DNA of 64,000 bases. Source: Crocinitomix sp. (lineage in GTDB: Bacteria; Bacteroidota; Bacteroidia; Flavobacteriales_D; Crocinitomicaceae). Where the stretch lies: NCBI GenBank assembly GCA_013138735.1, contig WTCE01000023.1:1-64000 (forward strand), in the 5' to 3' direction. Numbering within the stretch: position 1 is the stretch's first letter; each line of letters starts with the position of its first letter. Shown here in pieces: positions 1-64,000 of this stretch. Both the position numbers and the translations under genes were made by a program. The notes beneath the pieces are model-generated. The model was not told the DNA's origin. It saw only the letters and a program-made list of their open reading frames with translations, and ran no database searches.

Positions 1-2
1 CG

Positions 3-68
3 CAGCAAGAATTAAAGGGAAAGCTTTGTCCAAAGCTTAATGAACTGATTACAGCCTACACGCAATAA
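3..68 (+). CDS. Possible C-terminal end of a gene entering from the left edge
   Basis: The third forward frame is open from the window edge to a TAA at 66-68 and encodes a 21-residue tail rich in Lys and Leu that ends ITAYTQ. It could be the end of a plus-strand gene that starts outside the window. Another frame also stays open to position 40, so the choice is uncertain. No function can be given. Confidence 0.25.
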   Translation, partial: QQELKGKLCPKLNELITAYTQ

Positions 69-240
69 ATACAGCCATACAATTTGAGTGGAATCCCACG
101 CCAATACTGCAATTGAAGTTCAACATCCGAATAAACACACCTTCCGTTTGTAAATACTTGTAAACGTTTGTAAATGCTTATTTCGGGTTAATTATTATTT
201 ACTAAAAATACATAATTATTAGGCCTTTCCAGCAATTTCA

Positions 241-276
241 CAAAAAAAAAGAGGTTATCTAAATAGACAACCTCTT
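241..276 (-). terminator. Intrinsic terminator after the type B T9SS gene
   Basis: An 11-bp hairpin (arms AGAGGTTATCT and AGACAACCTCT, one mismatch, AAAT loop) is followed on the minus strand by a run of nine T. It lies about 25 bases past the stop of the minus-strand gene ending at 300 and fits rho-independent termination of that operon. Confidence 0.85.
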
Positions 277-299
277 TAGTATTTCATAACTATAATCTC

Positions 300-3200
300 T
301 TATTCTTTTCTAAGCAGTGTTACATTGCCCTGCCCTTGTTGTTCAGTTCCATTGGTGTATCTGATAAAATACGTATAGAAATAAACTCCAGCAGCACTTT
401 CACCACCACTTTTTCTATTGCCATCCCATCCGTCATCAATATCATTGAATTCAAAAACAGTACTTCCCCATCTGTCAACAATTACACACTGGAATACATC
501 TACACCTTTCGCATCTTTATTAAATGCAAATACATCATTCTTTTCATCTCCATCCGGTGTAAATACATTGAACGGTACAAATATTGGCTGAGCAAAGACC
601 GTAATATCCTTACAGGTTGTGTCTTTACATCCATTTTTATTTGATGCGACTAAACAAACCGTATAAACTTGTTCGCCAGTATACGTTGTATCGAATTGCT
701 CCTCTAAACTTTCGCTTAAAATCCAATTGGTATTATCATAATCGAAATTCCACCAGAAAGTTGTATCCGCAGTTGGGTTTAATGGATTTGCAAAATTAAT
801 AGATTGATTAGAGAAGTTTGCAAACACATCCTCAGTTCCCTTACAATCTTCATTCAACTGATCTGAAGTAACTGTAAAAATCGCTTCAGGATTTAATGAA
901 TCAACCGTTACTGTTCTATTGACCATACATCCAACATTATCTGTTACAGTGATAACATAATCACCAGGATTTAAACCACCCCAAGTAGAGTTATCTGAAT
1001 TATCAATCGTACCAGGTTTTGTCCAGAAATAATCATAATCAGGAACACCACCAGTGGCAGCAGCAAATACTTGTCCATTTCCAGATTGATAACCGAAGAG
1101 CCTACAATAAGCGGGGTCAAACCCGAGTTCACTAAAGGTTATTTCATCATTTTCTGTAATTGTGAATTCGTATAAATTATCACAATACTCATCTTGAATA
1201 GTAATTAAGTACGTTCCTGCAGGTAAACCAGAAGCAACATTCACATCTGTTGGAGGATTTGGCACAATACCACCTAAATCCCAGAAGTAACGTACTATTC
1301 CTGATGAATTAAAGACATCATCTACAATTATGCTTCCTGTGCTGTCTCCATAACAAAGCACATGCTTTACAGTAAACTCAGCATACAAAGAATCAGGTTG
1401 ACCCATGATTATTTGAATCGAATCAACGCATCCATTTTCATCTTCAACATAACCCCAATAAGTTCCAGAACCAATTGTATTCAATACATCCGAATCCTCA
1501 TCTGGTAAATCTTTCCAAGAGAAAGTATAGATTCCTGTTCCACCAGTTACAGAAAGATCAATTGATCCATCAGAATAAGCATAACAAGTTGGTTCATTCA
1601 AGGTATTCACTGTAAGGTTCAATTCAGTTGGACTTGTAATCTCTATTGGAATAGTAACTTCACAGCCAAAATCATCCAAAATAGTAACAAACCAAGTACC
1701 TGGGATCATATCCGTTCGCGACGTATTTGTTTCATCCCCTGGATACGTTCCTCCTAAAGGATCAGTCCATATAATTGTCAAAATTGTACCATCAACTTCA
1801 CCTAAAGCATCAACTGGAGTTGCAGTAATTTCCGCAGCACCATTATCAAATCCAAAACAAGTAATGTTTGTGATAGTAATAATATCCACATCAATAAAGT
1901 GCCCTGCAGATGTAATTGTTACTACAGAATCAGTAATACATCCTTCTGAATCCACTGCGATAATAACAACAGCTGTTCCAGCAATATCATCAATATCTGC
2001 ATTTGTACCAGGCGTTGGAACTCCGTTTAAGAAGATCACATAAGGTGCACCGTTTCCAGTTCCGTCTATAATAGATGCGTCTACATTTCCTAAAGATGCA
2101 TCTGGACAAGAAACTGCTGGTGTAATGATTATAGGACTAATTACTGGTGCAGAGAAAGTTCCGCTAAATGTTGCTGTACAACCTGCTTCATCTGTTACTT
2201 CAATTTCATACGCCCATCCACCTTCTAAATTTTCAATTGTTGCTGTTCCGCCGCTTTCAACATCACCGTCTACTAAATCACCAGATTCAGTACTAACAAC
2301 AGTATAGTCTCCACCACCACCGGTAAGAATAAAATCAATTCCATTAATATAATCACCATCACAATTCACTACGATTTCCGCTTCGATTGGACACGCATAA
2401 GTAATTTCAATAGCATCACCTAAATCATAACAACCATTTGCATCTTTATCCCAAGTCACACTAAAATTGTCATTATCAGCGCCATCTCCTACGCCGTCAT
2501 CTCCTGCAACAGGAACTAAATAATAAGTTCCACAACCTAATTCTCCAATTGGACTGTCGTCATCATGAATGTCCATTAAATCTTCGGTTGGAATAATTAA
2601 TCCTAAATAACCAGGATCAGCAATTGGATCGTCACCTACTGGCGGCGCATCATAAACTAACCACATGATTTGCGCGGTATAAATCCCATCTCCTATTGGA
2701 GCGTCAATCGTATCGGCTGGTAAAGTAAAATCATCATTAGACGTTATTTCATAAGTATCACCTTCACATAAGAATAAAGGATCATCACTTGGCACAAATT
2801 CGCCATTCTTTTGAATGCTAAACGTACCAGCAAAAGCTGCGCACGGCGGATCAACAACAATATCGCAATCTGTTTCAGCATCTCCACCAATTTTACCTAG
2901 TGTTACATCCTGCACAACTGCTGCATAATTTGTAATTAATAAAATATAAACCTCACCGGGTAGGCAGCCTACAATTTCTGGCGTTTCATATGCTACACCA
3001 GAATAACTACAATCTACAATTGGAGAATCAACACCTCCTAGCGTTCCACAATTTGAAATTGCATCAGCCAAATCATCAAAAGGTCCCCAAATAATAAAAT
3101 CAATATCAAAATCGGCAAACAGCTCCATTTCAATGGTGCCGCCTACAGCAATTTCTAAATAATACCAACTTGGATTGGGTTGTGTGAATAAACATCCGTA

Positions 3201-3365
3201 ATCATTTCCAGGTTCAGAAATATCTCCTACACCTGCAGTAAATGAAATACCAACATCAGTACAAATTGGTTCCATTTCCGCACAAGTTGGTCCTTGCGCA
3301 AAACTTGTTGTACTGGCTAAGGTTAAAACTAAACCACAACCAATATTTAAAATTCTTTTCAACAT
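300..3365 (-). CDS. Large secreted protein with type B T9SS (gliding-motility-associated) C-terminal domain
   Basis: A 1021-residue exported protein. Residues 1-23 form a signal peptide ending at SFAQ. The N-terminal part (about 25-330) is Cys- and Asp-rich and reads as a beta-sandwich region. From about 400 to 780 there are SprB-type repeats, recognised by motifs such as NITCFGFDNGA, PTCYAYSDGS and LCYGDSTGS. The last 90 residues, from FVPFNVFTPDGDEKNDVF, match the gliding-motility-associated C-terminal domain that targets proteins to the type IX secretion system and the cell surface. The region from about 730 to the end is strongly similar to the protein at 59946-62516, including a shared CRLFGYQSGNG segment, so the two are paralogues. 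The stop is followed by a good terminator, and a small secreted protein lies 5 bp upstream in the same direction. A role as surface adhesin or cargo is inferred. Confidence 0.9.
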   Translation of the reverse strand: MLKRILNIGCGLVLTLASTTSFAQGPTCAEMEPICTDVGISFTAGVGDISEPGNDYGCLFTQPNPSWYYLEIAVGGTIEMELFADFDIDFIIWGPFDDLADAISNCGTLGGVDSPIVDCSYSGVAYETPEIVGCLPGEVYILLITNYAAVVQDVTLGKIGGDAETDCDIVVDPPCAAFAGTFSIQKNGEFVPSDDPLFLCEGDTYEITSNDDFTLPADTIDAPIGDGIYTAQIMWLVYDAPPVGDDPIADPGYLGLIIPTEDLMDIHDDDSPIGELGCGTYYLVPVAGDDGVGDGADNDNFSVTWDKDANGCYDLGDAIEITYACPIEAEIVVNCDGDYINGIDFILTGGGGDYTVVSTESGDLVDGDVESGGTATIENLEGGWAYEIEVTDEAGCTATFSGTFSAPVISPIIITPAVSCPDASLGNVDASIIDGTGNGAPYVIFLNGVPTPGTNADIDDIAGTAVVIIAVDSEGCITDSVVTITSAGHFIDVDIITITNITCFGFDNGAAEITATPVDALGEVDGTILTIIWTDPLGGTYPGDETNTSRTDMIPGTWFVTILDDFGCEVTIPIEITSPTELNLTVNTLNEPTCYAYSDGSIDLSVTGGTGIYTFSWKDLPDEDSDVLNTIGSGTYWGYVEDENGCVDSIQIIMGQPDSLYAEFTVKHVLCYGDSTGSIIVDDVFNSSGIVRYFWDLGGIVPNPPTDVNVASGLPAGTYLITIQDEYCDNLYEFTITENDEITFSELGFDPAYCRLFGYQSGNGQVFAAATGGVPDYDYFWTKPGTIDNSDNSTWGGLNPGDYVITVTDNVGCMVNRTVTVDSLNPEAIFTVTSDQLNEDCKGTEDVFANFSNQSINFANPLNPTADTTFWWNFDYDNTNWILSESLEEQFDTTYTGEQVYTVCLVASNKNGCKDTTCKDITVFAQPIFVPFNVFTPDGDEKNDVFAFNKDAKGVDVFQCVIVDRWGSTVFEFNDIDDGWDGNRKSGGESAAGVYFYTYFIRYTNGTEQQGQGNVTLLRKE

Positions 3366-3370
3366 ATCAG

Positions 3371-3718
3371 TTATTTTTTCAATTCAAGTTTTAACTCAGC
3401 AATTCTCTTCACTAATACTGCTCTCGTTTTTTCGGCATTTTTAAACCAACCATTTTCATTGGCCAATTTAAGTTCTTCAGCATTTCCTCGAATGTATACT
3501 TCTTTCTTGTTTAATGCTGACAACTGAGTTTCGCAGCTCTCTAACTCTTGAGCTGGAGTTTGAGTTTTTTTAACTTCTGTAGTTGTAACGGTTGATTTAG
3601 ATTCGCCGCCCGTCACTAACTTAATGCGTTCAGGTTTTTGATTTGTTTTTTCAACTTCTTGCGAAAAACTTCCAAAACTAAGTCCTAAGACTAATCCTGC
3701 TAAGATGATTTTTTTCAT
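3371..3718 (-). CDS. Small secreted coiled-coil protein of unknown function
   Basis: A 115-residue protein. The frame is open further upstream, to 3784, but the ATG at 3718 is preferred because it places a standard signal peptide (MKKIILAGLVLGLSFGSFSQ) at the N-terminus. The mature part is charged, with a Thr/Lys-rich stretch (about 35-60) and then a Leu/Lys/Glu helical region ending in AELKLELKK, likely a coiled coil. It lies 5 bp upstream of the large type B T9SS gene, so the two are probably co-transcribed; a helper role for that cargo is only a guess. No family was recognised. Confidence 0.75.
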   Translation of the reverse strand: MKKIILAGLVLGLSFGSFSQEVEKTNQKPERIKLVTGGESKSTVTTTEVKKTQTPAQELESCETQLSALNKKEVYIRGNAEELKLANENGWFKNAEKTRAVLVKRIAELKLELKK

Positions 3719-3952
3719 TCTATTTCTATTTATTCCTTTGTATCTCTTAAATGTATGGCTATCAAACATTTTTGATGTACACAAATTAACTTATATACTA
3801 AACGTGCTTTGCCCTATAAATAGTTGCTCCACAACATGCAAAATTGTGATTTTTTTTCCATTTCGGGGGTATATTGTTAACATTCTTGAAAAGTGTGCAA
3901 AACTTTCGTCCGAATTTAGTGCTACACGAGGCGCTCAATTTTAAAATTCACT

Positions 3953-3960
3953 TATTTTTG
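3953..3960 (+). promoter_or_regulatory. Bacteroidota-type -7 element before transketolase
   Basis: TATTTTTG matches the TAnnTTTG -7 element of Bacteroidota primary sigma promoters and lies 23 bases before the ATG at 3984. No clear -33 TTTG was found. Confidence 0.6.
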
Positions 3961-3983
3961 CCCTGTATAATAATTAGGTAGCA

Positions 3984-4826
3984 ATGGAAGTTAAAGAATT
4001 AGAAAAAATCACGTCACAAGTAAGAAGAGATATTGTAAGAATGGTAACTGCAGTTCAATCTGGTCATCCGGGTGGATCCTTAGGTTGTACCGATTTTTTA
4101 ACCGCTCTTTATTTTGAAGTAATGAACGCAGATCCTGCTGCATTTACAATGGATGGTAAAGGTGAAGATCTTTTCTTTTTATCAAACGGGCACATTTCGC
4201 CTGTTTTATATAGTGTTTTAGCTCACCGCGGTTATTTTGAGGTTTCAGAGTTAGCAACTTTCAGAAAAATTGGTACTCGCCTTCAAGGGCATCCAAGTGT
4301 TTCTAAAAATTTACCAGGTGTAAGAATTGCTTCAGGATCTTTAGGACAAGGATTATCTGTTGCGCTTGGAGCAGCTGCTGCAAAAAAATTAAACGGAGAC
4401 GATTCTATCGTTTATACCCTTCATGGAGATGGAGAATTGCAAGAAGGACAAGTTTGGGAAGCCGCTATGTATGCCGCTGGAAAGAAAGTTGACAACATAA
4501 TTGCAACGATTGATTATAATCATAAACAAATTGATGGAGACATTGATGAAGTGCTACCAATGGGCGACCTTTCTAAAAAGTGGCAAGCTTTTGGATGGGA
4601 AGTACTTGAGATGGACGGACATAACATCACTGAAATATTAGCAACGCTTGCAAAAGCCAAATCAATGACGGGCAATGGAAAGCCTATTGTCATTGTAATG
4701 ACAACCATTATGGGCAAAGGCGTTGATTTTATGATGGGAACACACAAATGGCACGGTTCACCTCCTAGTAACGAACAAGAAGCGATCGCGTTATCTCAGT
4801 TAGAAGAAACGCTGGGCGATTATTAA
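3984..4826 (+). CDS. Transketolase, N-terminal subunit
   Basis: A 280-residue thiamine-diphosphate-binding half of transketolase, which moves two-carbon ketol units between sugar phosphates in the non-oxidative pentose phosphate pathway. Visible family features are SGHPGGSLG near residue 27, the FFLSNGHISPVLY segment, and the diphosphate/metal motif HGDGELQEGQVWEAAMYAA. The length is that of the N-terminal subunit of split transketolases; the C-terminal half is at 6265-7218. A VWA gene starts 4 bases after the stop and separates the two halves, so the three are probably one transcript. A TAnnTTTG element lies just upstream. Confidence 0.95.
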   Translation: MEVKELEKITSQVRRDIVRMVTAVQSGHPGGSLGCTDFLTALYFEVMNADPAAFTMDGKGEDLFFLSNGHISPVLYSVLAHRGYFEVSELATFRKIGTRLQGHPSVSKNLPGVRIASGSLGQGLSVALGAAAAKKLNGDDSIVYTLHGDGELQEGQVWEAAMYAAGKKVDNIIATIDYNHKQIDGDIDEVLPMGDLSKKWQAFGWEVLEMDGHNITEILATLAKAKSMTGNGKPIVIVMTTIMGKGVDFMMGTHKWHGSPPSNEQEAIALSQLEETLGDY

Positions 4827-4830
4827 AATT

Positions 4831-6192
4831 TTGATAAAAAAAGCACTCATATTTCTATTCATAAGCCTTGCGGGCATTACCGCAAGTGCACAAGACCTTA
4901 CACGAATATTATTTATTTTTGATGCCTCAAACTCCATGAATGGAGAATGGGAAGGCGCTACTAAAATAATTCGTGCGAGAGAAATATTAATTGAAGCAAT
5001 TACAGAATTAGAAGGCACACCTAACTTAGAAATTGCCTTACGAGTTTATGGACATCAATCTCCAATCACCCCTACTTTTCAAGATTGCGACGACACCAAA
5101 TTAGAAGTTCCATTTGGACCTAATAATTATGAGAAGATTAAAACCTTCATTCGCAATGTCGAACCAAAAGGTACAACACCAATTGCCCGATCATTAGAAG
5201 CATCAGCGGAAGATTTTCCAGATGCTAATGCGCGAAATGTTATCATTTTAATAACAGATGGTTTAGAAGCTTGTGATGATTTCCCATGCGAATCTGCACG
5301 AAAATTAAAAGCTAAAGGCATTAACGTTACCCCTTTTGTTGTAGGACTTGGTATTGAATTAAAGTATTTGAACGATTTCACCTGTATTGGTCGTGTTTAT
5401 GAAGCTTCGACTCAAGAGACCTTTAAAAAGGTAATGAAATCGGTTATTAGTGATGCTTTATTGAATACATCCGTCCAAATTAACTTAAATGATATTCATC
5501 AAAAACCTGAAGAAACAAATGTGTCTGTGTTTTTATATGAAGCTGGAACGAATAATTTGAAATACACGTTCATGCATACCATGAATTATAAAGGAATACC
5601 GGATACAATAACGGTGATTGATCCTGAAATGCGTTATGACATGGTAGTAAATACATTGCCACGAGTTTATAAAAAGAACATTGAAATCAAAAAGTTCCAA
5701 CATAATATTATTCCTGCTGATTGTCCCCAAGGTTCTTTAAATATTCGGATTAAAGGCGCAACTAAGACAAGTGAAGTTAAAATAAGAGTAATCCAACATG
5801 GAAAAATAGTTACACTTAATGTACAGGATATTGCAAAAATGCAAAAGTACTTGGTGGGCAGTTATGATCTTGAAATTTTAACCTTACCGCGCATTTATAA
5901 GAATGACGTTCAGGTGAATCAAAGTGCATTTACATATATCGATATTCCTGGTTCAGGTTTATTGACATACCGCTGCTACCAACCTATTGTGGGGCAAGTT
6001 TTTATTAATGATAATGCTGGCCAAGATCAATGGGTATGCGATTTTGATTCAGAAAAATTAACAGACAGATTTTATTTACAACCAGGAAAGTACAAAGTAG
6101 TTTACCGACTAAAGACGGCTGTTTCGACAGACTATACTTCGGTAAAAACATTTCGTATAGATGCTGGTGAGAGCACAACAATAAACCTATAA
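4831..6192 (+). CDS. Secreted VWA-domain protein between transketolase halves
   Basis: A 453-residue exported protein. It begins at a TTG 4 bases after the transketolase N-subunit stop; no ATG fits the signal peptide, which ends near ITASAQ (residues 1-21). Residues 24-210 form a von Willebrand factor A domain with a complete metal-ion site: D31-x-S33-x-S35, a conserved Thr in KGTTPIARS near 113, and the Asp of LITDGLEAC near 142. The C-terminal half (about 215-453) contains repeated beta-rich segments with a recurring LPRVYK/LPRIYK motif and no recognised family. VWA domains bind protein ligands through a divalent metal. Its position in a sugar-metabolism operon is unexpected; it is likely co-transcribed with its neighbours. 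Confidence 0.85.
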   Translation: MIKKALIFLFISLAGITASAQDLTRILFIFDASNSMNGEWEGATKIIRAREILIEAITELEGTPNLEIALRVYGHQSPITPTFQDCDDTKLEVPFGPNNYEKIKTFIRNVEPKGTTPIARSLEASAEDFPDANARNVIILITDGLEACDDFPCESARKLKAKGINVTPFVVGLGIELKYLNDFTCIGRVYEASTQETFKKVMKSVISDALLNTSVQINLNDIHQKPEETNVSVFLYEAGTNNLKYTFMHTMNYKGIPDTITVIDPEMRYDMVVNTLPRVYKKNIEIKKFQHNIIPADCPQGSLNIRIKGATKTSEVKIRVIQHGKIVTLNVQDIAKMQKYLVGSYDLEILTLPRIYKNDVQVNQSAFTYIDIPGSGLLTYRCYQPIVGQVFINDNAGQDQWVCDFDSEKLTDRFYLQPGKYKVVYRLKTAVSTDYTSVKTFRIDAGESTTINL

Positions 6193-6264
6193 ACCAATTG
6201 GAAAACATCCGTTTGATTAAAGAATTGAGCGAATTAACTCCAACAATGAAACACTTAGAGATCA

Positions 6265-7218
6265 ATGAAAGACTTTGAAATTCAAAACCATAAAGACACC
6301 CGTTCAGGGTTTGGAGCAGGTTTGTCAGAACTTGGAAAAACAAATGAGAATGTAGTTGCCTTGTGCGCAGATTTAACAGGATCACTAAAAATGGATGCAT
6401 TTAGAGATGCACATCCGGATCGTTTTTTTCAAGTTGGAATTGCTGAGGCCAATATGATTGGTATGGCTGCTGGATTAACAATTGGCGGTAAAATCCCATT
6501 TACGGGAACTTTTGCTAATTTCTCAACTGGACGTGTTTATGATCAAATTCGTCAATCAGTTGCCTATTCAAATAAAAACGTTAAGATCTGTGCATCACAT
6601 GCTGGATTAACTTTAGGCGAAGATGGAGCTACGCATCAAATTTTAGAGGATATCGGTTTGATGAAAATGTTGCCGAACATGTGTGTTATTTCGCCTTGCG
6701 ATTATAATGAAACTAAAGCAGCAACAATTGCAATTGCGGAGTATGAAGGCCCTGTATATTTACGTTTTGGTCGTCCAAAAGTACCAAATTTCACTGATCC
6801 AAACAAAAAATTTGAAATTGGTAAAGCAGATGTTTTACATGAAGGTAAAGATGTAACGATCATTGCTACAGGACATTTGGTTTGGAAAGCAATAGAAGCT
6901 TCGGAAATATTATTAGCAAAAGGAATCAATCCTGAAATAATTAATATTCATACCATTAAACCTTTGGACGAAAAAGCAGTCTTAGAATCATTGAACAAGA
7001 CTAAATGTGTTGTTACGGCTGAAGAGCATATGATGAATGGTGGATTGGGCGATTCAATTGCGCAACTTTTAATTCGAAAAATGCCTGTACCTATGGAAAT
7101 GGTAGCTGTGAACGATACGTTTGGTGAAAGTGGAACTGGCGAGGAACTATTGACGAAATACAACATTAATACAGTTAACATTGTTGACGCTGTAGAACGT
7201 GTAATTTCTCGGAAATAG
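6265..7218 (+). CDS. Transketolase, C-terminal subunit
   Basis: A 317-residue pyrimidine-binding and C-terminal part of a split transketolase. Visible features are the RSGFGAGLSELGK start, FFQVGIAEANMIGMAAGL (with the catalytic-type Glu), TGTFANFSTGRVYDQIRQSVAY, SHAGLTLGEDGATHQ and a C-terminal domain with VTAEEHMMNGGLG. It pairs with the N-half at 3984-4826 to form one active enzyme of the non-oxidative pentose phosphate pathway. It lies 72 bases after the VWA gene, whereas split halves normally adjoin. The ATG at 6265 gives the expected N-terminus. Confidence 0.95.
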   Translation: MKDFEIQNHKDTRSGFGAGLSELGKTNENVVALCADLTGSLKMDAFRDAHPDRFFQVGIAEANMIGMAAGLTIGGKIPFTGTFANFSTGRVYDQIRQSVAYSNKNVKICASHAGLTLGEDGATHQILEDIGLMKMLPNMCVISPCDYNETKAATIAIAEYEGPVYLRFGRPKVPNFTDPNKKFEIGKADVLHEGKDVTIIATGHLVWKAIEASEILLAKGINPEIINIHTIKPLDEKAVLESLNKTKCVVTAEEHMMNGGLGDSIAQLLIRKMPVPMEMVAVNDTFGESGTGEELLTKYNINTVNIVDAVERVISRK

Positions 7219-7223
7219 GCTTC

Positions 7224-7231
7224 TATCTTTG
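7224..7231 (+). promoter_or_regulatory. -7 element of the sigma-factor operon
   Basis: TATCTTTG fits TAnnTTTG and lies between the transketolase stop and the sigma-factor ATG at 7276. It suggests that the sigma module has its own promoter, with a start site near 7237 just inside the adjacent palindrome. Confidence 0.6.
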
Positions 7232-7234
7232 TTC

Positions 7235-7250
7235 CCCGCGCATGCGCGGG
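7235..7250. repeat. Perfect 16-bp GC palindrome in sigma-factor leader
   Basis: CCCGCGCATGCGCGGG is a perfect inverted repeat and by far the most GC-rich spot in the neighbourhood. It would form a 5'-end hairpin in the sigma-factor leader, or act as a protein-binding operator. No T-run follows, so it is not a standard terminator. Confidence 0.7.
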
Positions 7251-7275
7251 ATTGTAGCAATAATAAACACACATT

Positions 7276-7812
7276 ATGTCCGGTATAGATAAAGACTTGT
7301 TGGTTGCATTCAAAGAAGACAATACAACTGGCTTTAGAAAAATCGTGCAGCAATATCAGGAACGCATTTATTGGCAAATTCGGCGCTACACCAAAAATCA
7401 TCAAGATACTGAGGATGTAATGCAGAATGTATTTGTTAAAGCCTGGAAAGGTTTAAGCAATTTTAGAGAAGAATCTAATCTATACACATGGTTATATCGC
7501 ATTGCCTATAACGAAACACATACTTTTTTAGCCAAAGAATCCAAAAGAAAGACAGTGGATCTTGATCCCCCACTCTTTGAAAACTCAATTGCTGTTGAGG
7601 GGAAAGATTATGCCCCTGAAGAGATTGAGGAGATCTTAAAAAATGCAATGGCTACTCTGCCTGAAAAACAGTTATTGGTATTCAACTTAAAGTATTTTGA
7701 CGAATTAAAATTTACCGAAATTTCTGAATTGACGGGTACAAGTGTTGGTGGATTAAAAGCCTCCTATCATTTAGCTGTTAAAAAAATAGAAGAATTTATT
7801 AAAATTGATTAA
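7276..7812 (+). CDS. ECF-type RNA polymerase sigma factor
   Basis: A 178-residue extracytoplasmic-function sigma factor. Region 2 spans about 20-90, with the core-binding and -10 recognition helix HQDTEDVMQNVFVKAWKG followed by LYTWLYRIAYNE. Region 4, an HTH for -35 recognition, spans about 120-175 and includes LPEKQLLVFNLKYFDELKFTEISELTGTS. There is no region 1.1 or 3, as expected for this class. The next two genes encode a one-TM protein and a Spy-like periplasmic protein, the usual arrangement of sigma factor, anti-sigma and periplasmic sensor. A separate promoter element and a palindrome lie in the leader. Confidence 0.92.
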   Translation: MSGIDKDLLVAFKEDNTTGFRKIVQQYQERIYWQIRRYTKNHQDTEDVMQNVFVKAWKGLSNFREESNLYTWLYRIAYNETHTFLAKESKRKTVDLDPPLFENSIAVEGKDYAPEEIEEILKNAMATLPEKQLLVFNLKYFDELKFTEISELTGTSVGGLKASYHLAVKKIEEFIKID

Positions 7813-7844
7813 ACCTTTTGCAATTATTAGAGTCATAGAGATAA

Positions 7845-8507
7845 GTGGAGAACAAGAAAGACATATTAAACGGATTAAGAAAATCACAGAAACCTGTTGT
7901 TCCTGATGGTTTTTACAATCAATTTTGGACGGATTTAATGCAACGCATTGAAAACGAATCAGGTTTTTTGGGTCAATTAAAAAAGGCTGAAAAGCCTACT
8001 GTTCCTGAAAACTTCTTCGCGAATCTAACTGCTTCTATTGGGCCAAAGGATGAATCCTTCACGTTTGACAAACTTCAAAAGCGCAAGAAGCCTACATTAC
8101 CTCTTAATTATTTTGATCAATCAACTGATCGGATTATGACGGCTCTAAAAGCTGATGACAAAGGCGCTAAGAAAACTGGCAGGGTCATCAATATGCGATT
8201 CGTTGCAATTGTATGTGCTATTGCCGCGGCTCTTGCTATTATAATTACAGTTGTTAATTTTTCAGGAGAAGGAGAGAACGATAACCAGGCAGATGTTGAT
8301 ATTCCTGAATTAAATGGTTCTGATGAGGACTTGTTGATTGACGATAATTATGATGATTATTTGGCTTATTTAGATGAGGATGAAATCATTGATTATATCA
8401 TTGAAAACGATATTGAAATAGAAGATACGACAGACTTGGTTGACTATGAGGATTACTCTGAATTTTCTGGAGAAGATATAGAGGATTACTACTTTGACCT
8501 TTTATAA
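7845..8507 (+). CDS. One-TM protein with KPxxP repeats, probable anti-sigma
   Basis: A 220-residue protein starting at GTG 32 bases after the sigma-factor stop. The cytoplasmic-side N-terminus holds three copies of a motif spaced about 32-35 residues apart: QKPVVPDGFY (15-24), EKPTVPENFF and KKPTLPLNYF. One transmembrane helix follows at about 114-136 (VAIVCAIAAALAIIITVV). The rest is extremely acidic, rich in Asp, Glu and Tyr, and should lie in the periplasm. There is no zinc anti-sigma motif. Its place directly after an ECF sigma gene and its one-TM topology make an anti-sigma role likely, but that is inference. VPxxYF-type motifs are familiar from Bacteroidota membrane proteins next to ECF sigma genes. 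Confidence 0.75.
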   Translation: MENKKDILNGLRKSQKPVVPDGFYNQFWTDLMQRIENESGFLGQLKKAEKPTVPENFFANLTASIGPKDESFTFDKLQKRKKPTLPLNYFDQSTDRIMTALKADDKGAKKTGRVINMRFVAIVCAIAAALAIIITVVNFSGEGENDNQADVDIPELNGSDEDLLIDDNYDDYLAYLDEDEIIDYIIENDIEIEDTTDLVDYEDYSEFSGEDIEDYYFDLL

Positions 8508-8514
8508 TTAGATT

Positions 8515-9003
8515 ATGGTACGAACAGGCATATTATTCATATTGACCCTATTTATTGGGACTGGCGTTTTTGCCCAACCCCCTGGTGGAGGTGGTAATAA
8601 GAATAAAGAGAAACGCGAAAAAATACATGCGCAAAAAATTGCATTTATATCAACCGAAGTTGATTTAACTCCTGACGAAGCACAGAAGTTTTGGCCTGTT
8701 TACAATCAATACGAGGCAGAGATTGAAATTTTAAGAACACAACGCAGAAAATATCATAAAGAACTACGTAAATCTGAAAATTTAAGTGATGAAAGAGCAT
8801 ATGAATTATTTGAGCTTATTTTTAAAAGCGAAAAGAAAGAAAGTGACATTCGCTTGAACTATCTCAAAGAATTCTCTGATTTATTAGGGAAGAAGAAAGC
8901 CGCGGCAGTATTTATTGCTGAGGAAAAATTCAAACGCGAATTATTGAAGAAATTAAAAAAGAATGGTGGAAATCCACCCCCTCCTGGTCACGATAGACCA
9001 TAA
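8515..9003 (+). CDS. Spy/CpxP-like periplasmic protein
   Basis: A 162-residue exported protein: signal peptide at 1-20 (ending GVFAQ), then a Gly-rich linker PPGGGGNKNKEKR, a long helical body and a Pro-rich tail NPPPPGHDRP. The helical part includes DLTPDEAQKFWPVYNQYEAEI, the LTxxQ-like segment of Spy/CpxP/ZraP-type periplasmic proteins, which act as chaperones or as stress and metal sensors that feed anti-sigma or two-component systems. It starts 7 bases after the probable anti-sigma gene and completes a three-gene envelope-stress-like module. What it senses cannot be told; no His-rich metal site is seen. Confidence 0.8.
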   Translation: MVRTGILFILTLFIGTGVFAQPPGGGGNKNKEKREKIHAQKIAFISTEVDLTPDEAQKFWPVYNQYEAEIEILRTQRRKYHKELRKSENLSDERAYELFELIFKSEKKESDIRLNYLKEFSDLLGKKKAAAVFIAEEKFKRELLKKLKKNGGNPPPPGHDRP

Positions 9004-9049
9004 GACTTCCCTATTTCTAAGGCGTCTTTATTTATTAGGCATTAATCCT

Positions 9050-9057
9050 TATTTTTG
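9050..9057 (+). promoter_or_regulatory. -7 element of the aminotransferase gene
   Basis: TATTTTTG fits TAnnTTTG. The transcript would begin after the TTG at 9055, which rules out that codon as start and supports the ATG at 9079. Confidence 0.6.
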
Positions 9058-9078
9058 GAATCTTATTTCCAATTGATA

Positions 9079-10284
9079 ATGACGGATACTACAAGACAAA
9101 TCACTTTTCTAAAAAAACAGGCGCAAACTAACGAAACGCCTTATTTAATTGACGTTGATAGAGCTGATGGCATCTATATTTGGGATAAATCAGGTAAACG
9201 TTATATGGATATGATTGCAGGCGTTGCCGTCAATAATATTGGACATAGACATCCCGCAGTTATAGCGGCCATTAAAGAACAGGTAGATCAACATTTGCAT
9301 GTTATGGTTTATGGCGAGTATATTCAAGACGCACAATTGGCATTAGCAGAAAATTTAGCAAGCATTTTACCTGAGCAATTAAACTGTTCTTATGTGGTGA
9401 ATTCTGGTACTGAAGCAATTGAAGGCGCTTTAAAATTGGCCAAACGTTATACTGGTCGTTCCGAAATTATTTCTTGCAAAGGTTCCTATCACGGCAGCAC
9501 GCATGGATCAATGAGCGTTTCGGCGAATGAAGTTAAAAAAGCGGCCTATCGCCCTTTGTTACCATTGGTTAAGTTCATCACGTTTAATTCTATCGAAAGT
9601 TTGTCCATTATCACTGAAAAAACTGCTGTAGTTATTATTGAACCTATTCAAGGAGATGCTGGCGTTAGAATTCCAAGTACTGATTTTTTAAAAGCCTTGC
9701 GAGCTAAATGCGACGAAGTTGGTTGTTTGCTTTTATTTGATGAAGTGCAAACAGGCTTTGGACGGACAGGTAGCTTTTTTGCCTTTGAACGATTTGGGGT
9801 TGTTCCAGACATAATAACTTTGGGAAAAGCCTTGGGCGGCGGAATGCCAATTGGTGCATTTGTTTCTAGTACAGAAATTATGAAGGCACTTACGCATGAC
9901 CCAATGTTGGGCCATATTACAACTTTCGGTGGGCATCCTGTTTGTTGCGCAGCGGCGAACGCGGCAATAAATGTGCTAAAAACTGAAAATTGGATTGCTG
10001 AAGTTGAAGAAAAAGGTGCTTTATTAGAAAGGCTTATTGCGACAAGTAATGAAGTGATTGAAATTAGACGCGCAGGATTAATGTTCGCTATTGAAATGGT
10101 TTCCTTCGATCGCGTTAAGTTAATTGTTGATCATTGTTTAGAAAATGGTTTAATCGGATTTTGGTTTTTATCCTGCCCTAATAGTTTTCGTCTCTCCCCC
10201 CCTCTTTCTATTACGAATAAAGAGATTGAAGCAGCTGGAAAGTTGATTTTAGCCGCCATTTCAGCAACTGAAAATAAGATATAA
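9079..10284 (+). CDS. Class III PLP-dependent aminotransferase
   Basis: A 401-residue fold-type I class III aminotransferase. Visible features are YMDMIAGVAVNNIGHRHP near the N-terminus, SGTEAIEGALKLAKRYTGR (phosphate-binding loop), SYHGSTHGSMS, the cofactor Asp in LLLFDEVQTGFGRTG, and the PLP Lys in ITLGKALGGGMPIGAF. Members include acetylornithine, ornithine and 4-aminobutyrate transaminases; the exact substrate cannot be assigned. An upstream TTG at 9055 would add 8 residues but lies inside a promoter element, so the ATG at 9079 was chosen. It is transcribed alone and converges on the M1 peptidase gene with only 54 bases between the stops. Confidence 0.92.
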   Translation: MTDTTRQITFLKKQAQTNETPYLIDVDRADGIYIWDKSGKRYMDMIAGVAVNNIGHRHPAVIAAIKEQVDQHLHVMVYGEYIQDAQLALAENLASILPEQLNCSYVVNSGTEAIEGALKLAKRYTGRSEIISCKGSYHGSTHGSMSVSANEVKKAAYRPLLPLVKFITFNSIESLSIITEKTAVVIIEPIQGDAGVRIPSTDFLKALRAKCDEVGCLLLFDEVQTGFGRTGSFFAFERFGVVPDIITLGKALGGGMPIGAFVSSTEIMKALTHDPMLGHITTFGGHPVCCAAANAAINVLKTENWIAEVEEKGALLERLIATSNEVIEIRRAGLMFAIEMVSFDRVKLIVDHCLENGLIGFWFLSCPNSFRLSPPLSITNKEIEAAGKLILAAISATENKI

Positions 10285-10338
10285 TCTTTTAGGACTTAAT
10301 TCAAAATAGTCTTAAGGCCGAGATAATTTTCAAACAAA

Positions 10339-12621
10339 TTAATGGTAATTGCCTTTATGGTTATTTTCCTCAAAAATTTCGAATCGTGAAGGAATCATTC
10401 TACGTGGCCAATAATTGTCATACGTTTCACAATCGGCTGTTTCTAAATAAGGATCAAGAATAACATTCAACACTTCTTTTTTAAAGAAAAATAACTTGGA
10501 AACTTCTTTCGAATTTTTCCGCCATATTTCTGCTGGAATTTTAATGAGTTCATTTGTTCCGTCAACGAATACAAATTGCAATATAAGTGGCATTACCAAG
10601 CCGCCCTTATTTTCAAAGTCTATTTGATAAAACTGATAACCACGATTTAAAAGAGCCTTATCACTTTCAGATAATTCACTTAAAAAATTAGCATACGCCG
10701 CGTTATCCTCATCCGTAACCTTATATATGTCAGTTGTATTATACTTATCGTCCAATTCAGGTTGACGTTCGTTAACGGTTTCCTTAATAACTTCTAGATT
10801 TCGAATCTCTGAAATATTTTTGTTTTCAGTGTCATTTGCATCTTTTAGAAAAGCTTTTTCATCTGTTGGATTCCCTTCATTTAACTGATACCAAGTCACA
10901 TTTTCAATCCCTATATCAACATGATCATTGGTATAAAACCAACCTCTCCAAAACCAATCTAGGTCTACTCCACTTGCATCTTCCATTGTACGGAAAAAAT
11001 CTGCTGGAGTAGGATGCTTGAACATCCAACGTTGTGCGTACACTTTAAATGCGTAATCAAATAACTCGCGTCCTAATATAGTCTCACGCAAAATGTTTAA
11101 AGCTGTTGCCGGTTTTCCATAGGCGTTATTTCCAAATTGATGTAAGGACTCTGAATTGGTCATAATTGGAGAGATTTTACTTTTATCCCCCTTCATATAA
11201 TCAACAATTAAATGCGCAGGCCCACGTCTTGATGGATATTCTCTTTGCCACTCTTGTTCAGTTAAATACTGTAAAAAGGTATTTAACCCCTCATCCATCC
11301 ATGTCCATTGGCGCTCATCTGAATTAATAATCATTGGAAAATAATTATGACCTACTTCATGAATAATTACGGAATGCATTCCATATTTGGTACGCTCACT
11401 GTAGGTGCCATCCGCATTTGGGCGTCCACCATTAAAACAAATCATTGGGTATTCCATTCCAATTTGATTGGCATGTACAGAAATTGCTACTGGATAGGGA
11501 TAATCAAACGTATGTTTAGAATAAGTACGTAAAGTCTGTGCAGATACCCGTGTAGAATACTTCTCCCAAAGTGGATTTCCCTCTTTTGGATAATAAGACA
11601 TGGCCATTACAGTTTTTGTTTCCAGTTCAACTGCTTGCGCATCCCACATAAATTTACGAGAAGAAGCAAAGGCGAAATCACGCACATTTTCTGCTTCAAA
11701 AATCCAAGTTTTTGTACCAGATGCTTTTGATTTTTCGGCTTCTTCAGCTTCAGCTTGCGTTATGATTAAAACGGGTTGATCAGATTCCTCTGCTTTGTCC
11801 CATCTAGTTTGTTGTTCTTTCGTTAAAACTTTTGAGGCATTTTGCAGTACACCAGTAGCCGCAACAACATGATCTGCAGGTACAGTAATTTCAACTTCGT
11901 AATCTCCAAAAGGTAATGTAAACTCACCCGCTCCTAAAAACTGTTTATTCTGCCATCCTTCAACGTCATTATAAACACACATTCTAGGAAAAAACTGCGC
12001 AATTGTGTAGATGTAGTTATCTTCTTCTTTGAAATGCTCGTAACCTGAACGTCCGCCAATTTCCATTCTATTATTCACATTATACCACCATTTCACTTTG
12101 AAAGAATAGGCTTGTCCTTGTGTTAATGCTTCACTCAAATCAACACGCATCATTGTTCCAACAACCGTGTATGGAATATCTTTTCCAGACACATCCGTTA
12201 CTTTTTCTAAATTAAAACCACCTTCAAACTCGGCTGCATTAAACATTCGAGTTAAAGCATGTGGTGAAGAAATAGACTCTATAGTGCCTGTTCTGGCCAA
12301 TTGACTATCAGATCCTTGCTTACGCACATTTTGATCCAACTGCAACCATAAATAGGTTAAAGGATCAGGCGAATTATTGGTATAGGTAACTGTTTCCTCT
12401 CCAGATACACGCTGGTTTTTGTCATCCAGTATGATACTCATTTTATAATCAGCCTGTTGCTGATAATAATTAGGTCCAGGAGCCCCCGCAGCATTGCGAT
12501 AAACGTTTGGGGTGGCCAACTCTTCTTTCAGTTGTTTGAATTTATTTGTATTGGTATTTTCTTGCGCAATAACAGTTGTCATCAAGAAAAGAAAGGTAAC
12601 TAGAGATAAAAATTTAGTCAT
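10339..12621 (-). CDS. M1-family (aminopeptidase N-like) zinc metallopeptidase, exported
   Basis: A 760-residue protein with a signal peptide at 1-19 (TVIAQ). It contains the full gluzincin site: HEVGH at 421-425 with the third zinc ligand E444 in WMDEGLNTF (HExxH-x18-E). The substrate-binding GxMEN loop is altered to GMEYP, which is common in Bacteroidota M1-like peptidases. The N-terminal 380 residues form the beta-rich M1 domain. The enzyme is expected in the periplasm or on the cell surface, cleaving peptides. It is the last gene of a five-gene minus-strand cluster, 14 bases after the DUF6702-like gene. Confidence 0.93.
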   Translation of the reverse strand: MTKFLSLVTFLFLMTTVIAQENTNTNKFKQLKEELATPNVYRNAAGAPGPNYYQQQADYKMSIILDDKNQRVSGEETVTYTNNSPDPLTYLWLQLDQNVRKQGSDSQLARTGTIESISSPHALTRMFNAAEFEGGFNLEKVTDVSGKDIPYTVVGTMMRVDLSEALTQGQAYSFKVKWWYNVNNRMEIGGRSGYEHFKEEDNYIYTIAQFFPRMCVYNDVEGWQNKQFLGAGEFTLPFGDYEVEITVPADHVVAATGVLQNASKVLTKEQQTRWDKAEESDQPVLIITQAEAEEAEKSKASGTKTWIFEAENVRDFAFASSRKFMWDAQAVELETKTVMAMSYYPKEGNPLWEKYSTRVSAQTLRTYSKHTFDYPYPVAISVHANQIGMEYPMICFNGGRPNADGTYSERTKYGMHSVIIHEVGHNYFPMIINSDERQWTWMDEGLNTFLQYLTEQEWQREYPSRRGPAHLIVDYMKGDKSKISPIMTNSESLHQFGNNAYGKPATALNILRETILGRELFDYAFKVYAQRWMFKHPTPADFFRTMEDASGVDLDWFWRGWFYTNDHVDIGIENVTWYQLNEGNPTDEKAFLKDANDTENKNISEIRNLEVIKETVNERQPELDDKYNTTDIYKVTDEDNAAYANFLSELSESDKALLNRGYQFYQIDFENKGGLVMPLILQFVFVDGTNELIKIPAEIWRKNSKEVSKLFFFKKEVLNVILDPYLETADCETYDNYWPRRMIPSRFEIFEENNHKGNYH

Positions 12622-12635
12622 GTTCTGAAAGCGTA

Positions 12636-13145
12636 TTAATCAAACGTGATTGTTTCATGTTTTTTAGAGGATACCAAAGTTACACTTTTAGTTCGTTCTT
12701 GGTATTTATAGTGTACAATATTTTGCTGTTGAGGAAATTGCGCTAGCAAAATGCTATTCATGATTTTAATCTCTTTTGGATTACTAATGCCAGTAAATGT
12801 GAAATAAAAGAATAGGTCTTGCCTGAGGTTCACCTCTTTACCAACATAGACGGGAATAGCTTGAATCCCGCCTGAATAAAGCTTAAAATGGTCTGTAAGG
12901 TAAGTTTTCATATAAATACCCGCTACTGAAGTATCTGCGATATTTTCGATTTCTAGTGGCTTGCCGAACTTCTCTCTTAAAACTTCTTCAAAGTCGTGCG
13001 CCGTCATTTTTAAACTGCCCTCAATTCTATTTTTTGATGAATTATATTCTAGTTCGGCTATCGAAACAAAATATCTGTGTCCAAAAGCGGCAAAACTGCA
13101 GCTCGTAAAAAAAAGGATTAAGAAAAATCTATTTATGCTCAGCAT
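12636..13145 (-). CDS. DUF6702-like exported protein
   Basis: A 169-residue protein with a signal peptide at 1-22 (ending AAFGH). The mature part begins HRYFVSIAELEYNSSKNRIEGSLKMTAHD, typical of the small beta-rich exported family DUF6702, whose members are often adjacent to M1 peptidases in Flavobacteria. The function is unknown. It lies between the M1 peptidase (14 bases downstream) and the DUF1573-type gene (30 bases upstream) on the same strand, so it probably belongs to that operon and may assist an envelope process. Confidence 0.8.
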   Translation of the reverse strand: MLSINRFFLILFFTSCSFAAFGHRYFVSIAELEYNSSKNRIEGSLKMTAHDFEEVLREKFGKPLEIENIADTSVAGIYMKTYLTDHFKLYSGGIQAIPVYVGKEVNLRQDLFFYFTFTGISNPKEIKIMNSILLAQFPQQQNIVHYKYQERTKSVTLVSSKKHETITFD

Positions 13146-13175
13146 TGGTATTTATTTTAGCGACTAGTTGCCTTT

Positions 13176-15131
13176 TTATTTTAATGATTTTTCAGGTACA
13201 ATCCGGATATAATGAAACTTTCTATACTGTAAGATTGGAATTGTTCCGTCATAATCAGGCCCTTGCTCTGTGACTAATTCATCTGTAAAAATAATTCGAT
13301 TAGGATCTATTAATTTTAGTGCCATGGCTGCTTTCAGTCGTTTTTGACTTTCAATTAAACGACTGTAAGCCAAGTAAAGGTTTGAAGTTGTTTGTTCAAT
13401 TGGAATTTTTGAAATACTAGATTCCATTCTCAATTCAACATAACCATCTCGTTTTATGCTTTCTGCCAATTCTGTTGCAAAAACCTGAAAACCATACGCA
13501 CCAGTATCAATGCCTTTAAAGTAATAATCAAAATTGACCATATATGGCTTTGTGCTAATATTATTCGCGCTTTCAGTCAAATGTACTAATGGTATGATTG
13601 TAAAATAGTCGAACTGACTGTAATCGAAATTTTCCGCGGCATTGGTCATTTTAAATTTTGGTCCATGGACGGCACCTTTAATTTTAATGTCTATTTCCCC
13701 ACCTCCAGTTTCATCTCGGAACTTTTTTTCTAGCTGCCCTTTTAAAGCGCGGGCGCCAATCCAGGCTAAATCAATATTTTCCATTTCAATATCATGCCGA
13801 GCTGTTGAAAGCGAAGATTCCAATAAAAGTTTAATTGGTTCGCCTTTTTTATAACTACGCAAACAGTTTTTCCAAAATTGCTTAAATGCCAATGAGGCCG
13901 TATCCAAATTACGTTGCCCTTCGTAAAACTGCTTATAAGTTGGCAATTGTGGCGGAACAATTTTGTCAGGTTTTACAACATAACGAATTGTCTCCTCTTC
14001 TTCCACATCTGCTTCATCCCATAATAAAAATTGAAACTTATCTTCGGGATGTACGCCTAATGAGTCAAAAGAAATGCGCACCTCTTTTTTTGATGCTCCC
14101 GTGGTTTCTTTAATTCTTTTTTGAATGGCTTTCTTAAGTTTAGCTGCTGTTTTCAGACGCACTTTCTCACTTTTTTTCCACGGCATTAAAATTGTTCCAT
14201 TCAAATTCAGCTCTCCATTTAAAAACAATTTCCCTTCAATCGTTTCAAAATTAACTTCCTCCAAAATTGTTTCAATTTCTGGCAATGCAAAGCGTTGGTA
14301 TTCTAGCAACATTTTTGTGCTTAGTACTTGTTCTTTCGAAGAGACTTTAATGACACTTGTATCGGCACCAGTTGCATCAAAATTAACCGAGTATAAGCGA
14401 ATAGCGGCATTGGACCATGGTGGTAATTCTGTTGATTTTTTAAAGACAGGTTCATCAAAGAACACGGAGCTTTCACCAAAACCGCGTCGATTGAATTCGC
14501 GCATTACTTTTTTCTTTGAAAAATTGATTAAATGTTCCAGCCTTTCTACATCCTTAATATCGGCAACCTCAATTTCAACCCCAACCGTTGCAAATTGATA
14601 AAAATCAACCTCATAGGTTAAGTCATTCACAAAATCAATGATGAAATTATAATCCAAATAAGAAGTGTCAAAGGCCGTAATAGGATAAAAGTAAATGGGC
14701 GCAACACTATACTGCAGGAGTTCATTACTCGTCTTTTGCGCCACAAAACTTTCAGAAACCACATTCCCCATAATTTTCAGAAAGAGTTTATCCTGAATGT
14801 CTCGACCGGTTTGGGTGGTTATTTCAACACTCTTCACAAATAGACCTAACCTACCTTTAGGATCATAAGAAACATCAATTGAAATACTAGAAGAAGGTAA
14901 AATAATGGTGTCTTGCGATAAAACCGCCGTGCAACCACAAGAAGTCTGAATATCAATTATCCGAATGGTATCTTCACGATAAGGATTGCTTAGATTAAAC
15001 TTGGCCGTAACCTTTCCCTTATTTTCAAAAATATCACCTAAATGCTGCACAGTTTCTGAAACACGAATTTGCCCAAAAGCCAAACTTGTCCACAACCACA
15101 ACCCTATTACTCCTAAAGTCCTTATCATCAT
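13176..15131 (-). CDS. Large exported protein with N-terminal DUF1573 domain
   Basis: A 651-residue protein with a signal peptide at 1-20 (ending LAFGQ). Residues about 22-125 match DUF1573, an Ig-like fold found in Bacteroidota envelope proteins: VQHLGDIFENKGKVTAKF, then the hallmark TSCGCTAVL and a late beta-strand region. The rest (about 130-651) is beta-rich with some helices and matches no family known to me; DPNRIIFTDELVTEQGP near the C-terminus is reminiscent of OmpA-like periplasmic domains, but weakly so. There is 1 base between the DUF819 stop and this start, so translation is likely coupled. Confidence 0.75.
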   Translation of the reverse strand: MMIRTLGVIGLWLWTSLAFGQIRVSETVQHLGDIFENKGKVTAKFNLSNPYREDTIRIIDIQTSCGCTAVLSQDTIILPSSSISIDVSYDPKGRLGLFVKSVEITTQTGRDIQDKLFLKIMGNVVSESFVAQKTSNELLQYSVAPIYFYPITAFDTSYLDYNFIIDFVNDLTYEVDFYQFATVGVEIEVADIKDVERLEHLINFSKKKVMREFNRRGFGESSVFFDEPVFKKSTELPPWSNAAIRLYSVNFDATGADTSVIKVSSKEQVLSTKMLLEYQRFALPEIETILEEVNFETIEGKLFLNGELNLNGTILMPWKKSEKVRLKTAAKLKKAIQKRIKETTGASKKEVRISFDSLGVHPEDKFQFLLWDEADVEEEETIRYVVKPDKIVPPQLPTYKQFYEGQRNLDTASLAFKQFWKNCLRSYKKGEPIKLLLESSLSTARHDIEMENIDLAWIGARALKGQLEKKFRDETGGGEIDIKIKGAVHGPKFKMTNAAENFDYSQFDYFTIIPLVHLTESANNISTKPYMVNFDYYFKGIDTGAYGFQVFATELAESIKRDGYVELRMESSISKIPIEQTTSNLYLAYSRLIESQKRLKAAMALKLIDPNRIIFTDELVTEQGPDYDGTIPILQYRKFHYIRIVPEKSLK

Positions 15132-15132
15132 C

Positions 15133-16800
15133 CTATCCCTGCGAAAGCCATTGCATCATTATTGTACATAAAATTGCACCAAATGTTCCTACCGCATAAC
15201 CCAGTACTGCAAGAAGCACACCAACTGGTGCCAATGAAGGACTAAAAGCACTTGCTACAATCGGTGCAGATGCCGCTCCACCAACGTTTGCTTGACTTCC
15301 AACGGCCACATAAAAGAAGGGAGCTTTTATAATTTTTGCGACTATGAATAAGAAGATCGCATGCACTAAAATCCAAATTAATCCAATTGATAATAAGAAT
15401 TTAAATAAGCCCCAATTCGCCCATAATTCCATAACATCCATTTTCATACCTATGGTTGCTACCAGGATATATAAAAATACGCTACCAACTTTAGAGGCAC
15501 CTACCCCTTCAAACTTTCTGAATTTAGTGAATGAAAGAACGACACCAAAAATAGTTGAGAATACAACCAGCCAAAAGAAGCCGCTTCCAAAAGAAACCAT
15601 TAAATCTGCAGCAGTATCGTTCCAGCCTCTAATATCGGCAAAAACAACGCCGGTGCAAGGTACATAAGGTGTACGCATTGAATCTAACCCACCACTAATT
15701 AAAGGAGCTAAATTGTCTGCCAATAAATGTGCTAATCCTATACAAGCGAAAGTAATTCCGAGCATATAGATTAAATCATTAAATGTGGCCACCTTTTTAA
15801 CACTGGCCTGAAAATTTTCCATTTTCGTTTTTAATGCTTCAATTGCTGAATCGTCTGCCTTAAAAAACTTGTTAATTTTTTTATTCATTCCGGTACCAAA
15901 TAATAGCACCGACATAAATATATTTGCCACAAAAACATCTACCACAATCATTGCTGAGAATAATGTATCACTTGCTCCGTAAATTTCTTTCATAGCTGTT
16001 TGGTTGGCACCTCCACCAATCCATGATCCGGCTACGGTTGAAAGTCCTCTCCATATTTCTCCGTCCAATACCTCTGGTGCAATTAAAGAAACTAACCACA
16101 ATGCTAAAGGACCACCAATTACAATACCTACAGTAGCTGTAAAAAACATGATAATGGCTTTTGAACCCAAGCGTTTTATTGCTGGAATATCAATACTTAA
16201 ACAGAGTAATACTAAACTTGCAGGCAATAAATAACGCGAAGCAATAAAGTATAGACTAGATTCTTCTGATGATATAATTCCCGCAGAATTTAGTCCTGCC
16301 GGAATAAAATAACACAACAAAAGTCCAGGCACCCATTTGTAAAAAGCTTTTAAACCCTTATTTGAACTGGAAGATGTACGAAATACAATCACTAAAACAA
16401 GCATTAATATTCCAAAAACAACAGCATCATTATCAATCCAGGGTGGACTAGACTTAACTTTAAAAGAAGCAGCCGACTGATTGCATTCCTCGCAGTCATT
16501 TTGCGTATCCCATAAGGTTAAAGAATGATCTCCACGTTCAAGGTTACTTAATATAATAGGATTATTTGTTCTTAAAACCGTTGTGTCTCCTTCAAAAATA
16601 ATGAGTGAGCTATCATGCGATTCAAACGTGATTTTTAAATACTTAACTTCAGTCGCATAATAAAGCGAACTTAGATTATCATAATCAACAACAGTCAATG
16701 TATCGTCTAGATCTTTTGCAGTGGCCGCTCTTAATTCAATTGCAGCATTTGCAGAAAAGTTAGTCACTAAAAGTGCTAACAGAAATAAAATTTTTCTCAT
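15133..16800 (-). CDS. DUF819 (YjcL-like) multi-pass membrane protein with N-terminal extracytoplasmic extension
   Basis: A 555-residue integral membrane protein. The DUF819 core spans about residues 125-555 with 10 or more hydrophobic helices and both family signatures, GSWIGGGANQTAMKEI and GSQANVGGAASAPIVASAF, which resemble the paired Gly-rich motifs of transporters. Ahead of it is an extra region of about 120 residues: a signal peptide at 1-20 and a beta-rich segment with a paired-Cys CEECNQ motif. Typical members are about 380-400 residues and lack this. A TTG at 16824 is possible but would overlap the upstream gene; the ATG at 16800 precedes a clean signal peptide. The substrate is unknown. 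Confidence 0.85.
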   Translation of the reverse strand: MRKILFLLALLVTNFSANAAIELRAATAKDLDDTLTVVDYDNLSSLYYATEVKYLKITFESHDSSLIIFEGDTTVLRTNNPIILSNLERGDHSLTLWDTQNDCEECNQSAASFKVKSSPPWIDNDAVVFGILMLVLVIVFRTSSSSNKGLKAFYKWVPGLLLCYFIPAGLNSAGIISSEESSLYFIASRYLLPASLVLLCLSIDIPAIKRLGSKAIIMFFTATVGIVIGGPLALWLVSLIAPEVLDGEIWRGLSTVAGSWIGGGANQTAMKEIYGASDTLFSAMIVVDVFVANIFMSVLLFGTGMNKKINKFFKADDSAIEALKTKMENFQASVKKVATFNDLIYMLGITFACIGLAHLLADNLAPLISGGLDSMRTPYVPCTGVVFADIRGWNDTAADLMVSFGSGFFWLVVFSTIFGVVLSFTKFRKFEGVGASKVGSVFLYILVATIGMKMDVMELWANWGLFKFLLSIGLIWILVHAIFLFIVAKIIKAPFFYVAVGSQANVGGAASAPIVASAFSPSLAPVGVLLAVLGYAVGTFGAILCTIMMQWLSQG

Positions 16801-16810
16801 AAGTTGAAAA

Positions 16811-17278
16811 CTAATATGGGCCAACTATACAGGCCAAAAGGGCAATTGACAGTGGATCGTCACCTGTCTTTGTGAATAATATATCGGATGAAAAATTAGA
16901 ATCTCCCATATAAATGGCATCATCCTCAATGGTTAAAACGCATTCGGTTGAAAAGGTTGAATTTCCGCGATAGACTTTACCATTATCAATGGTATAAATA
17001 ATATCAGACGAAAAATTAGAATCTCCCTTATAGACCTTATTCCCCTTTACAGTATACAAACAATCAAAGGTTGAAGTTGAACGGCCAAGATAAACTTTGT
17101 TATCTGCAATGGTATAATAAATTACGGGTGAAAAACGGTTATCTCCGTGGTATACAGTCCCATTATCAATTGTAAATGCAATATCGCTATCAAATTTACC
17201 ATCTCCACGGTACAGTTTAACTTGGGTAAAACCTGCAATTGCTATAAACAGGCTGATAAAAAGTAAGAATTGCTTCAT
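16811..17278 (-). CDS. Exported protein of six 20-residue YxGDSxFSSD repeats
   Basis: A 155-residue protein: signal peptide at 1-18 (AIAGFTQ), then six consecutive 20-residue units with the pattern (V/I)Y-x-G-D-S-x-F-S-x-D-I-x-Y-T-I-D-x-G-K. Units 4 and 6 are the most alike, also at nucleotide level (around 16880-16910 and 16996-17030), which indicates expansion by duplication. The regular unit suggests a beta-solenoid or stacked hairpins. It is the first gene of the minus-strand cluster, 10 bases before the DUF819 start. A TAnnTTTG element ends only 4 bases before its ATG. Function unknown. Confidence 0.8.
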   Translation of the reverse strand: MKQFLLFISLFIAIAGFTQVKLYRGDGKFDSDIAFTIDNGTVYHGDNRFSPVIYYTIADNKVYLGRSTSTFDCLYTVKGNKVYKGDSNFSSDIIYTIDNGKVYRGNSTFSTECVLTIEDDAIYMGDSNFSSDILFTKTGDDPLSIALLACIVGPY

Positions 17279-17282
17279 GTTT

Positions 17283-17290
17283 CAAAAATA
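17283..17290 (-). promoter_or_regulatory. -7 element abutting the ATG (possible leaderless mRNA)
   Basis: On the minus strand this reads TATTTTTG, with only 4 bases before the ATG at 17278. A start site at the usual distance would fall on or next to the start codon. Confidence 0.5.
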
Positions 17291-17369
17291 GCAATAATTA
17301 GACCACTAATATTGATTAGTTTTTCACAATTGTCAAAGGTTAAACACAGTTTGATTGAATCAATTGACT

Positions 17370-17377
17370 TATATTTG
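17370..17377 (+). promoter_or_regulatory. Complete Bacteroidota promoter before the VOC gene
   Basis: TATATTTG fits TAnnTTTG and has a TTTG at 17350-17353 with a 16-base spacer. It lies 18 bases before the ATG at 17396. The same TTTGATTG and spacing occur at 34220-34247. Confidence 0.7.
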
Positions 17378-17395
17378 CGCCTAAATAATTGCAAA

Positions 17396-18457
17396 ATGGA
17401 AAAAATTATCTCTGGAATTCAGCAAATGGGAATTGGCGTGTCTGATGTTCAAGAAATTTGGAAGTGGTATCGTGAAATGTTTGGAATCGATATTCGGTTA
17501 TTCGAAGATGCGGCTGAAGCACCTTTAATGACTAAATATACAGGTGGAGAAGTACACCGTAGAACAGCAACGCTAGCCTTAAGCATGGAAAGCGGCGGCG
17601 GTTTTGAAATTTGGCAATTTACAAGTCGACCAACAGAACGTGCAAATTTTGCAATTCAATTGGGTGACTTAGGTTTATACGCTTGTAAAATAAAATCGAA
17701 AGATGTAAAAGCAAGTTATGAATTCCACAGATCTAAAGGGGTAACTATTTTAGGAGAATTGAGTCAAACCCCAAGCGGTGAATTCAATTATTTTGTAGAA
17801 GATCCGAACGGCAATATTTTTAATGTAGTGCAAGGTACGGGTTGGTTTAAAGACACGAAACACCCTGCAAAAACAGGGGCTGTTGCAGGCGCAATTATAG
17901 GCGTAAGTGATATGGAGGCCTCGTTAAAACTATACCGCGACGTATTAAACTACGAAACTGTAGAATACGACGAAACAGGAAATTTTGATTGTTTTAAAGG
18001 TTTACTTTCTGGAGATCAGAAATTTAGACGTGTACAGTTAAAGCATAAGGATGAACGAGAAGGACCTTTTTCAAAACTATTAGGCCCAACTAGAATAGAA
18101 TTGGTACAGGCATTAGAGCGTCAACCAAAAAAGATTTTTCAAGATCGTTTTTGGGGAGATTGGGGCTTTATTCATTTATGCTTTGACATTCAAGGAATGG
18201 AAGCTTTGAAAAAGGATTGCGAAGCCGCAGGATTCCCATTCACAGTGGATAGCGGAGATACCTTTGACATGGGCGAAGCTGGTGGAAGGTTTTCTTATAT
18301 CGAAGATCCGGATGGCACATTGATTGAGTTTGTTGAAACGCATAAGGTACCTATCATGAAAAGTATTGGTTGGTATATTAACTTGAAAAAACGTGATCCT
18401 AAGAAGAGACTTCCGAATTGGATGTTGAAAGCCATGGGGATGAATAGGGTTAAATAG
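17396..18457 (+). CDS. Two-domain VOC (glyoxalase/dioxygenase-fold) protein
   Basis: A 353-residue protein with two vicinal-oxygen-chelate modules, at about 1-140 (QQMGIGVSDVQEIWKWYREMFGID ... FNYFVEDPNGNIFNVVQG) and 160-320 (GAIIGVSDMEASLKLYRDVLNYE ... FSYIEDPDGTLIEFVETHK). The Glu/Asp-Pro-(N/D)-G-x-x-(I/L)-(F/E) ends are typical of glyoxalase and extradiol dioxygenase folds, which use a divalent metal. The substrate is unknown. The frame is open further upstream to 17270, but the promoter at 17350-17377 and the start of the first domain fix the ATG at 17396. Confidence 0.85.
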   Translation: MEKIISGIQQMGIGVSDVQEIWKWYREMFGIDIRLFEDAAEAPLMTKYTGGEVHRRTATLALSMESGGGFEIWQFTSRPTERANFAIQLGDLGLYACKIKSKDVKASYEFHRSKGVTILGELSQTPSGEFNYFVEDPNGNIFNVVQGTGWFKDTKHPAKTGAVAGAIIGVSDMEASLKLYRDVLNYETVEYDETGNFDCFKGLLSGDQKFRRVQLKHKDEREGPFSKLLGPTRIELVQALERQPKKIFQDRFWGDWGFIHLCFDIQGMEALKKDCEAAGFPFTVDSGDTFDMGEAGGRFSYIEDPDGTLIEFVETHKVPIMKSIGWYINLKKRDPKKRLPNWMLKAMGMNRVK

Positions 18458-18575
18458 TACGCTTCGCTTTTAGTAGTTAGTACTTAGTACGCTCTCCGAC
18501 TGAGTCGGATCGCTGTTAGACTACGATTTGACTTGGTTTGAAGTTGAAACAAGTTTTAAGGAGACAATTTGCAAA

Positions 18576-18686
18576 ATGGAAGGGATTATTAAACGTTGGA
18601 ACACGATACAATCGCGCACCAGCGCCTGCGAATTGAGCTATTTATCTATTAACACGATTATGATTAAAACTACTTCTGTCAAATGA
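18576..18686 (+). CDS. Possible 36-residue ORF overlapping the next gene by ATGA
   Basis: A short frame from ATG 18576 to TGA 18684-18686 starts MEGIIKRWNT. An AAGGAG sequence lies about 12 bases before the ATG, and its stop overlaps the start of the 108-residue membrane protein as ATGA, the classic form of translational coupling. The peptide has no signal or TM segment and resembles no family known to me. It could be a leader peptide or chance. Confidence 0.3.
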   Translation: MEGIIKRWNTIQSRTSACELSYLSINTIMIKTTSVK

Positions 18687-19009
18687 TAATTTTTTGGAAA
18701 AATAAAGGGTTTGCCGTTCTACTCTACATTATGTTTTCTGTTATTGGAACCATGCTGTTAGCGCAATATTTGAGCAAGGTATATGATTTCGATTTATCCA
18801 TTAGTGGTCGAATTCCATTTGCATTAGGAATTGCCTTTTTTATAGCAGCCATTTGGACTTATTTAACCAAGAATGATTATTACAAGGACAGAGAAGGTAA
18901 TAAAGTAAAAATGGAAATTGACAATTCTTTCTTTTTCATTAAAATGGAATATTGGCCTTATATTTTAGGAGTGATAGGGTTTTCACTCATGATTGGGTCA
19001 GTTCTCTAA
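18683..19009 (+). CDS. Small three-TM membrane protein of unknown function
   Basis: A 108-residue hydrophobic protein with three likely membrane helices: about 8-28 (GFAVLLYIMFSVIGTMLLA), 43-60 (IPFALGIAFFIAAIWTYL) and 88-107 ([18 protein letters not shown]). A charged loop of about 25 residues lies between helices 2 and 3. No family was recognised. Its 3' end overlaps a short ORF on the opposite strand by 12 bases. Confidence 0.6.
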   Translation: MIIFWKNKGFAVLLYIMFSVIGTMLLAQYLSKVYDFDLSISGRIPFALGIAFFIAAIWTYLTKNDYYKDREGNKVKMEIDNSFFFIKMEYWPYILGVIGFSLMIGSVL

Positions 19010-19159
19010 ATTGGATTCCTCCTTTTTCTCTTCCCACTCGTAATTATAGGTATTGTTCTTACGGTTGAAATACGCCACAAATAGCAAAGACAACGGAAAA
19101 AATAGAATCACAAAAATCCATTTAATGATTTTTAGAAAAAGATTCTTCTCTTGAATCAC
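18998..19159 (-). CDS. Small one-TM protein coupled to aroC by a GTGA overlap
   Basis: A 53-residue frame starts at GTG 19159, whose last two bases are the first two of the aroC TGA stop (GTGA). The product starts [14 protein letters not shown], has one hydrophobic helix at about 11-30 ([18 protein letters not shown]), then a basic NRK and a highly charged tail [10 protein letters not shown]-like ending in SNLEN. The composition and membrane pattern look like a genuine small protein, and the stop-start overlap with aroC suggests coupled translation. Its stop overlaps the convergent 108-residue ORF. No function can be assigned. Confidence 0.55.
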
Positions 19160-20235
19160 AATTGGGTCGTTTTGGCTCTTAAATAATGATCTAAAATTAC
19201 CATTGACGCCATAGCATCAACTATTGGTACTGCACGTGGAACGACACAAGGATCATGTCTCCCTTCACCTTTAAAATCAACGTTTTCGCCTTTTTTATTG
19301 ACGGTTTTTTGTGTTTTAATAATTGTTGCGACTGGTTTAAAGGCTACGTTAAAATAAATATCCTCACCGTTCGAAATTCCACCTTGAATTCCTCCAGAAT
19401 TATTGGAAACGGTGGTGATTTTATCATTCTTATTTTCAAAGGAATCGTTATGAACGCTGCCATTCATAGTAACAGCACTAAATCCAGAACCCAATTCAAA
19501 ACCTTTAACGGCATTAATGCTAAACATGGCTTTGGCTAAATCAGCGTTTAGGCGATCAAATACAGGTTCACCCAAACCAATCGGAGTGCCTTTAATCACA
19601 CACGTAATTTGTCCGCCAATTGTATCGCCGTCTTTTTTTGTTGCTTTGATGAGCGTTTCCATTTGCTCTGCTGCAACTGCATCAGGGCAACGGACTATAT
19701 TAGAATCGATTTTTGAAAGATCAAGCTTTGTAAGTGATTCTTGCACCGCAACATTGCCAACTTGAGAAACGTAACTTTGAACTGTAACTCCAATTTGATT
19801 GAGCAACTGTTTGGCAATAGCACCCGCCACTACTCTACAGGCTGTTTCTCTTGCGCTGCTGCGTCCTCCTCCTCTTACATCTCGAATGCCATATTTTTTA
19901 TCTGAAGTATAGTCTGCATGCGAGGGCCGATAAAGCTCCCCTATTTGTTGATAATCTTTGCTGCGTTGATCTGAATTTTTAAGCGTAAAACCAATTGGAG
20001 TCCCTAGTGTTTTACCGTCTAAAATTCCGGATAAAAACTCGACTGTGTCAGCTTCTTTGCGTTGCGTTGTGATTGCTGATTGACCGGGCTTTCGCCTATC
20101 TAACTCGGCTTGAATTGCATCTAAATCTAAAGAAACATTACTGGGGCAACCGTCAATAATTCCACCTATAGAAACACCATGCGATTCACCAAAAGTGGTG
20201 AGCTGATAAATCGATCCAAAGATATTGCCAGCCAT
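19156..20235 (-). CDS. aroC: Chorismate synthase
   Basis: A 359-residue enzyme that converts 5-enolpyruvylshikimate-3-phosphate to chorismate using reduced FMN, the last step of the shikimate pathway in the cytoplasm. Family signatures seen are [16 protein letters not shown] near the N-terminus, [29 protein letters not shown] in the middle, and [23 protein letters not shown] and [18 protein letters not shown] near the C-terminus. Full length. It follows the phosphohexomutase gene by 12 bases on the same strand and is followed by a coupled small ORF. Confidence 0.97.
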
Positions 20236-20247
20236 ACGTTTTTAGTT

Positions 20248-21663
20248 TTATGCGCCTATTGTTAATTTACAAGATTCAAGGATTACGCGAACTTCTTCTA
20301 ATGTAGGCGCTTCAGCATAGGTTCTTAAAACTGGTTCTGTTCCAGAAGGTCGAATCATTAACCATCTATTTTCATCAAAAAAGTACTTAAATCCATCCAT
20401 GGTTTCAACACGTTCAACTTGGTATTTACCAAACATGTTAAAGGCTTTATTCTTGCATTTATCAATGATTTTGCCTTTTAGCGTATCGGTTATATGCAAA
20501 TCACTGCGCTCAAAAGCAAAAGGTCCGACAATTTCATATACTTCAGCAATTAAATCCTCTAAACTCTTCCCTGTTTTCGCCATAAATTCCCAGACAGTTA
20601 ATCCCATCCAAATTCCATCACGTTCTGGAATATGCGTTTTTAATGCAATTCCGCCAGATTCTTCTCCACCCAATAAAACATTTTGATCAGGATCTGCCAT
20701 TAATCCGGAAATGTATTTAAACCCGATTGGCACTTCTACATGCTCCAATCCATAATGGGCGCACATTTGTTTAATGCGCGGAGTACTGCTAAAGCCTGTT
20801 ACAACTTTACCTTTTAATCCTTTATATTTTACTAAATAATGAATCGTTAATAATATGATATGATGTGAGTCAATGAATTCACCAGTAGAATTATACAAAC
20901 CAATTCTATCTGCATCACCATCTGTTGCTAAACCACAATGTACTGAATCATCTTTTGCAATTAAATTCGAAAATTCAATTAAGTTTTTATGAATAGGTTC
21001 AGGTGCCTGCCCTCTAAATGAAGGATTATCATCACAATGTAAAAACTTGATGGATGGCAATAAGTTTTTCATCACCTTTTGTCCAGCACCATACATAGCA
21101 TCATAAGCCCAGCCAAAATCAGATTTCTCAATTAAATCCAAATCAAAAACACTTTTAACCTGATCAATATAGATTTGATCAAAGTCTCTAAAAACTAATA
21201 AGCCATCTTCCTTCGCTTGCTCAATTGAAATAATATCCAAATTAATCTCATTGGTATTTGGAATAATGATTTCAATTTCATCTACCTCTTCAGGTGATAA
21301 AGGACCACCGAAATGACCTTTTAATTTGTAGCCATTATAATTAGGTGGGTTATGACTTGCAGTAATTACGACTCCTAAAGAAGCATCTAACTTACGTGTA
21401 GCCAATGAAATCATTGGAGTAGAAACAAAACCTTGATCCGTCGTATAAACTTTAATTCCTTTATGAACAAAAATTTTAATTGCTGTCTCAACAAACATTG
21501 GCCCTCCAAATCGGCAATCATGTCCAATAACAACGCTGGGTTTTTTGAAATTCTGTAATAACCACTCGGCTGTCGCTATACTTACACGAGCAACATTATC
21601 AACAGTATATTCTTTCGCGATAATCGCTCTCCAACCGTCTGTTCCAAATTTAATTTTCGTCAT
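20248..21663 (-). CDS. Phosphoglucomutase/phosphomannomutase family protein
   Basis: A 471-residue alpha-D-phosphohexomutase. The four family sites are all visible: the phosphoserine loop TASHNPPNYNGYKLKG with Ser103, the metal loop GLATDGDADRIG, the sugar-binding loop LGGEESGG, and the phosphate-binding loop RPSGTEPVLRTYAE near the C-terminus. It interconverts hexose 1- and 6-phosphates; whether glucose, mannose or another sugar cannot be told. A TAnnTTTG promoter element lies 25 bases upstream, and aroC follows 12 bases downstream, so the two may be co-transcribed. Confidence 0.93.
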   Translation of the reverse strand: MTKIKFGTDGWRAIIAKEYTVDNVARVSIATAEWLLQNFKKPSVVIGHDCRFGGPMFVETAIKIFVHKGIKVYTTDQGFVSTPMISLATRKLDASLGVVITASHNPPNYNGYKLKGHFGGPLSPEEVDEIEIIIPNTNEINLDIISIEQAKEDGLLVFRDFDQIYIDQVKSVFDLDLIEKSDFGWAYDAMYGAGQKVMKNLLPSIKFLHCDDNPSFRGQAPEPIHKNLIEFSNLIAKDDSVHCGLATDGDADRIGLYNSTGEFIDSHHIILLTIHYLVKYKGLKGKVVTGFSSTPRIKQMCAHYGLEHVEVPIGFKYISGLMADPDQNVLLGGEESGGIALKTHIPERDGIWMGLTVWEFMAKTGKSLEDLIAEVYEIVGPFAFERSDLHITDTLKGKIIDKCKNKAFNMFGKYQVERVETMDGFKYFFDENRWLMIRPSGTEPVLRTYAEAPTLEEVRVILESCKLTIGA

Positions 21664-21688
21664 TTTTTTTCTTTCAAATTCTAAAGCG

Positions 21689-21696
21689 CAAATATA
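21689..21696 (-). promoter_or_regulatory. -7 element of the phosphohexomutase-aroC unit
   Basis: The minus strand reads TATATTTG, a TAnnTTTG match 25 bases before the ATG at 21663. No -33 TTTG is evident. Confidence 0.55.
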
Positions 21697-21787
21697 CGAA
21701 TAGCGTAGAAATTTGCAGTACAGATCCGTGAATAAATTAGCGTAAAAAGGCGCTTTTTTAACTCTGAACGTTTGTAATGATAATTTC

Positions 21788-22834
21788 TTACAAAGACGTT
21801 AAAAAAGATAGTGTATCTACCCCATCCGCAAAATCATTTAAAGCGGGGTTTTGTGCTTTTCCGAAAGGAATATAACCATGGCCTACAACTACCTGAATTT
21901 TTTCTTCGTTTTCGGTAATAAATTCTTTCACTTCATTTAGGTCGCTATAGCGTGCGTAATGCAGCATTCCTAATGGAGAATTCAATTGTTGATCTTCTTT
22001 CAAGAGTAAAAATCCATTATCCAACATCTCTTGCAGGTTCATTAAATAAACCGCCTTGTTATAATCATAGTTATTGGCGTATTTATTATGATTTACTATG
22101 TCGTTAAACTGAAAAAAAGCATCATATAAGCGATTAACCTCAAAGTCTTTCGGAATCCAAACTTGAGAGACATTGCGACATCCTAAACCAAAATAAGTAA
22201 AAATGTCATGTCCTAATTGAATTAATTCTTCTTTCGTTTCTTGCCCGTTTAAAACAGCTATTGAGGTTCTGTTCTTTCGAATTACATTTGGGTATTTACC
22301 AAAATAAGAATGAAAATAATTAGCTGAATTATCACTACCAGTTGCTATAACGCCATCAAAACCTTCTAACTTATTTTCTTTAATCTCAACCCATTCAGTT
22401 ATTTTCGGATCAAAAAGAGATAAAACATGAATGAGTGCGGGAAATAAATGTTTGTCATCTGAAGATAATTTGATAACCGCTTTATTCCCACTTAAAAATA
22501 CCGCCAAAAAATCATGAAAGCCAACTAAAGGAATATTACCTGCCATAATTAAGGCAATTGCTTTTGGTTTATCCTCGTTTATAGCATAACCATCCACCCA
22601 ATTGGTTAAATCGTTTTCGTTTAGCCATCCACCAATACCGGTAAAAGCATTCCTCACCTCATCTTCGATAAACCATCCATTGTAGACCTTAACCCGTTTT
22701 GTTAGTTCAACCAAATCGTTATACTCAGCTTCATTGATTCCGGTACTAAATCCCGGCCATTTTTGCTTCGTTCCTATTGCTCGCATAATTTCTCCGAGCT
22801 TTGATAATATTTTAATTTTCTGCAACAAATTCAT
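21788..22834 (-). CDS. Acyl-CoA reductase (LuxC-like)
   Basis: A 348-residue member of the aldehyde-dehydrogenase-fold acyl-CoA reductase family. Visible features are IALIMAGNIPLVGFHDFLAVFLSGNKAVIKLSSDDKHLFPALI (nucleotide-binding region), VIATGSDNSANYFHSYFGKYPNVIRKNRTSIAVLNGQE, and a probable catalytic Cys in FTYFGLGCRNVSQVWIPKDF. It would reduce an activated fatty acid to an aldehyde. There are no other lux genes here, so bioluminescence is not implied. It is divergent from the ferredoxin gene at 23012, with a 177-base shared upstream region. Confidence 0.85.
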   Translation of the reverse strand: MNLLQKIKILSKLGEIMRAIGTKQKWPGFSTGINEAEYNDLVELTKRVKVYNGWFIEDEVRNAFTGIGGWLNENDLTNWVDGYAINEDKPKAIALIMAGNIPLVGFHDFLAVFLSGNKAVIKLSSDDKHLFPALIHVLSLFDPKITEWVEIKENKLEGFDGVIATGSDNSANYFHSYFGKYPNVIRKNRTSIAVLNGQETKEELIQLGHDIFTYFGLGCRNVSQVWIPKDFEVNRLYDAFFQFNDIVNHNKYANNYDYNKAVYLMNLQEMLDNGFLLLKEDQQLNSPLGMLHYARYSDLNEVKEFITENEEKIQVVVGHGYIPFGKAQNPALNDFADGVDTLSFLTSL

Positions 22835-22975
22835 CCTTCGAATGTTTATAGTTCTAGTAGTCTGCCATTTGAAGTACTACTATCCGTTAAATCAATAAGG
22901 AAGTACGCACAATAAATGGTTGAAAAAGTAAAAAAATAAACTGGCTAAAACTTTAATTATCCTAAACCTAACCAG

Positions 22976-22983
22976 TATATTTG
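22976..22983 (+). promoter_or_regulatory. -7 element before the ferredoxin gene
   Basis: TATATTTG fits TAnnTTTG and lies 28 bases before the ATG at 23012. No -33 TTTG is seen at the usual spacing. Confidence 0.6.
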
Positions 22984-23011
22984 CAAAGTTAAAAAATGTA
23001 AAGGAACAACA

Positions 23012-23365
23012 ATGGCAATTATAATAACTGATGAATGTATAAATTGTGGGGCATGCGAACCTGAATGTCCAAATAATGCAATTTATGAAGGTGGTGCTGA
23101 ATGGCGCTATTCGGATGGTACTTCATTAACTGGAGTAGTAACTTTACCCAATACTGGAAATGATGTGGATGCTGACGTGGATAACGAACCTGTTGACATG
23201 GATGTATACTTTATTTCTCCTGACAAATGCACTGAATGTGTAGGCTTTCACGAAGAACCCCAGTGCGCAGCTGTTTGTCCTGTTGATTGTTGTATTGATG
23301 ACGAAGACATTAGAGAGACAGAAGAGCAGCTTTTAGCGAAGAAAGATTTTATGCATCTTGATTAG
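23012..23365 (+). CDS. 4Fe-4S dicluster ferredoxin
   Basis: A 117-residue electron carrier. The first cluster motif is C9-x2-C12-x2-C15-x3-C19-P in CINCGACEPECPNNA. The second is split by a longer loop, CTECVGFHEEPQCAAVCPVDCC, as in the long-spacer two-cluster ferredoxins (YfhL/Fdx type). Between the motifs is an insert of about 45 residues with Asp/Val-rich sequence (NTGNDVDADVDNEPVDMDV). It is cytoplasmic. It is divergently placed beside a LuxC-like reductase, for which it might supply electrons, though that is inference. Confidence 0.93.
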   Translation: MAIIITDECINCGACEPECPNNAIYEGGAEWRYSDGTSLTGVVTLPNTGNDVDADVDNEPVDMDVYFISPDKCTECVGFHEEPQCAAVCPVDCCIDDEDIRETEEQLLAKKDFMHLD

Positions 23366-23516
23366 TTGATTCTCGAGTCCTTAGTCCTTAGTATTTAGTC
23401 GTTAGTCTTTGATCTTTTGTTTTTTATTTTGTTTTTCAACATGATTTCTTGAAAACTTTCTTGATAATTCCATGCCTATAGAAAAGATAAACGCTTATTT
23501 TTTGTACTTTCGAAGC

Positions 23517-24263
23517 ATGGATAGTACTGATACTCGAAAAAAAATAGAAGTTTGTTTTACCCCCTATTTATTCCCTCTTTTTAAAGACGAGTTTGACATT
23601 ATAGTTGTGATTGATGTTTTAAGAGCAACTTCTGCTATTTGCGCAGCTTTTCACAATGGTGTTGAAGGATTAATTCCAGTTTCAACTATAGAAGAAGCAA
23701 AAGCTTACCAAGAAAAAGGCTACTTAGTTGGTGCTGAACGCCAAGGTAAAATCGTAGAAGGATTTGATTTTGGAAATTCGCCCTTTTCATACCTTAAGCC
23801 TGAATTGAAAGGACAAACGGTTGTATTAAGTACAACCAACGGAACAAAATCGATCCATATTGCTAAAGATGCTGGTCAAGTTGTCATTGGTGCTTTATCT
23901 AATCTTGACGTACTTTGTGAATGGTTGGAAAAGCAAAATAAAAACATTTTATGTTTGTGTTCGGGTTGGCAAAACAAATTCAATTTAGAAGATACCATTT
24001 GTGCTGGAGCAATTTCAGATCATTTGTTGAGTTCAGGTAAATATAGATCTGAAGAGGACTCATCTATTGCAGCCAAGTATTTGTTTTTAAGTGCTAAGGA
24101 CAATATTTTGGGATATTTGAAAGCATCTTCTCACCGGAGACGTTTAAAGAATTTGAACTTGAACGAGGATATTAAATTTTGTTTGACGCCCAATCTAGCG
24201 CCAGTAATTCCAATTTTGAACGGTAATTGTTTAGAGTTGGTGAAAGAGGATGTAATGCTTTAA
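23517..24263 (+). CDS. 2-phosphosulfolactate phosphatase-like (ComB) protein
   Basis: A 248-residue protein of the ComB family, which in coenzyme M biosynthesis dephosphorylates 2-phosphosulfolactate. Features seen are VVIDVLRATSAICAAFHNGVEGLIPV, LVGAERQGKIVEGFDFGNSP, VVLSTTNGTKSI and LCSGWQNKFNLEDTICAGAI. The frame opens at 23472, but the ATG at 23517 fits the family start (KIEVCFTP). Bacteria of this phylum do not make coenzyme M, so the substrate is likely another phospho-acid or a sulfolactate route; this cannot be settled from sequence. Confidence 0.85.
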   Translation: MDSTDTRKKIEVCFTPYLFPLFKDEFDIIVVIDVLRATSAICAAFHNGVEGLIPVSTIEEAKAYQEKGYLVGAERQGKIVEGFDFGNSPFSYLKPELKGQTVVLSTTNGTKSIHIAKDAGQVVIGALSNLDVLCEWLEKQNKNILCLCSGWQNKFNLEDTICAGAISDHLLSSGKYRSEEDSSIAAKYLFLSAKDNILGYLKASSHRRRLKNLNLNEDIKFCLTPNLAPVIPILNGNCLELVKEDVML

Positions 24264-24367
24264 TGCGCTAATGATTTAATGTGACAATGTTTGAATGTAA
24301 AGTAATACTGGAACATTGACGTTGTGCGTAGCACAAGAACTCGAAATGTGGATTCCTCTCTACTTTT

Positions 24368-25201
24368 TTAATTCCAAATTAGCATTTCTTGCGCTTTTAA
24401 TAAAGAATCAGAGGGCGCATATCTAGACCTAGTTTCAATGTTACGGTCTGATATAAATGCATCTAAAAATTCACCCTCACTATTAATCATTACGTTGTAC
24501 CACCAAAAATCATCATAACAACCATAGCATACTTCAACCACCTGAAAGTTCAATAGTAAAGTGTCTTTGGCTTTCACTTTAGCGCCAGTAAAGCCGCAGA
24601 AAAGTCCTCTATTTGGTTCAATCACCTCCTTGATTAATTCAAAATTTTCACCAAGAATTAATGTTTTTGCCGTAAAATCTTTAGACCTAATTTGATTGGC
24701 TGGGGTGGCGACAGTAGGCGGATTGAGTGTAATTATTTTAATCTTACTGTCAACTTTGAGTTCAAAGAGACGATAATTATAAAAAGTGGTATCATTGATT
24801 TGATAACCCATCTGATTGAATTTGATCAATCGTGTAAATATTTTAGCATCCAGATACAATTTTTTAGTTTGAATGACAACTTCATTATTTTCGTAGAATT
24901 CAATCTCATAATTCGAATAAAGGCGTTCTACGTCTGAAATATGCAAACTATCAAGGACGTTAAAGTTATCTTGGCGCCAAACGGGAACTTTAATTATTTC
25001 ACCATCTGTCGCGAGTGAATCTTCATAGAATAAAATTTTCTCTCCTAATAAACATGAATCTGACTGAATTGGGTTAAAATTGGCTGTTGATCTGGATTGA
25101 TATTGTTGAATTGACCGTTTTTCGCAAGCGATTAGGGTTAGCGCGAGGATTAAGAAGGAAAAAAGTTTAGTCACTGTGATTGAACGGTATTTATTGGACA
25201 T
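24368..25201 (-). CDS. Lipoprotein of unknown function
   Basis: A 277-residue protein with a lipoprotein signal peptide: hydrophobic residues about 12-25 and lipobox LIAC, with the lipidated Cys near 26. The mature protein is beta-rich, with a Cys-containing CYGCYDDFWWYNVM stretch near residue 230. No family was recognised. A GTG at residue 10 is an alternative start that would also give a good signal. It stands apart from its neighbours, with 144 bases to the next gene upstream on the same strand. Confidence 0.7.
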   Translation of the reverse strand: MSNKYRSITVTKLFSFLILALTLIACEKRSIQQYQSRSTANFNPIQSDSCLLGEKILFYEDSLATDGEIIKVPVWRQDNFNVLDSLHISDVERLYSNYEIEFYENNEVVIQTKKLYLDAKIFTRLIKFNQMGYQINDTTFYNYRLFELKVDSKIKIITLNPPTVATPANQIRSKDFTAKTLILGENFELIKEVIEPNRGLFCGFTGAKVKAKDTLLLNFQVVEVCYGCYDDFWWYNVMINSEGEFLDAFISDRNIETRSRYAPSDSLLKAQEMLIWN

Positions 25202-25345
25202 TATTGTTAAACGAAATCAGCCATACTATCGCAGGATTACAAATCCAGCGAAGTCAAGTCCGAAAGCTTTCGGGGACTATCGAAGCTAAGTGTTTCCAGA
25301 GCATTTTTTTTGTACTATTGACTAGCGACTATTAACTAAAAAAAC

Positions 25346-25801
25346 CTACTTCAAATCCTTTGGCCCAATATATTGAATGCGTGTGCCATTACCACCGACA
25401 CTATCTACTTCTTGATATAAAATAGCATCATTTGAAAAACAGATAGTATATGCAACAGCACCTTTTGAAAATGTATAATCCGTATTTGGTGCAATAGAAT
25501 CGATATGCACAACATGACTTTGAATGATGATTGTTTTCTTATCTTTTTCCACCTGAATTAAATGATCCGGGGTTAGGTAATGTTCGGTAGGTTCCCCTGC
25601 CGTCCAGGTTGTTACGGATTTATTGCAATTATAATTTCCTTTATAGGTTTTAAATTCTTTACGATTACAAGATGCTAGCGTCAAAACGCTAAATAAGAGA
25701 ATGAATAATTTGATTGGAGCATTATTCCAACAATGATGCAACTTAAAAGCCGCACGAAAAGCGAATGTTCGGGATCTTAAAATTCTCTTGCTACAACGCA
25801 T
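25346..25801 (-). CDS. Small lipoprotein of unknown function
   Basis: A 151-residue frame from ATG 25801. The hydrophobic stretch IKLFILLFSVLTLASC gives a lipobox LASC, but about 30 basic residues precede it, unusually long for a signal peptide. A TTG at 25741 would give a shorter and more normal N-terminus (131 residues). The ATG overlaps the end of the upstream gene by 25 bases, consistent with coupling. The mature part is beta-rich with no recognised domain. Start uncertain. Confidence 0.6.
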   Translation of the reverse strand: MRCSKRILRSRTFAFRAAFKLHHCWNNAPIKLFILLFSVLTLASCNRKEFKTYKGNYNCNKSVTTWTAGEPTEHYLTPDHLIQVEKDKKTIIIQSHVVHIDSIAPNTDYTFSKGAVAYTICFSNDAILYQEVDSVGGNGTRIQYIGPKDLK

Positions 25802-26082
25802 CTAATTTCAATAACTTCTCCTAAACCACAAGTGCTTGCACCAGCTGTTTCTTTGTGAGAAATCCAAACTAAATCGCCTGCTTCCCAAGCCTGAAATTCG
25901 TTTAAGTTAGTAGCTTCTAAATAGTTTCCATCTTCTAATTTAAAAACGATACCGCAAGTGTCCGAATCTGAAAAATCAAGAACCGTTGCTTTTTCCGATC
26001 GCGCGCAACCATTATGCTTCTCGCAAGCGGTAAAAGAGATTGTCGCTAAAGCTAAAATTCCAAAAACTAATTTATTCTTCAT
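25777..26082 (-). CDS. Small Cys-rich lipoprotein of unknown function
   Basis: A 101-residue protein with a lipoprotein signal peptide (MKNKLVFGILALATISFTAC, lipidated Cys20). The mature part has four more Cys (HNGCARSE, SDTCGIV, ASTCGLG, IRCVV), which could form two disulfides in the periplasm. Its 3' end overlaps the next lipoprotein frame by 25 bases, so the two are probably one operon. No family was recognised. Confidence 0.75.
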   Translation of the reverse strand: MKNKLVFGILALATISFTACEKHNGCARSEKATVLDFSDSDTCGIVFKLEDGNYLEATNLNEFQAWEAGDLVWISHKETAGASTCGLGEVIEIRCVVAREF

Positions 26083-26227
26083 GGTAATACAATTTTGTAT
26101 AAATATACGAAAAAGAGCTTGAAAGGTTTCAACTTACAATTTCGAATATACCCTATAAACGGTTTCCACATCTGAAAGGTTGGCTAATTAGTGTTTGTCT
26201 ATAAAGTCCTCACGCTATTGACAGGCT

Positions 26228-29200
26228 CTAATTATACTCAGCATCATCCGCAACGCGCACCCATTTCCCTTTTGTTCTTGCATAAATAGAATGATCATAC
26301 ATGGCTTCAACAGAAATACCAGGCAAATAGAATTTTCCTAAATAACTTGAATTCAGCTGCACTCTAAAGGTCTTCTTCTTATTTGCATTCAAATTAAAAT
26401 AGGTGAACACACGATCATCTCTCAAATCTTGATAAGTGAAATAATCAGATGTATTGCTATTGTATTGATCCATTCTTGAATTGTGAATTTCCCAACCAGA
26501 TGGAACAATATGAACTAAAGCCAACTCTTTTAACGGTCCTCGCGTTCCAGGATTAGTAACAGTTATTTCCGCCACAAAGTCTTTTCCCTGTGGTAATTTA
26601 TCCACCTGAATTTTATTGTTCTTCATGTCAAAATAATCAACCTTAATGCTGATGTTCTTCGCCATTGCTTCTTCATCTCCACCTAAAGGAATTCCTTTGG
26701 TGATTAAACGAACATAGAGAATTCCATTTCCAGCATTTTTCAGCTCAATCTGTTTCCCTTTTCCACCCAAATCAAAACTTACCATGGTCATGTCTGAATT
26801 TCGAGAACCTGCTTCCCCATTAATTTTATAAGAAAACTTCATCTTATCTTCTGCTTTGTTTTCTCCAACAAATTTACTGACAGCTAATAAACAATAGGCC
26901 GTTGTTTGCGTGCTCATCCAACTATCATTGTTTAAACGATTCGCAATTGTTTTAGCCAGCTCTGCCCCATCCACTTTTTGATCCAACAAGACCAGCGTTT
27001 CTAGAATCATTGCTTCATCTCTACTATTTGAACCATACGTATAAGAAAGCTCCCGGTATTCAGGCACGTTTTGATTTACACCTTTTATTAAACCTAAAGC
27101 CGCTTCTTTTTGACCAGCCAATTTATAAGCTGCAGCCAAACGCCATTTTGCAGGTACAGATAAATCGGTACGTTCGCGCAAGCGATTCATTAAGCCAAGT
27201 TCTGCTTTACCAGCTAATGCCAATGTAAAGAGACGGTAAGCCTGCGTTAAATCATCATAACGTGCACGGTCTGTAGTATTATTGGTTTTACTCCAATTAC
27301 GCGCTTGTCTTTTTTGAAATTTAATCCATTTCGATTTTAGAGCAGAAGGAACAGAGAATCCTTTCTTTTCGGCCTCCAATAAAAAGTGACCCGCGTAATT
27401 CGTTCCCCATTCATTGTCATAACTATCTCCGGGCCAATAAGAAAATCCTCCATTGGCAGTTTGGAATAGTTTAATGCGTTCGATTCCAGCATTTACATTG
27501 GCTTGAATGCCTGCTTTTTTCTGCGGATCAAGTTCAACCAATTCAGCTAAATAGAGTTGCGGAAATACGGATGATGTTGTTTGCTCAATGCATCCATGCG
27601 GATATCCAATTAAATAATCCAATCGACGACCTAAATCTAAAGGCGGGAAGTTTGATACTTCTAAATAGGCTTGATTGGTTCCTGAAATTCCGAAATAATC
27701 AACTGAGCTTGTAAATGACTCACCAGCATTCAATACTTTTTCAACCGTTTTGGTTTGTTCAGTATTTGGTGTTCTCACGTCAATTTCAAAGTCATAGGTA
27801 GCTTTTTGACTGCCACTAGTAGCAATGATGCTCACCTTACCAAGCCCCGTTTTCTCAGCTACTTTTAAATTAAAGTTGACAATTTTATCGCCAATTTTGT
27901 TGAATGTTATGGCTTTGGTCTTTTTACCATCAATCGTGAACATATTATTGGTTTTAATTGTCACAGAAACATTTTTAATTTGTTTCTCCATGGCAAAAAC
28001 ATTCACCGGTAATGTCACCAATTCACTTGGGCCAACTACCCGCGGCAATGTTCCTAATACCATTAATGGATTGCGAACCGCAACTGTTTTTTCTGCATGG
28101 CCATAGGCGTTATTTTCACCTGCGACTACCATTACACGAACAGAGCCTACATAGTTTGGAATATCAATGGTGTGCGTATTTACTGTTCCATCATATTCGA
28201 ATGGTCCTATAAAACGAACCATAGGTTCAAAACGATTGGCTTTTGCAGCTTTTTTTCCATCTCCTTCTCCATCTCCACCAATCGCTAATAGTTTATCTAA
28301 TTCTTCGCCATAGTTACCCATCACATAGTCATACATGTCCCATGTTTTAACACCTAAGGCTTCGCGCGCATTAAAATGGCTCCATGGATTTGGCGTTTTG
28401 AAGTTTGTCAGATCTAATAAACCTTCATCTACAATAGCCAAAGTATAGGTCATTGGCTTTTTGCTTTTTTCACTAATTTTAATAGTGGTTTTTGTTTCTG
28501 GTCGTAAGACATCTGCCATTTGAATGACAGGGTTCAAATGACTTGCAGGATCTTCCACATAAATTGGAATCACACCATACATTCTAATTGGTAAATCATT
28601 ACTTACCGACTGATGCGGTTGAATTAGCGTCACATGAACAAACACATTTGGATCCATTTCATCCGTTGCTTCAAACGTTACTTCAGTTTCGCCTTTCTTT
28701 GTATCTACCCAAAATTTATTAATGATTTTAGTCCCACTTTCTAAACTAACTAAAGCTTTGCCTTTATCAGGTGTTGGAATTGATAGTTTTACCGTCTCAC
28801 CCACCGTGTAATTTTCTTTATCAGCAGAAAAGCTCAACATGGTCGCATTTTCTGAATCTTTACGGTTGGCTCTTGCATAATATGGCCAATCCACAAATAC
28901 AATTTGTCCTGCAACATGTCCTGATTTTTCATCCTCAACTAAAATGAGGTATCTCCCCCATTCTGGTTGATCAATTCTAAAATCAAACTGACCTTTACCA
29001 CCATTTGTTGTCACTTTTTTTCGTTCAATTGGTACTGTTCCTGTTCTAGCAATATAGCTCGCCAAATCATTGTCGTAACTATCCCACCACCATCTCCACT
29101 CTAACTTGTAAACTTGCACGTTCACTTGACCGTTAATCAATTTTCCTTGCTCATTAACAGTTACTAAATCTATTTCATGATTTTTACCCGTCTCCAAAGC

Positions 29201-31777
29201 ACCACCGTATAAATCTCCTTCAGGAACACGCAATCCAGCATATTCTGTATAAGGCGAATAAACAACAGAAGTACGATCAATACTGAAATCTCCTCCTTTT
29301 TCAAATACTTTTGTAGTGAAATACGCTTTTAGCATCCCAGGTGCCGAAGTCGTCAATGAAATTCCGTGATCAAATGACACTTTTCCTTCATCATCTAACT
29401 TACCTTCAAAAATGGTTTTATCCTCTGCCGAAAATTCTTTTAAAGGATCATCAAAGACAAAGCCGTTGAACTTTTTAAAGGCAGTTTGAGTCGCCACTAA
29501 ATGCACATCAACTTTTGTTTTTAAATCGCCTGCAATTGCCCCATGTAACCATTTAGATTCTAGTTTAACTTTTCTACTTGCCGATTGATTTAACATTTCT
29601 CCGTCAAACGAAAGTTCTATCTTTAAACGGTTTGGTTTAACAGATTCTATTTTAATCGTTTTATAAAATTTGCGATTCCCTACACTCACTCTAGCACTAT
29701 AATTCCCCGTTTCATCTTCCTGATTGGTAGCGGTTCTAAAATCATACAATCCGTTTAAGGAACGCGTTGACATTTGCTCATCCACTACAATTCCTTGTGG
29801 ATTAATAAATTCAAATTTCACGGGATGTGAAGAAGGTAAAAGGTCGGCTTTATCTTCGATCATAAACGAGATATACAAACTATCTCCTGGACGCCAAACG
29901 CCACGTTCTGTATAAATAAATCCTTTAATTCCATGTTGTACGGTTTCACCAGAAACATCAAATTTACTAAGCGATAAACTTTCGCCATCTTTTAACTTTA
30001 AATAGCCTCTTTGGTCATCTTTCTCAGCGACTAATAAAAAGGGCTTACGATCTAAATGCGCAATCGCCATTCCTTCTCCATCTGTATCAACCTCTCCTAA
30101 AAATTGTTGTTGATAATCGTAAAACTTCACCGTAGCGCCCGAAATGGGTTCAGTTGTGTTCAAATCTGTTAAAACCACATGCATGTTTTTATCAGATCCG
30201 GCTTTTGCTATAATCCCAATGTCGGATATTAAAATGTTTCTGGCAATTGATTTATTGCGGTAATAATAGTCTTTACATGGATTATTGCGATCACTATAAT
30301 CATAGTCATAATCGTAGCCATAATCGTCATAATAGTCGTAGTAGTAATAATTGTCGCCCCAATCATTCTCATTCCAAGGTTCATTGGTGGATGTAAAGTT
30401 GAATGTAGTTAGGTTTTCATCTCCTTTTTCGGAATCGCCACATTCATATAATGAATATTCTTTTTTAGCAGATAATTCTACACGATAAATGGATCCTAAA
30501 TCCATGTTGACATATTTAGAAAGATCAATAGAAAAATTATTCCAATTGTGTAAATCCAAATCACCATCAGGGTTTAGCTCTATGCGTTCTTCATGCACTT
30601 CTCTTGACACACGTCTCAATTGATAGGTTCCATCAATATCATTGACCTGCAAGAACTGCATCATATTGTCCTCATAAATTTTTGTAATAGTCACATCCAC
30701 CGCAGTCAAATTAATGGCTGTGAAAGGAAAATGCGCATCAGAAGTTTTTGGAACAATATTTCCATCTCCAATCAACTCAAAATCTGGTGAAATATCTTCA
30801 AAATAGACCCGGTAATCCTCTGAACTATCCAACTTGTTTCCATTTGCGTTTTTAACACCTTTATTAATACGCAAGCGATCAGATCCTGTAATTCTTTCGG
30901 TTGGATAAACCATTACGACTTGACCATCTGCGACCAAATTCACATCATTATCATCTAAATAGATCAAACCCTCTAAAAATTGGGCAGAACTTAAGGGCTC
31001 TGAAAAATGTATCTTAATATATTGTTGCGGTGCTTGATTCACTTCAAAATCTAATACTACAAACTCGCTAATTGATGGAATCTTGATGGATTTATCGCCA
31101 GTTTCATCAATATCAACAACATTTCCATCCCAAACTAGCTTTAGTTTAGTTCGGTCTTCTCTTCTGATAATATTCTCAACAACAAATCGGTACGTATTAT
31201 CATTTTCGCGATACGTTTTTACAACCAAATCCACACCATCTTGCGTAGCATGCACAATATCGCCCACTTTAGAAGAATCTACGGCTCCTGAAAAATAGAT
31301 GTTTCCAATTAATTTTTGCTTCGTAAAGTCTGACTTGCTGTAAGATTGAAAGCGCTCAATTTCCACCTTCATACTTCGCTCCAAGGTTCTAAAATTGAAT
31401 TGGAAAATTTCTAAATCATCCTCCACTTCCAAAATATCACTTAAATCAAGTTCTGCTTTATATCGAGTTCCTGCAACTAAAGGCTCATCTGGTACAAATT
31501 CAATTGTGCGTTCATCAATCCAATTGGCCGTGCCTTTTGCGCTTGGTTGCAATGTAAATGCGTCTGAATGATCTTCCTCGCGCACGTCTTCTGCAATATT
31601 TTGATTGAATTGCACCTTAACCGTAGCGTCCGTATTTACAGTACCACCGGTAAAAGCGGTAATATATTCTGCAAACTCAGGATTGATTTGTACTTGCTCG
31701 CCTTGTTCGGTTTCTTTTGATCCTGAACAAGCAACAAGCGTGGCTAATATAACTGTAAAAATTGCGATTTTTTTCAT
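26228..31777 (-). CDS. Alpha-2-macroglobulin family lipoprotein
   Basis: An 1849-residue envelope protein with a lipoprotein signal (MKKIAIFTVILATLVAC; lipobox LVAC, Cys17). The order is: N-terminal Ig-like and MG domains (about 40-470), a Tyr/Asp-rich insert at 472-494, MG/MG2 domains (about 510-1000), the bait and A2M region (about 1190-1290, with YALGVKTWDMYDYV-like sequence), and the thioester domain with GCIEQTTS (Cys1396), followed by a helical toroid of repeats. Cys-x-Glu-Gln is the thioester motif that traps proteases covalently, so the protein probably protects the cell envelope. Bacterial members are often next to a pbpC-type transglycosylase gene; none is present here. Length fits the long bacterial type. 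Confidence 0.92.
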   Translation of the reverse strand: MKKIAIFTVILATLVACSGSKETEQGEQVQINPEFAEYITAFTGGTVNTDATVKVQFNQNIAEDVREEDHSDAFTLQPSAKGTANWIDERTIEFVPDEPLVAGTRYKAELDLSDILEVEDDLEIFQFNFRTLERSMKVEIERFQSYSKSDFTKQKLIGNIYFSGAVDSSKVGDIVHATQDGVDLVVKTYRENDNTYRFVVENIIRREDRTKLKLVWDGNVVDIDETGDKSIKIPSISEFVVLDFEVNQAPQQYIKIHFSEPLSSAQFLEGLIYLDDNDVNLVADGQVVMVYPTERITGSDRLRINKGVKNANGNKLDSSEDYRVYFEDISPDFELIGDGNIVPKTSDAHFPFTAINLTAVDVTITKIYEDNMMQFLQVNDIDGTYQLRRVSREVHEERIELNPDGDLDLHNWNNFSIDLSKYVNMDLGSIYRVELSAKKEYSLYECGDSEKGDENLTTFNFTSTNEPWNENDWGDNYYYYDYYDDYGYDYDYDYSDRNNPCKDYYYRNKSIARNILISDIGIIAKAGSDKNMHVVLTDLNTTEPISGATVKFYDYQQQFLGEVDTDGEGMAIAHLDRKPFLLVAEKDDQRGYLKLKDGESLSLSKFDVSGETVQHGIKGFIYTERGVWRPGDSLYISFMIEDKADLLPSSHPVKFEFINPQGIVVDEQMSTRSLNGLYDFRTATNQEDETGNYSARVSVGNRKFYKTIKIESVKPNRLKIELSFDGEMLNQSASRKVKLESKWLHGAIAGDLKTKVDVHLVATQTAFKKFNGFVFDDPLKEFSAEDKTIFEGKLDDEGKVSFDHGISLTTSAPGMLKAYFTTKVFEKGGDFSIDRTSVVYSPYTEYAGLRVPEGDLYGGALETGKNHEIDLVTVNEQGKLINGQVNVQVYKLEWRWWWDSYDNDLASYIARTGTVPIERKKVTTNGGKGQFDFRIDQPEWGRYLILVEDEKSGHVAGQIVFVDWPYYARANRKDSENATMLSFSADKENYTVGETVKLSIPTPDKGKALVSLESGTKIINKFWVDTKKGETEVTFEATDEMDPNVFVHVTLIQPHQSVSNDLPIRMYGVIPIYVEDPASHLNPVIQMADVLRPETKTTIKISEKSKKPMTYTLAIVDEGLLDLTNFKTPNPWSHFNAREALGVKTWDMYDYVMGNYGEELDKLLAIGGDGEGDGKKAAKANRFEPMVRFIGPFEYDGTVNTHTIDIPNYVGSVRVMVVAGENNAYGHAEKTVAVRNPLMVLGTLPRVVGPSELVTLPVNVFAMEKQIKNVSVTIKTNNMFTIDGKKTKAITFNKIGDKIVNFNLKVAEKTGLGKVSIIATSGSQKATYDFEIDVRTPNTEQTKTVEKVLNAGESFTSSVDYFGISGTNQAYLEVSNFPPLDLGRRLDYLIGYPHGCIEQTTSSVFPQLYLAELVELDPQKKAGIQANVNAGIERIKLFQTANGGFSYWPGDSYDNEWGTNYAGHFLLEAEKKGFSVPSALKSKWIKFQKRQARNWSKTNNTTDRARYDDLTQAYRLFTLALAGKAELGLMNRLRERTDLSVPAKWRLAAAYKLAGQKEAALGLIKGVNQNVPEYRELSYTYGSNSRDEAMILETLVLLDQKVDGAELAKTIANRLNNDSWMSTQTTAYCLLAVSKFVGENKAEDKMKFSYKINGEAGSRNSDMTMVSFDLGGKGKQIELKNAGNGILYVRLITKGIPLGGDEEAMAKNISIKVDYFDMKNNKIQVDKLPQGKDFVAEITVTNPGTRGPLKELALVHIVPSGWEIHNSRMDQYNSNTSDYFTYQDLRDDRVFTYFNLNANKKKTFRVQLNSSYLGKFYLPGISVEAMYDHSIYARTKGKWVRVADDAEYN
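30301..30360 (-). repeat. Tyr/Asp low-complexity segment in the A2M gene
   Basis: Short imperfect repeats of the type CATAATCGTAG on the plus strand encode a run of alternating Tyr and Asp at residues about 472-494 of the A2M protein. Such tracts expand by slippage and are not part of the family fold. Confidence 0.75.
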
Positions 31778-31926
31778 ACGGCGAATGGTTAAATATGTAC
31801 AAAAACATTGTGGCGATTTTATTCAAAAAAAGCCACAGGTTATTGTCTCTAACGAAGATAATTCTAATTCTACATTATTGCAATGATTTCAATAGAAGTT
31901 CGCTAACAAGTTATTATCTGTTTTAG

Positions 31927-32128
31927 AAAGTCGATTATTTGATGGGGCAAAAAGTTTGGCTCTTAAAAAACAGAGAAATATGACAGCTTGGTTCAAAAAT
32001 GGGAGATTACTGAGAATGATATTACCTATGAAATTGATTTTTCAGGGATAGCGGCGGGCAATTACTTGATCCAAATTTTTAATCTGTTGGGAGAATCCTT
32101 GGTTGCAGAGCAATTTGTTAAGGTTTGA
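31927..32128 (+). pseudogene. Remnant of a type A T9SS C-terminal sorting domain
   Basis: Translation after a stop at 31924-31926 gives VDYLMGQKVW, then after a change of frame it continues EITENDITYEIDFSGIAAG and NYLIQIFNLLGESLVAEQ, ending FVKV at TGA 32126-32128. The pattern of a G-(Q/R)-x-(V/L) strand, then (I)D(F/V)S-x-(I/L)-x-x-G-x-Y-(L/F)-(I/V)-x-(I/V), then a basic C-terminal end is that of T9SS type A sorting domains. The upstream cargo portion is gone and at least one frameshift and one stop are present, so this is the tail of a lost gene. Confidence 0.65.
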
Positions 32129-32149
32129 GAGGGTTGAGCTATAAACTTA

Positions 32150-32330
32150 ACTCCACACTTCAACTTTTTTCCTTTTGTCATTGCTACAAAAGAAAGAAAA
32201 AATCTAGTTGCCGACGGCTAAATCTGCAGGCTCGAATTTTTTGGTGGCTTTGCACTCCTGAAACCATGAAAAGGTCGGCGATCTCCCTGCTTTGCGACGG
32301 GAGCTTCCTCTCTTTTTAGCACGGTCCAGT
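32150..32330. repeat. Candidate dispersed intergenic repeat
   Basis: A block of mixed composition that is more GC-rich than its flanks, running from a poly-T/poly-A inverted part (CTTTTGTCATTGCTACAAAAG) to a CTCCC...GGGAG hairpin followed by a T-rich run at about 32284-32322. Its structure suggests a mobile or dispersed element or a small RNA with a terminator. Only one copy lies in the window. Confidence 0.35.
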
Positions 32331-32589
32331 TCGCTGCTATTCACCAAAAAAAAATAGCTCAGAAACATTTGTTCTCATTTGAAAAAATCTCAGGAGTAAA
32401 AATTCACTGATAGTACCGTTTATGGCATCTTAATGAAATCAAGTCACGACGAACGCCGAAAACCACATAAACTTTCTAAATACTCCACGCAAAAAATTAG
32501 CACCATGAATTTGTTTTACTCTAAGTTTAAAAGTAGCAATGCTTCCTTTTTTTTGATACAAAAAAACCTAGTAAATGTCGAGAATCGAC

Positions 32590-32952
32590 TTAACCTTGAT
32601 ACGTTTCAATTCCATCCTCTGTAATCACATAAGTTTTACGTTTACCTGCCTCACGAGAAAAGATGACGTCAAAACTAATGTTATGACCAACGTCCATATT
32701 TAGCTGTGCGAAATTTTTGTGATTGGGTGCTTTCAAATCTGTTTGACAATGCGGACAAAGGAAATCAACAATTTCGCGTAAAGTAAAATTGGTTTCAGGA
32801 ATATGGCGAAAGGTATAATTACCAAATGCAACCGACATGAAGATTCGACCTTCAGTTCCTGAATCTCGCTTTGTAACAAGCTCGATTTCTTCGCTATCAT
32901 TGAGTAAATGTTTACAAAATGGGCATGAGAAACTGAAGTTTTTTAAATCCAT
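32590..32952 (-). CDS. Small two-CxxC zinc-ribbon-like protein
   Basis: A 120-residue soluble protein with two Cys pairs: CPFCKHLL near residue 10 and CPHCQTDLK near residue 70. These could bind a zinc ion, as in zinc ribbons. The rest is beta-rich, with a C-terminal GKRKTYVITEDGIETYQG. No named family was recognised, so a nucleic-acid or protein-binding role is only a guess. It stands alone with a TAnnTTTG promoter element 27 bases upstream. Confidence 0.75.
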   Translation of the reverse strand: MDLKNFSFSCPFCKHLLNDSEEIELVTKRDSGTEGRIFMSVAFGNYTFRHIPETNFTLREIVDFLCPHCQTDLKAPNHKNFAQLNMDVGHNISFDVIFSREAGKRKTYVITEDGIETYQG

Positions 32953-32979
32953 AGAATAGGCTTTTTTTATAATTTATGA

Positions 32980-32987
32980 CAAAATTA
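32980..32987 (-). promoter_or_regulatory. -7 element before the zinc-ribbon gene
   Basis: The minus strand reads TAATTTTG, a TAnnTTTG match 27 bases before the ATG at 32952. Confidence 0.5.
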
Positions 32988-33017
32988 ACAGGATAGCAAA
33001 TTTTCGATAAAAAAAAA

Positions 33018-33178
33018 TAGTGTTAGGTGTTAAGTCTTAGGTGTTAAGTTCCGTTTTGGGCGCAATTAATACTTGAATGCCGCAGCCACATTCCTAGAGA
33101 GTTTCGGGAACTTATCAAGAGGTAGGTACTAATGACTCACGACAAATGACTAATTACTATTCACTATTTGCCTATTGC
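33018..33178. repeat. Degenerate intergenic TTAGGTGTTAAG/ACTAATGACT repeats
   Basis: The spacer between two minus-strand genes contains GTGTTAGGTGTTAAGTCTTAGG, then GTACTAATGACTCACGAC and CTATTTGCCTATTGCC. The same themes recur in spacers at about 18465-18490, 23375-23425 and 35290-35440. Confidence 0.6.
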
Positions 33179-34120
33179 CTAAACAACAATCTCACTTTCC
33201 CGCACATCACTCATATATTTACCACCGGGATAGGTGTCATTATAATCAAAATTTAACCAGAAGAAGCCTTTACTGTCTTGGTAATAGAAAATAGACTTGC
33301 CTTTAGATTCTTCTTGGAAATAAACGTTTTTAATTAAATAAACCACGGTTTCTAAATCCTGTGCGTCACCAAATTTAACTTCTGGATACATGTGCCCTAC
33401 TTGCCTGTCTTCCATTTGAACTACTGTGCGCACCAATTTAACCTCACCACCGATAGATTTAATGGCAGCAGCCATCATAATTGAATAATCATCACAATCA
33501 CCCTTAAACTTTTCATCAGCTTCCAATTGTCCAATCGTCTCTACCGCGCTTGAATAGTAATCTTCATCTACAGGATCGTAGACATAATTCCATGCTGATC
33601 TTACCTCCTTAAAAACACTGAAAAACTGCACCCATTTCCTGTTACTGGAAAGGTGCGCATTTTCTTGAAAGTGTTTAACAGCGGTATTTGCTGCATAATT
33701 CCGAACGATTGGATCTTTATAGTTAATTGCTTCACGCAGTTCTTTTTCCTTTTTGAAGTGTGTTTCATGCGATTCAAACTTTTGTCGCAATGAGTTTTCA
33801 GAAAGATCATATAAAAACTCTGAATAATCATGATATAAATTATCCATGGTATAGAATCCTGAAAAATTGGTAATGGTTAGCACTATTAAACCTCCTATTA
33901 GTGCAACATAAACCACTATTCTCATTTTTTTCAACAAATAATAAGTCGCAAAAAAAATGACTAAAAAAAGGATGATGTGATCAATGCGAATATTTGCAAT
34001 TTCCAAAGCGGGGAAATATTTATAAAGCAACATAAAAATGGGCATAGTTAGCACCGCGGATACAATTCCGAGTAAAATAACAGAGCCACCTTTGTTTTTT
34101 GAAACTTTTTCTTCTTCCAC
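33179..34120 (-). CDS. Membrane-anchored transglutaminase-like protein
   Basis: A 313-residue protein starting at GTG 34120. The N-terminal 100 residues hold three or four hydrophobic helices (for example SVILLGIVSAVLTMPIFMLLY and HIILFLVIFFATYYLL). The soluble C-terminal part (about 125-313) resembles the transglutaminase/cysteine-protease core: GDCDDYSIMMAAAIKSIGG gives the Cys, VGHMYPEVKF the His, and FDYNDTYPGG a possible Asp. Proteins of this type often act on peptide bonds or crosslinks in the envelope. A TAnnTTTG element ends 4 bases before the GTG, so the transcript may be leaderless or the true start may lie downstream. Confidence 0.75.
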   Translation of the reverse strand: MEEEKVSKNKGGSVILLGIVSAVLTMPIFMLLYKYFPALEIANIRIDHIILFLVIFFATYYLLKKMRIVVYVALIGGLIVLTITNFSGFYTMDNLYHDYSEFLYDLSENSLRQKFESHETHFKKEKELREAINYKDPIVRNYAANTAVKHFQENAHLSSNRKWVQFFSVFKEVRSAWNYVYDPVDEDYYSSAVETIGQLEADEKFKGDCDDYSIMMAAAIKSIGGEVKLVRTVVQMEDRQVGHMYPEVKFGDAQDLETVVYLIKNVYFQEESKGKSIFYYQDSKGFFWLNFDYNDTYPGGKYMSDVRESEIVV

Positions 34121-34124
34121 GGAT

Positions 34125-34132
34125 CAAAAATA
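34125..34132 (-). promoter_or_regulatory. -7 element abutting the GTG start (possible leaderless mRNA)
   Basis: The minus strand reads TATTTTTG, ending 4 bases before the GTG at 34120. At normal spacing, transcription would begin at about the start codon. Confidence 0.45.
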
Positions 34133-34239
34133 GCGAATCTATGGCAGGACTTAGCAAAAAATAAACGCAATGTATTATTCGGCTAGTAATCCGTTAAATT
34201 CGTCCAATGAAATGGACAATTTGATTGCTCTATTTTGAT

Positions 34240-34247
34240 TATATTTG
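34240..34247 (+). promoter_or_regulatory. Complete Bacteroidota promoter before the hydroxybutyryl-CoA dehydrogenase gene
   Basis: TATATTTG (TAnnTTTG) is preceded by TTTG at 34220-34223 with a 16-base spacer and lies 28 bases before the ATG at 34276. Confidence 0.7.
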
Positions 34248-34275
34248 CCCTTCAATCTAAGAAAAAATCATATTT

Positions 34276-35166
34276 ATGAAGAATATAACAGTTATTGGAG
34301 CAGGTACAATGGGAAATGGTATTGCTCATGTTTTTGCTCAAAACGGATATGCCGTAACACTTGTTGACATTTCGCAAGCGGCAATTGATAAAGCCATTGC
34401 TAAAATTGGTAAAAATTTGGACCGTATGCTAGCCAAAGAAAGAATTTCTGAAGCTGACAAAGCAGCTACTTTAGCCAATATTGGATCAAGTACTGATTTA
34501 AAATCTGGAGTTGCAAATGCTGATTTAGTAGTAGAAGCGGCAACTGAAAATGTTGATCTTAAATTGAAAATTTTCAAAGACATTGACACACACACGAGTG
34601 ATAACTGCATTTTAGCAACCAATACTTCTTCAATTTCAATTACAAAAATTGCTGCGGTTACTTCTAAGCCCGACAAAGTTATTGGCATGCACTTTATGAA
34701 TCCAGTGCCAATTATGAAATTGGTTGAAATCATTAGAGGTTATTCTACTTCAGACGAAGTGACGAATATTATCATGGAGACTTCAAAATCATTAAAGAAG
34801 GTTCCAGTTGAGGTAAATGATTACCCAGGTTTTGTTGCTAATAGAATTTTAATGCCAATGATTAACGAGGCAATTATAACATTAAACGAAGGCGTTGCTG
34901 GAGTTGAAGAAATTGACACTGTCATGAAGCTAGGAATGGCACACCCAATGGGACCATTGCAATTAGCAGATTTCATTGGATTAGATGTTTGTTTGGCAAT
35001 CATGAACGTTTTAAATGAAGGTTTAGGAAACGATAAATATGCACCATGTCCTTTATTGGTGAATATGGTTATGGCTGGCAAATTAGGAATTAAATCAGGC
35101 GAAGGATTTTACAGCTGGGGTCATGGAACGAAGGACTTGATAGTGGCTGAGAATTTTGTTAAATAG
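34276..35166 (+). CDS. 3-hydroxybutyryl-CoA dehydrogenase family protein
   Basis: A 296-residue NAD-binding 3-hydroxyacyl-CoA dehydrogenase. The N-terminal Rossmann motif VIGAGTMGNGIAHVFAQNGY (5-24), the substrate/NAD segment ATNTSSISITKIA, and the catalytic His-Glu region GMHFMNPVPIMKLVEIIRG are all present. The C-terminal helical domain begins near NDYPGFVANRILMPMINEAI. It oxidises (S)-3-hydroxyacyl-CoA in fatty acid or butyrate metabolism in the cytoplasm. It is monocistronic, with a promoter upstream and a strong terminator at 35223-35250. Confidence 0.95.
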   Translation: MKNITVIGAGTMGNGIAHVFAQNGYAVTLVDISQAAIDKAIAKIGKNLDRMLAKERISEADKAATLANIGSSTDLKSGVANADLVVEAATENVDLKLKIFKDIDTHTSDNCILATNTSSISITKIAAVTSKPDKVIGMHFMNPVPIMKLVEIIRGYSTSDEVTNIIMETSKSLKKVPVEVNDYPGFVANRILMPMINEAIITLNEGVAGVEEIDTVMKLGMAHPMGPLQLADFIGLDVCLAIMNVLNEGLGNDKYAPCPLLVNMVMAGKLGIKSGEGFYSWGHGTKDLIVAENFVK

Positions 35167-35222
35167 TAGCTAGTATATTCCCTAGTATTTAATAAACCAG
35201 GAAAACTAAAATAATACAAGAG

Positions 35223-35250
35223 CCGCTTCGTTTAACGAGGCGGTTTTTTT
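35223..35250 (+). terminator. Intrinsic terminator after the dehydrogenase gene
   Basis: A stem CCGCTTCGT/ACGAGGCGG (one G-U pair, TTA-type loop) is followed by seven or more T, 56 bases after the stop at 35166. Confidence 0.9.
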
Positions 35251-35289
35251 ATTGAATCTTGATCTCTAATCCAAGCATCACACTCAAGA

Positions 35290-35440
35290 GCAACTCAATT
35301 CACTAATGACTTATGATTTAGGATTAACGACTTAGGACTATTGACTTATGAAGAAGGACTAATGACCTAGGATTAATGACTTAGGGCTATTGACTTAGGA
35401 CTATTGACTAATGACTCTTGCCTATCTGCCTTTTGCCTAG
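35290..35440. repeat. Degenerate tandem ACTTAGGACTATTG repeats
   Basis: About eight imperfect copies of a unit near 14-16 bases (GACTTAGGACTATT, GACTAATGACTTA and similar) lie between two convergent genes, ending with CTTGCCTATCTGCCTTTTGCC. They have no coding sense. Confidence 0.7.
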
Positions 35441-35446
35441 AAAAAA

Positions 35447-38400
35447 TTATTGAATCCGAATTCCCATCATACAAATATCATCCGTTTGATCGTGGTCCTG
35501 TTTCCAACCTGTCATAGCTTCATTTACGAATGCATACTGTTCATCCATTGGTTTGGTATAGATATCACTAAACATGGCTTGCATTCTGCGGTAAGTAAAC
35601 TTTTTATAACGTTCTCCACCAAACTGATCAGGAAGGCCGTCAGAAGTTAAGTAAATAACGTCCCCTTTTTGGATTTCAATTTCCGTATTGGTATACGAAT
35701 TTGAAATTTCATACTCGGCACTAATACCAACTTTATCCCCTTTCAGCACTATTAACTCATCATCTTGAATAAGATACAATGAATTGTTTGCACCAGAAAA
35801 CTCGAGAATATTGGTTTTTAAATCGATACTACACAAGGCTAAATCCATTCCATCAAATAAGTCAGCTTTACGATCTCCCGTTTGTCCAAAAGCCAATGAA
35901 AGTCCAACTTGAAGGAAATTAAGAATTTGTGACGGAACAGTAATTCCCTTTTCATTTACAGCTTGATCCAGCAAATTCCGTCCAATAATACTCATCATTG
36001 CGCCTGGAACGCCATGCCCCGTACAATCGACAACAGCAAATAATATTTTTGATTGCGTTCTGTCTACCCAATAAAAATCGCCACTAACAATATCTTTAGG
36101 TTTGAAATAAACGAAAGACTCAGGCAGTAGCTGCTGCATAAACGTCTTATCCGGCAAAATTCCTTTTTGCAATCGTTTGGCATAATTAATACTTGCCGTA
36201 ATATCATTGTTCTTTTGAACCAATTCTTCAGTTCTTAACTTCACTTTAGACTCCAGCGTATTATAGAGTTCAGCATTGTCAATTACAGTTCCTATATATG
36301 ATGCTAAGGTTTTTAAAATATCTAAATGATAGGGTTGATAAGCATTCATCTTGAAGCTTTGAATGGTAATGACCCCGATCATCTTATTTTCGACTATCAT
36401 AGGGTAAAAAAGGAGTGAATTTGGCATTTCTCCACTTGGTACCATTATTTTGCTCACATACTTATGACTTTCTTGCAAATTGTCATTAATGAAAACTTCT
36501 TTTCTCTTTTCAATGCACCATACGCTATAATTATCTTTTTCATCCATTGAAATTCTAATCGGCTCGTGCCTTATGCCTTTTTCAATCGAGTATTTATAAA
36601 AAACAGTATTTTTTTCTTCTTCATAAATCCGGACAGAGAACATTTCGGCGTCCATTAATTGACCTACTCTTTCATATAATTCATCAAAAATTTCATCCAA
36701 ATCTAAGGTTGACGAAACCAATTGCCCTATTTCACTTAATAAACGTGTATTAAAATAATTCACCTCCAGCTCCTCTTTTTGCAAACTCACTTCTTTGGTT
36801 CGTTTGCTAATGCTCTCCTCCATTGTTTCGTACAGACTCGCATTTTCCATTGCAATGGCGACAAAACTGGCTAAACTTCGAATAAGGTTAATTTGATACT
36901 CATCATAAGCATCTTCATTAAAACTTTGAACGGTAATTACGCCAATTGTTTTTCCTTTTAGAATTAATGGGAGATAAACAGTAGAAATAGTTTGATCACC
37001 TGCCACTGGCGCCACATTTTCCACATCCGGCACATAATCATTAATCTGTGTAACGAAATTGCTAATTATTATTTCACGTGATTCTCTAAAACAGATAACA
37101 CCTAATCGCGTATTATCAGTCATATCAAAACCAAAATTTGCCAATGGCTTGCCATTCTCAAGAACTTGCGGGAAAACTAATCGCGTTTGCTCTTTATTCG
37201 GTATCGCAATACCAAATACGTTTGCATCCATTAGTTTATTAATGTTTCCGTATACTTTGTTTATAATATCGGTTACCGAGTGGGTAGAGGTTATTTGCAT
37301 CCCTATCTCACTCAATAAACTTGCGTTCATGTGTGTTTTACTTAAAGATTCCTCAACACCTTTTTGTTCTGAGATATCACGGGTTACAACGCTATAACCG
37401 CTTATGTGACCAGTTAATTCGTCAATTTTTGGTCGCGCTCTTTGACCAACCCACAAAATTTCACCGTCAATTGTTTTCGTTGGAAATTCAATATAAGAAT
37501 TCAATTCTTTCTCTTTGAATTGCTTTTCATAGAAAAGCTTCACTCTTTCCTTATGATCTTCTGGTATTAATTCAACAAAGTTCATCCTGGTTAATTCCGT
37601 TTTAGAATAACCTAAATTTTCAGACATTACGTCATTCACAAAAATAAATTCACCTTTCAGATTGATTTCAAAAATCATATCAGTCGACCCCTCAACCAGG
37701 TCAGAATATTGCGCCTCTAGTAGTTTTATTTTGGTAATGTCCGTTGCAACGCTTATGTACTTAATTACATCACCGTCATCTGAAAATACTGGCGAAACAT
37801 TGAAAGAAATCCAATAGGTAGAATTTGTAATGCGGTTCGTACTTTCTACTTCTGCTGTAAAGGGTTCCTCTGATTTATAGCTGTTTAATAGATCTTCCTT
37901 TTCTTGTTCGCTCAATAAGGGGCCATTGTATACATCAATAGGGCTTTTTCCTATAATTGAGTCAGCACTCAATCCTGACATCTCGGTGAAACTATCGTTT
38001 ACCCATATCACTTGAGCGTCAGCATTAAAAATCACGATTGAATTAGTAGTATTACTTGCAACTAATGAAAGTTCCTTTAATTCTTCCGCAACCTTTGCTT
38101 GTTCGGTAATGTCATGTGAAATAATAATGTATCGATCCAAATCACCATTATCTTTTAAAATTGGAGAAATATGTAATCGAGTTAAAAAGGCTTGTTTATT
38201 TTTAGCGTATTGCGTTAGGTTGATTTCAAATGCCAATTTCTCTTTAAAAATACGCTCATTAATTTCAGTCACCTTTTTTAAACCCGTAAGTTCACCTCCT
38301 AAAAGTTCGTAAGGCGTTCTATTAATGGCTTCAAATTTCAAAAAGCCAAACTTCTTTTCAAAAGCACTGTTCACCCACTCTATTCGATCGTCGTTACCAA

Positions 38401-39709
38401 CGATCATAACCATTTGCTCAATATTTGCTGCTACAATGGAGAGTTTTTGCAATTGTTCTTGTTGTTGTTCCAATTGTTTAAACAACTTGTTTCCCTTCAT
38501 CAATCTACGATAGAGTAAAAATAGAAAAACGAACGTCACTAAAAGTCCAATTGTTATTGCATAGATGAGCAATTGATCATTTTCAGACTCTAGGTCTTTC
38601 GCTCTTAATTCACTTTCAGTTTTAACTTGCTCACGTTCTCGTGTCACTTTATCCACTTCAGTTTCGAAGTTCTCCCTTTGGCTTCCCTGTTCTGTTTCAT
38701 ACAATGAATCCTTCAATGCATGATACTGCGTAAGGAAATTATTCGCTTCCTCATAATCTCCGTTTTGTTGGTGCGCATTTGCTAGTACTTCAAAATTTTC
38801 TAATTTTTCTTTAATAAGGTTTTTATCAATAGCAGTTTGCAGTCCCAATTCGGCATGTGTAATTGCTTGCTTATAATTTCCACTAATAATTTTAAGATTA
38901 CCACAATAGGCGTTTGAAGAGGAAATTAAGCTATAATCTTCTATCTCTAATGATTTTTTATGGGCATCATTGGCAAAATTCTCTGCCATGACCAAATTAT
39001 CTTGCAGCAAAAAGTATTTAGATATAGAAATTAAGTTAGCCGGTGTTGAATGTCTAAATTCGTTTTTAGTCTCATAGTTCAAAACTGTTTCAAAATAGTA
39101 AAGCCCTAAAGTGGTGTCGCCTGTTTCTAATAAAACTGATCCCAATTCACCATAAATTTCGGTAGTTGCTTCGCTATTATTCGTAGCACTCCCCAAATCA
39201 ATAGCACTTAAATAATACCGAACGGCTTGATTATATTGCTTATTGAGTTGATAGGAATGACCAATGTTTTGCAATACGCGCAACTCCATCTCTTTATCAT
39301 CAATAGCTAAGGCCAGTTTAATGGCTCTATCAAAATATTCAAAACCATCAGATACATGTATGCCATTTGCAATTTTAAGCTCTCCCAAACGATTAGAAGC
39401 AAAGAGTTCTCCCTTTTTATAGCTTATTTTTTTCGAAAGATTAAGTGACAGCTGTGCGTATTCTGTTGCTCTTGTTCTATCATAGATAGAGTATGCTTCT
39501 GAAATTTGATAGAGAACATCTGCCTTTTCCTCACCTTGGTCAAGGACAGAAAGACGCATAATGAGCGAATCAATTACTTGCCCATTTGATGAATTTTGAG
39601 CAGCAGTTGTGTGTGAAAATAAAACTACCACAAAACCTAACAAAAGGAACCTGCTACGTAGCCGATTTACAGCGTGCAATTTAACATGTTGATTGGGGTG
39701 GTTGGTCAC
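35447..39709 (-). CDS. TPR-PAS-GAF-SpoIIE phosphatase signalling protein
   Basis: A 1420-residue membrane signalling protein starting at GTG 39709. The order is: signal-like N-terminus (about 18-37), periplasmic TPR repeats (about 50-335), a coiled coil, one TM helix at about 378-398 (AITIGLLVTFVFLFLLY), three PAS domains (about 420-800, each followed by a PAC-type segment such as ISHDITEQAK, VATDITKIK and VTRDISEQK), two GAF domains (about 815-960 and 1010-1160), and a C-terminal SpoIIE/PP2C-like serine phosphatase (about 1190-1420) with VDCTGHGVPGAMMSIIG and DGMDLALCSID. Such proteins dephosphorylate anti-sigma antagonists in response to signals. It contains no histidine kinase domain. Alone on its strand. 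Confidence 0.88.
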   Translation of the reverse strand: MTNHPNQHVKLHAVNRLRSRFLLLGFVVVLFSHTTAAQNSSNGQVIDSLIMRLSVLDQGEEKADVLYQISEAYSIYDRTRATEYAQLSLNLSKKISYKKGELFASNRLGELKIANGIHVSDGFEYFDRAIKLALAIDDKEMELRVLQNIGHSYQLNKQYNQAVRYYLSAIDLGSATNNSEATTEIYGELGSVLLETGDTTLGLYYFETVLNYETKNEFRHSTPANLISISKYFLLQDNLVMAENFANDAHKKSLEIEDYSLISSSNAYCGNLKIISGNYKQAITHAELGLQTAIDKNLIKEKLENFEVLANAHQQNGDYEEANNFLTQYHALKDSLYETEQGSQRENFETEVDKVTREREQVKTESELRAKDLESENDQLLIYAITIGLLVTFVFLFLLYRRLMKGNKLFKQLEQQQEQLQKLSIVAANIEQMVMIVGNDDRIEWVNSAFEKKFGFLKFEAINRTPYELLGGELTGLKKVTEINERIFKEKLAFEINLTQYAKNKQAFLTRLHISPILKDNGDLDRYIIISHDITEQAKVAEELKELSLVASNTTNSIVIFNADAQVIWVNDSFTEMSGLSADSIIGKSPIDVYNGPLLSEQEKEDLLNSYKSEEPFTAEVESTNRITNSTYWISFNVSPVFSDDGDVIKYISVATDITKIKLLEAQYSDLVEGSTDMIFEINLKGEFIFVNDVMSENLGYSKTELTRMNFVELIPEDHKERVKLFYEKQFKEKELNSYIEFPTKTIDGEILWVGQRARPKIDELTGHISGYSVVTRDISEQKGVEESLSKTHMNASLLSEIGMQITSTHSVTDIINKVYGNINKLMDANVFGIAIPNKEQTRLVFPQVLENGKPLANFGFDMTDNTRLGVICFRESREIIISNFVTQINDYVPDVENVAPVAGDQTISTVYLPLILKGKTIGVITVQSFNEDAYDEYQINLIRSLASFVAIAMENASLYETMEESISKRTKEVSLQKEELEVNYFNTRLLSEIGQLVSSTLDLDEIFDELYERVGQLMDAEMFSVRIYEEEKNTVFYKYSIEKGIRHEPIRISMDEKDNYSVWCIEKRKEVFINDNLQESHKYVSKIMVPSGEMPNSLLFYPMIVENKMIGVITIQSFKMNAYQPYHLDILKTLASYIGTVIDNAELYNTLESKVKLRTEELVQKNNDITASINYAKRLQKGILPDKTFMQQLLPESFVYFKPKDIVSGDFYWVDRTQSKILFAVVDCTGHGVPGAMMSIIGRNLLDQAVNEKGITVPSQILNFLQVGLSLAFGQTGDRKADLFDGMDLALCSIDLKTNILEFSGANNSLYLIQDDELIVLKGDKVGISAEYEISNSYTNTEIEIQKGDVIYLTSDGLPDQFGGERYKKFTYRRMQAMFSDIYTKPMDEQYAFVNEAMTGWKQDHDQTDDICMMGIRIQ

Positions 39710-39786
39710 AATACTTAAAGATAATTAAATATTCAAGTTATCCTTGCAATAAGCGGTCTTTTTGAACCTATATTCTGTAAAAAAAG

Positions 39787-39815
39787 AAAACCGTCAGCCT
39801 AAGGCTGACGGTTTC
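39787..39815. terminator. Terminator after rplI (CCGTCAGCC stem)
   Basis: CCGTCAGCC-TAA-GGCTGACGG is a perfect 9-bp stem with TTTTCTTTTTTT following on the minus strand. It ends the rpsF-rpsR-rplI operon. Almost the same stem occurs at 50816-50846. Confidence 0.85.
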
Positions 39816-39846
39816 AATAATATTCAAAATTTCTTGTGTTAGGAAT

Positions 39847-40293
39847 TTACTCTCCTACTACTTCGAAATTGAAACTTTGTTTTACATCTTTGTGTAAGTT
39901 AGCAATTGCTTCATACGTACCAACTTCTTTAATTGGTTCGTTAACAATTGTAACTGATTTTCTATCAATCTCAACACCTTCAACAGCTAATGCAGCAACT
40001 AAAGCAACAGTATTGATTGATCCAAAAATCTTTCCACTTTCACCAATTTTAGCAGGAACTTTAACAGTTAATCCGCTCAATTTAGCAGCAACAGCCTCAG
40101 CCGCTTCTCTAATTTGTGATTCTTTATGTGATTTTTGACGCATTACTTCTGTATGCGCTTTTTTTGCAGATTCTGTTGCTAGAGAAGCATAACCTTGAGG
40201 GATTAAGAAATTTCTTCCATATCCATTCTTTACAGTTACTACTTCGTCTTTATATCCTAGCTTGTCTACGTTCTTCTTTAATATAACTTCCAT
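39847..40293 (-). CDS. rplI: Ribosomal protein bL9
   Basis: A 148-residue bL9 of the large subunit. The N-terminal domain MEVILKKNVDKLGYKDEVVTVKNGYGRNFLIPQGYA is the family signature, then a long charged helix, then a C-terminal domain ending in EVVGE. It is the last gene of a ribosomal operon rpsF-rpsR-rplI that runs on the minus strand, with a strong terminator following. Confidence 0.97.
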   Translation of the reverse strand: MEVILKKNVDKLGYKDEVVTVKNGYGRNFLIPQGYASLATESAKKAHTEVMRQKSHKESQIREAAEAVAAKLSGLTVKVPAKIGESGKIFGSINTVALVAALAVEGVEIDRKSVTIVNEPIKEVGTYEAIANLHKDVKQSFNFEVVGE

Positions 40294-40323
40294 TACAAGG
40301 GAATTTTTAATTCAACATTAAAT

Positions 40324-40587
40324 TTATTTCATCAAATCCGCAACATAAGGAAGGATAGCAATGTGTCTTGCTCTTTTTACTGCCTTATTTACTTTTTTCT
40401 GAAATTTTTGAGAAGTTCCTGTTACTCTTCTCGGCAAGATTTTCCCTTGCTCATTGATAAACTTGATTAAGAAGTCAGGGTTTTTGTAATCAATGTATTT
40501 GATTCCGCTTTTCTTAAATCTACAATATTTCTCCTTTTTAATTTCAATATTAATCGGAGTTAAATATCTAATTTCTGATTGTGACAT
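40324..40587 (-). CDS. rpsR: Ribosomal protein bS18
   Basis: An 87-residue bS18 of the small ribosomal subunit, which binds with bS6. Signature: [62 protein letters not shown]. It lies 33 bases after rpsF and 30 bases before rplI, all on the minus strand. Confidence 0.97.
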
Positions 40588-40620
40588 TTTTTAAATTCTT
40601 TTAATTAAACACTTTGTTAA

Positions 40621-40956
40621 TTATGCTTTTGCAGCTAATCGTCTTGTTTTCTCAGCGAATCTCACGTGATCAGCATCCATTCTCACGGTTAAAAATCGCA
40701 TGATGCGCTCATCACGTTTAAATGCTATCTCCAATTTTTGGATCAAGTCTCCTGGTGCTTCAAATTCAACAAGATTGTAAAAGCCGTTAGATTTTTTCTG
40801 AATTTGGTAAGCCATCTTTTTGAGGCCCCAGAATTCTTTGTGTTTAATCGCTCCTCCATTGGAGGTGATAAAATCTTCATACACTTTTACTGCTTCCTTT
40901 GTCTGTTCTTCAGACAAAACGGGAGTTAAAATGAAAACAGTTTCGTAACTATTCAT
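40621..40956 (-). CDS. rpsF: Ribosomal protein bS6
   Basis: A 111-residue bS6 of the small subunit. The frame is open upstream to 41163, but the ATG at 40956 begins the standard MNSYETVFILTPVLSEEQTK and is preceded by a promoter element at 41011. GLKKMAYQIQKKSNGFYNLVEFEA is the bS6 signature. It is the first gene of rpsF-rpsR-rplI. A hairpin at 40978-41000 lies in its leader and may be used for feedback by the bS6-bS18 pair. Confidence 0.96.
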   Translation of the reverse strand: MNSYETVFILTPVLSEEQTKEAVKVYEDFITSNGGAIKHKEFWGLKKMAYQIQKKSNGFYNLVEFEAPGDLIQKLEIAFKRDERIMRFLTVRMDADHVRFAEKTRRLAAKA

Positions 40957-40977
40957 ATATAAAATTTTAATTATGCT

Positions 40978-41000
40978 CGCCGCAACACTATGTTTTGGCG
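40978..41000 (-). promoter_or_regulatory. Leader hairpin of rpsF, possible bS6:bS18 feedback site
   Basis: On the minus strand the leader contains a CGCC/GGCG stem, a 2x2 internal loop, an AACA/TGTT stem and a 3-base loop. Autoregulation by bS6-bS18 binding to an rpsF leader is known in many bacteria. Only position and fold support it here; a full consensus match was not verified. Confidence 0.4.
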
Positions 41001-41010
41001 AATAAGTCTG

Positions 41011-41018
41011 CAAAGATA
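41011..41018 (-). promoter_or_regulatory. Promoter of rpsF-rpsR-rplI
   Basis: The minus strand reads TATCTTTG, a TAnnTTTG match, with TTTG at 41037-41040 at an 18-base spacing. The ATG of rpsF lies 54 bases downstream. Confidence 0.7.
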
Positions 41019-41174
41019 CGTTTATAAATTGAAGAACAAAGAATTTTTGAGCGATTATTCTAATGAAACATTTCACACACTTTATTTTACCGAAAACAAA
41101 AGGCGAAAACGCAGGAATAAGGCTCACGCAATCAGACAAATAATCGTTATATTTAGGAAACAAATCACCAGATT

Positions 41175-42404
41175 ATGATGAAGCCATATTGCTCAAAATT
41201 AACTCTTATTATAACTGCATTATTTTTCTTTTGCATGAATGCATCTGGACAGGAGCTTCCTCCTTGCGGAACTTCTTTATTGATGGAATCTTCAACAGGG
41301 AATGATTATTACCCTGAGGTGAACGCAATAATTGAAAATTATCAATCGGAAAAATCAGATCGATCCACTTTAGTTATCCCTATAGTTTTTCACCTTATTT
41401 ATAATACAACTGAGCAAAATATAGACGATTCATTAATTCATCAGCAAATTCAGCGCTTAAATTTGGACTTTCAAAAGCTAAATGCAGACACTATTAATAC
41501 ACCAGAAGCTTTCAAACCATTTACGGGTTCCATGGATATTGAATTTTGCCTTGCTAGAATATCGCCTGAGGGAGATATTACGAATGGTATTTTAAGAATA
41601 GCAACAGATGAAACTATCTTTCCATCTGCTACCTCTTATGATGTCCCTGATCCTGTCAAACACACGATCACTGGCGGAAGTGATGCTTGGAACACGAGTG
41701 ATTACATGAATATTTGGATTTGCAACTTAACTGGTTCCACCGCCTACACTGCTCCTCCCGGGAATTTTGTTGATCCTGCTGATGATGGAATTGTTTGTCA
41801 TTATAATCATATTGGAAATTCCGGAGTAGCACCTTATGACCTTGGTAGATCAATTGTTCATGAAATGGCACATTGGTTAGGATTGAAACATATTTGGGGA
41901 GATGATGGTGGTACCTGTGAAGGAACTGATTATATGGCCGACACACCGAATCAAGCGAATTGGACTGCAGGTTGTCCTGACTTTCCGCTTTTAGATGCTT
42001 GTACTCCAGACGGAGCGGGTGTGATGTACATGAATTATATGGACTATTCTAGAGATGATTGTCGAAACATGTTCTCTATTGCTCAGGTCTTATATATGCA
42101 ATCATTTTATGACGCCATTATGCCAACCTATTATACGATAGATAAATGTACTGTGGATGATGCTGGAATCCCTTCAGAATATGAAAAGGCTGTCGTTACC
42201 TTTTTCAACGAAACTTTAACGGTCAAATCGAACGCTATGATTTCCACCTTTAATATCTACAATCTAAATGGGCAATTGTTGGAAACTAGCAATGTCATGG
42301 GAAGTGAACATTCTGTTGCAATTCAGTATACAGGGATGTTCATTCTTGAAATCATCTATGAATCCGATCGCCCGGGTGAACGTGTAAAATTTATTATGAA
42401 TTAG
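41175..42404 (+). CDS. Secreted M43-family (pappalysin-type) metalloprotease, T9SS cargo
   Basis: A 409-residue secreted protease. A signal peptide spans about 1-26 (MNASGQ). The catalytic zinc site is HEMAHWLGLKH with HEMAH at 229-233, a metzincin HExxHxxGxxH motif, and the Met-turn is in MNYMDYSRDDC. Cys-rich segments (GGTCEGTDYMADTPNQ) are typical of M43. The C-terminal 75 residues (VKSNAMISTFNIYNLNGQLL ... VKFIMN) read as a type A T9SS sorting domain. It is alone on its strand. ATG codons at 41175 and 41178 are both possible starts. Confidence 0.9.
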   Translation: MMKPYCSKLTLIITALFFFCMNASGQELPPCGTSLLMESSTGNDYYPEVNAIIENYQSEKSDRSTLVIPIVFHLIYNTTEQNIDDSLIHQQIQRLNLDFQKLNADTINTPEAFKPFTGSMDIEFCLARISPEGDITNGILRIATDETIFPSATSYDVPDPVKHTITGGSDAWNTSDYMNIWICNLTGSTAYTAPPGNFVDPADDGIVCHYNHIGNSGVAPYDLGRSIVHEMAHWLGLKHIWGDDGGTCEGTDYMADTPNQANWTAGCPDFPLLDACTPDGAGVMYMNYMDYSRDDCRNMFSIAQVLYMQSFYDAIMPTYYTIDKCTVDDAGIPSEYEKAVVTFFNETLTVKSNAMISTFNIYNLNGQLLETSNVMGSEHSVAIQYTGMFILEIIYESDRPGERVKFIMN

Positions 42405-42513
42405 GATTAACGACAATGAATAAATAAACAAATATCAGCGTTATTTGCAACACAATTCGTTCAAATGAAGCAACAATACCTTTATTCTGAAGTATAAAAC
42501 TACACGCATATTC

Positions 42514-44496
42514 ATGAAAAAGAAACTATCAACTTTACTAATCATATTTCTTAACATAACTCATCTCGGTTATGGTCAAGTAAACGAAATTCTTATGCCA
42601 TACCTAAGCAAAGGATTGTATGGTTTCGCAAACGCGAAAGGCGAAGTTATTATTGAACCTAAATATGACCTTGTAAGTACTTTCATAGATGGTTTTGCCA
42701 AAACTTATAAGAGCGGAGATTATGAAGAAGAAGCCTATAGGTACGGACTTATAAACCAAAATGGTCAAGTATTACTTGAGCCAATCTATAGAAGTATTTC
42801 AGCATTTGATTCAAATGGACTGGCGAAAGTTGTAAAAGAGGATTATTACACTTATGGAATAATAGATAAGCAAGGGAATTGGATCGTCCCTATAGCGTAT
42901 TCTCAGGTTGATATTAAATCAGGGTTTATTCAAATTAAAGATTCAACTGGTCGGTATGCTTTGCTAGATTATGAAGGTCATACAGTTATCGATTTTAAAT
43001 TCAATTATTTTTACTTCCATAATCGACCAACAGTTGATTCAAACCTAATAATTGTTAGAGATGAAGCTCGCTATGGTTTAATTCGTTTACAAAATAATGG
43101 CTACGAAATTGTAATTGAACCTCAGTACGAGGATCTTTCTGTATTGAATAATCAACATCTTAGAGTAGCGGAAAATGAAAAGTATGGTGTCATTAATAGT
43201 GACAATGACGTTATTATTCCTTTTGAATATGATAATATTCTATTGAAGTTAAATTTCATAATTGCATATCAAAATATAGAATATGAACCAAAATTTAAAA
43301 TTGCAGAAAATAATCCGAAATATTCATATACCCGGTATACTGGTCCATTGGAAAAAGAATATGATGACGAGAACAAAATTGTTTATTATTTAGTTTCAAA
43401 AAAAGAACACAGTGAATTATTAAGTTATGATTATGATCTCAATGGAAAGGATAATAAGAAGACATTATATTCCTTATTTGACAGCACTGGCCAATCCATT
43501 CTTCCTGCTCAGTTTAACGAAATTCGAGTTCGCGACGATAATCTAATTGAAGTGAAAACGGATGAAGGAGTAAATTTGTACAACAAAAAAGGGGAACGCA
43601 TTTCATCAGATTTATTCTACTACCTTCATGAAATACACGAAGGTGCAATGGTCGCACAGCTACGTTCTGATACCAATTTACAGAAATATATAAATTACAG
43701 GAACCTTGAATGGAATCCTGAAGTGGAGTTCAAATATGGATTTGTTGACGCGACAGGGAAAATTATTGTTCCAATAATTTTTGATGATGCTCATTTGTTT
43801 AATAAAGGTATTGCTCCAGTAAAACAAAACGGTAAATGGGCTTTAGTTAATAAAAAGGGGGGATTATTATGTGACTTTAAATATGACCATGTGCAATATG
43901 CAGGTGAGAATCGCTACGCTTTTCAGCAAGGTGAACTTTGGGGATTGTTAAATTTAAATGGTCAGGAGGTTGTTCCTGCAACTTATGTCGAATATAAAAG
44001 AGCTCCCTATAAAGCCATTAAGCGTATGCCAAACCAAGCATTGACATTTAAGGATGGCGTTGCGACAATTTGTAATAAGGCACCTAGAAAAGATTTAATC
44101 AAGACTTTAATTGACACCAATGGAGTCAAATTATTTCCTTTTAAATATAATGAAATCGTTTTGGGAGAATCAGGTTTGTATCATGTGAAATTACGAGATG
44201 AAGACTTGGGTTCTGATGTTTTTGGAATTGTAGAATTAGATGATAAAGAAATCGTACCAGTGAATCAAAGAGGAATAGACTGGCTTCCAAATGAAAAATT
44301 ATTTAAAGTTTTGTCTCAAGATTATAAGTACTATTATTACAATAGAAAAGGTGAAATAGTTGATGCTCCTTATGAAATAATAGCCCGAACAGGTTTACGT
44401 GATTATAAACTGTTAGATAATGGTTTTTACTCAGCAAACAATAAAGGGCAAACAGTTTACTTTACACCAGACGGAATCCCATTGTTCGAAGAGTGA
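42514..44496 (+). CDS. Exported WG-repeat protein
   Basis: A 660-residue protein with a signal peptide at 1-21 (ending LGYGQ). It consists of about twelve WG-type repeats of roughly 30-50 residues with the pattern Y-G-(F/L/I)-(I/V)-(N/D)-x-x-G-(Q/K/E)-x-(I/V)-(I/V/L)-x-P-x-(Y/F). Examples are LYGFANAKGEVIIEPKYD, YRYGLINQNGQVLLEPIY, FKYGFVDATGKIIVPIIF and LWGLLNLNGQEVVPATY. WG repeats build beta-propeller-like or solenoid surfaces of unknown ligand. No T9SS domain was seen. The stop is 9 bases from the convergent lipoprotein gene. Confidence 0.9.
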   Translation: MKKKLSTLLIIFLNITHLGYGQVNEILMPYLSKGLYGFANAKGEVIIEPKYDLVSTFIDGFAKTYKSGDYEEEAYRYGLINQNGQVLLEPIYRSISAFDSNGLAKVVKEDYYTYGIIDKQGNWIVPIAYSQVDIKSGFIQIKDSTGRYALLDYEGHTVIDFKFNYFYFHNRPTVDSNLIIVRDEARYGLIRLQNNGYEIVIEPQYEDLSVLNNQHLRVAENEKYGVINSDNDVIIPFEYDNILLKLNFIIAYQNIEYEPKFKIAENNPKYSYTRYTGPLEKEYDDENKIVYYLVSKKEHSELLSYDYDLNGKDNKKTLYSLFDSTGQSILPAQFNEIRVRDDNLIEVKTDEGVNLYNKKGERISSDLFYYLHEIHEGAMVAQLRSDTNLQKYINYRNLEWNPEVEFKYGFVDATGKIIVPIIFDDAHLFNKGIAPVKQNGKWALVNKKGGLLCDFKYDHVQYAGENRYAFQQGELWGLLNLNGQEVVPATYVEYKRAPYKAIKRMPNQALTFKDGVATICNKAPRKDLIKTLIDTNGVKLFPFKYNEIVLGESGLYHVKLRDEDLGSDVFGIVELDDKEIVPVNQRGIDWLPNEKLFKVLSQDYKYYYYNRKGEIVDAPYEIIARTGLRDYKLLDNGFYSANNKGQTVYFTPDGIPLFEE

Positions 44497-44505
44497 AAGA
44501 ATACA

Positions 44506-45369
44506 TCATTTCGAATAAAAACAATGGGGAACTTTTCCCATTTGATAACGCATTCTTAAAACGCTATAATCATAGGCTTTGTCATTTGTAATTCCGTAAA
44601 GCCGTAATAAATAATAATTCCCTTCTAAATATTCAGAAAACTGACCTGCATTGACCATAGAAATTGTATTTCTTAAATCCAAATAGTCATCCTCATAGAT
44701 TGATTCACCCGCTATGATCGCAGCAAATAATTGATACTCGTATTGCTCAATCTTTGGAAAACAATCTGTTGCAATTTCCCAATCTTCTGAGAGGCATTCT
44801 TTACTTTCCATTATTTCCTTTTTGAGGGCTTCAATTTTTTCTTTGCTAAATGGTAAATCGAGTCGTACAGATTTATCTCGGTATACCAAATAATGATCTT
44901 CATGAATTTCAAATACATATTTTAAAATATCATGTTTAACGAACTTTATTTCCCAATCACCATTTACAGGGAAATCTGCACTCGCGATAAAAACATATTT
45001 CCCCTCTTCCAATCTTTCAATTTGGATTGCGCCCAACATTGGTGGGAAATGGATGATTATTATAGAATCATTGACATCAATTAATTGAAGCGAATAGAGA
45101 GAAGATAATTCCGTCATAGAATCTAAGTCATGGTTCAGACAGAACATCCCATCCTTCAGCTCCACCTTTAACGTATCATCAATCAATTTATCTAAAAAAG
45201 GGAATTCATATTCAGACAAAGGTTCCTCATTTGCAGTAGGATTAGATGGAATATCTTCGGCAATTCCGTCTGAACTCACAGTGAAATCCATTGTACCCAG
45301 GTCGTTCCCAGGTTTCTCTTCACAACTAGAAAGAAAGCAAACAATAAATAATAAGAAACAGTTCCTCAT
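44506..45369 (-). CDS. Lipoprotein of unknown function
   Basis: A 287-residue protein. The frame is open to 45459, but the ATG at 45369 gives a proper lipoprotein signal (MRNCFLLFIVCFLSSC, Cys16). The mature part is acidic with mixed strand and helix content; the helical C-terminal part contains the segment LRLYGITNDKAYDYSVLRMR. No family was recognised. Convergent with the WG-repeat gene. Confidence 0.7.
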   Translation of the reverse strand: MRNCFLLFIVCFLSSCEEKPGNDLGTMDFTVSSDGIAEDIPSNPTANEEPLSEYEFPFLDKLIDDTLKVELKDGMFCLNHDLDSMTELSSLYSLQLIDVNDSIIIIHFPPMLGAIQIERLEEGKYVFIASADFPVNGDWEIKFVKHDILKYVFEIHEDHYLVYRDKSVRLDLPFSKEKIEALKKEIMESKECLSEDWEIATDCFPKIEQYEYQLFAAIIAGESIYEDDYLDLRNTISMVNAGQFSEYLEGNYYLLRLYGITNDKAYDYSVLRMRYQMGKVPHCFYSK

Positions 45370-45491
45370 AGTAGTAGGTTTACATTCAAAGGTAATATGA
45401 TTCAACAGACAGCAATATAATTTGATTGGCGGTGCTGAAAAACTGTTAATAAGTAGCACCCAATTTTAGCCATTTTCTAAGCGCTTTAATT

Positions 45492-45499
45492 TATATTTG
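45492..45499 (+). promoter_or_regulatory. -7 element before dnaX
   Basis: TATATTTG (TAnnTTTG) lies 16 bases before the ATG at 45516. Confidence 0.6.
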
Positions 45500-45515
45500 T
45501 TCTTCAATATTTTCT

Positions 45516-46634
45516 ATGAGTAATTTTGTTGTTTCAGCCCGTAAGTATAGACCGCAGACTTTTGATACTGTTGTAGGACAATCGTCCATTACAACAACGT
45601 TAAAAAATGCGATTAAAAATGACCATTTGGCGCAAGCCTTTTTGTTTTTTGGATCAAGAGGAGTTGGAAAAACAACAACTGCCCGAATTTTGGCAAAAAC
45701 CATTAACTGTTTCAACTTAAGTCCAGAAATTGAACCGTGCAATGCTTGTGAGTCTTGCACCTCTTTTAACGAAGGGCATTCGTTCAACATCTTAGAGCTG
45801 GATGCTGCATCAAACAACTCGGTTGATGATATTCGAAATTTGATTGACCAGGTTAGAATTGCACCACAGGTTGGAAATCATAAAATCTTCATCATTGATG
45901 AGGTTCATATGTTATCACAATCTGCATTTAATGCCTTTTTAAAAACCTTAGAAGAACCACCGAAACATGCGGTGTTTATTTTAGCAACTACTGAAAAACA
46001 TAAAATATTACCTACAATTTTATCCCGTTGTCAAATTTTCGATTTCCACCGGATTCAAATTGAGGATATCGTAAGCCACTTGGCATCCATTGCTGGAAAG
46101 GAAAACATAAAAGCGGATGATAAAGCATTACACGTTATTGCTCAAAAGGCAGATGGCGCTTTAAGAGATGCCCTTTCAATCTTTGATCAAATTGTATCGT
46201 TTAGCAATAACAACGTAACATACGAGGCGGTTTTAGAGAATTTAAATGTACTCGACTACGATTATTATTTTAAAATAATTGAAGCTGCCAAAGGAGGGAA
46301 TATCGCTGAGAACCTCTTAATTTATAATGATATTTTAGCCAAAGGTTTTGATGGAAGTCAATTTATATTGGGACTTTCTGAACATCTGAGAAATCTATTG
46401 GTTTGCAAGGATCCGGCAACTGTTACTTTAATGGAAGTGCCGAATGAAATTAAGGAGAAATATTTAGGACAAAGCGAATCAACTTCGCAAAATTTTATAT
46501 TGTTGGCCTTGGATTTATTACGCGATACAGATTTACATTTTAAAGCCAGTAAAAACAAACGCCTTAGTGTAGAGATCGCTTTGATGAAATTAAGTTCGAT
46601 TGAAGCAACATTAAAAAGTAAACAGGTATCTTAA
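45516..46634 (+). CDS. dnaX: DNA polymerase III gamma/tau subunit, ATPase part
   Basis: A 372-residue clamp-loader ATPase: N-terminal ARKYRPQTFDTVVGQ, Walker A GSRGVGKTT (46-54), a zinc-binding module with four Cys (CFNLSPEIEPCNACESC), Walker B IFIIDEVHML, the SRC motif in LSRCQIFDFH, and the collar-domain region after about 250. The frame ends with TAA at 46632-46634, whereas tau proteins of this phylum are usually longer. The C-terminal tau-like domain follows in another frame at 46655-47266. The short product resembles E. coli gamma. The split may be real, a frameshift mutation or a sequencing error. Confidence 0.93.
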   Translation: MSNFVVSARKYRPQTFDTVVGQSSITTTLKNAIKNDHLAQAFLFFGSRGVGKTTTARILAKTINCFNLSPEIEPCNACESCTSFNEGHSFNILELDAASNNSVDDIRNLIDQVRIAPQVGNHKIFIIDEVHMLSQSAFNAFLKTLEEPPKHAVFILATTEKHKILPTILSRCQIFDFHRIQIEDIVSHLASIAGKENIKADDKALHVIAQKADGALRDALSIFDQIVSFSNNNVTYEAVLENLNVLDYDYYFKIIEAAKGGNIAENLLIYNDILAKGFDGSQFILGLSEHLRNLLVCKDPATVTLMEVPNEIKEKYLGQSESTSQNFILLALDLLRDTDLHFKASKNKRLSVEIALMKLSSIEATLKSKQVS

Positions 46635-46654
46635 GTTATACTGACATAGTAATA

Positions 46655-47266
46655 TTGCCCTTTGAAGGTCAAGGTGACGGAGCTGTTAAAAAAGCGACGC
46701 AAGTGCCTAATCAATCTACAAATACTAATAAAACGGCTACAGTCAATAGTGGTCCTAAAATAGGTGGCGCTCCTGAGAGAAAGCAAGTGAGCCAACCTAC
46801 GGGTAAACTCAGTACCAATAATATTGGAATTAAAGAAACCTTAAATCCTACTATTCGCGACGGCGCAAAAAAGAAAGAATTAATTTCAAGCGATCAGGCA
46901 GAAGACTTTACCTTTGATCAGTTGAAACATGTTTGGAAAGAATATAGTTTAGCCATTCGTCGTGAAAAGCGTGAAAGTATGTATTCCACACTGATGAATT
47001 CTAATATGACCATGTCATCTGATTATCAAATTCACTTGGAAATTTCGAATGAGCTACAAGGGAAAAATTTAGAAATAGAAAAGGTTGAACTTTTGGGATT
47101 CGTGCGTTCTAAATTAAAAAACTATTCAATTGGTTTAAAGTACAGCGTAATTGCAACTGAAAAAATGGAAATTTTGGATAGTAAAGGAATTTTTGACAAA
47201 CTCGCAGAAGAAAATTCTTCCTTAAATAAATTTCGAAAGCTCTTCAATTTAGACATTGAGTTTTAA
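46655..47266 (+). CDS. dnaX C-terminal (tau) domain in a shifted frame
   Basis: A 203-residue frame from TTG 46655, open upstream to 46622. The first part is a Thr/Asn/Pro/Lys-rich linker, and the last 120 residues (FTFDQLKHVWKEYSLAIRREKRES ... NKFRKLFNLDIEF) resemble the polymerase-binding tau C-domain of this phylum. It is shifted by -1 (equivalently +2) relative to the dnaX frame that ends at 46634. Expression would need re-initiation at TTG, 20 bases after the dnaX stop, or a frameshift within 46622-46634. It has no ATG start near its beginning. Confidence 0.6.
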   Translation: MPFEGQGDGAVKKATQVPNQSTNTNKTATVNSGPKIGGAPERKQVSQPTGKLSTNNIGIKETLNPTIRDGAKKKELISSDQAEDFTFDQLKHVWKEYSLAIRREKRESMYSTLMNSNMTMSSDYQIHLEISNELQGKNLEIEKVELLGFVRSKLKNYSIGLKYSVIATEKMEILDSKGIFDKLAEENSSLNKFRKLFNLDIEF

Positions 47267-47507
47267 CTCCACTTGCAAGAGTTGGCGGTCTGCCCCACTA
47301 TTTCCAGCGAAGTATCGACGCTAACAGGTTATAAATTAGCCTTCAAGAAATAAACTATAACGCGGATCAATTTAGGGGATATCTACTCTCAATCTGTATC
47401 AATAGGGTAAGCCGCTCCCTTCATTGCTTACTCGGCGTTTTACTAATAAGACCAAATCTTAAAATTTAAACGCTTTTACATAGTACTAACCTTAAATTTA
47501 TAATCCT

Positions 47508-49058
47508 ATGAAAAAGTATTACTACTTATTTACCTTACTTTTTGCGTCTGCGAGTCTTTTCGCACAGGAATTTGCCACCCTTTACCAACCACATGATCCA
47601 ACAGAATCGATTGTAGTGCGTGATGTTGCGGTGATCTCTGACAATAGTATATTAGCAGGATTCGATCTTGCGGGAGCAGATAATATTCCAAGTGCAGGTT
47701 TAATGAAATTGGATAGTGACGGAAATGTTACTTGGGCTAACACACTTGATATTGCTGATTCAGATGCAGGCTGTACTTTTGAAGTCTTAGAAAAAGCAGA
47801 TGGCAACTACTATTTATGGGGATTAAGCAAGGAATCTGTCACTGCCAACATGCGTGCCATTCTTACGGAAATGACACCCGACGGCGTTATTCTATGGTCA
47901 AAAGAATACGACTTTGGCTGGAATGTAGACTACGCTTATACTGTCAATAAATTATATCTTTTGCCTTCAGGTGAAATGCAAATGATGATTGCAGTTTTTG
48001 GTCGCGTTATAGTGATGCAAACAGACGCCGAAGGTAACATCATCTGGGGAAAACAATCCTCAATTGGACCACCAGATGGCGGTGGTAAAAACCCAGGATT
48101 CGAATGGCTTTCTATTCCAGATGACGGAGGAATGTGCGCGAGCAAAGCAACGAATGACCTTTCTATTTTAAGATACAATGCTGATGGATACTTAATGTGG
48201 ACAAGACGCTACGAAATGGGTTACACACATGGTAAAACTATAAAAAGATCTCCAAACGGAAATATATTAATTGGTGGATTTCGCGGGTTTACTCCTATGG
48301 TAATGGAAATTAACGAAGCTGATGGAACCGTGAACTGGGTAAAATGGTTTGAAGGAAGTTTAAATATGGAATATGGAAGTATGGCCATGATTAATATTAT
48401 TGGGGATGAAATTATTTTCGATTATTCAAATAACGTAAAAGAACATATTATTTTACGCTTGGATATTAATGGCGAAGTACTTGAAACGTATAAGACTACA
48501 GCACCTGTTTTTGATTATAACAAAATTGAATTTACTGAGGATTATTCAGGTTATTTTTACGGAAGTTTTATGCAAGAAGATGAGCAAAAAGGAATGATCA
48601 ACAAAACCGACAACATTTTAGAAGGCTCTTGTATTCTTGAATTATATGAGCCATGCTACGTTGCAAGGCCTTATGATGAGACTTTTTCGGACACTCCTTT
48701 TGCGCCAACCCAAACAGATTTCACAAGTCAAGAAGACATTGCTGTAAGTATGATTTCAGAAACAATTACAACGAGTGATGCTTGTAGTGGATCTGATTTG
48801 GGAATTGAAACGGAGCAATTAGAATTGATTAGCATCTACCCTAACCCGTCTGCTAACATGTTTACCTTAAATGTTACAGCCGATTTAGTTCAATCCAACT
48901 ACGTGATTACTGATCTTGCAGGCAAAGTGGTAGCCAAACAACTAATTAATAGTGAAAATGAATTAGTTGATGTTTCGCACTTAAACAATGGACATTATCT
49001 TTTAACCGTATTCGGTGAAGAGATGACTATTACAGAAAAAATTACCGTTCATAAATAA
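47508..49058 (+). CDS. T9SS type A cargo protein, tandem paralogue 1
   Basis: A 516-residue secreted protein with a signal peptide at 1-19 (SLFAQ). The body consists of repeats with the pattern D-G-x-(I/V)-x-W-(S/G/T)-K, for example SDGNVTWAN, PDGVILWSK and EGNIIWGK, which suggest a beta-propeller. It also contains the unusual conserved stretch GGGKNPGFEWLSIPDDGGMCASKA. The C-terminal ~75 residues (ISIYPNPSANMFTLNV ... HYLLTVFGEEMTITEKITVHK) are a type A T9SS sorting domain. It is the first of three consecutive homologues. A strong terminator follows at 49079. Confidence 0.9.
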   Translation: MKKYYYLFTLLFASASLFAQEFATLYQPHDPTESIVVRDVAVISDNSILAGFDLAGADNIPSAGLMKLDSDGNVTWANTLDIADSDAGCTFEVLEKADGNYYLWGLSKESVTANMRAILTEMTPDGVILWSKEYDFGWNVDYAYTVNKLYLLPSGEMQMMIAVFGRVIVMQTDAEGNIIWGKQSSIGPPDGGGKNPGFEWLSIPDDGGMCASKATNDLSILRYNADGYLMWTRRYEMGYTHGKTIKRSPNGNILIGGFRGFTPMVMEINEADGTVNWVKWFEGSLNMEYGSMAMINIIGDEIIFDYSNNVKEHIILRLDINGEVLETYKTTAPVFDYNKIEFTEDYSGYFYGSFMQEDEQKGMINKTDNILEGSCILELYEPCYVARPYDETFSDTPFAPTQTDFTSQEDIAVSMISETITTSDACSGSDLGIETEQLELISIYPNPSANMFTLNVTADLVQSNYVITDLAGKVVAKQLINSENELVDVSHLNNGHYLLTVFGEEMTITEKITVHK

Positions 49059-49078
49059 CCCAATACATAAAATGCTTT

Positions 49079-49113
49079 AAAAGCCTGATTTTTCTGTTAG
49101 GAATCAGGCTTTT
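49079..49113 (+). terminator. Intrinsic terminator between T9SS paralogues 1 and 2
   Basis: Perfect 12-bp stem AAAAGCCTGATT/AATCAGGCTTTT with an 11-base loop and T-rich end, 20 bases past the first paralogue. The A-rich 5' side allows function on either strand. Confidence 0.9.
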
Positions 49114-49209
49114 AATGATTTTATTGTTAAATAAGAACAAATCACTCTTAAACAAACACTTATCACCAAATAATTATTAAATTTAAGACAACCGTTGCAG
49201 TTTTGATAA

Positions 49210-49224
49210 CGTATTAAAATTGAT
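49210..49224 (+). promoter_or_regulatory. Conserved 15-bp element upstream of paralogue 2
   Basis: CGTATTAAAATTGAT lies 25 bases before the ATG at 49250. The identical 15-mer precedes paralogue 3 at 50889-50903, at nearly the same distance. It may be a promoter or binding site, or a remnant of the duplication. Confidence 0.55.
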
Positions 49225-49249
49225 CGTTCACTAAAAAAAACAATTACCT

Positions 49250-50791
49250 ATGAAAAAACTCTTATACACCATTGCATTTATATGCTCTTCAGCATCTTTA
49301 TTTGCACAAGATTTTGCCCTCACCTATGAGCCTACCTCTGATGAGGGATTTGTAACAATTCGAGATTTGGCTACCGTTTCAGATGGTAATTTAATTGTTG
49401 GATATGATTATGTTAATGCGGGTGTTCCAGTTTCAGGAATAATGAAAACAGCCGCTGACGGTTCTATCCTTTGGTCAAAAACATTACTTGTACCAGAATC
49501 TGTTGCAGGATGTTCATTTGAAGTGCTTGAAAACGCAGAGGGAAATTTTTACCTTTGGGGATTAAGTAAAGCTGCCACTTCTAACAAAAGCGCAATTCTT
49601 TCAGAAATTTCTGCAGATGGCGAAATGTTATGGTCAAAGAATTATGATTTTGGAACACACCCAAGTGCAGCCTACTCTATTAACTCTTTAGATATATTAC
49701 CATCAGGAAACCTACAAATGATGATTGCGGTTTATGAAAACGTTATTGTTATACAAACAAACGCGAACGGCGAAATTATTTGGGGTAAAGTTTCAGCAAT
49801 GGGACCACCGGATGATGAAGGCGGAAAAAACCCAGGATTTGAATGGTTAGCCATTCCAGACGACGGTGGAATGTGTGCTAGTAAAGCTGGAAATGATTTT
49901 TCTTTATTAAGATATAGTGATGAAGGTGAATTACTATGGAACAGAGCATACAAATTAGGTGGTTATACACATTGTAAAACACTTGTTACTGCACCAAACG
50001 GAAATGTTTTAATTGCTGGTTATATTGATTATGTACCACATATCATGGAAGTTTCTGCAGAGGATGGAGAAATGATTTGGATTAAAACTTTTGAAGGTTT
50101 ATCAATGCTATTTACTGGAAAATCTCACTTGACAGTTGATGGTGATAACATTTACTTAGATTTTACAACTACGACTAATCAACAGTACGTTTTAAGAATG
50201 AGCGAAACTGGTGAAGTTCTTGAAACTATGATGACTAAGAACAATGTTTTAGATTATAACAAAATTGAATTAATTGATCAGGACGAAGTTTATCTTTACG
50301 GTTCATCTTTAGAAGGTGATACTTATAAAGGAATGATTTTAAGAACAGACGATCTATTTGTAGAGTCTTGTATGGTTGGACCAGCAGAAGCTGTTACTAC
50401 TGTTGATTTCGTGACTTATACTGAGGTGGATTTCACTCCAACTGAGTGGGACTTTGCTGATGAAGCTGATATTGAAATTGGAATGGTTGATCTTCAATTG
50501 AGAGCTAAGTTTGCTTGTGAAGTTGTTTTATCAGACGGACCTGATGCTGCGATAAGCAATGTAGTGGTTTACCCTAACCCTACTGCTAACAATATTACAA
50601 TTCAAGTAACTGAAGATTTAGTAAATGCATTATTTATTATGACTGACCTTTCAGGAAAGCAAGTAATGAATAGTACAATTACAAGTTTACAATCTGAAAT
50701 TGATTTATCTGGATTGAATAATGGACAGTATATCCTTTCAATTCAAACTGAAAACGGTTTAAAAACACAAAAAATTACGGTTCTTAAATAG
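49250..50791 (+). CDS. T9SS type A cargo protein, tandem paralogue 2
   Basis: A 513-residue homologue of the preceding gene: signal peptide (SLFAQ), the same D-G-x-(I/V)-x-W-(S/G)-K repeats (ADGSILWSK, DGEMLWSK, NGEIIWGK), the GGKNPGFEWLAIPDDGGMC segment, and a sorting domain VVVYPNPTANNITIQV ... LKTQKITVLK. It is closest to paralogue 1 by eye. It has its own terminator. Confidence 0.9.
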   Translation: MKKLLYTIAFICSSASLFAQDFALTYEPTSDEGFVTIRDLATVSDGNLIVGYDYVNAGVPVSGIMKTAADGSILWSKTLLVPESVAGCSFEVLENAEGNFYLWGLSKAATSNKSAILSEISADGEMLWSKNYDFGTHPSAAYSINSLDILPSGNLQMMIAVYENVIVIQTNANGEIIWGKVSAMGPPDDEGGKNPGFEWLAIPDDGGMCASKAGNDFSLLRYSDEGELLWNRAYKLGGYTHCKTLVTAPNGNVLIAGYIDYVPHIMEVSAEDGEMIWIKTFEGLSMLFTGKSHLTVDGDNIYLDFTTTTNQQYVLRMSETGEVLETMMTKNNVLDYNKIELIDQDEVYLYGSSLEGDTYKGMILRTDDLFVESCMVGPAEAVTTVDFVTYTEVDFTPTEWDFADEADIEIGMVDLQLRAKFACEVVLSDGPDAAISNVVVYPNPTANNITIQVTEDLVNALFIMTDLSGKQVMNSTITSLQSEIDLSGLNNGQYILSIQTENGLKTQKITVLK

Positions 50792-50815
50792 TCGTAGTTT
50801 TAAATAATTGGAATC

Positions 50816-50846
50816 CCGTCAGCCTAAAGCTGACGGGATTTTTTCG
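50816..50846 (+). terminator. Intrinsic terminator (CCGTCAGCC stem) after paralogue 2
   Basis: CCCGTCAGC-CTAAA-GCTGACGGG followed by ATTTTTT, 25 bases after the stop. The stem is nearly the same as the rplI terminator at 39787-39815. Confidence 0.9.
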
Positions 50847-50888
50847 TTATAATATTAGTAGTTCGAGGAACCGCTATAGATTTGGTCA

Positions 50889-50903
50889 CGTATTAAAATT
50901 GAT
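50889..50903 (+). promoter_or_regulatory. Conserved 15-bp element upstream of paralogue 3
   Basis: Identical to the 15-mer CGTATTAAAATTGAT at 49210-49224 and 26 bases before the ATG at 50930. Confidence 0.55.
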
Positions 50904-50929
50904 AACCTATTTCTTTTAAGTCAAACCCT

Positions 50930-52576
50930 ATGAAAAAAATCTTATACAGTATCGTATTCATTTGCGCCTCGTCCTCCTTATTTGCGCAAGATTTCATTTA
51001 CAACTATCTTTCACTAACAACGGGCAGCACCAGCATCTTTATACGTGATGTTATTAAAACAAATGATAACCACCTTGTGGCGGCATTTGATTTGGAAGGA
51101 TTTACTGATTTAGGAGGACCAATGGGCGGCATAATGAAATTGGAAGCAGATGGCAAACCCATTTGGACCAAACTATTTAATGTTCCTGGGTCAGCAGCCA
51201 ATTGTGCCTTTGAAGTGGTTGAAAATAATGCTGGCAACTACGTAATGTGGGGTTTGAATAAAAACCTTGCAGATGGACGCATGGAAGCAATTTTATTTGA
51301 GGTCACACCAAATGCCGAAGTACTTTGGTCTAAAAAATATGACTTTGATGATGAGGAAGGTTATTATACAATTAATCGTATGATGATATTACCCTCGGGG
51401 GAATTAGAAATGATGATTTCAATTTATGAGAAGTTGATTATTCTGCGCACGACGGCCGAAGGTGAAATTATTTGGGGTAAATCTTCATTCCTAGCTGGCC
51501 CTGGTGGGTCGCCTGGTAAAAACCCTGGTTTTGATTTAGTTTCGTTACCTGGTGATGGTGGAATTTGTGCGAATAAATTCGGAAGTGATTTCGCCTTAAT
51601 TCGTTATGGCGAAGATGGAGAAACCAATTGGACAAAAAGATACAGTATTGGTTTATATATGCATGCAAAATCGATCCTGCAAATGCCGAGCGGTAACTTT
51701 GCGGTAGGCGGTTTCGTAATCGACTCAGTAACGACAAAAAGTAGCGTATTAATAATGTCCGTTTCAGATGTAGACGGTTCAATTTTATGGATAAAAACTT
51801 TAAATGAACATGAAATTGGCTACAATTCAAATTTACGCTTAAGCCATTTAGATGGTGATTGTGTAGCCACTTTTAGCCCTGGTAGCGGCTCATTAAACTA
51901 TCAACATTATTTACGATTTGATGTTGATGGGAATATAGTCTCATCAGCTAAATCTAGGACTCATTGTGCAGACATTAATCGACTTGAGGTGATTGATACG
52001 GACGAAGTTTATGCTTACGGATCTGGTAGAGTAGACACTGACCCAACAAATAGAAAGATAGGAATGATCCAACGTACGTCAGACTTATTTGCTGAAAATT
52101 GCAGGAATGAACTGATCACCATAACAACTACCAATTATACAGAATATGAAGAACTAGAATCAGAATCTGTTCTAACAGACTTTACAGAAATGGAAGTAGC
52201 TTCAATAAGCTTGATTGATTTAGAGGTAAGGTTAATGGATTACTGTACAGAACAATTTTTTGAAATTGGTGATGATAACCCTTTTGAAGAAGTCCAACAT
52301 GAAGATCCGGTAGATGCTTCAGGAATCGAAGAAATTGAAAATGGGATTCTAATTTACCCTAACCCTTCCTCAAACCTAGTTAATATTAAAGTAAATGCTG
52401 ATCTAATAAACGCATCTTACAAACTGAACTCTTTAGCCGGTCAAACGGTCTTAAGTGGCTTCATTAGCGGCGAGCAATTGCGTATTGATGTATCTAATTT
52501 AGAAAATGGACAATATATTTTATCGATACGAAATAAAACTGAAATTAAAACAAAAAAAATCACAGTGCTTAAATAG
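50930..52576 (+). CDS. T9SS type A cargo protein, tandem paralogue 3
   Basis: A 548-residue homologue of the two preceding genes with a signal peptide (SLFAQ), repeats such as ADGKPIWTK, NAEVLWSK, EGEIIWGK and DGSILWIK, a PGKNPGFDLVSLPGDGGIC segment, and a sorting domain GILIYPNPSSNLVNIKV ... IKTKKITVLK. It is the longest and most diverged, with an extra acidic linker (about 440-475) before the sorting domain. No terminator was seen directly after it; the nearest is at 52893. Confidence 0.9.
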   Translation: MKKILYSIVFICASSSLFAQDFIYNYLSLTTGSTSIFIRDVIKTNDNHLVAAFDLEGFTDLGGPMGGIMKLEADGKPIWTKLFNVPGSAANCAFEVVENNAGNYVMWGLNKNLADGRMEAILFEVTPNAEVLWSKKYDFDDEEGYYTINRMMILPSGELEMMISIYEKLIILRTTAEGEIIWGKSSFLAGPGGSPGKNPGFDLVSLPGDGGICANKFGSDFALIRYGEDGETNWTKRYSIGLYMHAKSILQMPSGNFAVGGFVIDSVTTKSSVLIMSVSDVDGSILWIKTLNEHEIGYNSNLRLSHLDGDCVATFSPGSGSLNYQHYLRFDVDGNIVSSAKSRTHCADINRLEVIDTDEVYAYGSGRVDTDPTNRKIGMIQRTSDLFAENCRNELITITTTNYTEYEELESESVLTDFTEMEVASISLIDLEVRLMDYCTEQFFEIGDDNPFEEVQHEDPVDASGIEEIENGILIYPNPSSNLVNIKVNADLINASYKLNSLAGQTVLSGFISGEQLRIDVSNLENGQYILSIRNKTEIKTKKITVLK

Positions 52577-52714
52577 TTGTAATTCAAAACATTCGAATCC
52601 TAACTAACTCAAAATGGTCAGGATCTTTAAGTTCTATTAAAATAAATTCACTTTTTTGTCCAACCTTTGCTTTGCCGCTTGCGTCTTTATACTCACATAC
52701 CCATTATTGACCCA

Positions 52715-52870
52715 ATGAAAACACCCGAACACCAACTCAAATTAGAATCATACCCCAATCTATACAAAAGCGATTTGACCGCTTTAACCGCTAATTCGCT
52801 CCCGCAAATTAGAACAACCCCCACACTCTTTATTGATGATTTTTACACCTATTCATACTTATATAAGTAG
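52715..52870 (+). CDS. Possible small protein of 51 residues
   Basis: From ATG 52715 the frame encodes MKTPEHQLKLESYPNLYK... ending in TYSYLYK, followed 22 bases later by a perfect terminator. The frame is open to 52667 but the earlier ATG is less convincing. No signal peptide or domain. The near terminator is the main support, and it could equally serve the T9SS gene. Confidence 0.35.
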   Translation: MKTPEHQLKLESYPNLYKSDLTALTANSLPQIRTTPTLFIDDFYTYSYLYK

Positions 52871-52892
52871 AATTAGGATTAGCCCAAAACAG

Positions 52893-52924
52893 AGCACGTG
52901 CATTAACCTGTTAATGCACGTGCT
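52893..52924 (+). terminator. Strong intrinsic terminator
   Basis: A perfect 15-bp stem AGCACGTGCATTAAC/GTTAATGCACGTGCT with a 2-base spacer is followed by TTTATTTT. It ends transcription from the T9SS triplet or the small ORF. Confidence 0.9.
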
Positions 52925-52955
52925 TTTATTTTACAAATTCAGAATGGATAAGGCA

Positions 52956-52991
52956 TAAAAAAACCGTCATATAACATGAGTTACACGACGG
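52956..52991 (-). terminator. Intrinsic terminator after yajC
   Basis: On the minus strand CCGTCGTGTAA pairs with TTATATGACGG (11 bp with two G-U pairs) and is followed by seven T. It lies 27 bases after the yajC stop. Confidence 0.85.
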
Positions 52992-53017
52992 ATTAATTAT
53001 TCTAATTTTGTTTGAGC

Positions 53018-53341
53018 TTATCGCTTCTGATTCCCTAATTGATCCATTGAATTAGGACTAATAGAAGATTTTTCAATGCGAAATTTCGTTCCTTCTGATG
53101 AAATTAGCATGGTAGTATCAGAAATTTCCAAAACTTTTCCATGAATTCCGCCAATAGTCACAACTTTGTCTCCAGTTGCAATGTTTTCACGAAACGCTTT
53201 CGCCTCTTTTGTCTTTTTCATTTGAGGACGAATCATAAATAGGTAAAATACAAGACCTATTAGTCCAAACATGATTAAACTTTGCGTCAAAGAACCGCCT
53301 TCGGCTCCTTCTGCTTGTAGCATGATAAATTGATTGTTCAT
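53018..53341 (-). CDS. yajC: Preprotein translocase subunit YajC
   Basis: A 107-residue inner-membrane protein of the SecDF-YajC complex. It has one TM helix at about 19-40 (SLIMFGLIGLVFYLFMIRPQMKK), with the family signature FYLFMIRPQMKKTKE, then GDKVVTIGGIHGKVLEI. It is the last gene of the operon leucine dehydrogenase-nusB-DUF1573-yajC, 12 bases after DUF1573, and has its own terminator. Confidence 0.95.
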   Translation of the reverse strand: MNNQFIMLQAEGAEGGSLTQSLIMFGLIGLVFYLFMIRPQMKKTKEAKAFRENIATGDKVVTIGGIHGKVLEISDTTMLISSEGTKFRIEKSSISPNSMDQLGNQKR

Positions 53342-53353
53342 TTGTTTTTGTTT

Positions 53354-53788
53354 TTATTCTGCAGCTGTTACTTCTCCAGTTATTCGAACTGTAGATACTG
53401 TAGGATTTGTATTCGCTTCAATACGAATGCTTTTATTTATACTTCCAACTTTGTTATTAGAATTAAATATCACTTTAACTTCTCCACTTTCACCTGGAGC
53501 AATTGGATGTTTTGGCCAATCTTCTGGCACTGTACAACCACAAGTTGTTTTTACATCAAATAATACCAAATTTTTATCACCTGTATTGGTAAATTTAAAT
53601 GTGTGTTTTACCATATCACCGTCTACAACCGATCCAAAGTTATATTCCTCTTGATCGAATGCTATACTTGTTGGATCATCAACAAACTCAGCATATTCTA
53701 CTCTTCTTTCTTCAGCGTCTGCGCCTTGATCTGATGTGCAGCTCACTAAGCTCATTAAAATCGCTCCAATAAAAAATAAATTTTTCAT
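53354..53788 (-). CDS. DUF1573 lipoprotein
   Basis: A 144-residue protein with a lipoprotein signal (FFIGAILMSLVSC, Cys about 17). The mature part is one DUF1573 domain: YNFGSVVDGDMVKHTFKFTNTGDKNL, then the hallmark TTCGCTVPEDWPK and PGESGEVKVIFNSNNKVG. The ATG at 53788 is preceded by GGAG six bases upstream; a TTG at 53800 is less likely. It lies between nusB and yajC, a frequent order in Flavobacteria. Function unknown; a second DUF1573 domain is present in the protein at 13176-15131. Confidence 0.92.
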   Translation of the reverse strand: MKNLFFIGAILMSLVSCTSDQGADAEERRVEYAEFVDDPTSIAFDQEEYNFGSVVDGDMVKHTFKFTNTGDKNLVLFDVKTTCGCTVPEDWPKHPIAPGESGEVKVIFNSNNKVGSINKSIRIEANTNPTVSTVRITGEVTAAE

Positions 53789-53801
53789 TCTCCTTTTCAA
53801 T

Positions 53802-54755
53802 TTAATTAATTAATCCTCTACCTGTTTTTTTAAGCTCTCCACGCTCTTCTAAAAGCGGAATCGCTTTATCCAAAATTCCATTAATAAAAACTTGACTTTT
53901 TGGCGTACTGTAAAACTTAGAAATTTCAATGTATTCGTTCAGCGTTACTTTTTTCGGAATGGATGGTTGAACTTTGAGCTCTGTGAGCGCCATCTTTAAT
54001 AGAATTACATCCATTTTAGCAATCCTGTCTAGTTCCCAATTTTTGGTCAACTCATCTATAATAGCCGTATTCGCATCATCCAATTCAGCTGCCTTACGCA
54101 CAATTGTTTTTACAAAACCTAATTCGTCTTCTTTGTCCTTATAAAGGTCTAACATAGCTTTGTTAACTGTATCATCCGCTTTAAACTGTTTAATAGTCTT
54201 CAAGACCATTGAACACATCAAATCAATATCATCCAACCAAAAAATACTTTTGTCTTCAAAATAATCATGAATTAGTTCAAAATTCGCAATTTCTTTCTTA
54301 AACAACTCTACAATAAACTCTTTATCACCTTCAAACGATTGATTCTCGTCTTCCATATAATTTTTGTACAGCTCAGAATCAATTATATGCAAGAATAATT
54401 TTCGCATTAAATCGTTTTCGACAGCACCTGTCCAATTCACCTTATTTTCCTCCGATCTTCTTCGTAAATCGTTGTTTTCCAGTAAAAGTTGAACAATCTC
54501 ATTATTCACAAATTTACGGTTAGGTGTTAAGTCATCCTCTGTTGGTCTTACCTTTTTCAATCTATCCTCAATTCGCTGAGAAGAAAAACGGTTCACCTCT
54601 TCAAATGTCAATAAAAACCATAAATAGAGATCGTACATACGATCAATAGAGGTTAATAATTCCTTCTCCGACTTTAAAATATCCTCATCTTCAGTTTGAA
54701 AAAAGGCGTAAAGCACTTGTAATACTTTAATACGTAAATGACGTCTGTTTAACAT
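53802..54755 (-). CDS. nusB: Transcription antitermination factor NusB
   Basis: A 317-residue NusB, much longer than the E. coli 139-residue protein because Bacteroidota NusB carries an N-terminal extension. The N-terminus has RRHLRIKVLQVLYAFFQ, and the C-terminal part has the NusB fold (WELDRIAKMDVILLKMALTEL ... LNEYIEISKFYSTPKSQVFINGILDKA). It helps NusE form the rRNA antitermination complex. The order in the operon is typical. Confidence 0.95.
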   Translation of the reverse strand: MLNRRHLRIKVLQVLYAFFQTEDEDILKSEKELLTSIDRMYDLYLWFLLTFEEVNRFSSQRIEDRLKKVRPTEDDLTPNRKFVNNEIVQLLLENNDLRRRSEENKVNWTGAVENDLMRKLFLHIIDSELYKNYMEDENQSFEGDKEFIVELFKKEIANFELIHDYFEDKSIFWLDDIDLMCSMVLKTIKQFKADDTVNKAMLDLYKDKEDELGFVKTIVRKAAELDDANTAIIDELTKNWELDRIAKMDVILLKMALTELKVQPSIPKKVTLNEYIEISKFYSTPKSQVFINGILDKAIPLLEERGELKKTGRGLIN

Positions 54756-54765
54756 GCTTTTTTTT

Positions 54766-55863
54766 CTACATTGGTAATTTTACCTGCCCTATTGCTGCAA
54801 TGCGTTCTTCCGCCATTTTGTTTGCAATCTTATAAGTTGGTAAATTACCACTATTTGATCTATTAATTATATTCAATGATGTATCGTAAATTTCAGCTGC
54901 CTTGTGCATTGCCCATTCTGCCGATAATCCTTTTACTTCTGCATAACAATTAATTACACCACCAGCGTTTAACATAAAGTCTGGTACATAAATAATTCCT
55001 TTCTCTTTCACTAATTCGCCGTGAACTGTTTCATCTTGTAATTGATTATTCGCTGCCCCAGCAATTATCGAACATTTCAATTGAGACAACGTGTAATCAT
55101 TTACCGTTGCACCAAGCGCGCAGGGCGCATAAATATCCATGTCAATGGTATAGATTTCATCTAATCCAACAACATGCGCACCATACTTGTCAGCAACGTT
55201 TTTTAGAGTTGCATCATGAATATCAGTAATGTAAATATCTGCATTTTCTTTCGCTAAATACCCAACTAAATATTCTCCAACGTGACCAACACCTTGTACT
55301 GCAATCTTTTTTCCTGCTAATGAATCTGTTCCGAATTGAACTTTTGCCGCAGCTTTCATCCCCATATAAACACCATAGGCCGTAACAGGAGATGGATCGC
55401 CACTTTTACCAGGCAAACCAACAACGTTATTCGTTTCCATATGCACCCAAGTCATATCCTGTGGAGAAATTCCTACATCTTCTGCTGTAATGTATTTTCC
55501 GCCTAATGATTCAACAAATTTTCCAAACCTTCTAAAAAGTGCTTCGCTTTTTTGCTTTCGAGAATCGCCTATAATTACAGCTTTCCCTCCACCAAGATTT
55601 AAACCAGAAATCGAATTCTTATACGTCATCCCTCTTGATAAACGCAGTACATCATTCAACGCTTCCAATTCATTATTATAATTCCACATTCTTGTTCCGC
55701 CAAGTGCAGGACCAAGTGTCGTATTATGGACAGCGATAATTGCCTTTAAACCAGTAGCATTATCATTACAGAACAACAACTGCTCGTGGTTATACTGAGA
55801 CATTCTTTGAACTACTGGGTTATCAGCTAATTCTGATTCTTTAATATCTTTTACTTCAAACAT
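54766..55863 (-). CDS. Leucine/Glu/Phe/Val dehydrogenase family protein
   Basis: A 365-residue amino acid dehydrogenase. The N-terminal domain has LGPALGGTRMWNYNNELEAL and the catalytic-type Lys in GLNLGGGKAVI. The NAD-binding domain has VQGVGHVGEYLVGYLAKE, and later APCALGATVN and GAANNQL. Length and motifs fit leucine dehydrogenase, which oxidatively deaminates branched-chain amino acids. It is the first gene of the nusB-DUF1573-yajC operon and divergent from the ABC exporter. Confidence 0.93.
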   Translation of the reverse strand: MFEVKDIKESELADNPVVQRMSQYNHEQLLFCNDNATGLKAIIAVHNTTLGPALGGTRMWNYNNELEALNDVLRLSRGMTYKNSISGLNLGGGKAVIIGDSRKQKSEALFRRFGKFVESLGGKYITAEDVGISPQDMTWVHMETNNVVGLPGKSGDPSPVTAYGVYMGMKAAAKVQFGTDSLAGKKIAVQGVGHVGEYLVGYLAKENADIYITDIHDATLKNVADKYGAHVVGLDEIYTIDMDIYAPCALGATVNDYTLSQLKCSIIAGAANNQLQDETVHGELVKEKGIIYVPDFMLNAGGVINCYAEVKGLSAEWAMHKAAEIYDTSLNIINRSNSGNLPTYKIANKMAEERIAAIGQVKLPM

Positions 55864-56001
55864 AATATTATATTGAGGTTATAAATTTATATTGGTAGTC
55901 TATTATTCCTATTCTTGATTGCATTAAAACAATCTTCTTTCGTGTCATTTTGATTGCAAATAAATGTTCCAACAGGTTCTTTCTAAAACGAATCTTTATC
56001 G

Positions 56002-56009
56002 TAACTTTG
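56002..56009 (+). promoter_or_regulatory. -7 element before the ABC exporter
   Basis: TAACTTTG (TAnnTTTG) lies downstream of the earliest ATG at 55964, so it argues for the ATG at 56048 as start, 38 bases later. Confidence 0.6.
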
Positions 56010-56047
56010 CACTCGATTTTTTGCGCTACAAAAGTACTAAATTTTAC

Positions 56048-57829
56048 ATGTCTTCATTATTCTATTTAAATAAATATTTGGTCAAGTATAAATGGCGCCT
56101 AATACTTGGCACTGTTTTCATTTTTATCTCCAATATTTTTTTCGTTCAACAGCCTGAAATCCTGAGCGAAGCGATAAATACAATAAGTGGTCAATTAGAG
56201 ACTGGAGAAGAAAATACGAAGGAATTAATTCTTAAAACTGCCCTTACCCTAGCTGGATTTTACATGTTATTGGCTGTTTTAAAGGGTGTATTTTTATTTT
56301 TAACACGACAAACCATTATTGTCATGTCCCGGTTTATTGAATATGATCTAAAAAATGAGATCTATGATCAATACCAACGTTTGTCATTTAATTTTTACAA
56401 AAAAAACGCTACGGGTGATTTAATGAACCGCATTAGTGAGGATGTTTCTAAGGTTAGAATGTATTTAGGACCTGGGATTATGTACACGATTAACCTTTTC
56501 TTTTTGTTTGGTTTGATTTTGTACAAAATGATTTCAAAAAACCCAGAATTAACGCTTTACGTGCTACTTCCACTTCCAATAATGTCGCTATTGATTTATT
56601 TTGTTAGCAGGGTTTTAAATAAAAAAAGTGAGCGCGTTCAATACCAACAGTCCTTACTATCAACCATTGTACAAGAATCTTTTTCTGGAATTCGCGTCAT
56701 AAAATCGCATGTAAAAGAAAAGCAAGTTCAGGGGAAATTTGGTCGCGAAGCGGAGAAGTACAAGGAAAACTCAATGAAATTGGCCCTAACAAATGCCTTT
56801 TTCATGCCTACCATTATTTTATTAATCGGAATTAGCACGATTTTAACCATTTATATAGGCTGCTTGCAAGCCAATGCAGGAATTATTGATCGTGGAGAAA
56901 TTGCGGAATTTGTGCTTTATGTAAATATGTTAACGTGGCCATTTGCCTCAGTTGGTTGGGTAACATCAATTGTTCAACACGCCTCAGCATCTCAGAAAAG
57001 AATTACAGAGTTTTTAGAAGAAAAGCCAGATTTAGATGAGAACTTTGATAAAACTGAAACGGTTAGTTTTTCAGAGAGTATTAATTTAAACAATGTCAGC
57101 TTAACTTATGAAAATTCAGGAGTTACGGCGCTTGACGGAATTTCTTTATCCATAAAAAAGGGACAAACCATTGGCATTATTGGACGGACAGGCTCAGGAA
57201 AATCTTCTTTAGCCTACTTATTTATGCGTTTACTTGATCCTACCGAAGGTGAAATCCGGATTGATAAATCAGACCTTAGTCAGGTTAATTTGTCTAGCTG
57301 GCGGCGTTTGCTGGGCTACGTTCCGCAAGAGCATTTTTTGTTTTCAGACAGTATAAAGAACAATATAATTTTTGGTGCGAATACGGATGAAATTAGTGAT
57401 GAAGAAGTCTATGAATATGCGCGAAATGCTGGCATTCATGACACCATCATGAATTTCCCTGATAAATATGAGACATTGCTTGGCGAGCGCGGAATCAATT
57501 TATCTGGAGGACAAAAGCAACGTTTATCTATTGCGCGAGCATTAATTAAAAAGCCAGAAATTTTACTTTTTGATGATTGTTTATCGGCTGTGGACAACGA
57601 AACGGAAGAATACATTTTACAATCCATCAAAAGTGATTTAACTGAAAAAACGGCAATTATAATTAGTCACCGAATTTCGAGTATCAAATATGCCGATACG
57701 ATTATTGTTTTAGATGCAGGCAAATTAGTGGAACAAGGCGACCATAAAACACTACTAGCTCAAAAAGGCCTTTATTATGATACGTTTAAACGGCAAGAAA
57801 TTCAAGCCAAAGAAAATAAACAGTCATGA
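56048..57829 (+). CDS. ABC exporter (MsbA-like), fused permease and ATPase
   Basis: A 593-residue half-transporter. Six hydrophobic helices fill the first 310 residues. The nucleotide-binding domain has Walker A GRTGSGKS (379-386), the Q-loop VPQEHFLFSD, signature LSGGQ (485-489), Walker B ILLFDD and the H-loop ISHR. It would export lipid or another hydrophobic substrate as a homodimer. An earlier ATG at 55964 would add 28 residues but lies before the promoter element, so 56048 was chosen. The SpoU and ttcA genes follow with overlaps. Confidence 0.93.
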   Translation: MSSLFYLNKYLVKYKWRLILGTVFIFISNIFFVQQPEILSEAINTISGQLETGEENTKELILKTALTLAGFYMLLAVLKGVFLFLTRQTIIVMSRFIEYDLKNEIYDQYQRLSFNFYKKNATGDLMNRISEDVSKVRMYLGPGIMYTINLFFLFGLILYKMISKNPELTLYVLLPLPIMSLLIYFVSRVLNKKSERVQYQQSLLSTIVQESFSGIRVIKSHVKEKQVQGKFGREAEKYKENSMKLALTNAFFMPTIILLIGISTILTIYIGCLQANAGIIDRGEIAEFVLYVNMLTWPFASVGWVTSIVQHASASQKRITEFLEEKPDLDENFDKTETVSFSESINLNNVSLTYENSGVTALDGISLSIKKGQTIGIIGRTGSGKSSLAYLFMRLLDPTEGEIRIDKSDLSQVNLSSWRRLLGYVPQEHFLFSDSIKNNIIFGANTDEISDEEVYEYARNAGIHDTIMNFPDKYETLLGERGINLSGGQKQRLSIARALIKKPEILLFDDCLSAVDNETEEYILQSIKSDLTEKTAIIISHRISSIKYADTIIVLDAGKLVEQGDHKTLLAQKGLYYDTFKRQEIQAKENKQS

Positions 57830-58296
57830 AAAAAAAGTGGGATATAAAGGACGAGTCCTTCTTTGGAATTGGGGTTTATCAACCTAAAACCGAACATAAT
57901 ATTGGTACTTTATGGCGATCAGCTATCATACTTGGCGCCTCATTCATCTTTATTATTGACGGTAAATACAAACCCCAAACCTCAGACACGCAAAAGACTT
58001 GGTCAAAAATACCTTTCTATAGATATGACGACTTTGACCACTTTTATGGGACTTTACCCTACTCTACACAACTTGTAGGTGTTGAAATGGATTCTAATTC
58101 ACAATCAATTTGTACCTTTGCGCATCCGCTAAGAGCAGCTTATTTGCTAGGCGCGGAAGATAACGGATTACCACAGGCCGTTGTGGACAGATGTCATCAC
58201 CTAATACAATTACCTGGTGAAAGTTCTTTAAACGTTGCAGTAAGTGGTAGTTTAGTAATATATGATCGAGTACAAAAATGGGAATTGAAGCAATAG
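57826..58296 (+). CDS. SpoU/TrmH-family RNA methyltransferase
   Basis: A 156-residue SPOUT-fold enzyme that transfers a methyl group to a tRNA or rRNA ribose from S-adenosylmethionine. The three family motifs are [11 protein letters not shown] (motif 1, with the conserved Asn and Arg), [11 protein letters not shown] (motif 2) and [14 protein letters not shown] (motif 3). Its ATG overlaps the ABC gene stop by ATGA (57826-57829), and its end overlaps ttcA by 19 bases. The RNA target cannot be told. Confidence 0.92.
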
Positions 58297-59126
58297 ACGA
58301 AAAAGCGCTGAAAGCAGCTGAGGAGAAGCTAAATCGAAAAATTAAAAAAACGGTTTGGAACGCGATCAATGATTTTGATATGATTCATGATGGCGATAAG
58401 CTAATGGTATGCATGTCTGGAGGAAAGGACAGTTATACAATGCTCGACATTCTGATGCAAATTCAAAAAGCATCCGTCTTTAATTTCGAAATTATTGCGG
58501 TTAATTTAGATCAAAAACAACCTGGTTTCCCAGAGGAAGTACTTCCAAATTATTTAACGGAAGTTGGTGCCAATTTCGAAATAGTAGAAAAAGACACCTA
58601 TAGCATAGTTAAAGAAAAAGTCCCTGAAGGTAAAACTACTTGTAGCCTTTGTTCTCGTTTAAGAAGAGGAACTTTGTACGAAGCAGCGGAACGTTTAGGT
58701 TGTAATAAAATATGTCTTGGTCATCACCGTGACGATATTTTGGAAACCTTCTTTTTGAATTTATTCTTTGCAGGGAAAATTGAAACTATGCCTGCCAAAT
58801 TCATCACAAATGATAATCGTTTTGTGGTATTAAGACCTTTGGCTTTCGTTAAAGAAAGACAAATCATTGAATATGCTGGATATAAAAAGTATCCAATTAT
58901 TCCTTGTAACTTATGTGGCGCACAAGAAAACTTGCAACGCCAAGTGGTTAAAAAAATGTTGCAAACTTGGGATGAAAAATATCCAAATCGTTCTGAGATT
59001 ATGTTCACCGCTTTAAAGAATATTTCACCAACACACATGTTCGATACAGACTTGTTTGACTTTAAAAATCTGAAATCTAAAGTTATGGGTGATGTTAAAG
59101 CGGGCACTGAGTTTGAAATGCTTTAG
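58278..59126 (+). CDS. ttcA: tRNA 2-thiocytidine biosynthesis protein TtcA
   Basis: A 282-residue ATP-pyrophosphatase-type enzyme that forms 2-thiocytidine at tRNA position 32. It has the PP-loop SGGKDS (47-52), CxxC pairs C122/C125 (CSLC) and C210/C213 (CNLC), [17 protein letters not shown] and an [11 protein letters not shown] segment. The E. coli enzyme has Cys122, Cys125 and Cys222 as cluster ligands; three or more Cys are present here in the same regions. It overlaps the SpoU gene by 19 bases. Confidence 0.93.
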
Positions 59127-59298
59127 GGCCATATTGGACTTTCAATAGATTAATTGGAATTTGAAGCGATAAAAAATGCCTCAGCAATTATTCATGAAAA
59201 GATGTTACATCTTAGAATTCAACTTTTGTTAATGTCAACACGATAATAAGCAAGCTATAATTGCGTTTGATAGAAAACATAATTTAACCAAATACATT

Positions 59299-59871
59299 AT
59301 GATTTTCAGAAAAAAATTGCCCTATTTATTTATTCTCACTTTATTGGTTGCAAGCTGTAACAGAGAAAAATTTGACACTGAAGACTCTGATTTTCAAAAC
59401 ATCTATAATAATTTAATTGATGATGGAAATGATTGGGAAGTTACAATGGATACAGAGGTACATGCATATGATTTTATTCTCAGTGAGGATCGAACGATAA
59501 AATCAATTGGCTATCAGAGTCATAGTGACTTGACATCAACTGAATATGTAATCGGAATTTTGAACAATATTGATTCTTCTATCGTCTACAGTGAAGGACA
59601 TCTGTTTAACTCAGACGATATTTCATATGCTATACCATCATCAACGGTTAATCTAGAAAGTGGCGTACCTTATACCATAAGCAGAATTCAAACAAATTGG
59701 GCAACATATATCACCCAAACAATAGGACATGGAGTTAGAACTGATTCCACCCATTATCCCGTTTCAAATGGTGTCTTGACAATTACTGAGACAAATTCCC
59801 ACGATTATGGTGAGACAAATTACTATTTAACGGATTATATCCTTCCTCGAATTGATTTAGTATTTGAATAA
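59299..59871 (+). CDS. Lipoprotein, possibly with a DUF4082-like domain
   Basis: A 190-residue protein with a lipoprotein signal (KLPYLFILTLLVASC, Cys about 20). The mature part is beta-rich; YDFILSEDRTIKSIGYQSHSDLTSTEYVIGIL is reminiscent of the DUF4082 beta-sandwich family. This is weak. It is followed by the bidirectional terminator at 59894. Confidence 0.65.
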   Translation: MIFRKKLPYLFILTLLVASCNREKFDTEDSDFQNIYNNLIDDGNDWEVTMDTEVHAYDFILSEDRTIKSIGYQSHSDLTSTEYVIGILNNIDSSIVYSEGHLFNSDDISYAIPSSTVNLESGVPYTISRIQTNWATYITQTIGHGVRTDSTHYPVSNGVLTITETNSHDYGETNYYLTDYILPRIDLVFE

Positions 59872-59893
59872 ATTAATTAAATTTACTATGCAT

Positions 59894-59926
59894 AAAAAAA
59901 GGCGATTCCAACGAATCGCCTTTTTC
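59894..59926. terminator. Bidirectional terminator
   Basis: Stem AAAAAGGCGATT/AATCGCCTTTTT with a 6-base loop and A/T runs on both sides lies between the convergent stops at 59871 and 59946. Confidence 0.92.
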
Positions 59927-59945
59927 ATTTAAGTACTTTTAATTA

Positions 59946-62516
59946 TTATCTCACAAGTTGAACCGTACCTTGGCCTTTAAAGACTGAGTTATTGGTTGAT
60001 ACAGCCTCATAGGTATAGAAATAAACGCCGTGTAGGCAGTCATCTCCATTTCTATCTGTTCCGTCCCAGCCTTGTGTAATGTCATCCATTTCTGCAACAA
60101 CAACTCCCCAACGATTAACAATAACGCATTGGAACTCTTTTATTGCAGCTGATGAAAATTCGAATGTGAATAAATCATTGATGCCATCCTCATCTGGTGA
60201 AAATATATTTGGTGCTATAAACTCTGGTTGTTCGTGCACAATAAGGGTTTTACAAGTTGTATCTGTACAACCATTTTTATTGGCAGCAACTAAGCAAACC
60301 TCATATACTGCCTCACCTGGATAAACCGTATCCACCACTTCAAAAAAGTCATGCGTTAAATACCAACTGGCATTGTTATATCCTAAGTGCCAAAAGAAAC
60401 TTGTGTCTGAACTTGGGTTATTCGGATTAGCAAAATTTTCAGATTCATTGACGAAATTAACAATAGCTAATTCTGTTCCTTCACAATCAGTATTTAATTG
60501 ATCAGAATTAACAGTAAAGGCCGCAATCGGATTTAATGAATCTACCACAACAATGGCAGTTAAAACGCAACCATTCGCATCAGTCACATCAATAGTACAT
60601 GGACCAGGATTAAGTCCTCCCCAAGTTGAATTATCTGTGATATCTCCATCCTCATTAGTCCATTCGTAGGTATAATCAGGTGTTCCACCAGAAGCTGCGG
60701 CGAATACTACGCCATTACCAGATTGATAACCGAATAAACGACAATAAGCCGGTTCAAAGCCCAATTCAGAAAAAACCAATTCGGTTGGTTCTGTAATTGT
60801 AAAGTCAATTACGTTAGAACAGCCATTATCATCATTAATTGTAACTGTATAATCTCCAGCAGGCATTCCGTAAGCAGAATCAACTCCAACACCTTCATCT
60901 CCAAAATAATTTGGTGCCCAGTAAAAAGAAATATTATCTAAGTCGCCTTGTGCATTATATACAGGTCGAATTACAGCTGACCCAGTAGAATCTCCATAAC
61001 ATAATGGATTGGTAATTGAAATATCTGCATGTAATGAATCAGGTTGTCCAACTGTAATTTCTAATGAATCAATACAATCGCCACTTGAAGCATATACCCA
61101 ATAAGTTCCTGCATTCATACTATTATAAGTTGCACCTTCAACGGGATTGTCTGGCACCCAAACATAATCTGCATCTCCAACACCTGATGTAACTGTAACA
61201 GATCCGTCTGAAAAGCCATAACACGTTGGTTCGTTAAATACTTCTATTTCTAAATCTAAGGCAATTGAACCCATGATATAAATTTCAGACGTGTATTGAC
61301 AACCGTTGTCATCTTCGATACAAATTTCATAGGTGTTTTCACATAAATCGGTAAAAGTTCCCACGGCTTCTGAAGTCGCACAATCATCAATACTAAAGGT
61401 ATAAGGTCCTACTCCACCCGTTGCTTCTAAAACTATTTCGCCAGAGCAATCTACATTACAAACTCCATCTGTAATGGTCTCTGTCACAACTATTTCTGAT
61501 GGCTCAACCAATTCTACTTCAATTTCTGCTGTACATCCGTTTTCATCTGTTACTGTAATCGTATGTGTTCCGGCTCCAAGTCCTGTAAATTCACCTGATG
61601 CAACTGGACCTTCTCCAATATCATACGTTAAATCTCCTGTTCCGCCAGATCCACCAATTGTAATTGCGCCATCTGTTTCACCGAAACAAGAAATGTCTGT
61701 TTCTAATAAAATAGTGCCTTCAACAGCATCAGGTTCAGTAATTGTAATCACTAATGTTTCAACAACACCGTCGCCATCTGTTACTTCAACCTCATAAGTT
61801 CCTGCACACAAATCTTCTGCAGTTATGTCTGTTCCACCTCCTGCTTCTGCATCCCATAAAAATGTATAGGGCGGAGCTTCACCTTCTAATACGGTTGCTG
61901 AACCATCACAATCACCATTGCACGTTACATTGGTTGTTTCATAGCCACTTGTTGCTACTACTGAATTACTACAAAGGGCAACTAAACTTCCTGAAGCACC
62001 ACCTGGGCCTGAAATTGTCACTGCGGTATAAGGTGCAGGATTGTTCACTCTAAAAGCACCACCACCACCATCTGGTCCAGCAAGTGCACCACTCGTAATA
62101 ACATTACCAGCTACAGTTGTAAAACATGAACCTTCATCAATAACATCTGGAATATCACCTCCATCAACTGTCACAGTAAACACTTCGTCTGTTCCAGTTC
62201 CAGTTGCTGTAATGATAAAAACAAGATCATTTACAGGCTCACTAAAATCAAAGGTATAGGTAAATGCACCTGCCGCTCCAACATAAATTGAAACTGGCGG
62301 AGTTGTAAATCCGCAAGATGTCCATGCTGTTGGATAGGTCGAAACTGAACCCGTCCAGGTTGACGTAACTGAGACGCCATCCAATATAGTTGGTGGAACC
62401 ACAGATTCATCACAATCAATTTGGGCAGTTGCTAATAGTGGGAATAAAAATAGCCCAAACAATAATCCTTGTTTGTACCACTTTTTATTTGCCTGTTTGT
62501 TTTTAATCAATTTCAT
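59946..62516 (-). CDS. Large secreted type B T9SS protein with SprB-type repeats
   Basis: An 856-residue exported protein. The ATG at 62516 gives a long signal peptide (KQGLLFGLFLFPLLATAQ); a TTG at 62537 is the only earlier start. SprB-type repeats begin near residue 200 (TCNGDCDGSATVLEGEAPPYTFLWD, DISCFGETDGAITIGG, CNVDCSGEIVLEATGG, PTCYGFSDGSVTV, LCYGDSTGSAV). The last 90 residues (IAPNIFSPDEDGINDLF ... VQLVR) are the gliding-motility-associated C-terminal domain. From about residue 490 on it is closely similar to the protein at 300-3365, including EPAYCRLFGYQSGNG. Probably a surface adhesin or cargo. Confidence 0.9.
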   Translation of the reverse strand: MKLIKNKQANKKWYKQGLLFGLFLFPLLATAQIDCDESVVPPTILDGVSVTSTWTGSVSTYPTAWTSCGFTTPPVSIYVGAAGAFTYTFDFSEPVNDLVFIITATGTGTDEVFTVTVDGGDIPDVIDEGSCFTTVAGNVITSGALAGPDGGGGAFRVNNPAPYTAVTISGPGGASGSLVALCSNSVVATSGYETTNVTCNGDCDGSATVLEGEAPPYTFLWDAEAGGGTDITAEDLCAGTYEVEVTDGDGVVETLVITITEPDAVEGTILLETDISCFGETDGAITIGGSGGTGDLTYDIGEGPVASGEFTGLGAGTHTITVTDENGCTAEIEVELVEPSEIVVTETITDGVCNVDCSGEIVLEATGGVGPYTFSIDDCATSEAVGTFTDLCENTYEICIEDDNGCQYTSEIYIMGSIALDLEIEVFNEPTCYGFSDGSVTVTSGVGDADYVWVPDNPVEGATYNSMNAGTYWVYASSGDCIDSLEITVGQPDSLHADISITNPLCYGDSTGSAVIRPVYNAQGDLDNISFYWAPNYFGDEGVGVDSAYGMPAGDYTVTINDDNGCSNVIDFTITEPTELVFSELGFEPAYCRLFGYQSGNGVVFAAASGGTPDYTYEWTNEDGDITDNSTWGGLNPGPCTIDVTDANGCVLTAIVVVDSLNPIAAFTVNSDQLNTDCEGTELAIVNFVNESENFANPNNPSSDTSFFWHLGYNNASWYLTHDFFEVVDTVYPGEAVYEVCLVAANKNGCTDTTCKTLIVHEQPEFIAPNIFSPDEDGINDLFTFEFSSAAIKEFQCVIVNRWGVVVAEMDDITQGWDGTDRNGDDCLHGVYFYTYEAVSTNNSVFKGQGTVQLVR

Positions 62517-62658
62517 ATGGTAATAGGTTGTGCGCAATCTTCAACAATTCTGTGTTCGACTGCAACATCTACAATAAAGAAACGCATTAATCGATCAATT
62601 CGTTGCGTAAAGCAGAAATAAATTATAATAATCGTTTAGGAAATTAGCCTGACGGCAA

Positions 62659-64000
62659 TTACTTGACTACAGTAACGTGCCCGTGAAATTCGAGTTTTTT
62701 ATCTGTAGCGATTTCTGCCGTTGTGATATGCCAGATATAGACCCCATCTTGAACGAGTTCTCCTCCATATGTTCCATTCCAGCCTGTTGCCAAATTGTAT
62801 GACTCAAACATTTTTTCTCCCCATCTATTGTAAATCGTGAGGTGATAATCGTAAATATCGATCCCTGTAAAATAAGGTTTAAACACTTCATTGAATGTGT
62901 CGCCATCTGGTGTAATCGCATTTGGAACAAAAATTAACTGCTCTTGATTTATGGTAATGCTTTTAGTAATTGTATCCGTACAACCATTAACCGTAACAGC
63001 AATTAACGTAACATTATAAGTTCCTTCTACTTCAGGGAAAATAAAGGAAGGATTTTGATCTGTAGAATTTCCAAAGCCACCAAAATTCCATATCCATGCA
63101 TCTGCATTGATAGAATAATCGGTGAAATCAACCTCAGAATCAAGCGTTGATGGATTTAGTGGATCAAAGATGAAGTTTGCCGTTGGCAATTCATAGACTT
63201 CAATAAAATCATAATACACTGCTGTATTAGAACATCCATTTGCATCTGTCACCGTTAAACTCACGTCATAGGTTCCTGCAATATCATACGTATGACTTAC
63301 GCCACCACAAACAGTCGAAGTCGCTCCATCACCAAAATTCCATTCGCAACTTACTCCAACATCCCCAGTATTCGTAAAAATAGCCTCAAGAGGTGAACAA
63401 TGTGCATTTTCATTCACAGTAAACGTTACCACAGGAAGCGGAGTTACGATTACATCAAATGTAGCAGCATCACCACAACCATCTACTATTGTATTGGTGA
63501 TAGTATGCGTGCCAACACCTGCAACAGCAGGATTAAAGACCCCACCAACTACTCCTGGCCCGGTAAACGTTCCAATATCTACAGCATCTAAAGTCACTGG
63601 ATCATCATTAATACATAATGGTCCAAATGGAATGATTGTAGCATCCCCTTCAGTCGCTCCTGGGTTAACTGTCAAAGTGCTTGTATACTGACAACCATTT
63701 TCATCCTCAACACAAATTTCATAATCACCCGCACAAAGATCCGCAAACGCACCTAAGACAGCTGTAGTTGCACAGGCATCAATACTATAAGTAAAAGCAC
63801 CTGTTCCACCAGCCCCATCTAAATTGATTGTTCCAATACAATCTCCAAGACAAACTTCATGTGTTATAATTTCAGCCACAACAATTGGTTCTGGTTCGAT
63901 CAATGAAATAATAATTGATGCTTCACAACCATTGTCATCCATCACAATAAAGGTATAATCACCAGCTACCAAATCGGTAAATACAGTTGCATCACCAAAA
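62659..64000 (-). CDS. Partial large type B T9SS protein with PKD domains
   Basis: The frame runs off the right edge of the window, so the N-terminus is missing; about 447 residues are visible. It contains SprB-type repeats (EVCLGDCIGTINLDGAGG), two PKD-like domains (CEWNFGDGATSTVCGGVSHTYDIAGTYDVSL and DAWIWNFGGFGNSTDQNPSFIFPEVEGTYNVTLIAV) and the gliding-motility-associated C-terminal domain (IFVPNAITPDGDTFNEVFKPY ... HGHVTVVK). It lies 142 bases before the preceding type B gene on the same strand; the two could share a transcript. Confidence 0.9.
   Translation of the reverse strand, partial: FGDATVFTDLVAGDYTFIVMDDNGCEASIIISLIEPEPIVVAEIITHEVCLGDCIGTINLDGAGGTGAFTYSIDACATTAVLGAFADLCAGDYEICVEDENGCQYTSTLTVNPGATEGDATIIPFGPLCINDDPVTLDAVDIGTFTGPGVVGGVFNPAVAGVGTHTITNTIVDGCGDAATFDVIVTPLPVVTFTVNENAHCSPLEAIFTNTGDVGVSCEWNFGDGATSTVCGGVSHTYDIAGTYDVSLTVTDANGCSNTAVYYDFIEVYELPTANFIFDPLNPSTLDSEVDFTDYSINADAWIWNFGGFGNSTDQNPSFIFPEVEGTYNVTLIAVTVNGCTDTITKSITINQEQLIFVPNAITPDGDTFNEVFKPYFTGIDIYDYHLTIYNRWGEKMFESYNLATGWNGTYGGELVQDGVYIWHITTAEIATDKKLEFHGHVTVVK

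Follow-up and report, generated by a model that had tools for sequence, protein, structure and literature searches.

How does a bacterium obtain the tau part of its DNA polymerase clamp loader when dnaX is divided between two reading frames? The gene is a textbook case of recoding, and the question is raised by a locus of Crocinitomix sp. lying in the 64,000 nucleotides analysed here (the window), which open contig 22 of a draft assembly of 6.84 Mb in 188 contigs. A preliminary description of the window had placed the tau part in the -1 frame relative to the ATPase part, and its coordinates proved correct, as did the TAA that closes the -1 frame at 46619-46621. The stretch left open for a shift between the frames, 46622-46634, is 13 bases long rather than the 12 first counted. 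The features discussed below are the following.

45516..46634, + strand: ORF1, DnaX gamma-like clamp-loader ATPase (AAA+, lid and domain III), 372 aa, identified by profile matches and by relatives 95% identical
46632..46634, + strand: TAA, the gamma stop codon, read from the sequence
46619..46621, + strand: TAA shutting the tau (-1) frame and ending ten bases 5' of the gamma stop, found at the same site in G001, G002, G003, G005 and G008
46622..47266, + strand: tau (-1) reading frame with the tau-like C-terminal part, stop included, identified by a profile match and by relatives
46628..46630, + strand: candidate AUC restart codon in the context ATC T TAA, a putative initiation site
46628..47266, + strand: proposed separate tau-C protein, a putative product of 212 aa
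46652..46672, + strand: linker motif ILPFEGQ, conserved among the relatives compared, just past the junction and including TTG 46655
46910..47245, + strand: predicted folded region resembling tau domain V (model residues 95-206), its fold neighbours being weak

The identity of the first half is clear from its scores of 438.8 bits against TIGR02397 (cut-off 250) and 463.6 bits against PRK05563 (cut-off 400); alone, it reaches 678 bits against the full-length model PRK14971 (cut-off 685). Its closest relatives, at 95% identity, are in uncultured Crocinitomix genomes. For the second frame, the match to PRK14971, a gamma/tau model, covers model positions 425-613 with an E-value of 9e-22 and 77.6 bits, the cut-off of 685 being meant for the whole protein and not for this frame alone; the family membership of tau-C is based on this match. 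The Pfam search returned no match for tau-C.

The predicted structure of tau-C (mean pLDDT 67, pTM 0.41) comprises a low-confidence stretch at residues 1-94, probably a disordered linker, and a folded region from about 95 to 206. Domain V of tau has a KH-like fold. With the tau-C model, Foldseek gave no match at E <=0.001, and its top row was a weak one (E 0.07, TM 0.22) to 5fku_E of the E. coli Pol III complex, a chain which we take to be tau. The best rows of VIA-align were 4tps_B, from a DnaA domain I complex (Z 9.2), 8csp_a, from mitochondrial ribosome assembly (Z 9.0), 2e0g, which is the N-terminal domain of DnaA (Z 8.4), and 8a3v_C, from a DnaB-DciA complex (Z 8.0). At Z levels that the tool rates as common, DnaA domain I and DciA appear in its rows together with many chains from ribosomes or ribosome assembly, and the resemblance is weak because KH-like folds are common. 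A search of the tau-C profile against solved structures returned nothing beyond two sequences of chitinases (E about 0.009).

The draft state of the assembly invites the simplest explanation, namely that the linker carries a sequencing error or has recently acquired a frameshift, which the preliminary description had considered. Comparison with the family Crocinitomicaceae (Flavobacteriales) leaves this explanation with a negligible probability. The family search matched 226 of 240 genomes, and 99 junctions were compared, 42 from ATPase loci among the matches listed in this search and in the 40-genome survey below and 57 hand-picked to cover genera, hence a non-random sample. Two ORFs with tau in the -1 frame at the same place occur in 97 of the 99, and in 9/9 genomes examined from the genus, so that the alignment of related dnaX genes proposed earlier as a check finds the split conserved. 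A single intact gene, envisaged for all relatives as the finding that would speak against the split, is present in two junctions only: in G107 (L187/L222) and G137 (L200/L223) dnaX is fused, with 595 and 587 codons open, apparently by reversion from the two-ORF state. In these counts, G092 and G133, whose A10 run lies slightly further upstream, were scored with the A-run genomes described below, G011 was retained despite a TAA within its ATPase, and G019, whose gene is interrupted by contig ends, was excluded. A survey of 40 genomes found the ATPase and the tau part in all of them; the ATPase had an open frame of 366-448 codons in 33/40, and a single long frame (582-701 codons) was found in six, all from other families, G019 being the one interrupted gene.

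Purifying selection acts on both halves. Against seven relatives, dN is 0.03-0.13 for ORF1 and 0.10-0.49 for the tau part, far below a dS that is at least 1.2 or saturated. At the start of the tau frame, the first nine codons show 0-4.5 synonymous vs 1-6.5 non-synonymous changes, too few codons to be read alone; when the count is extended to 16 tau codons, each of the three closest relatives has one non-synonymous change, against 2, 8 and 6 synonymous ones. The split is thus genuine and conserved, and was in place before synonymous sites became saturated in the genus. A pseudogene is ruled out by the conservation and the dN/dS values.

Most of the family belongs to a known type. Two-ORF dnaX genes with a -1 transition, mostly at poly-A, were published in 2013 by Antonov et al. 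(PMC3711429), the accessible text of which reports poly-A stretches in 12/17 genes. The resemblance is close: the linker is where the gamma ORF stops, and the C-terminal part of tau follows in the -1 frame. Among our 97 two-ORF junctions, 81 carry a run of A10-A12 5' of the gamma stop, which is the state described for that type, and 16 do not. Outside the family, in f10, G330 (L218) has an A-run with tau in the +1 frame, and in G331 and G033 tau lies in -1. Because the direction is mixed, a criterion taken from the part of PMC3711429 available to us suggests that the ancestral signal is transcriptional slippage rather than ribosomal frameshifting. The earlier proposal that recoding yields both gamma and tau is likely for most of the family (A10-A12, 81/99), but the signal has been lost in the window's clade. 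Inspection by eye of the A-run genomes (L161-L217) also showed a GAG usually two codons 5' of the GAA of the run, often as CAGGAG, which may be a Shine-Dalgarno-like stimulator or a constraint of the protein.

The A-run is missing from 15 genomes forming the window's clade and from G089. In a protein tree, G089, G127 and the 15 form one group (100/99 support) within which G127 retains the run; branching among the 15 is poorly resolved. On this tree the three states call for no fewer than four changes, which fits two losses and two fusions. In the window, the overlap of the frames contains no A-run of five or more, hence no poly-A stretch (>=7), the longest A-runs elsewhere in the clade being A7 in G012 and G124. 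The preliminary description had found no slippery heptamer in the open gap of the window; this is borne out, the Z_ZZN tetramer is absent too, and no motif for a programmed -1 frameshift is left there. An A5 at 46613-46617 sits 5' of the closing TAA, and slipping on it was rejected since the -1 frame stops at 46619. The tau frame is shut by a TAA at -13 in six of the 16 genomes without the A-run (the window, G001, G002, G003, G005 and G008), and slipping 5' of that stop is therefore excluded in them. Neither Z_ZZN nor X_XXY_YYZ was found in the open overlap of the window, G002, G003, G005, G008 and G089. A slip motif is kept in the open overlap of 10/15 clade genomes: A_AAA_AAG in phase in G012, G016 and G124, and weaker motifs in the others (A_AAA in G004, G006, G087 and G125, A_AAC in G126, A_AAG in G001, T_TTG in G007). 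With these motifs retained, the ten may be in a mixed or transitional state.

The window's clade is a derived variant that fails the defining signal of the two-ORF type: it retains both halves and the -1 offset, and differs from the poly-A genes in the accessible text of PMC3711429 by the loss of the poly-A run and, in six genomes, by a stop forbidding upstream slipping. Our literature search found no paper naming both Crocinitomix and dnaX, nor the state of this clade in print.

What replaced the run is suggested by the bases at the gamma stop. An ATC stands in the tau frame, one base 5' of this stop, in 13/16 genomes without the A-run vs 0/81 with it (Fisher p 1e-13), these 13 genomes being one clade and the events hence not independent. 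Their gamma ORF ends in NNA TCN TAR. The gamma codon ending on the A of ATC differs (GTA in 7, GCA in 3, TTA in 3) and the preceding tau-frame codon is variable. Counted column by column, the 13 genomes agree fully on ATC and on the T and A that begin the stop, and columns -13 to -5 carry 0.12 to 1.23 bits, with relatively good conservation of the two bases 5' of ATC. Conservation is seen again in the A's of columns -18 to -15, at 1.2 to 2.0 bits, which are probably a remnant of the A-run. ATC makes up 10-30% of the Ile codons in these genes.

In the remaining three of the 16, a canonical start overlaps the gamma stop, as ATGA in G007, GTGA in G001 and TAATG in G089. No start lies at -4, -1 or +2 in any of the 81 A-run genomes (p 0.004), G133 having a TTG at +8; 21 of the 81 end in TGA, in every case as CTGA. 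The ATG of G089 aligns with the ATC codon in a by-eye count from the ILPF motif, and in G001 and G007 the start lies one codon before the ATC position and is followed by ATC and ATA, respectively. These true starts overlapping the gamma stop, with the ATG of G089 at the very same codon, are the strongest pointer to ATC as a start codon. Chance weakens the cases of G001 and G007, not that of G089, since three of the four bases N in NTGA yield a start. In addition, ATC overlaps a Ser codon of gamma, and selection could act on a C-terminal [V/A/L]-Ser.

We lean towards reading dnaX of this clade as a formerly recoded gene that has become two cistrons, with termination-reinitiation at AUC and a separate tau-C. 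Ribosomes would complete gamma at UAA 46632-46634, and some of those terminating would restart at AUC 46628-46630, the first base of which is four bases 5' of the stop, by termination-reinitiation on a near-cognate start codon. The product would be a separate tau-C, made of the linker and a polymerase-binding domain of the domain V type. Full-length tau would then be absent or rare, and clamp loader and polymerase would need to be joined non-covalently. Initiation at AUC would hold tau-C low and might be sensitive to IF3. From the sequence comparisons, we infer both the AUC initiation and the lack of full-length tau.

The strongest rival, though an unlikely one, holds that full-length tau is still made, by -1 recoding of a non-canonical kind on the gamma stop or immediately 5' of it, with ATCYTAAG as an unrecognised shift signal. 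It would account for the retention of the -1 offset of recoded relatives and for the strong conservation of ATC-Y-TA, and the heptamers or tetramers left in ten clade genomes agree with it. Such motifs are however absent from the window, G002, G003, G005 and G008, the tau frame is shut at -13 in six genomes, and start/stop overlaps stand in for the motif in three. By codon-anticodon rules, moreover, a tRNA sitting on UCU or GUA should find no pairing after a step of one base back. Two other candidates were rejected. A +1 shift of the prfB kind at UCU UAA meets the closure of the window's +1 frame ten bases on, and for tRNA hopping no matching codon pair holds across the relatives, whose sequences were read by eye.

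Reinitiation might instead take place at another codon 3' of the stop, either TTG 46655, as the preliminary description had put forward, or a near-cognate AUA or AUU in the first codons. This is improbable. A TTG does occur at +23 in the window, G124 and G125, and a GTG or TTG at +17 in G003, G004 and G005, but canonical starts occupy no conserved place: in 7/13 ATC genomes, ATG, GTG and TTG are absent from the tau frame until past the ILPF motif, the first being at +44 in G008 and at +89 or later in the six others. In the nine codons 5' of TTG 46655, six synonymous and three non-synonymous changes separate the window from its three closest relatives, a hint of translation too slight to amount to proof. 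Reinitiation as such remains favoured, and TTG 46655 itself is an ordinary Leu codon within ILPFEGQ, replaced by TTA in G003, G005 and G006.

Less probable still is a tau-C uncoupled from gamma, with a transcript of its own or with initiation that does not depend on gamma. In its favour is an AAGGAGG 4 nt 5' of ATC, after A_AAA_AAG, in G012 (L013), G016 (L011) and G124 (L144). Against it, the conserved contact of the restart codon with the gamma stop points to coupling, and Bacteroidia ribosomes do not recognise Shine-Dalgarno sequences according to the portion of PMC9976891 at hand, which makes no mention of dnaX.

The preferred reading, restart at AUC, has to be set against what is known of initiation. 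In Bacteroidota, an A is expected at -3 of the start codon. It is present at -3 of the candidate ATC (column -7) in 2/13 genomes. AUC starts appear disfavoured in vitro, since in the available data of PMC10158994 the pairs AUC/UAU and AUC/AAU, whose third base is mismatched, gave no product at standard IF3; AUU/CAU gave 31%. Near-cognate starts are nevertheless used in conserved genes: in the accessible text of PMC5472188, ATT is reported for infC of E. coli and ATC for that of Streptomyces, and infC and the GTC start of sigR are described as non-canonical starts under IF3 control. The proposed tau-C would resemble them as a conserved gene starting with a codon other than ATG, GTG or TTG; it would differ in being reached by a terminating ribosome, which that text does not describe for infC or sigR. 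In the genome of the window, infC (L224, C103:84041-84298) has no ATG, GTG or TTG between the upstream stop and the conserved IF3 region so that its start has to be one of the Ile codons ATA and ATT. Such a start would fit the autoregulation of IF3.

The proposal combines traits of other known systems. In E. coli, dnaX undergoes a -1 frameshift at A_AAA_AAG and in Thermus transcriptional slippage (PMC5009743, as far as its accessible text goes); there, as in the window, gamma and tau stem from one locus. Tau lies however in a single ORF in these two species, while the window has no known signal and would, on our reading, yield two separate proteins. Termination-reinitiation at overlapping stop and start codons was described by Huber et al. 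2019 (PMC6728339). As in the cases given in its available text, the restart codon touches the upstream stop, with ATGA in G007, GTGA in G001 and TAATG in G089, and with the candidate AUC one base before UAA in the window. Unlike them, the window and 12 other genomes have AUC and no canonical start.

Taken to its full extent, the argument would be that a free-living clade abolished full-length tau and swapped a recoding site of an essential replisome gene for AUC reinitiation, with a separate tether supplied through near-cognate initiation, perhaps under IF3; we put this forward tentatively, with rather more doubt than confidence. If tau-C is truly separate, the replisome works without a covalent tether between polymerase and clamp loader, which bears on why cells produce gamma and tau. 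If the AUC start is true, a conserved gene start would lie beyond the reach of gene finders restricted to ATG, GTG and TTG. The loss of a recoding site would moreover be legible in living relatives, from the A-run through its remnant with AAGGAGG and the AUC by the stop to the ATG and GTG overlaps, with fusion elsewhere in the family.

Two minor observations concern the surroundings of these features. The AAGGAGG of G012, G016 and G124 belongs to a phylum mostly without Shine-Dalgarno use. Just 3' of dnaX, at 47508-52576, lie three tandem paralogous proteins (516, 513 and 548 aa) that resemble one another in their signal-like starts and in their C-terminal tails.
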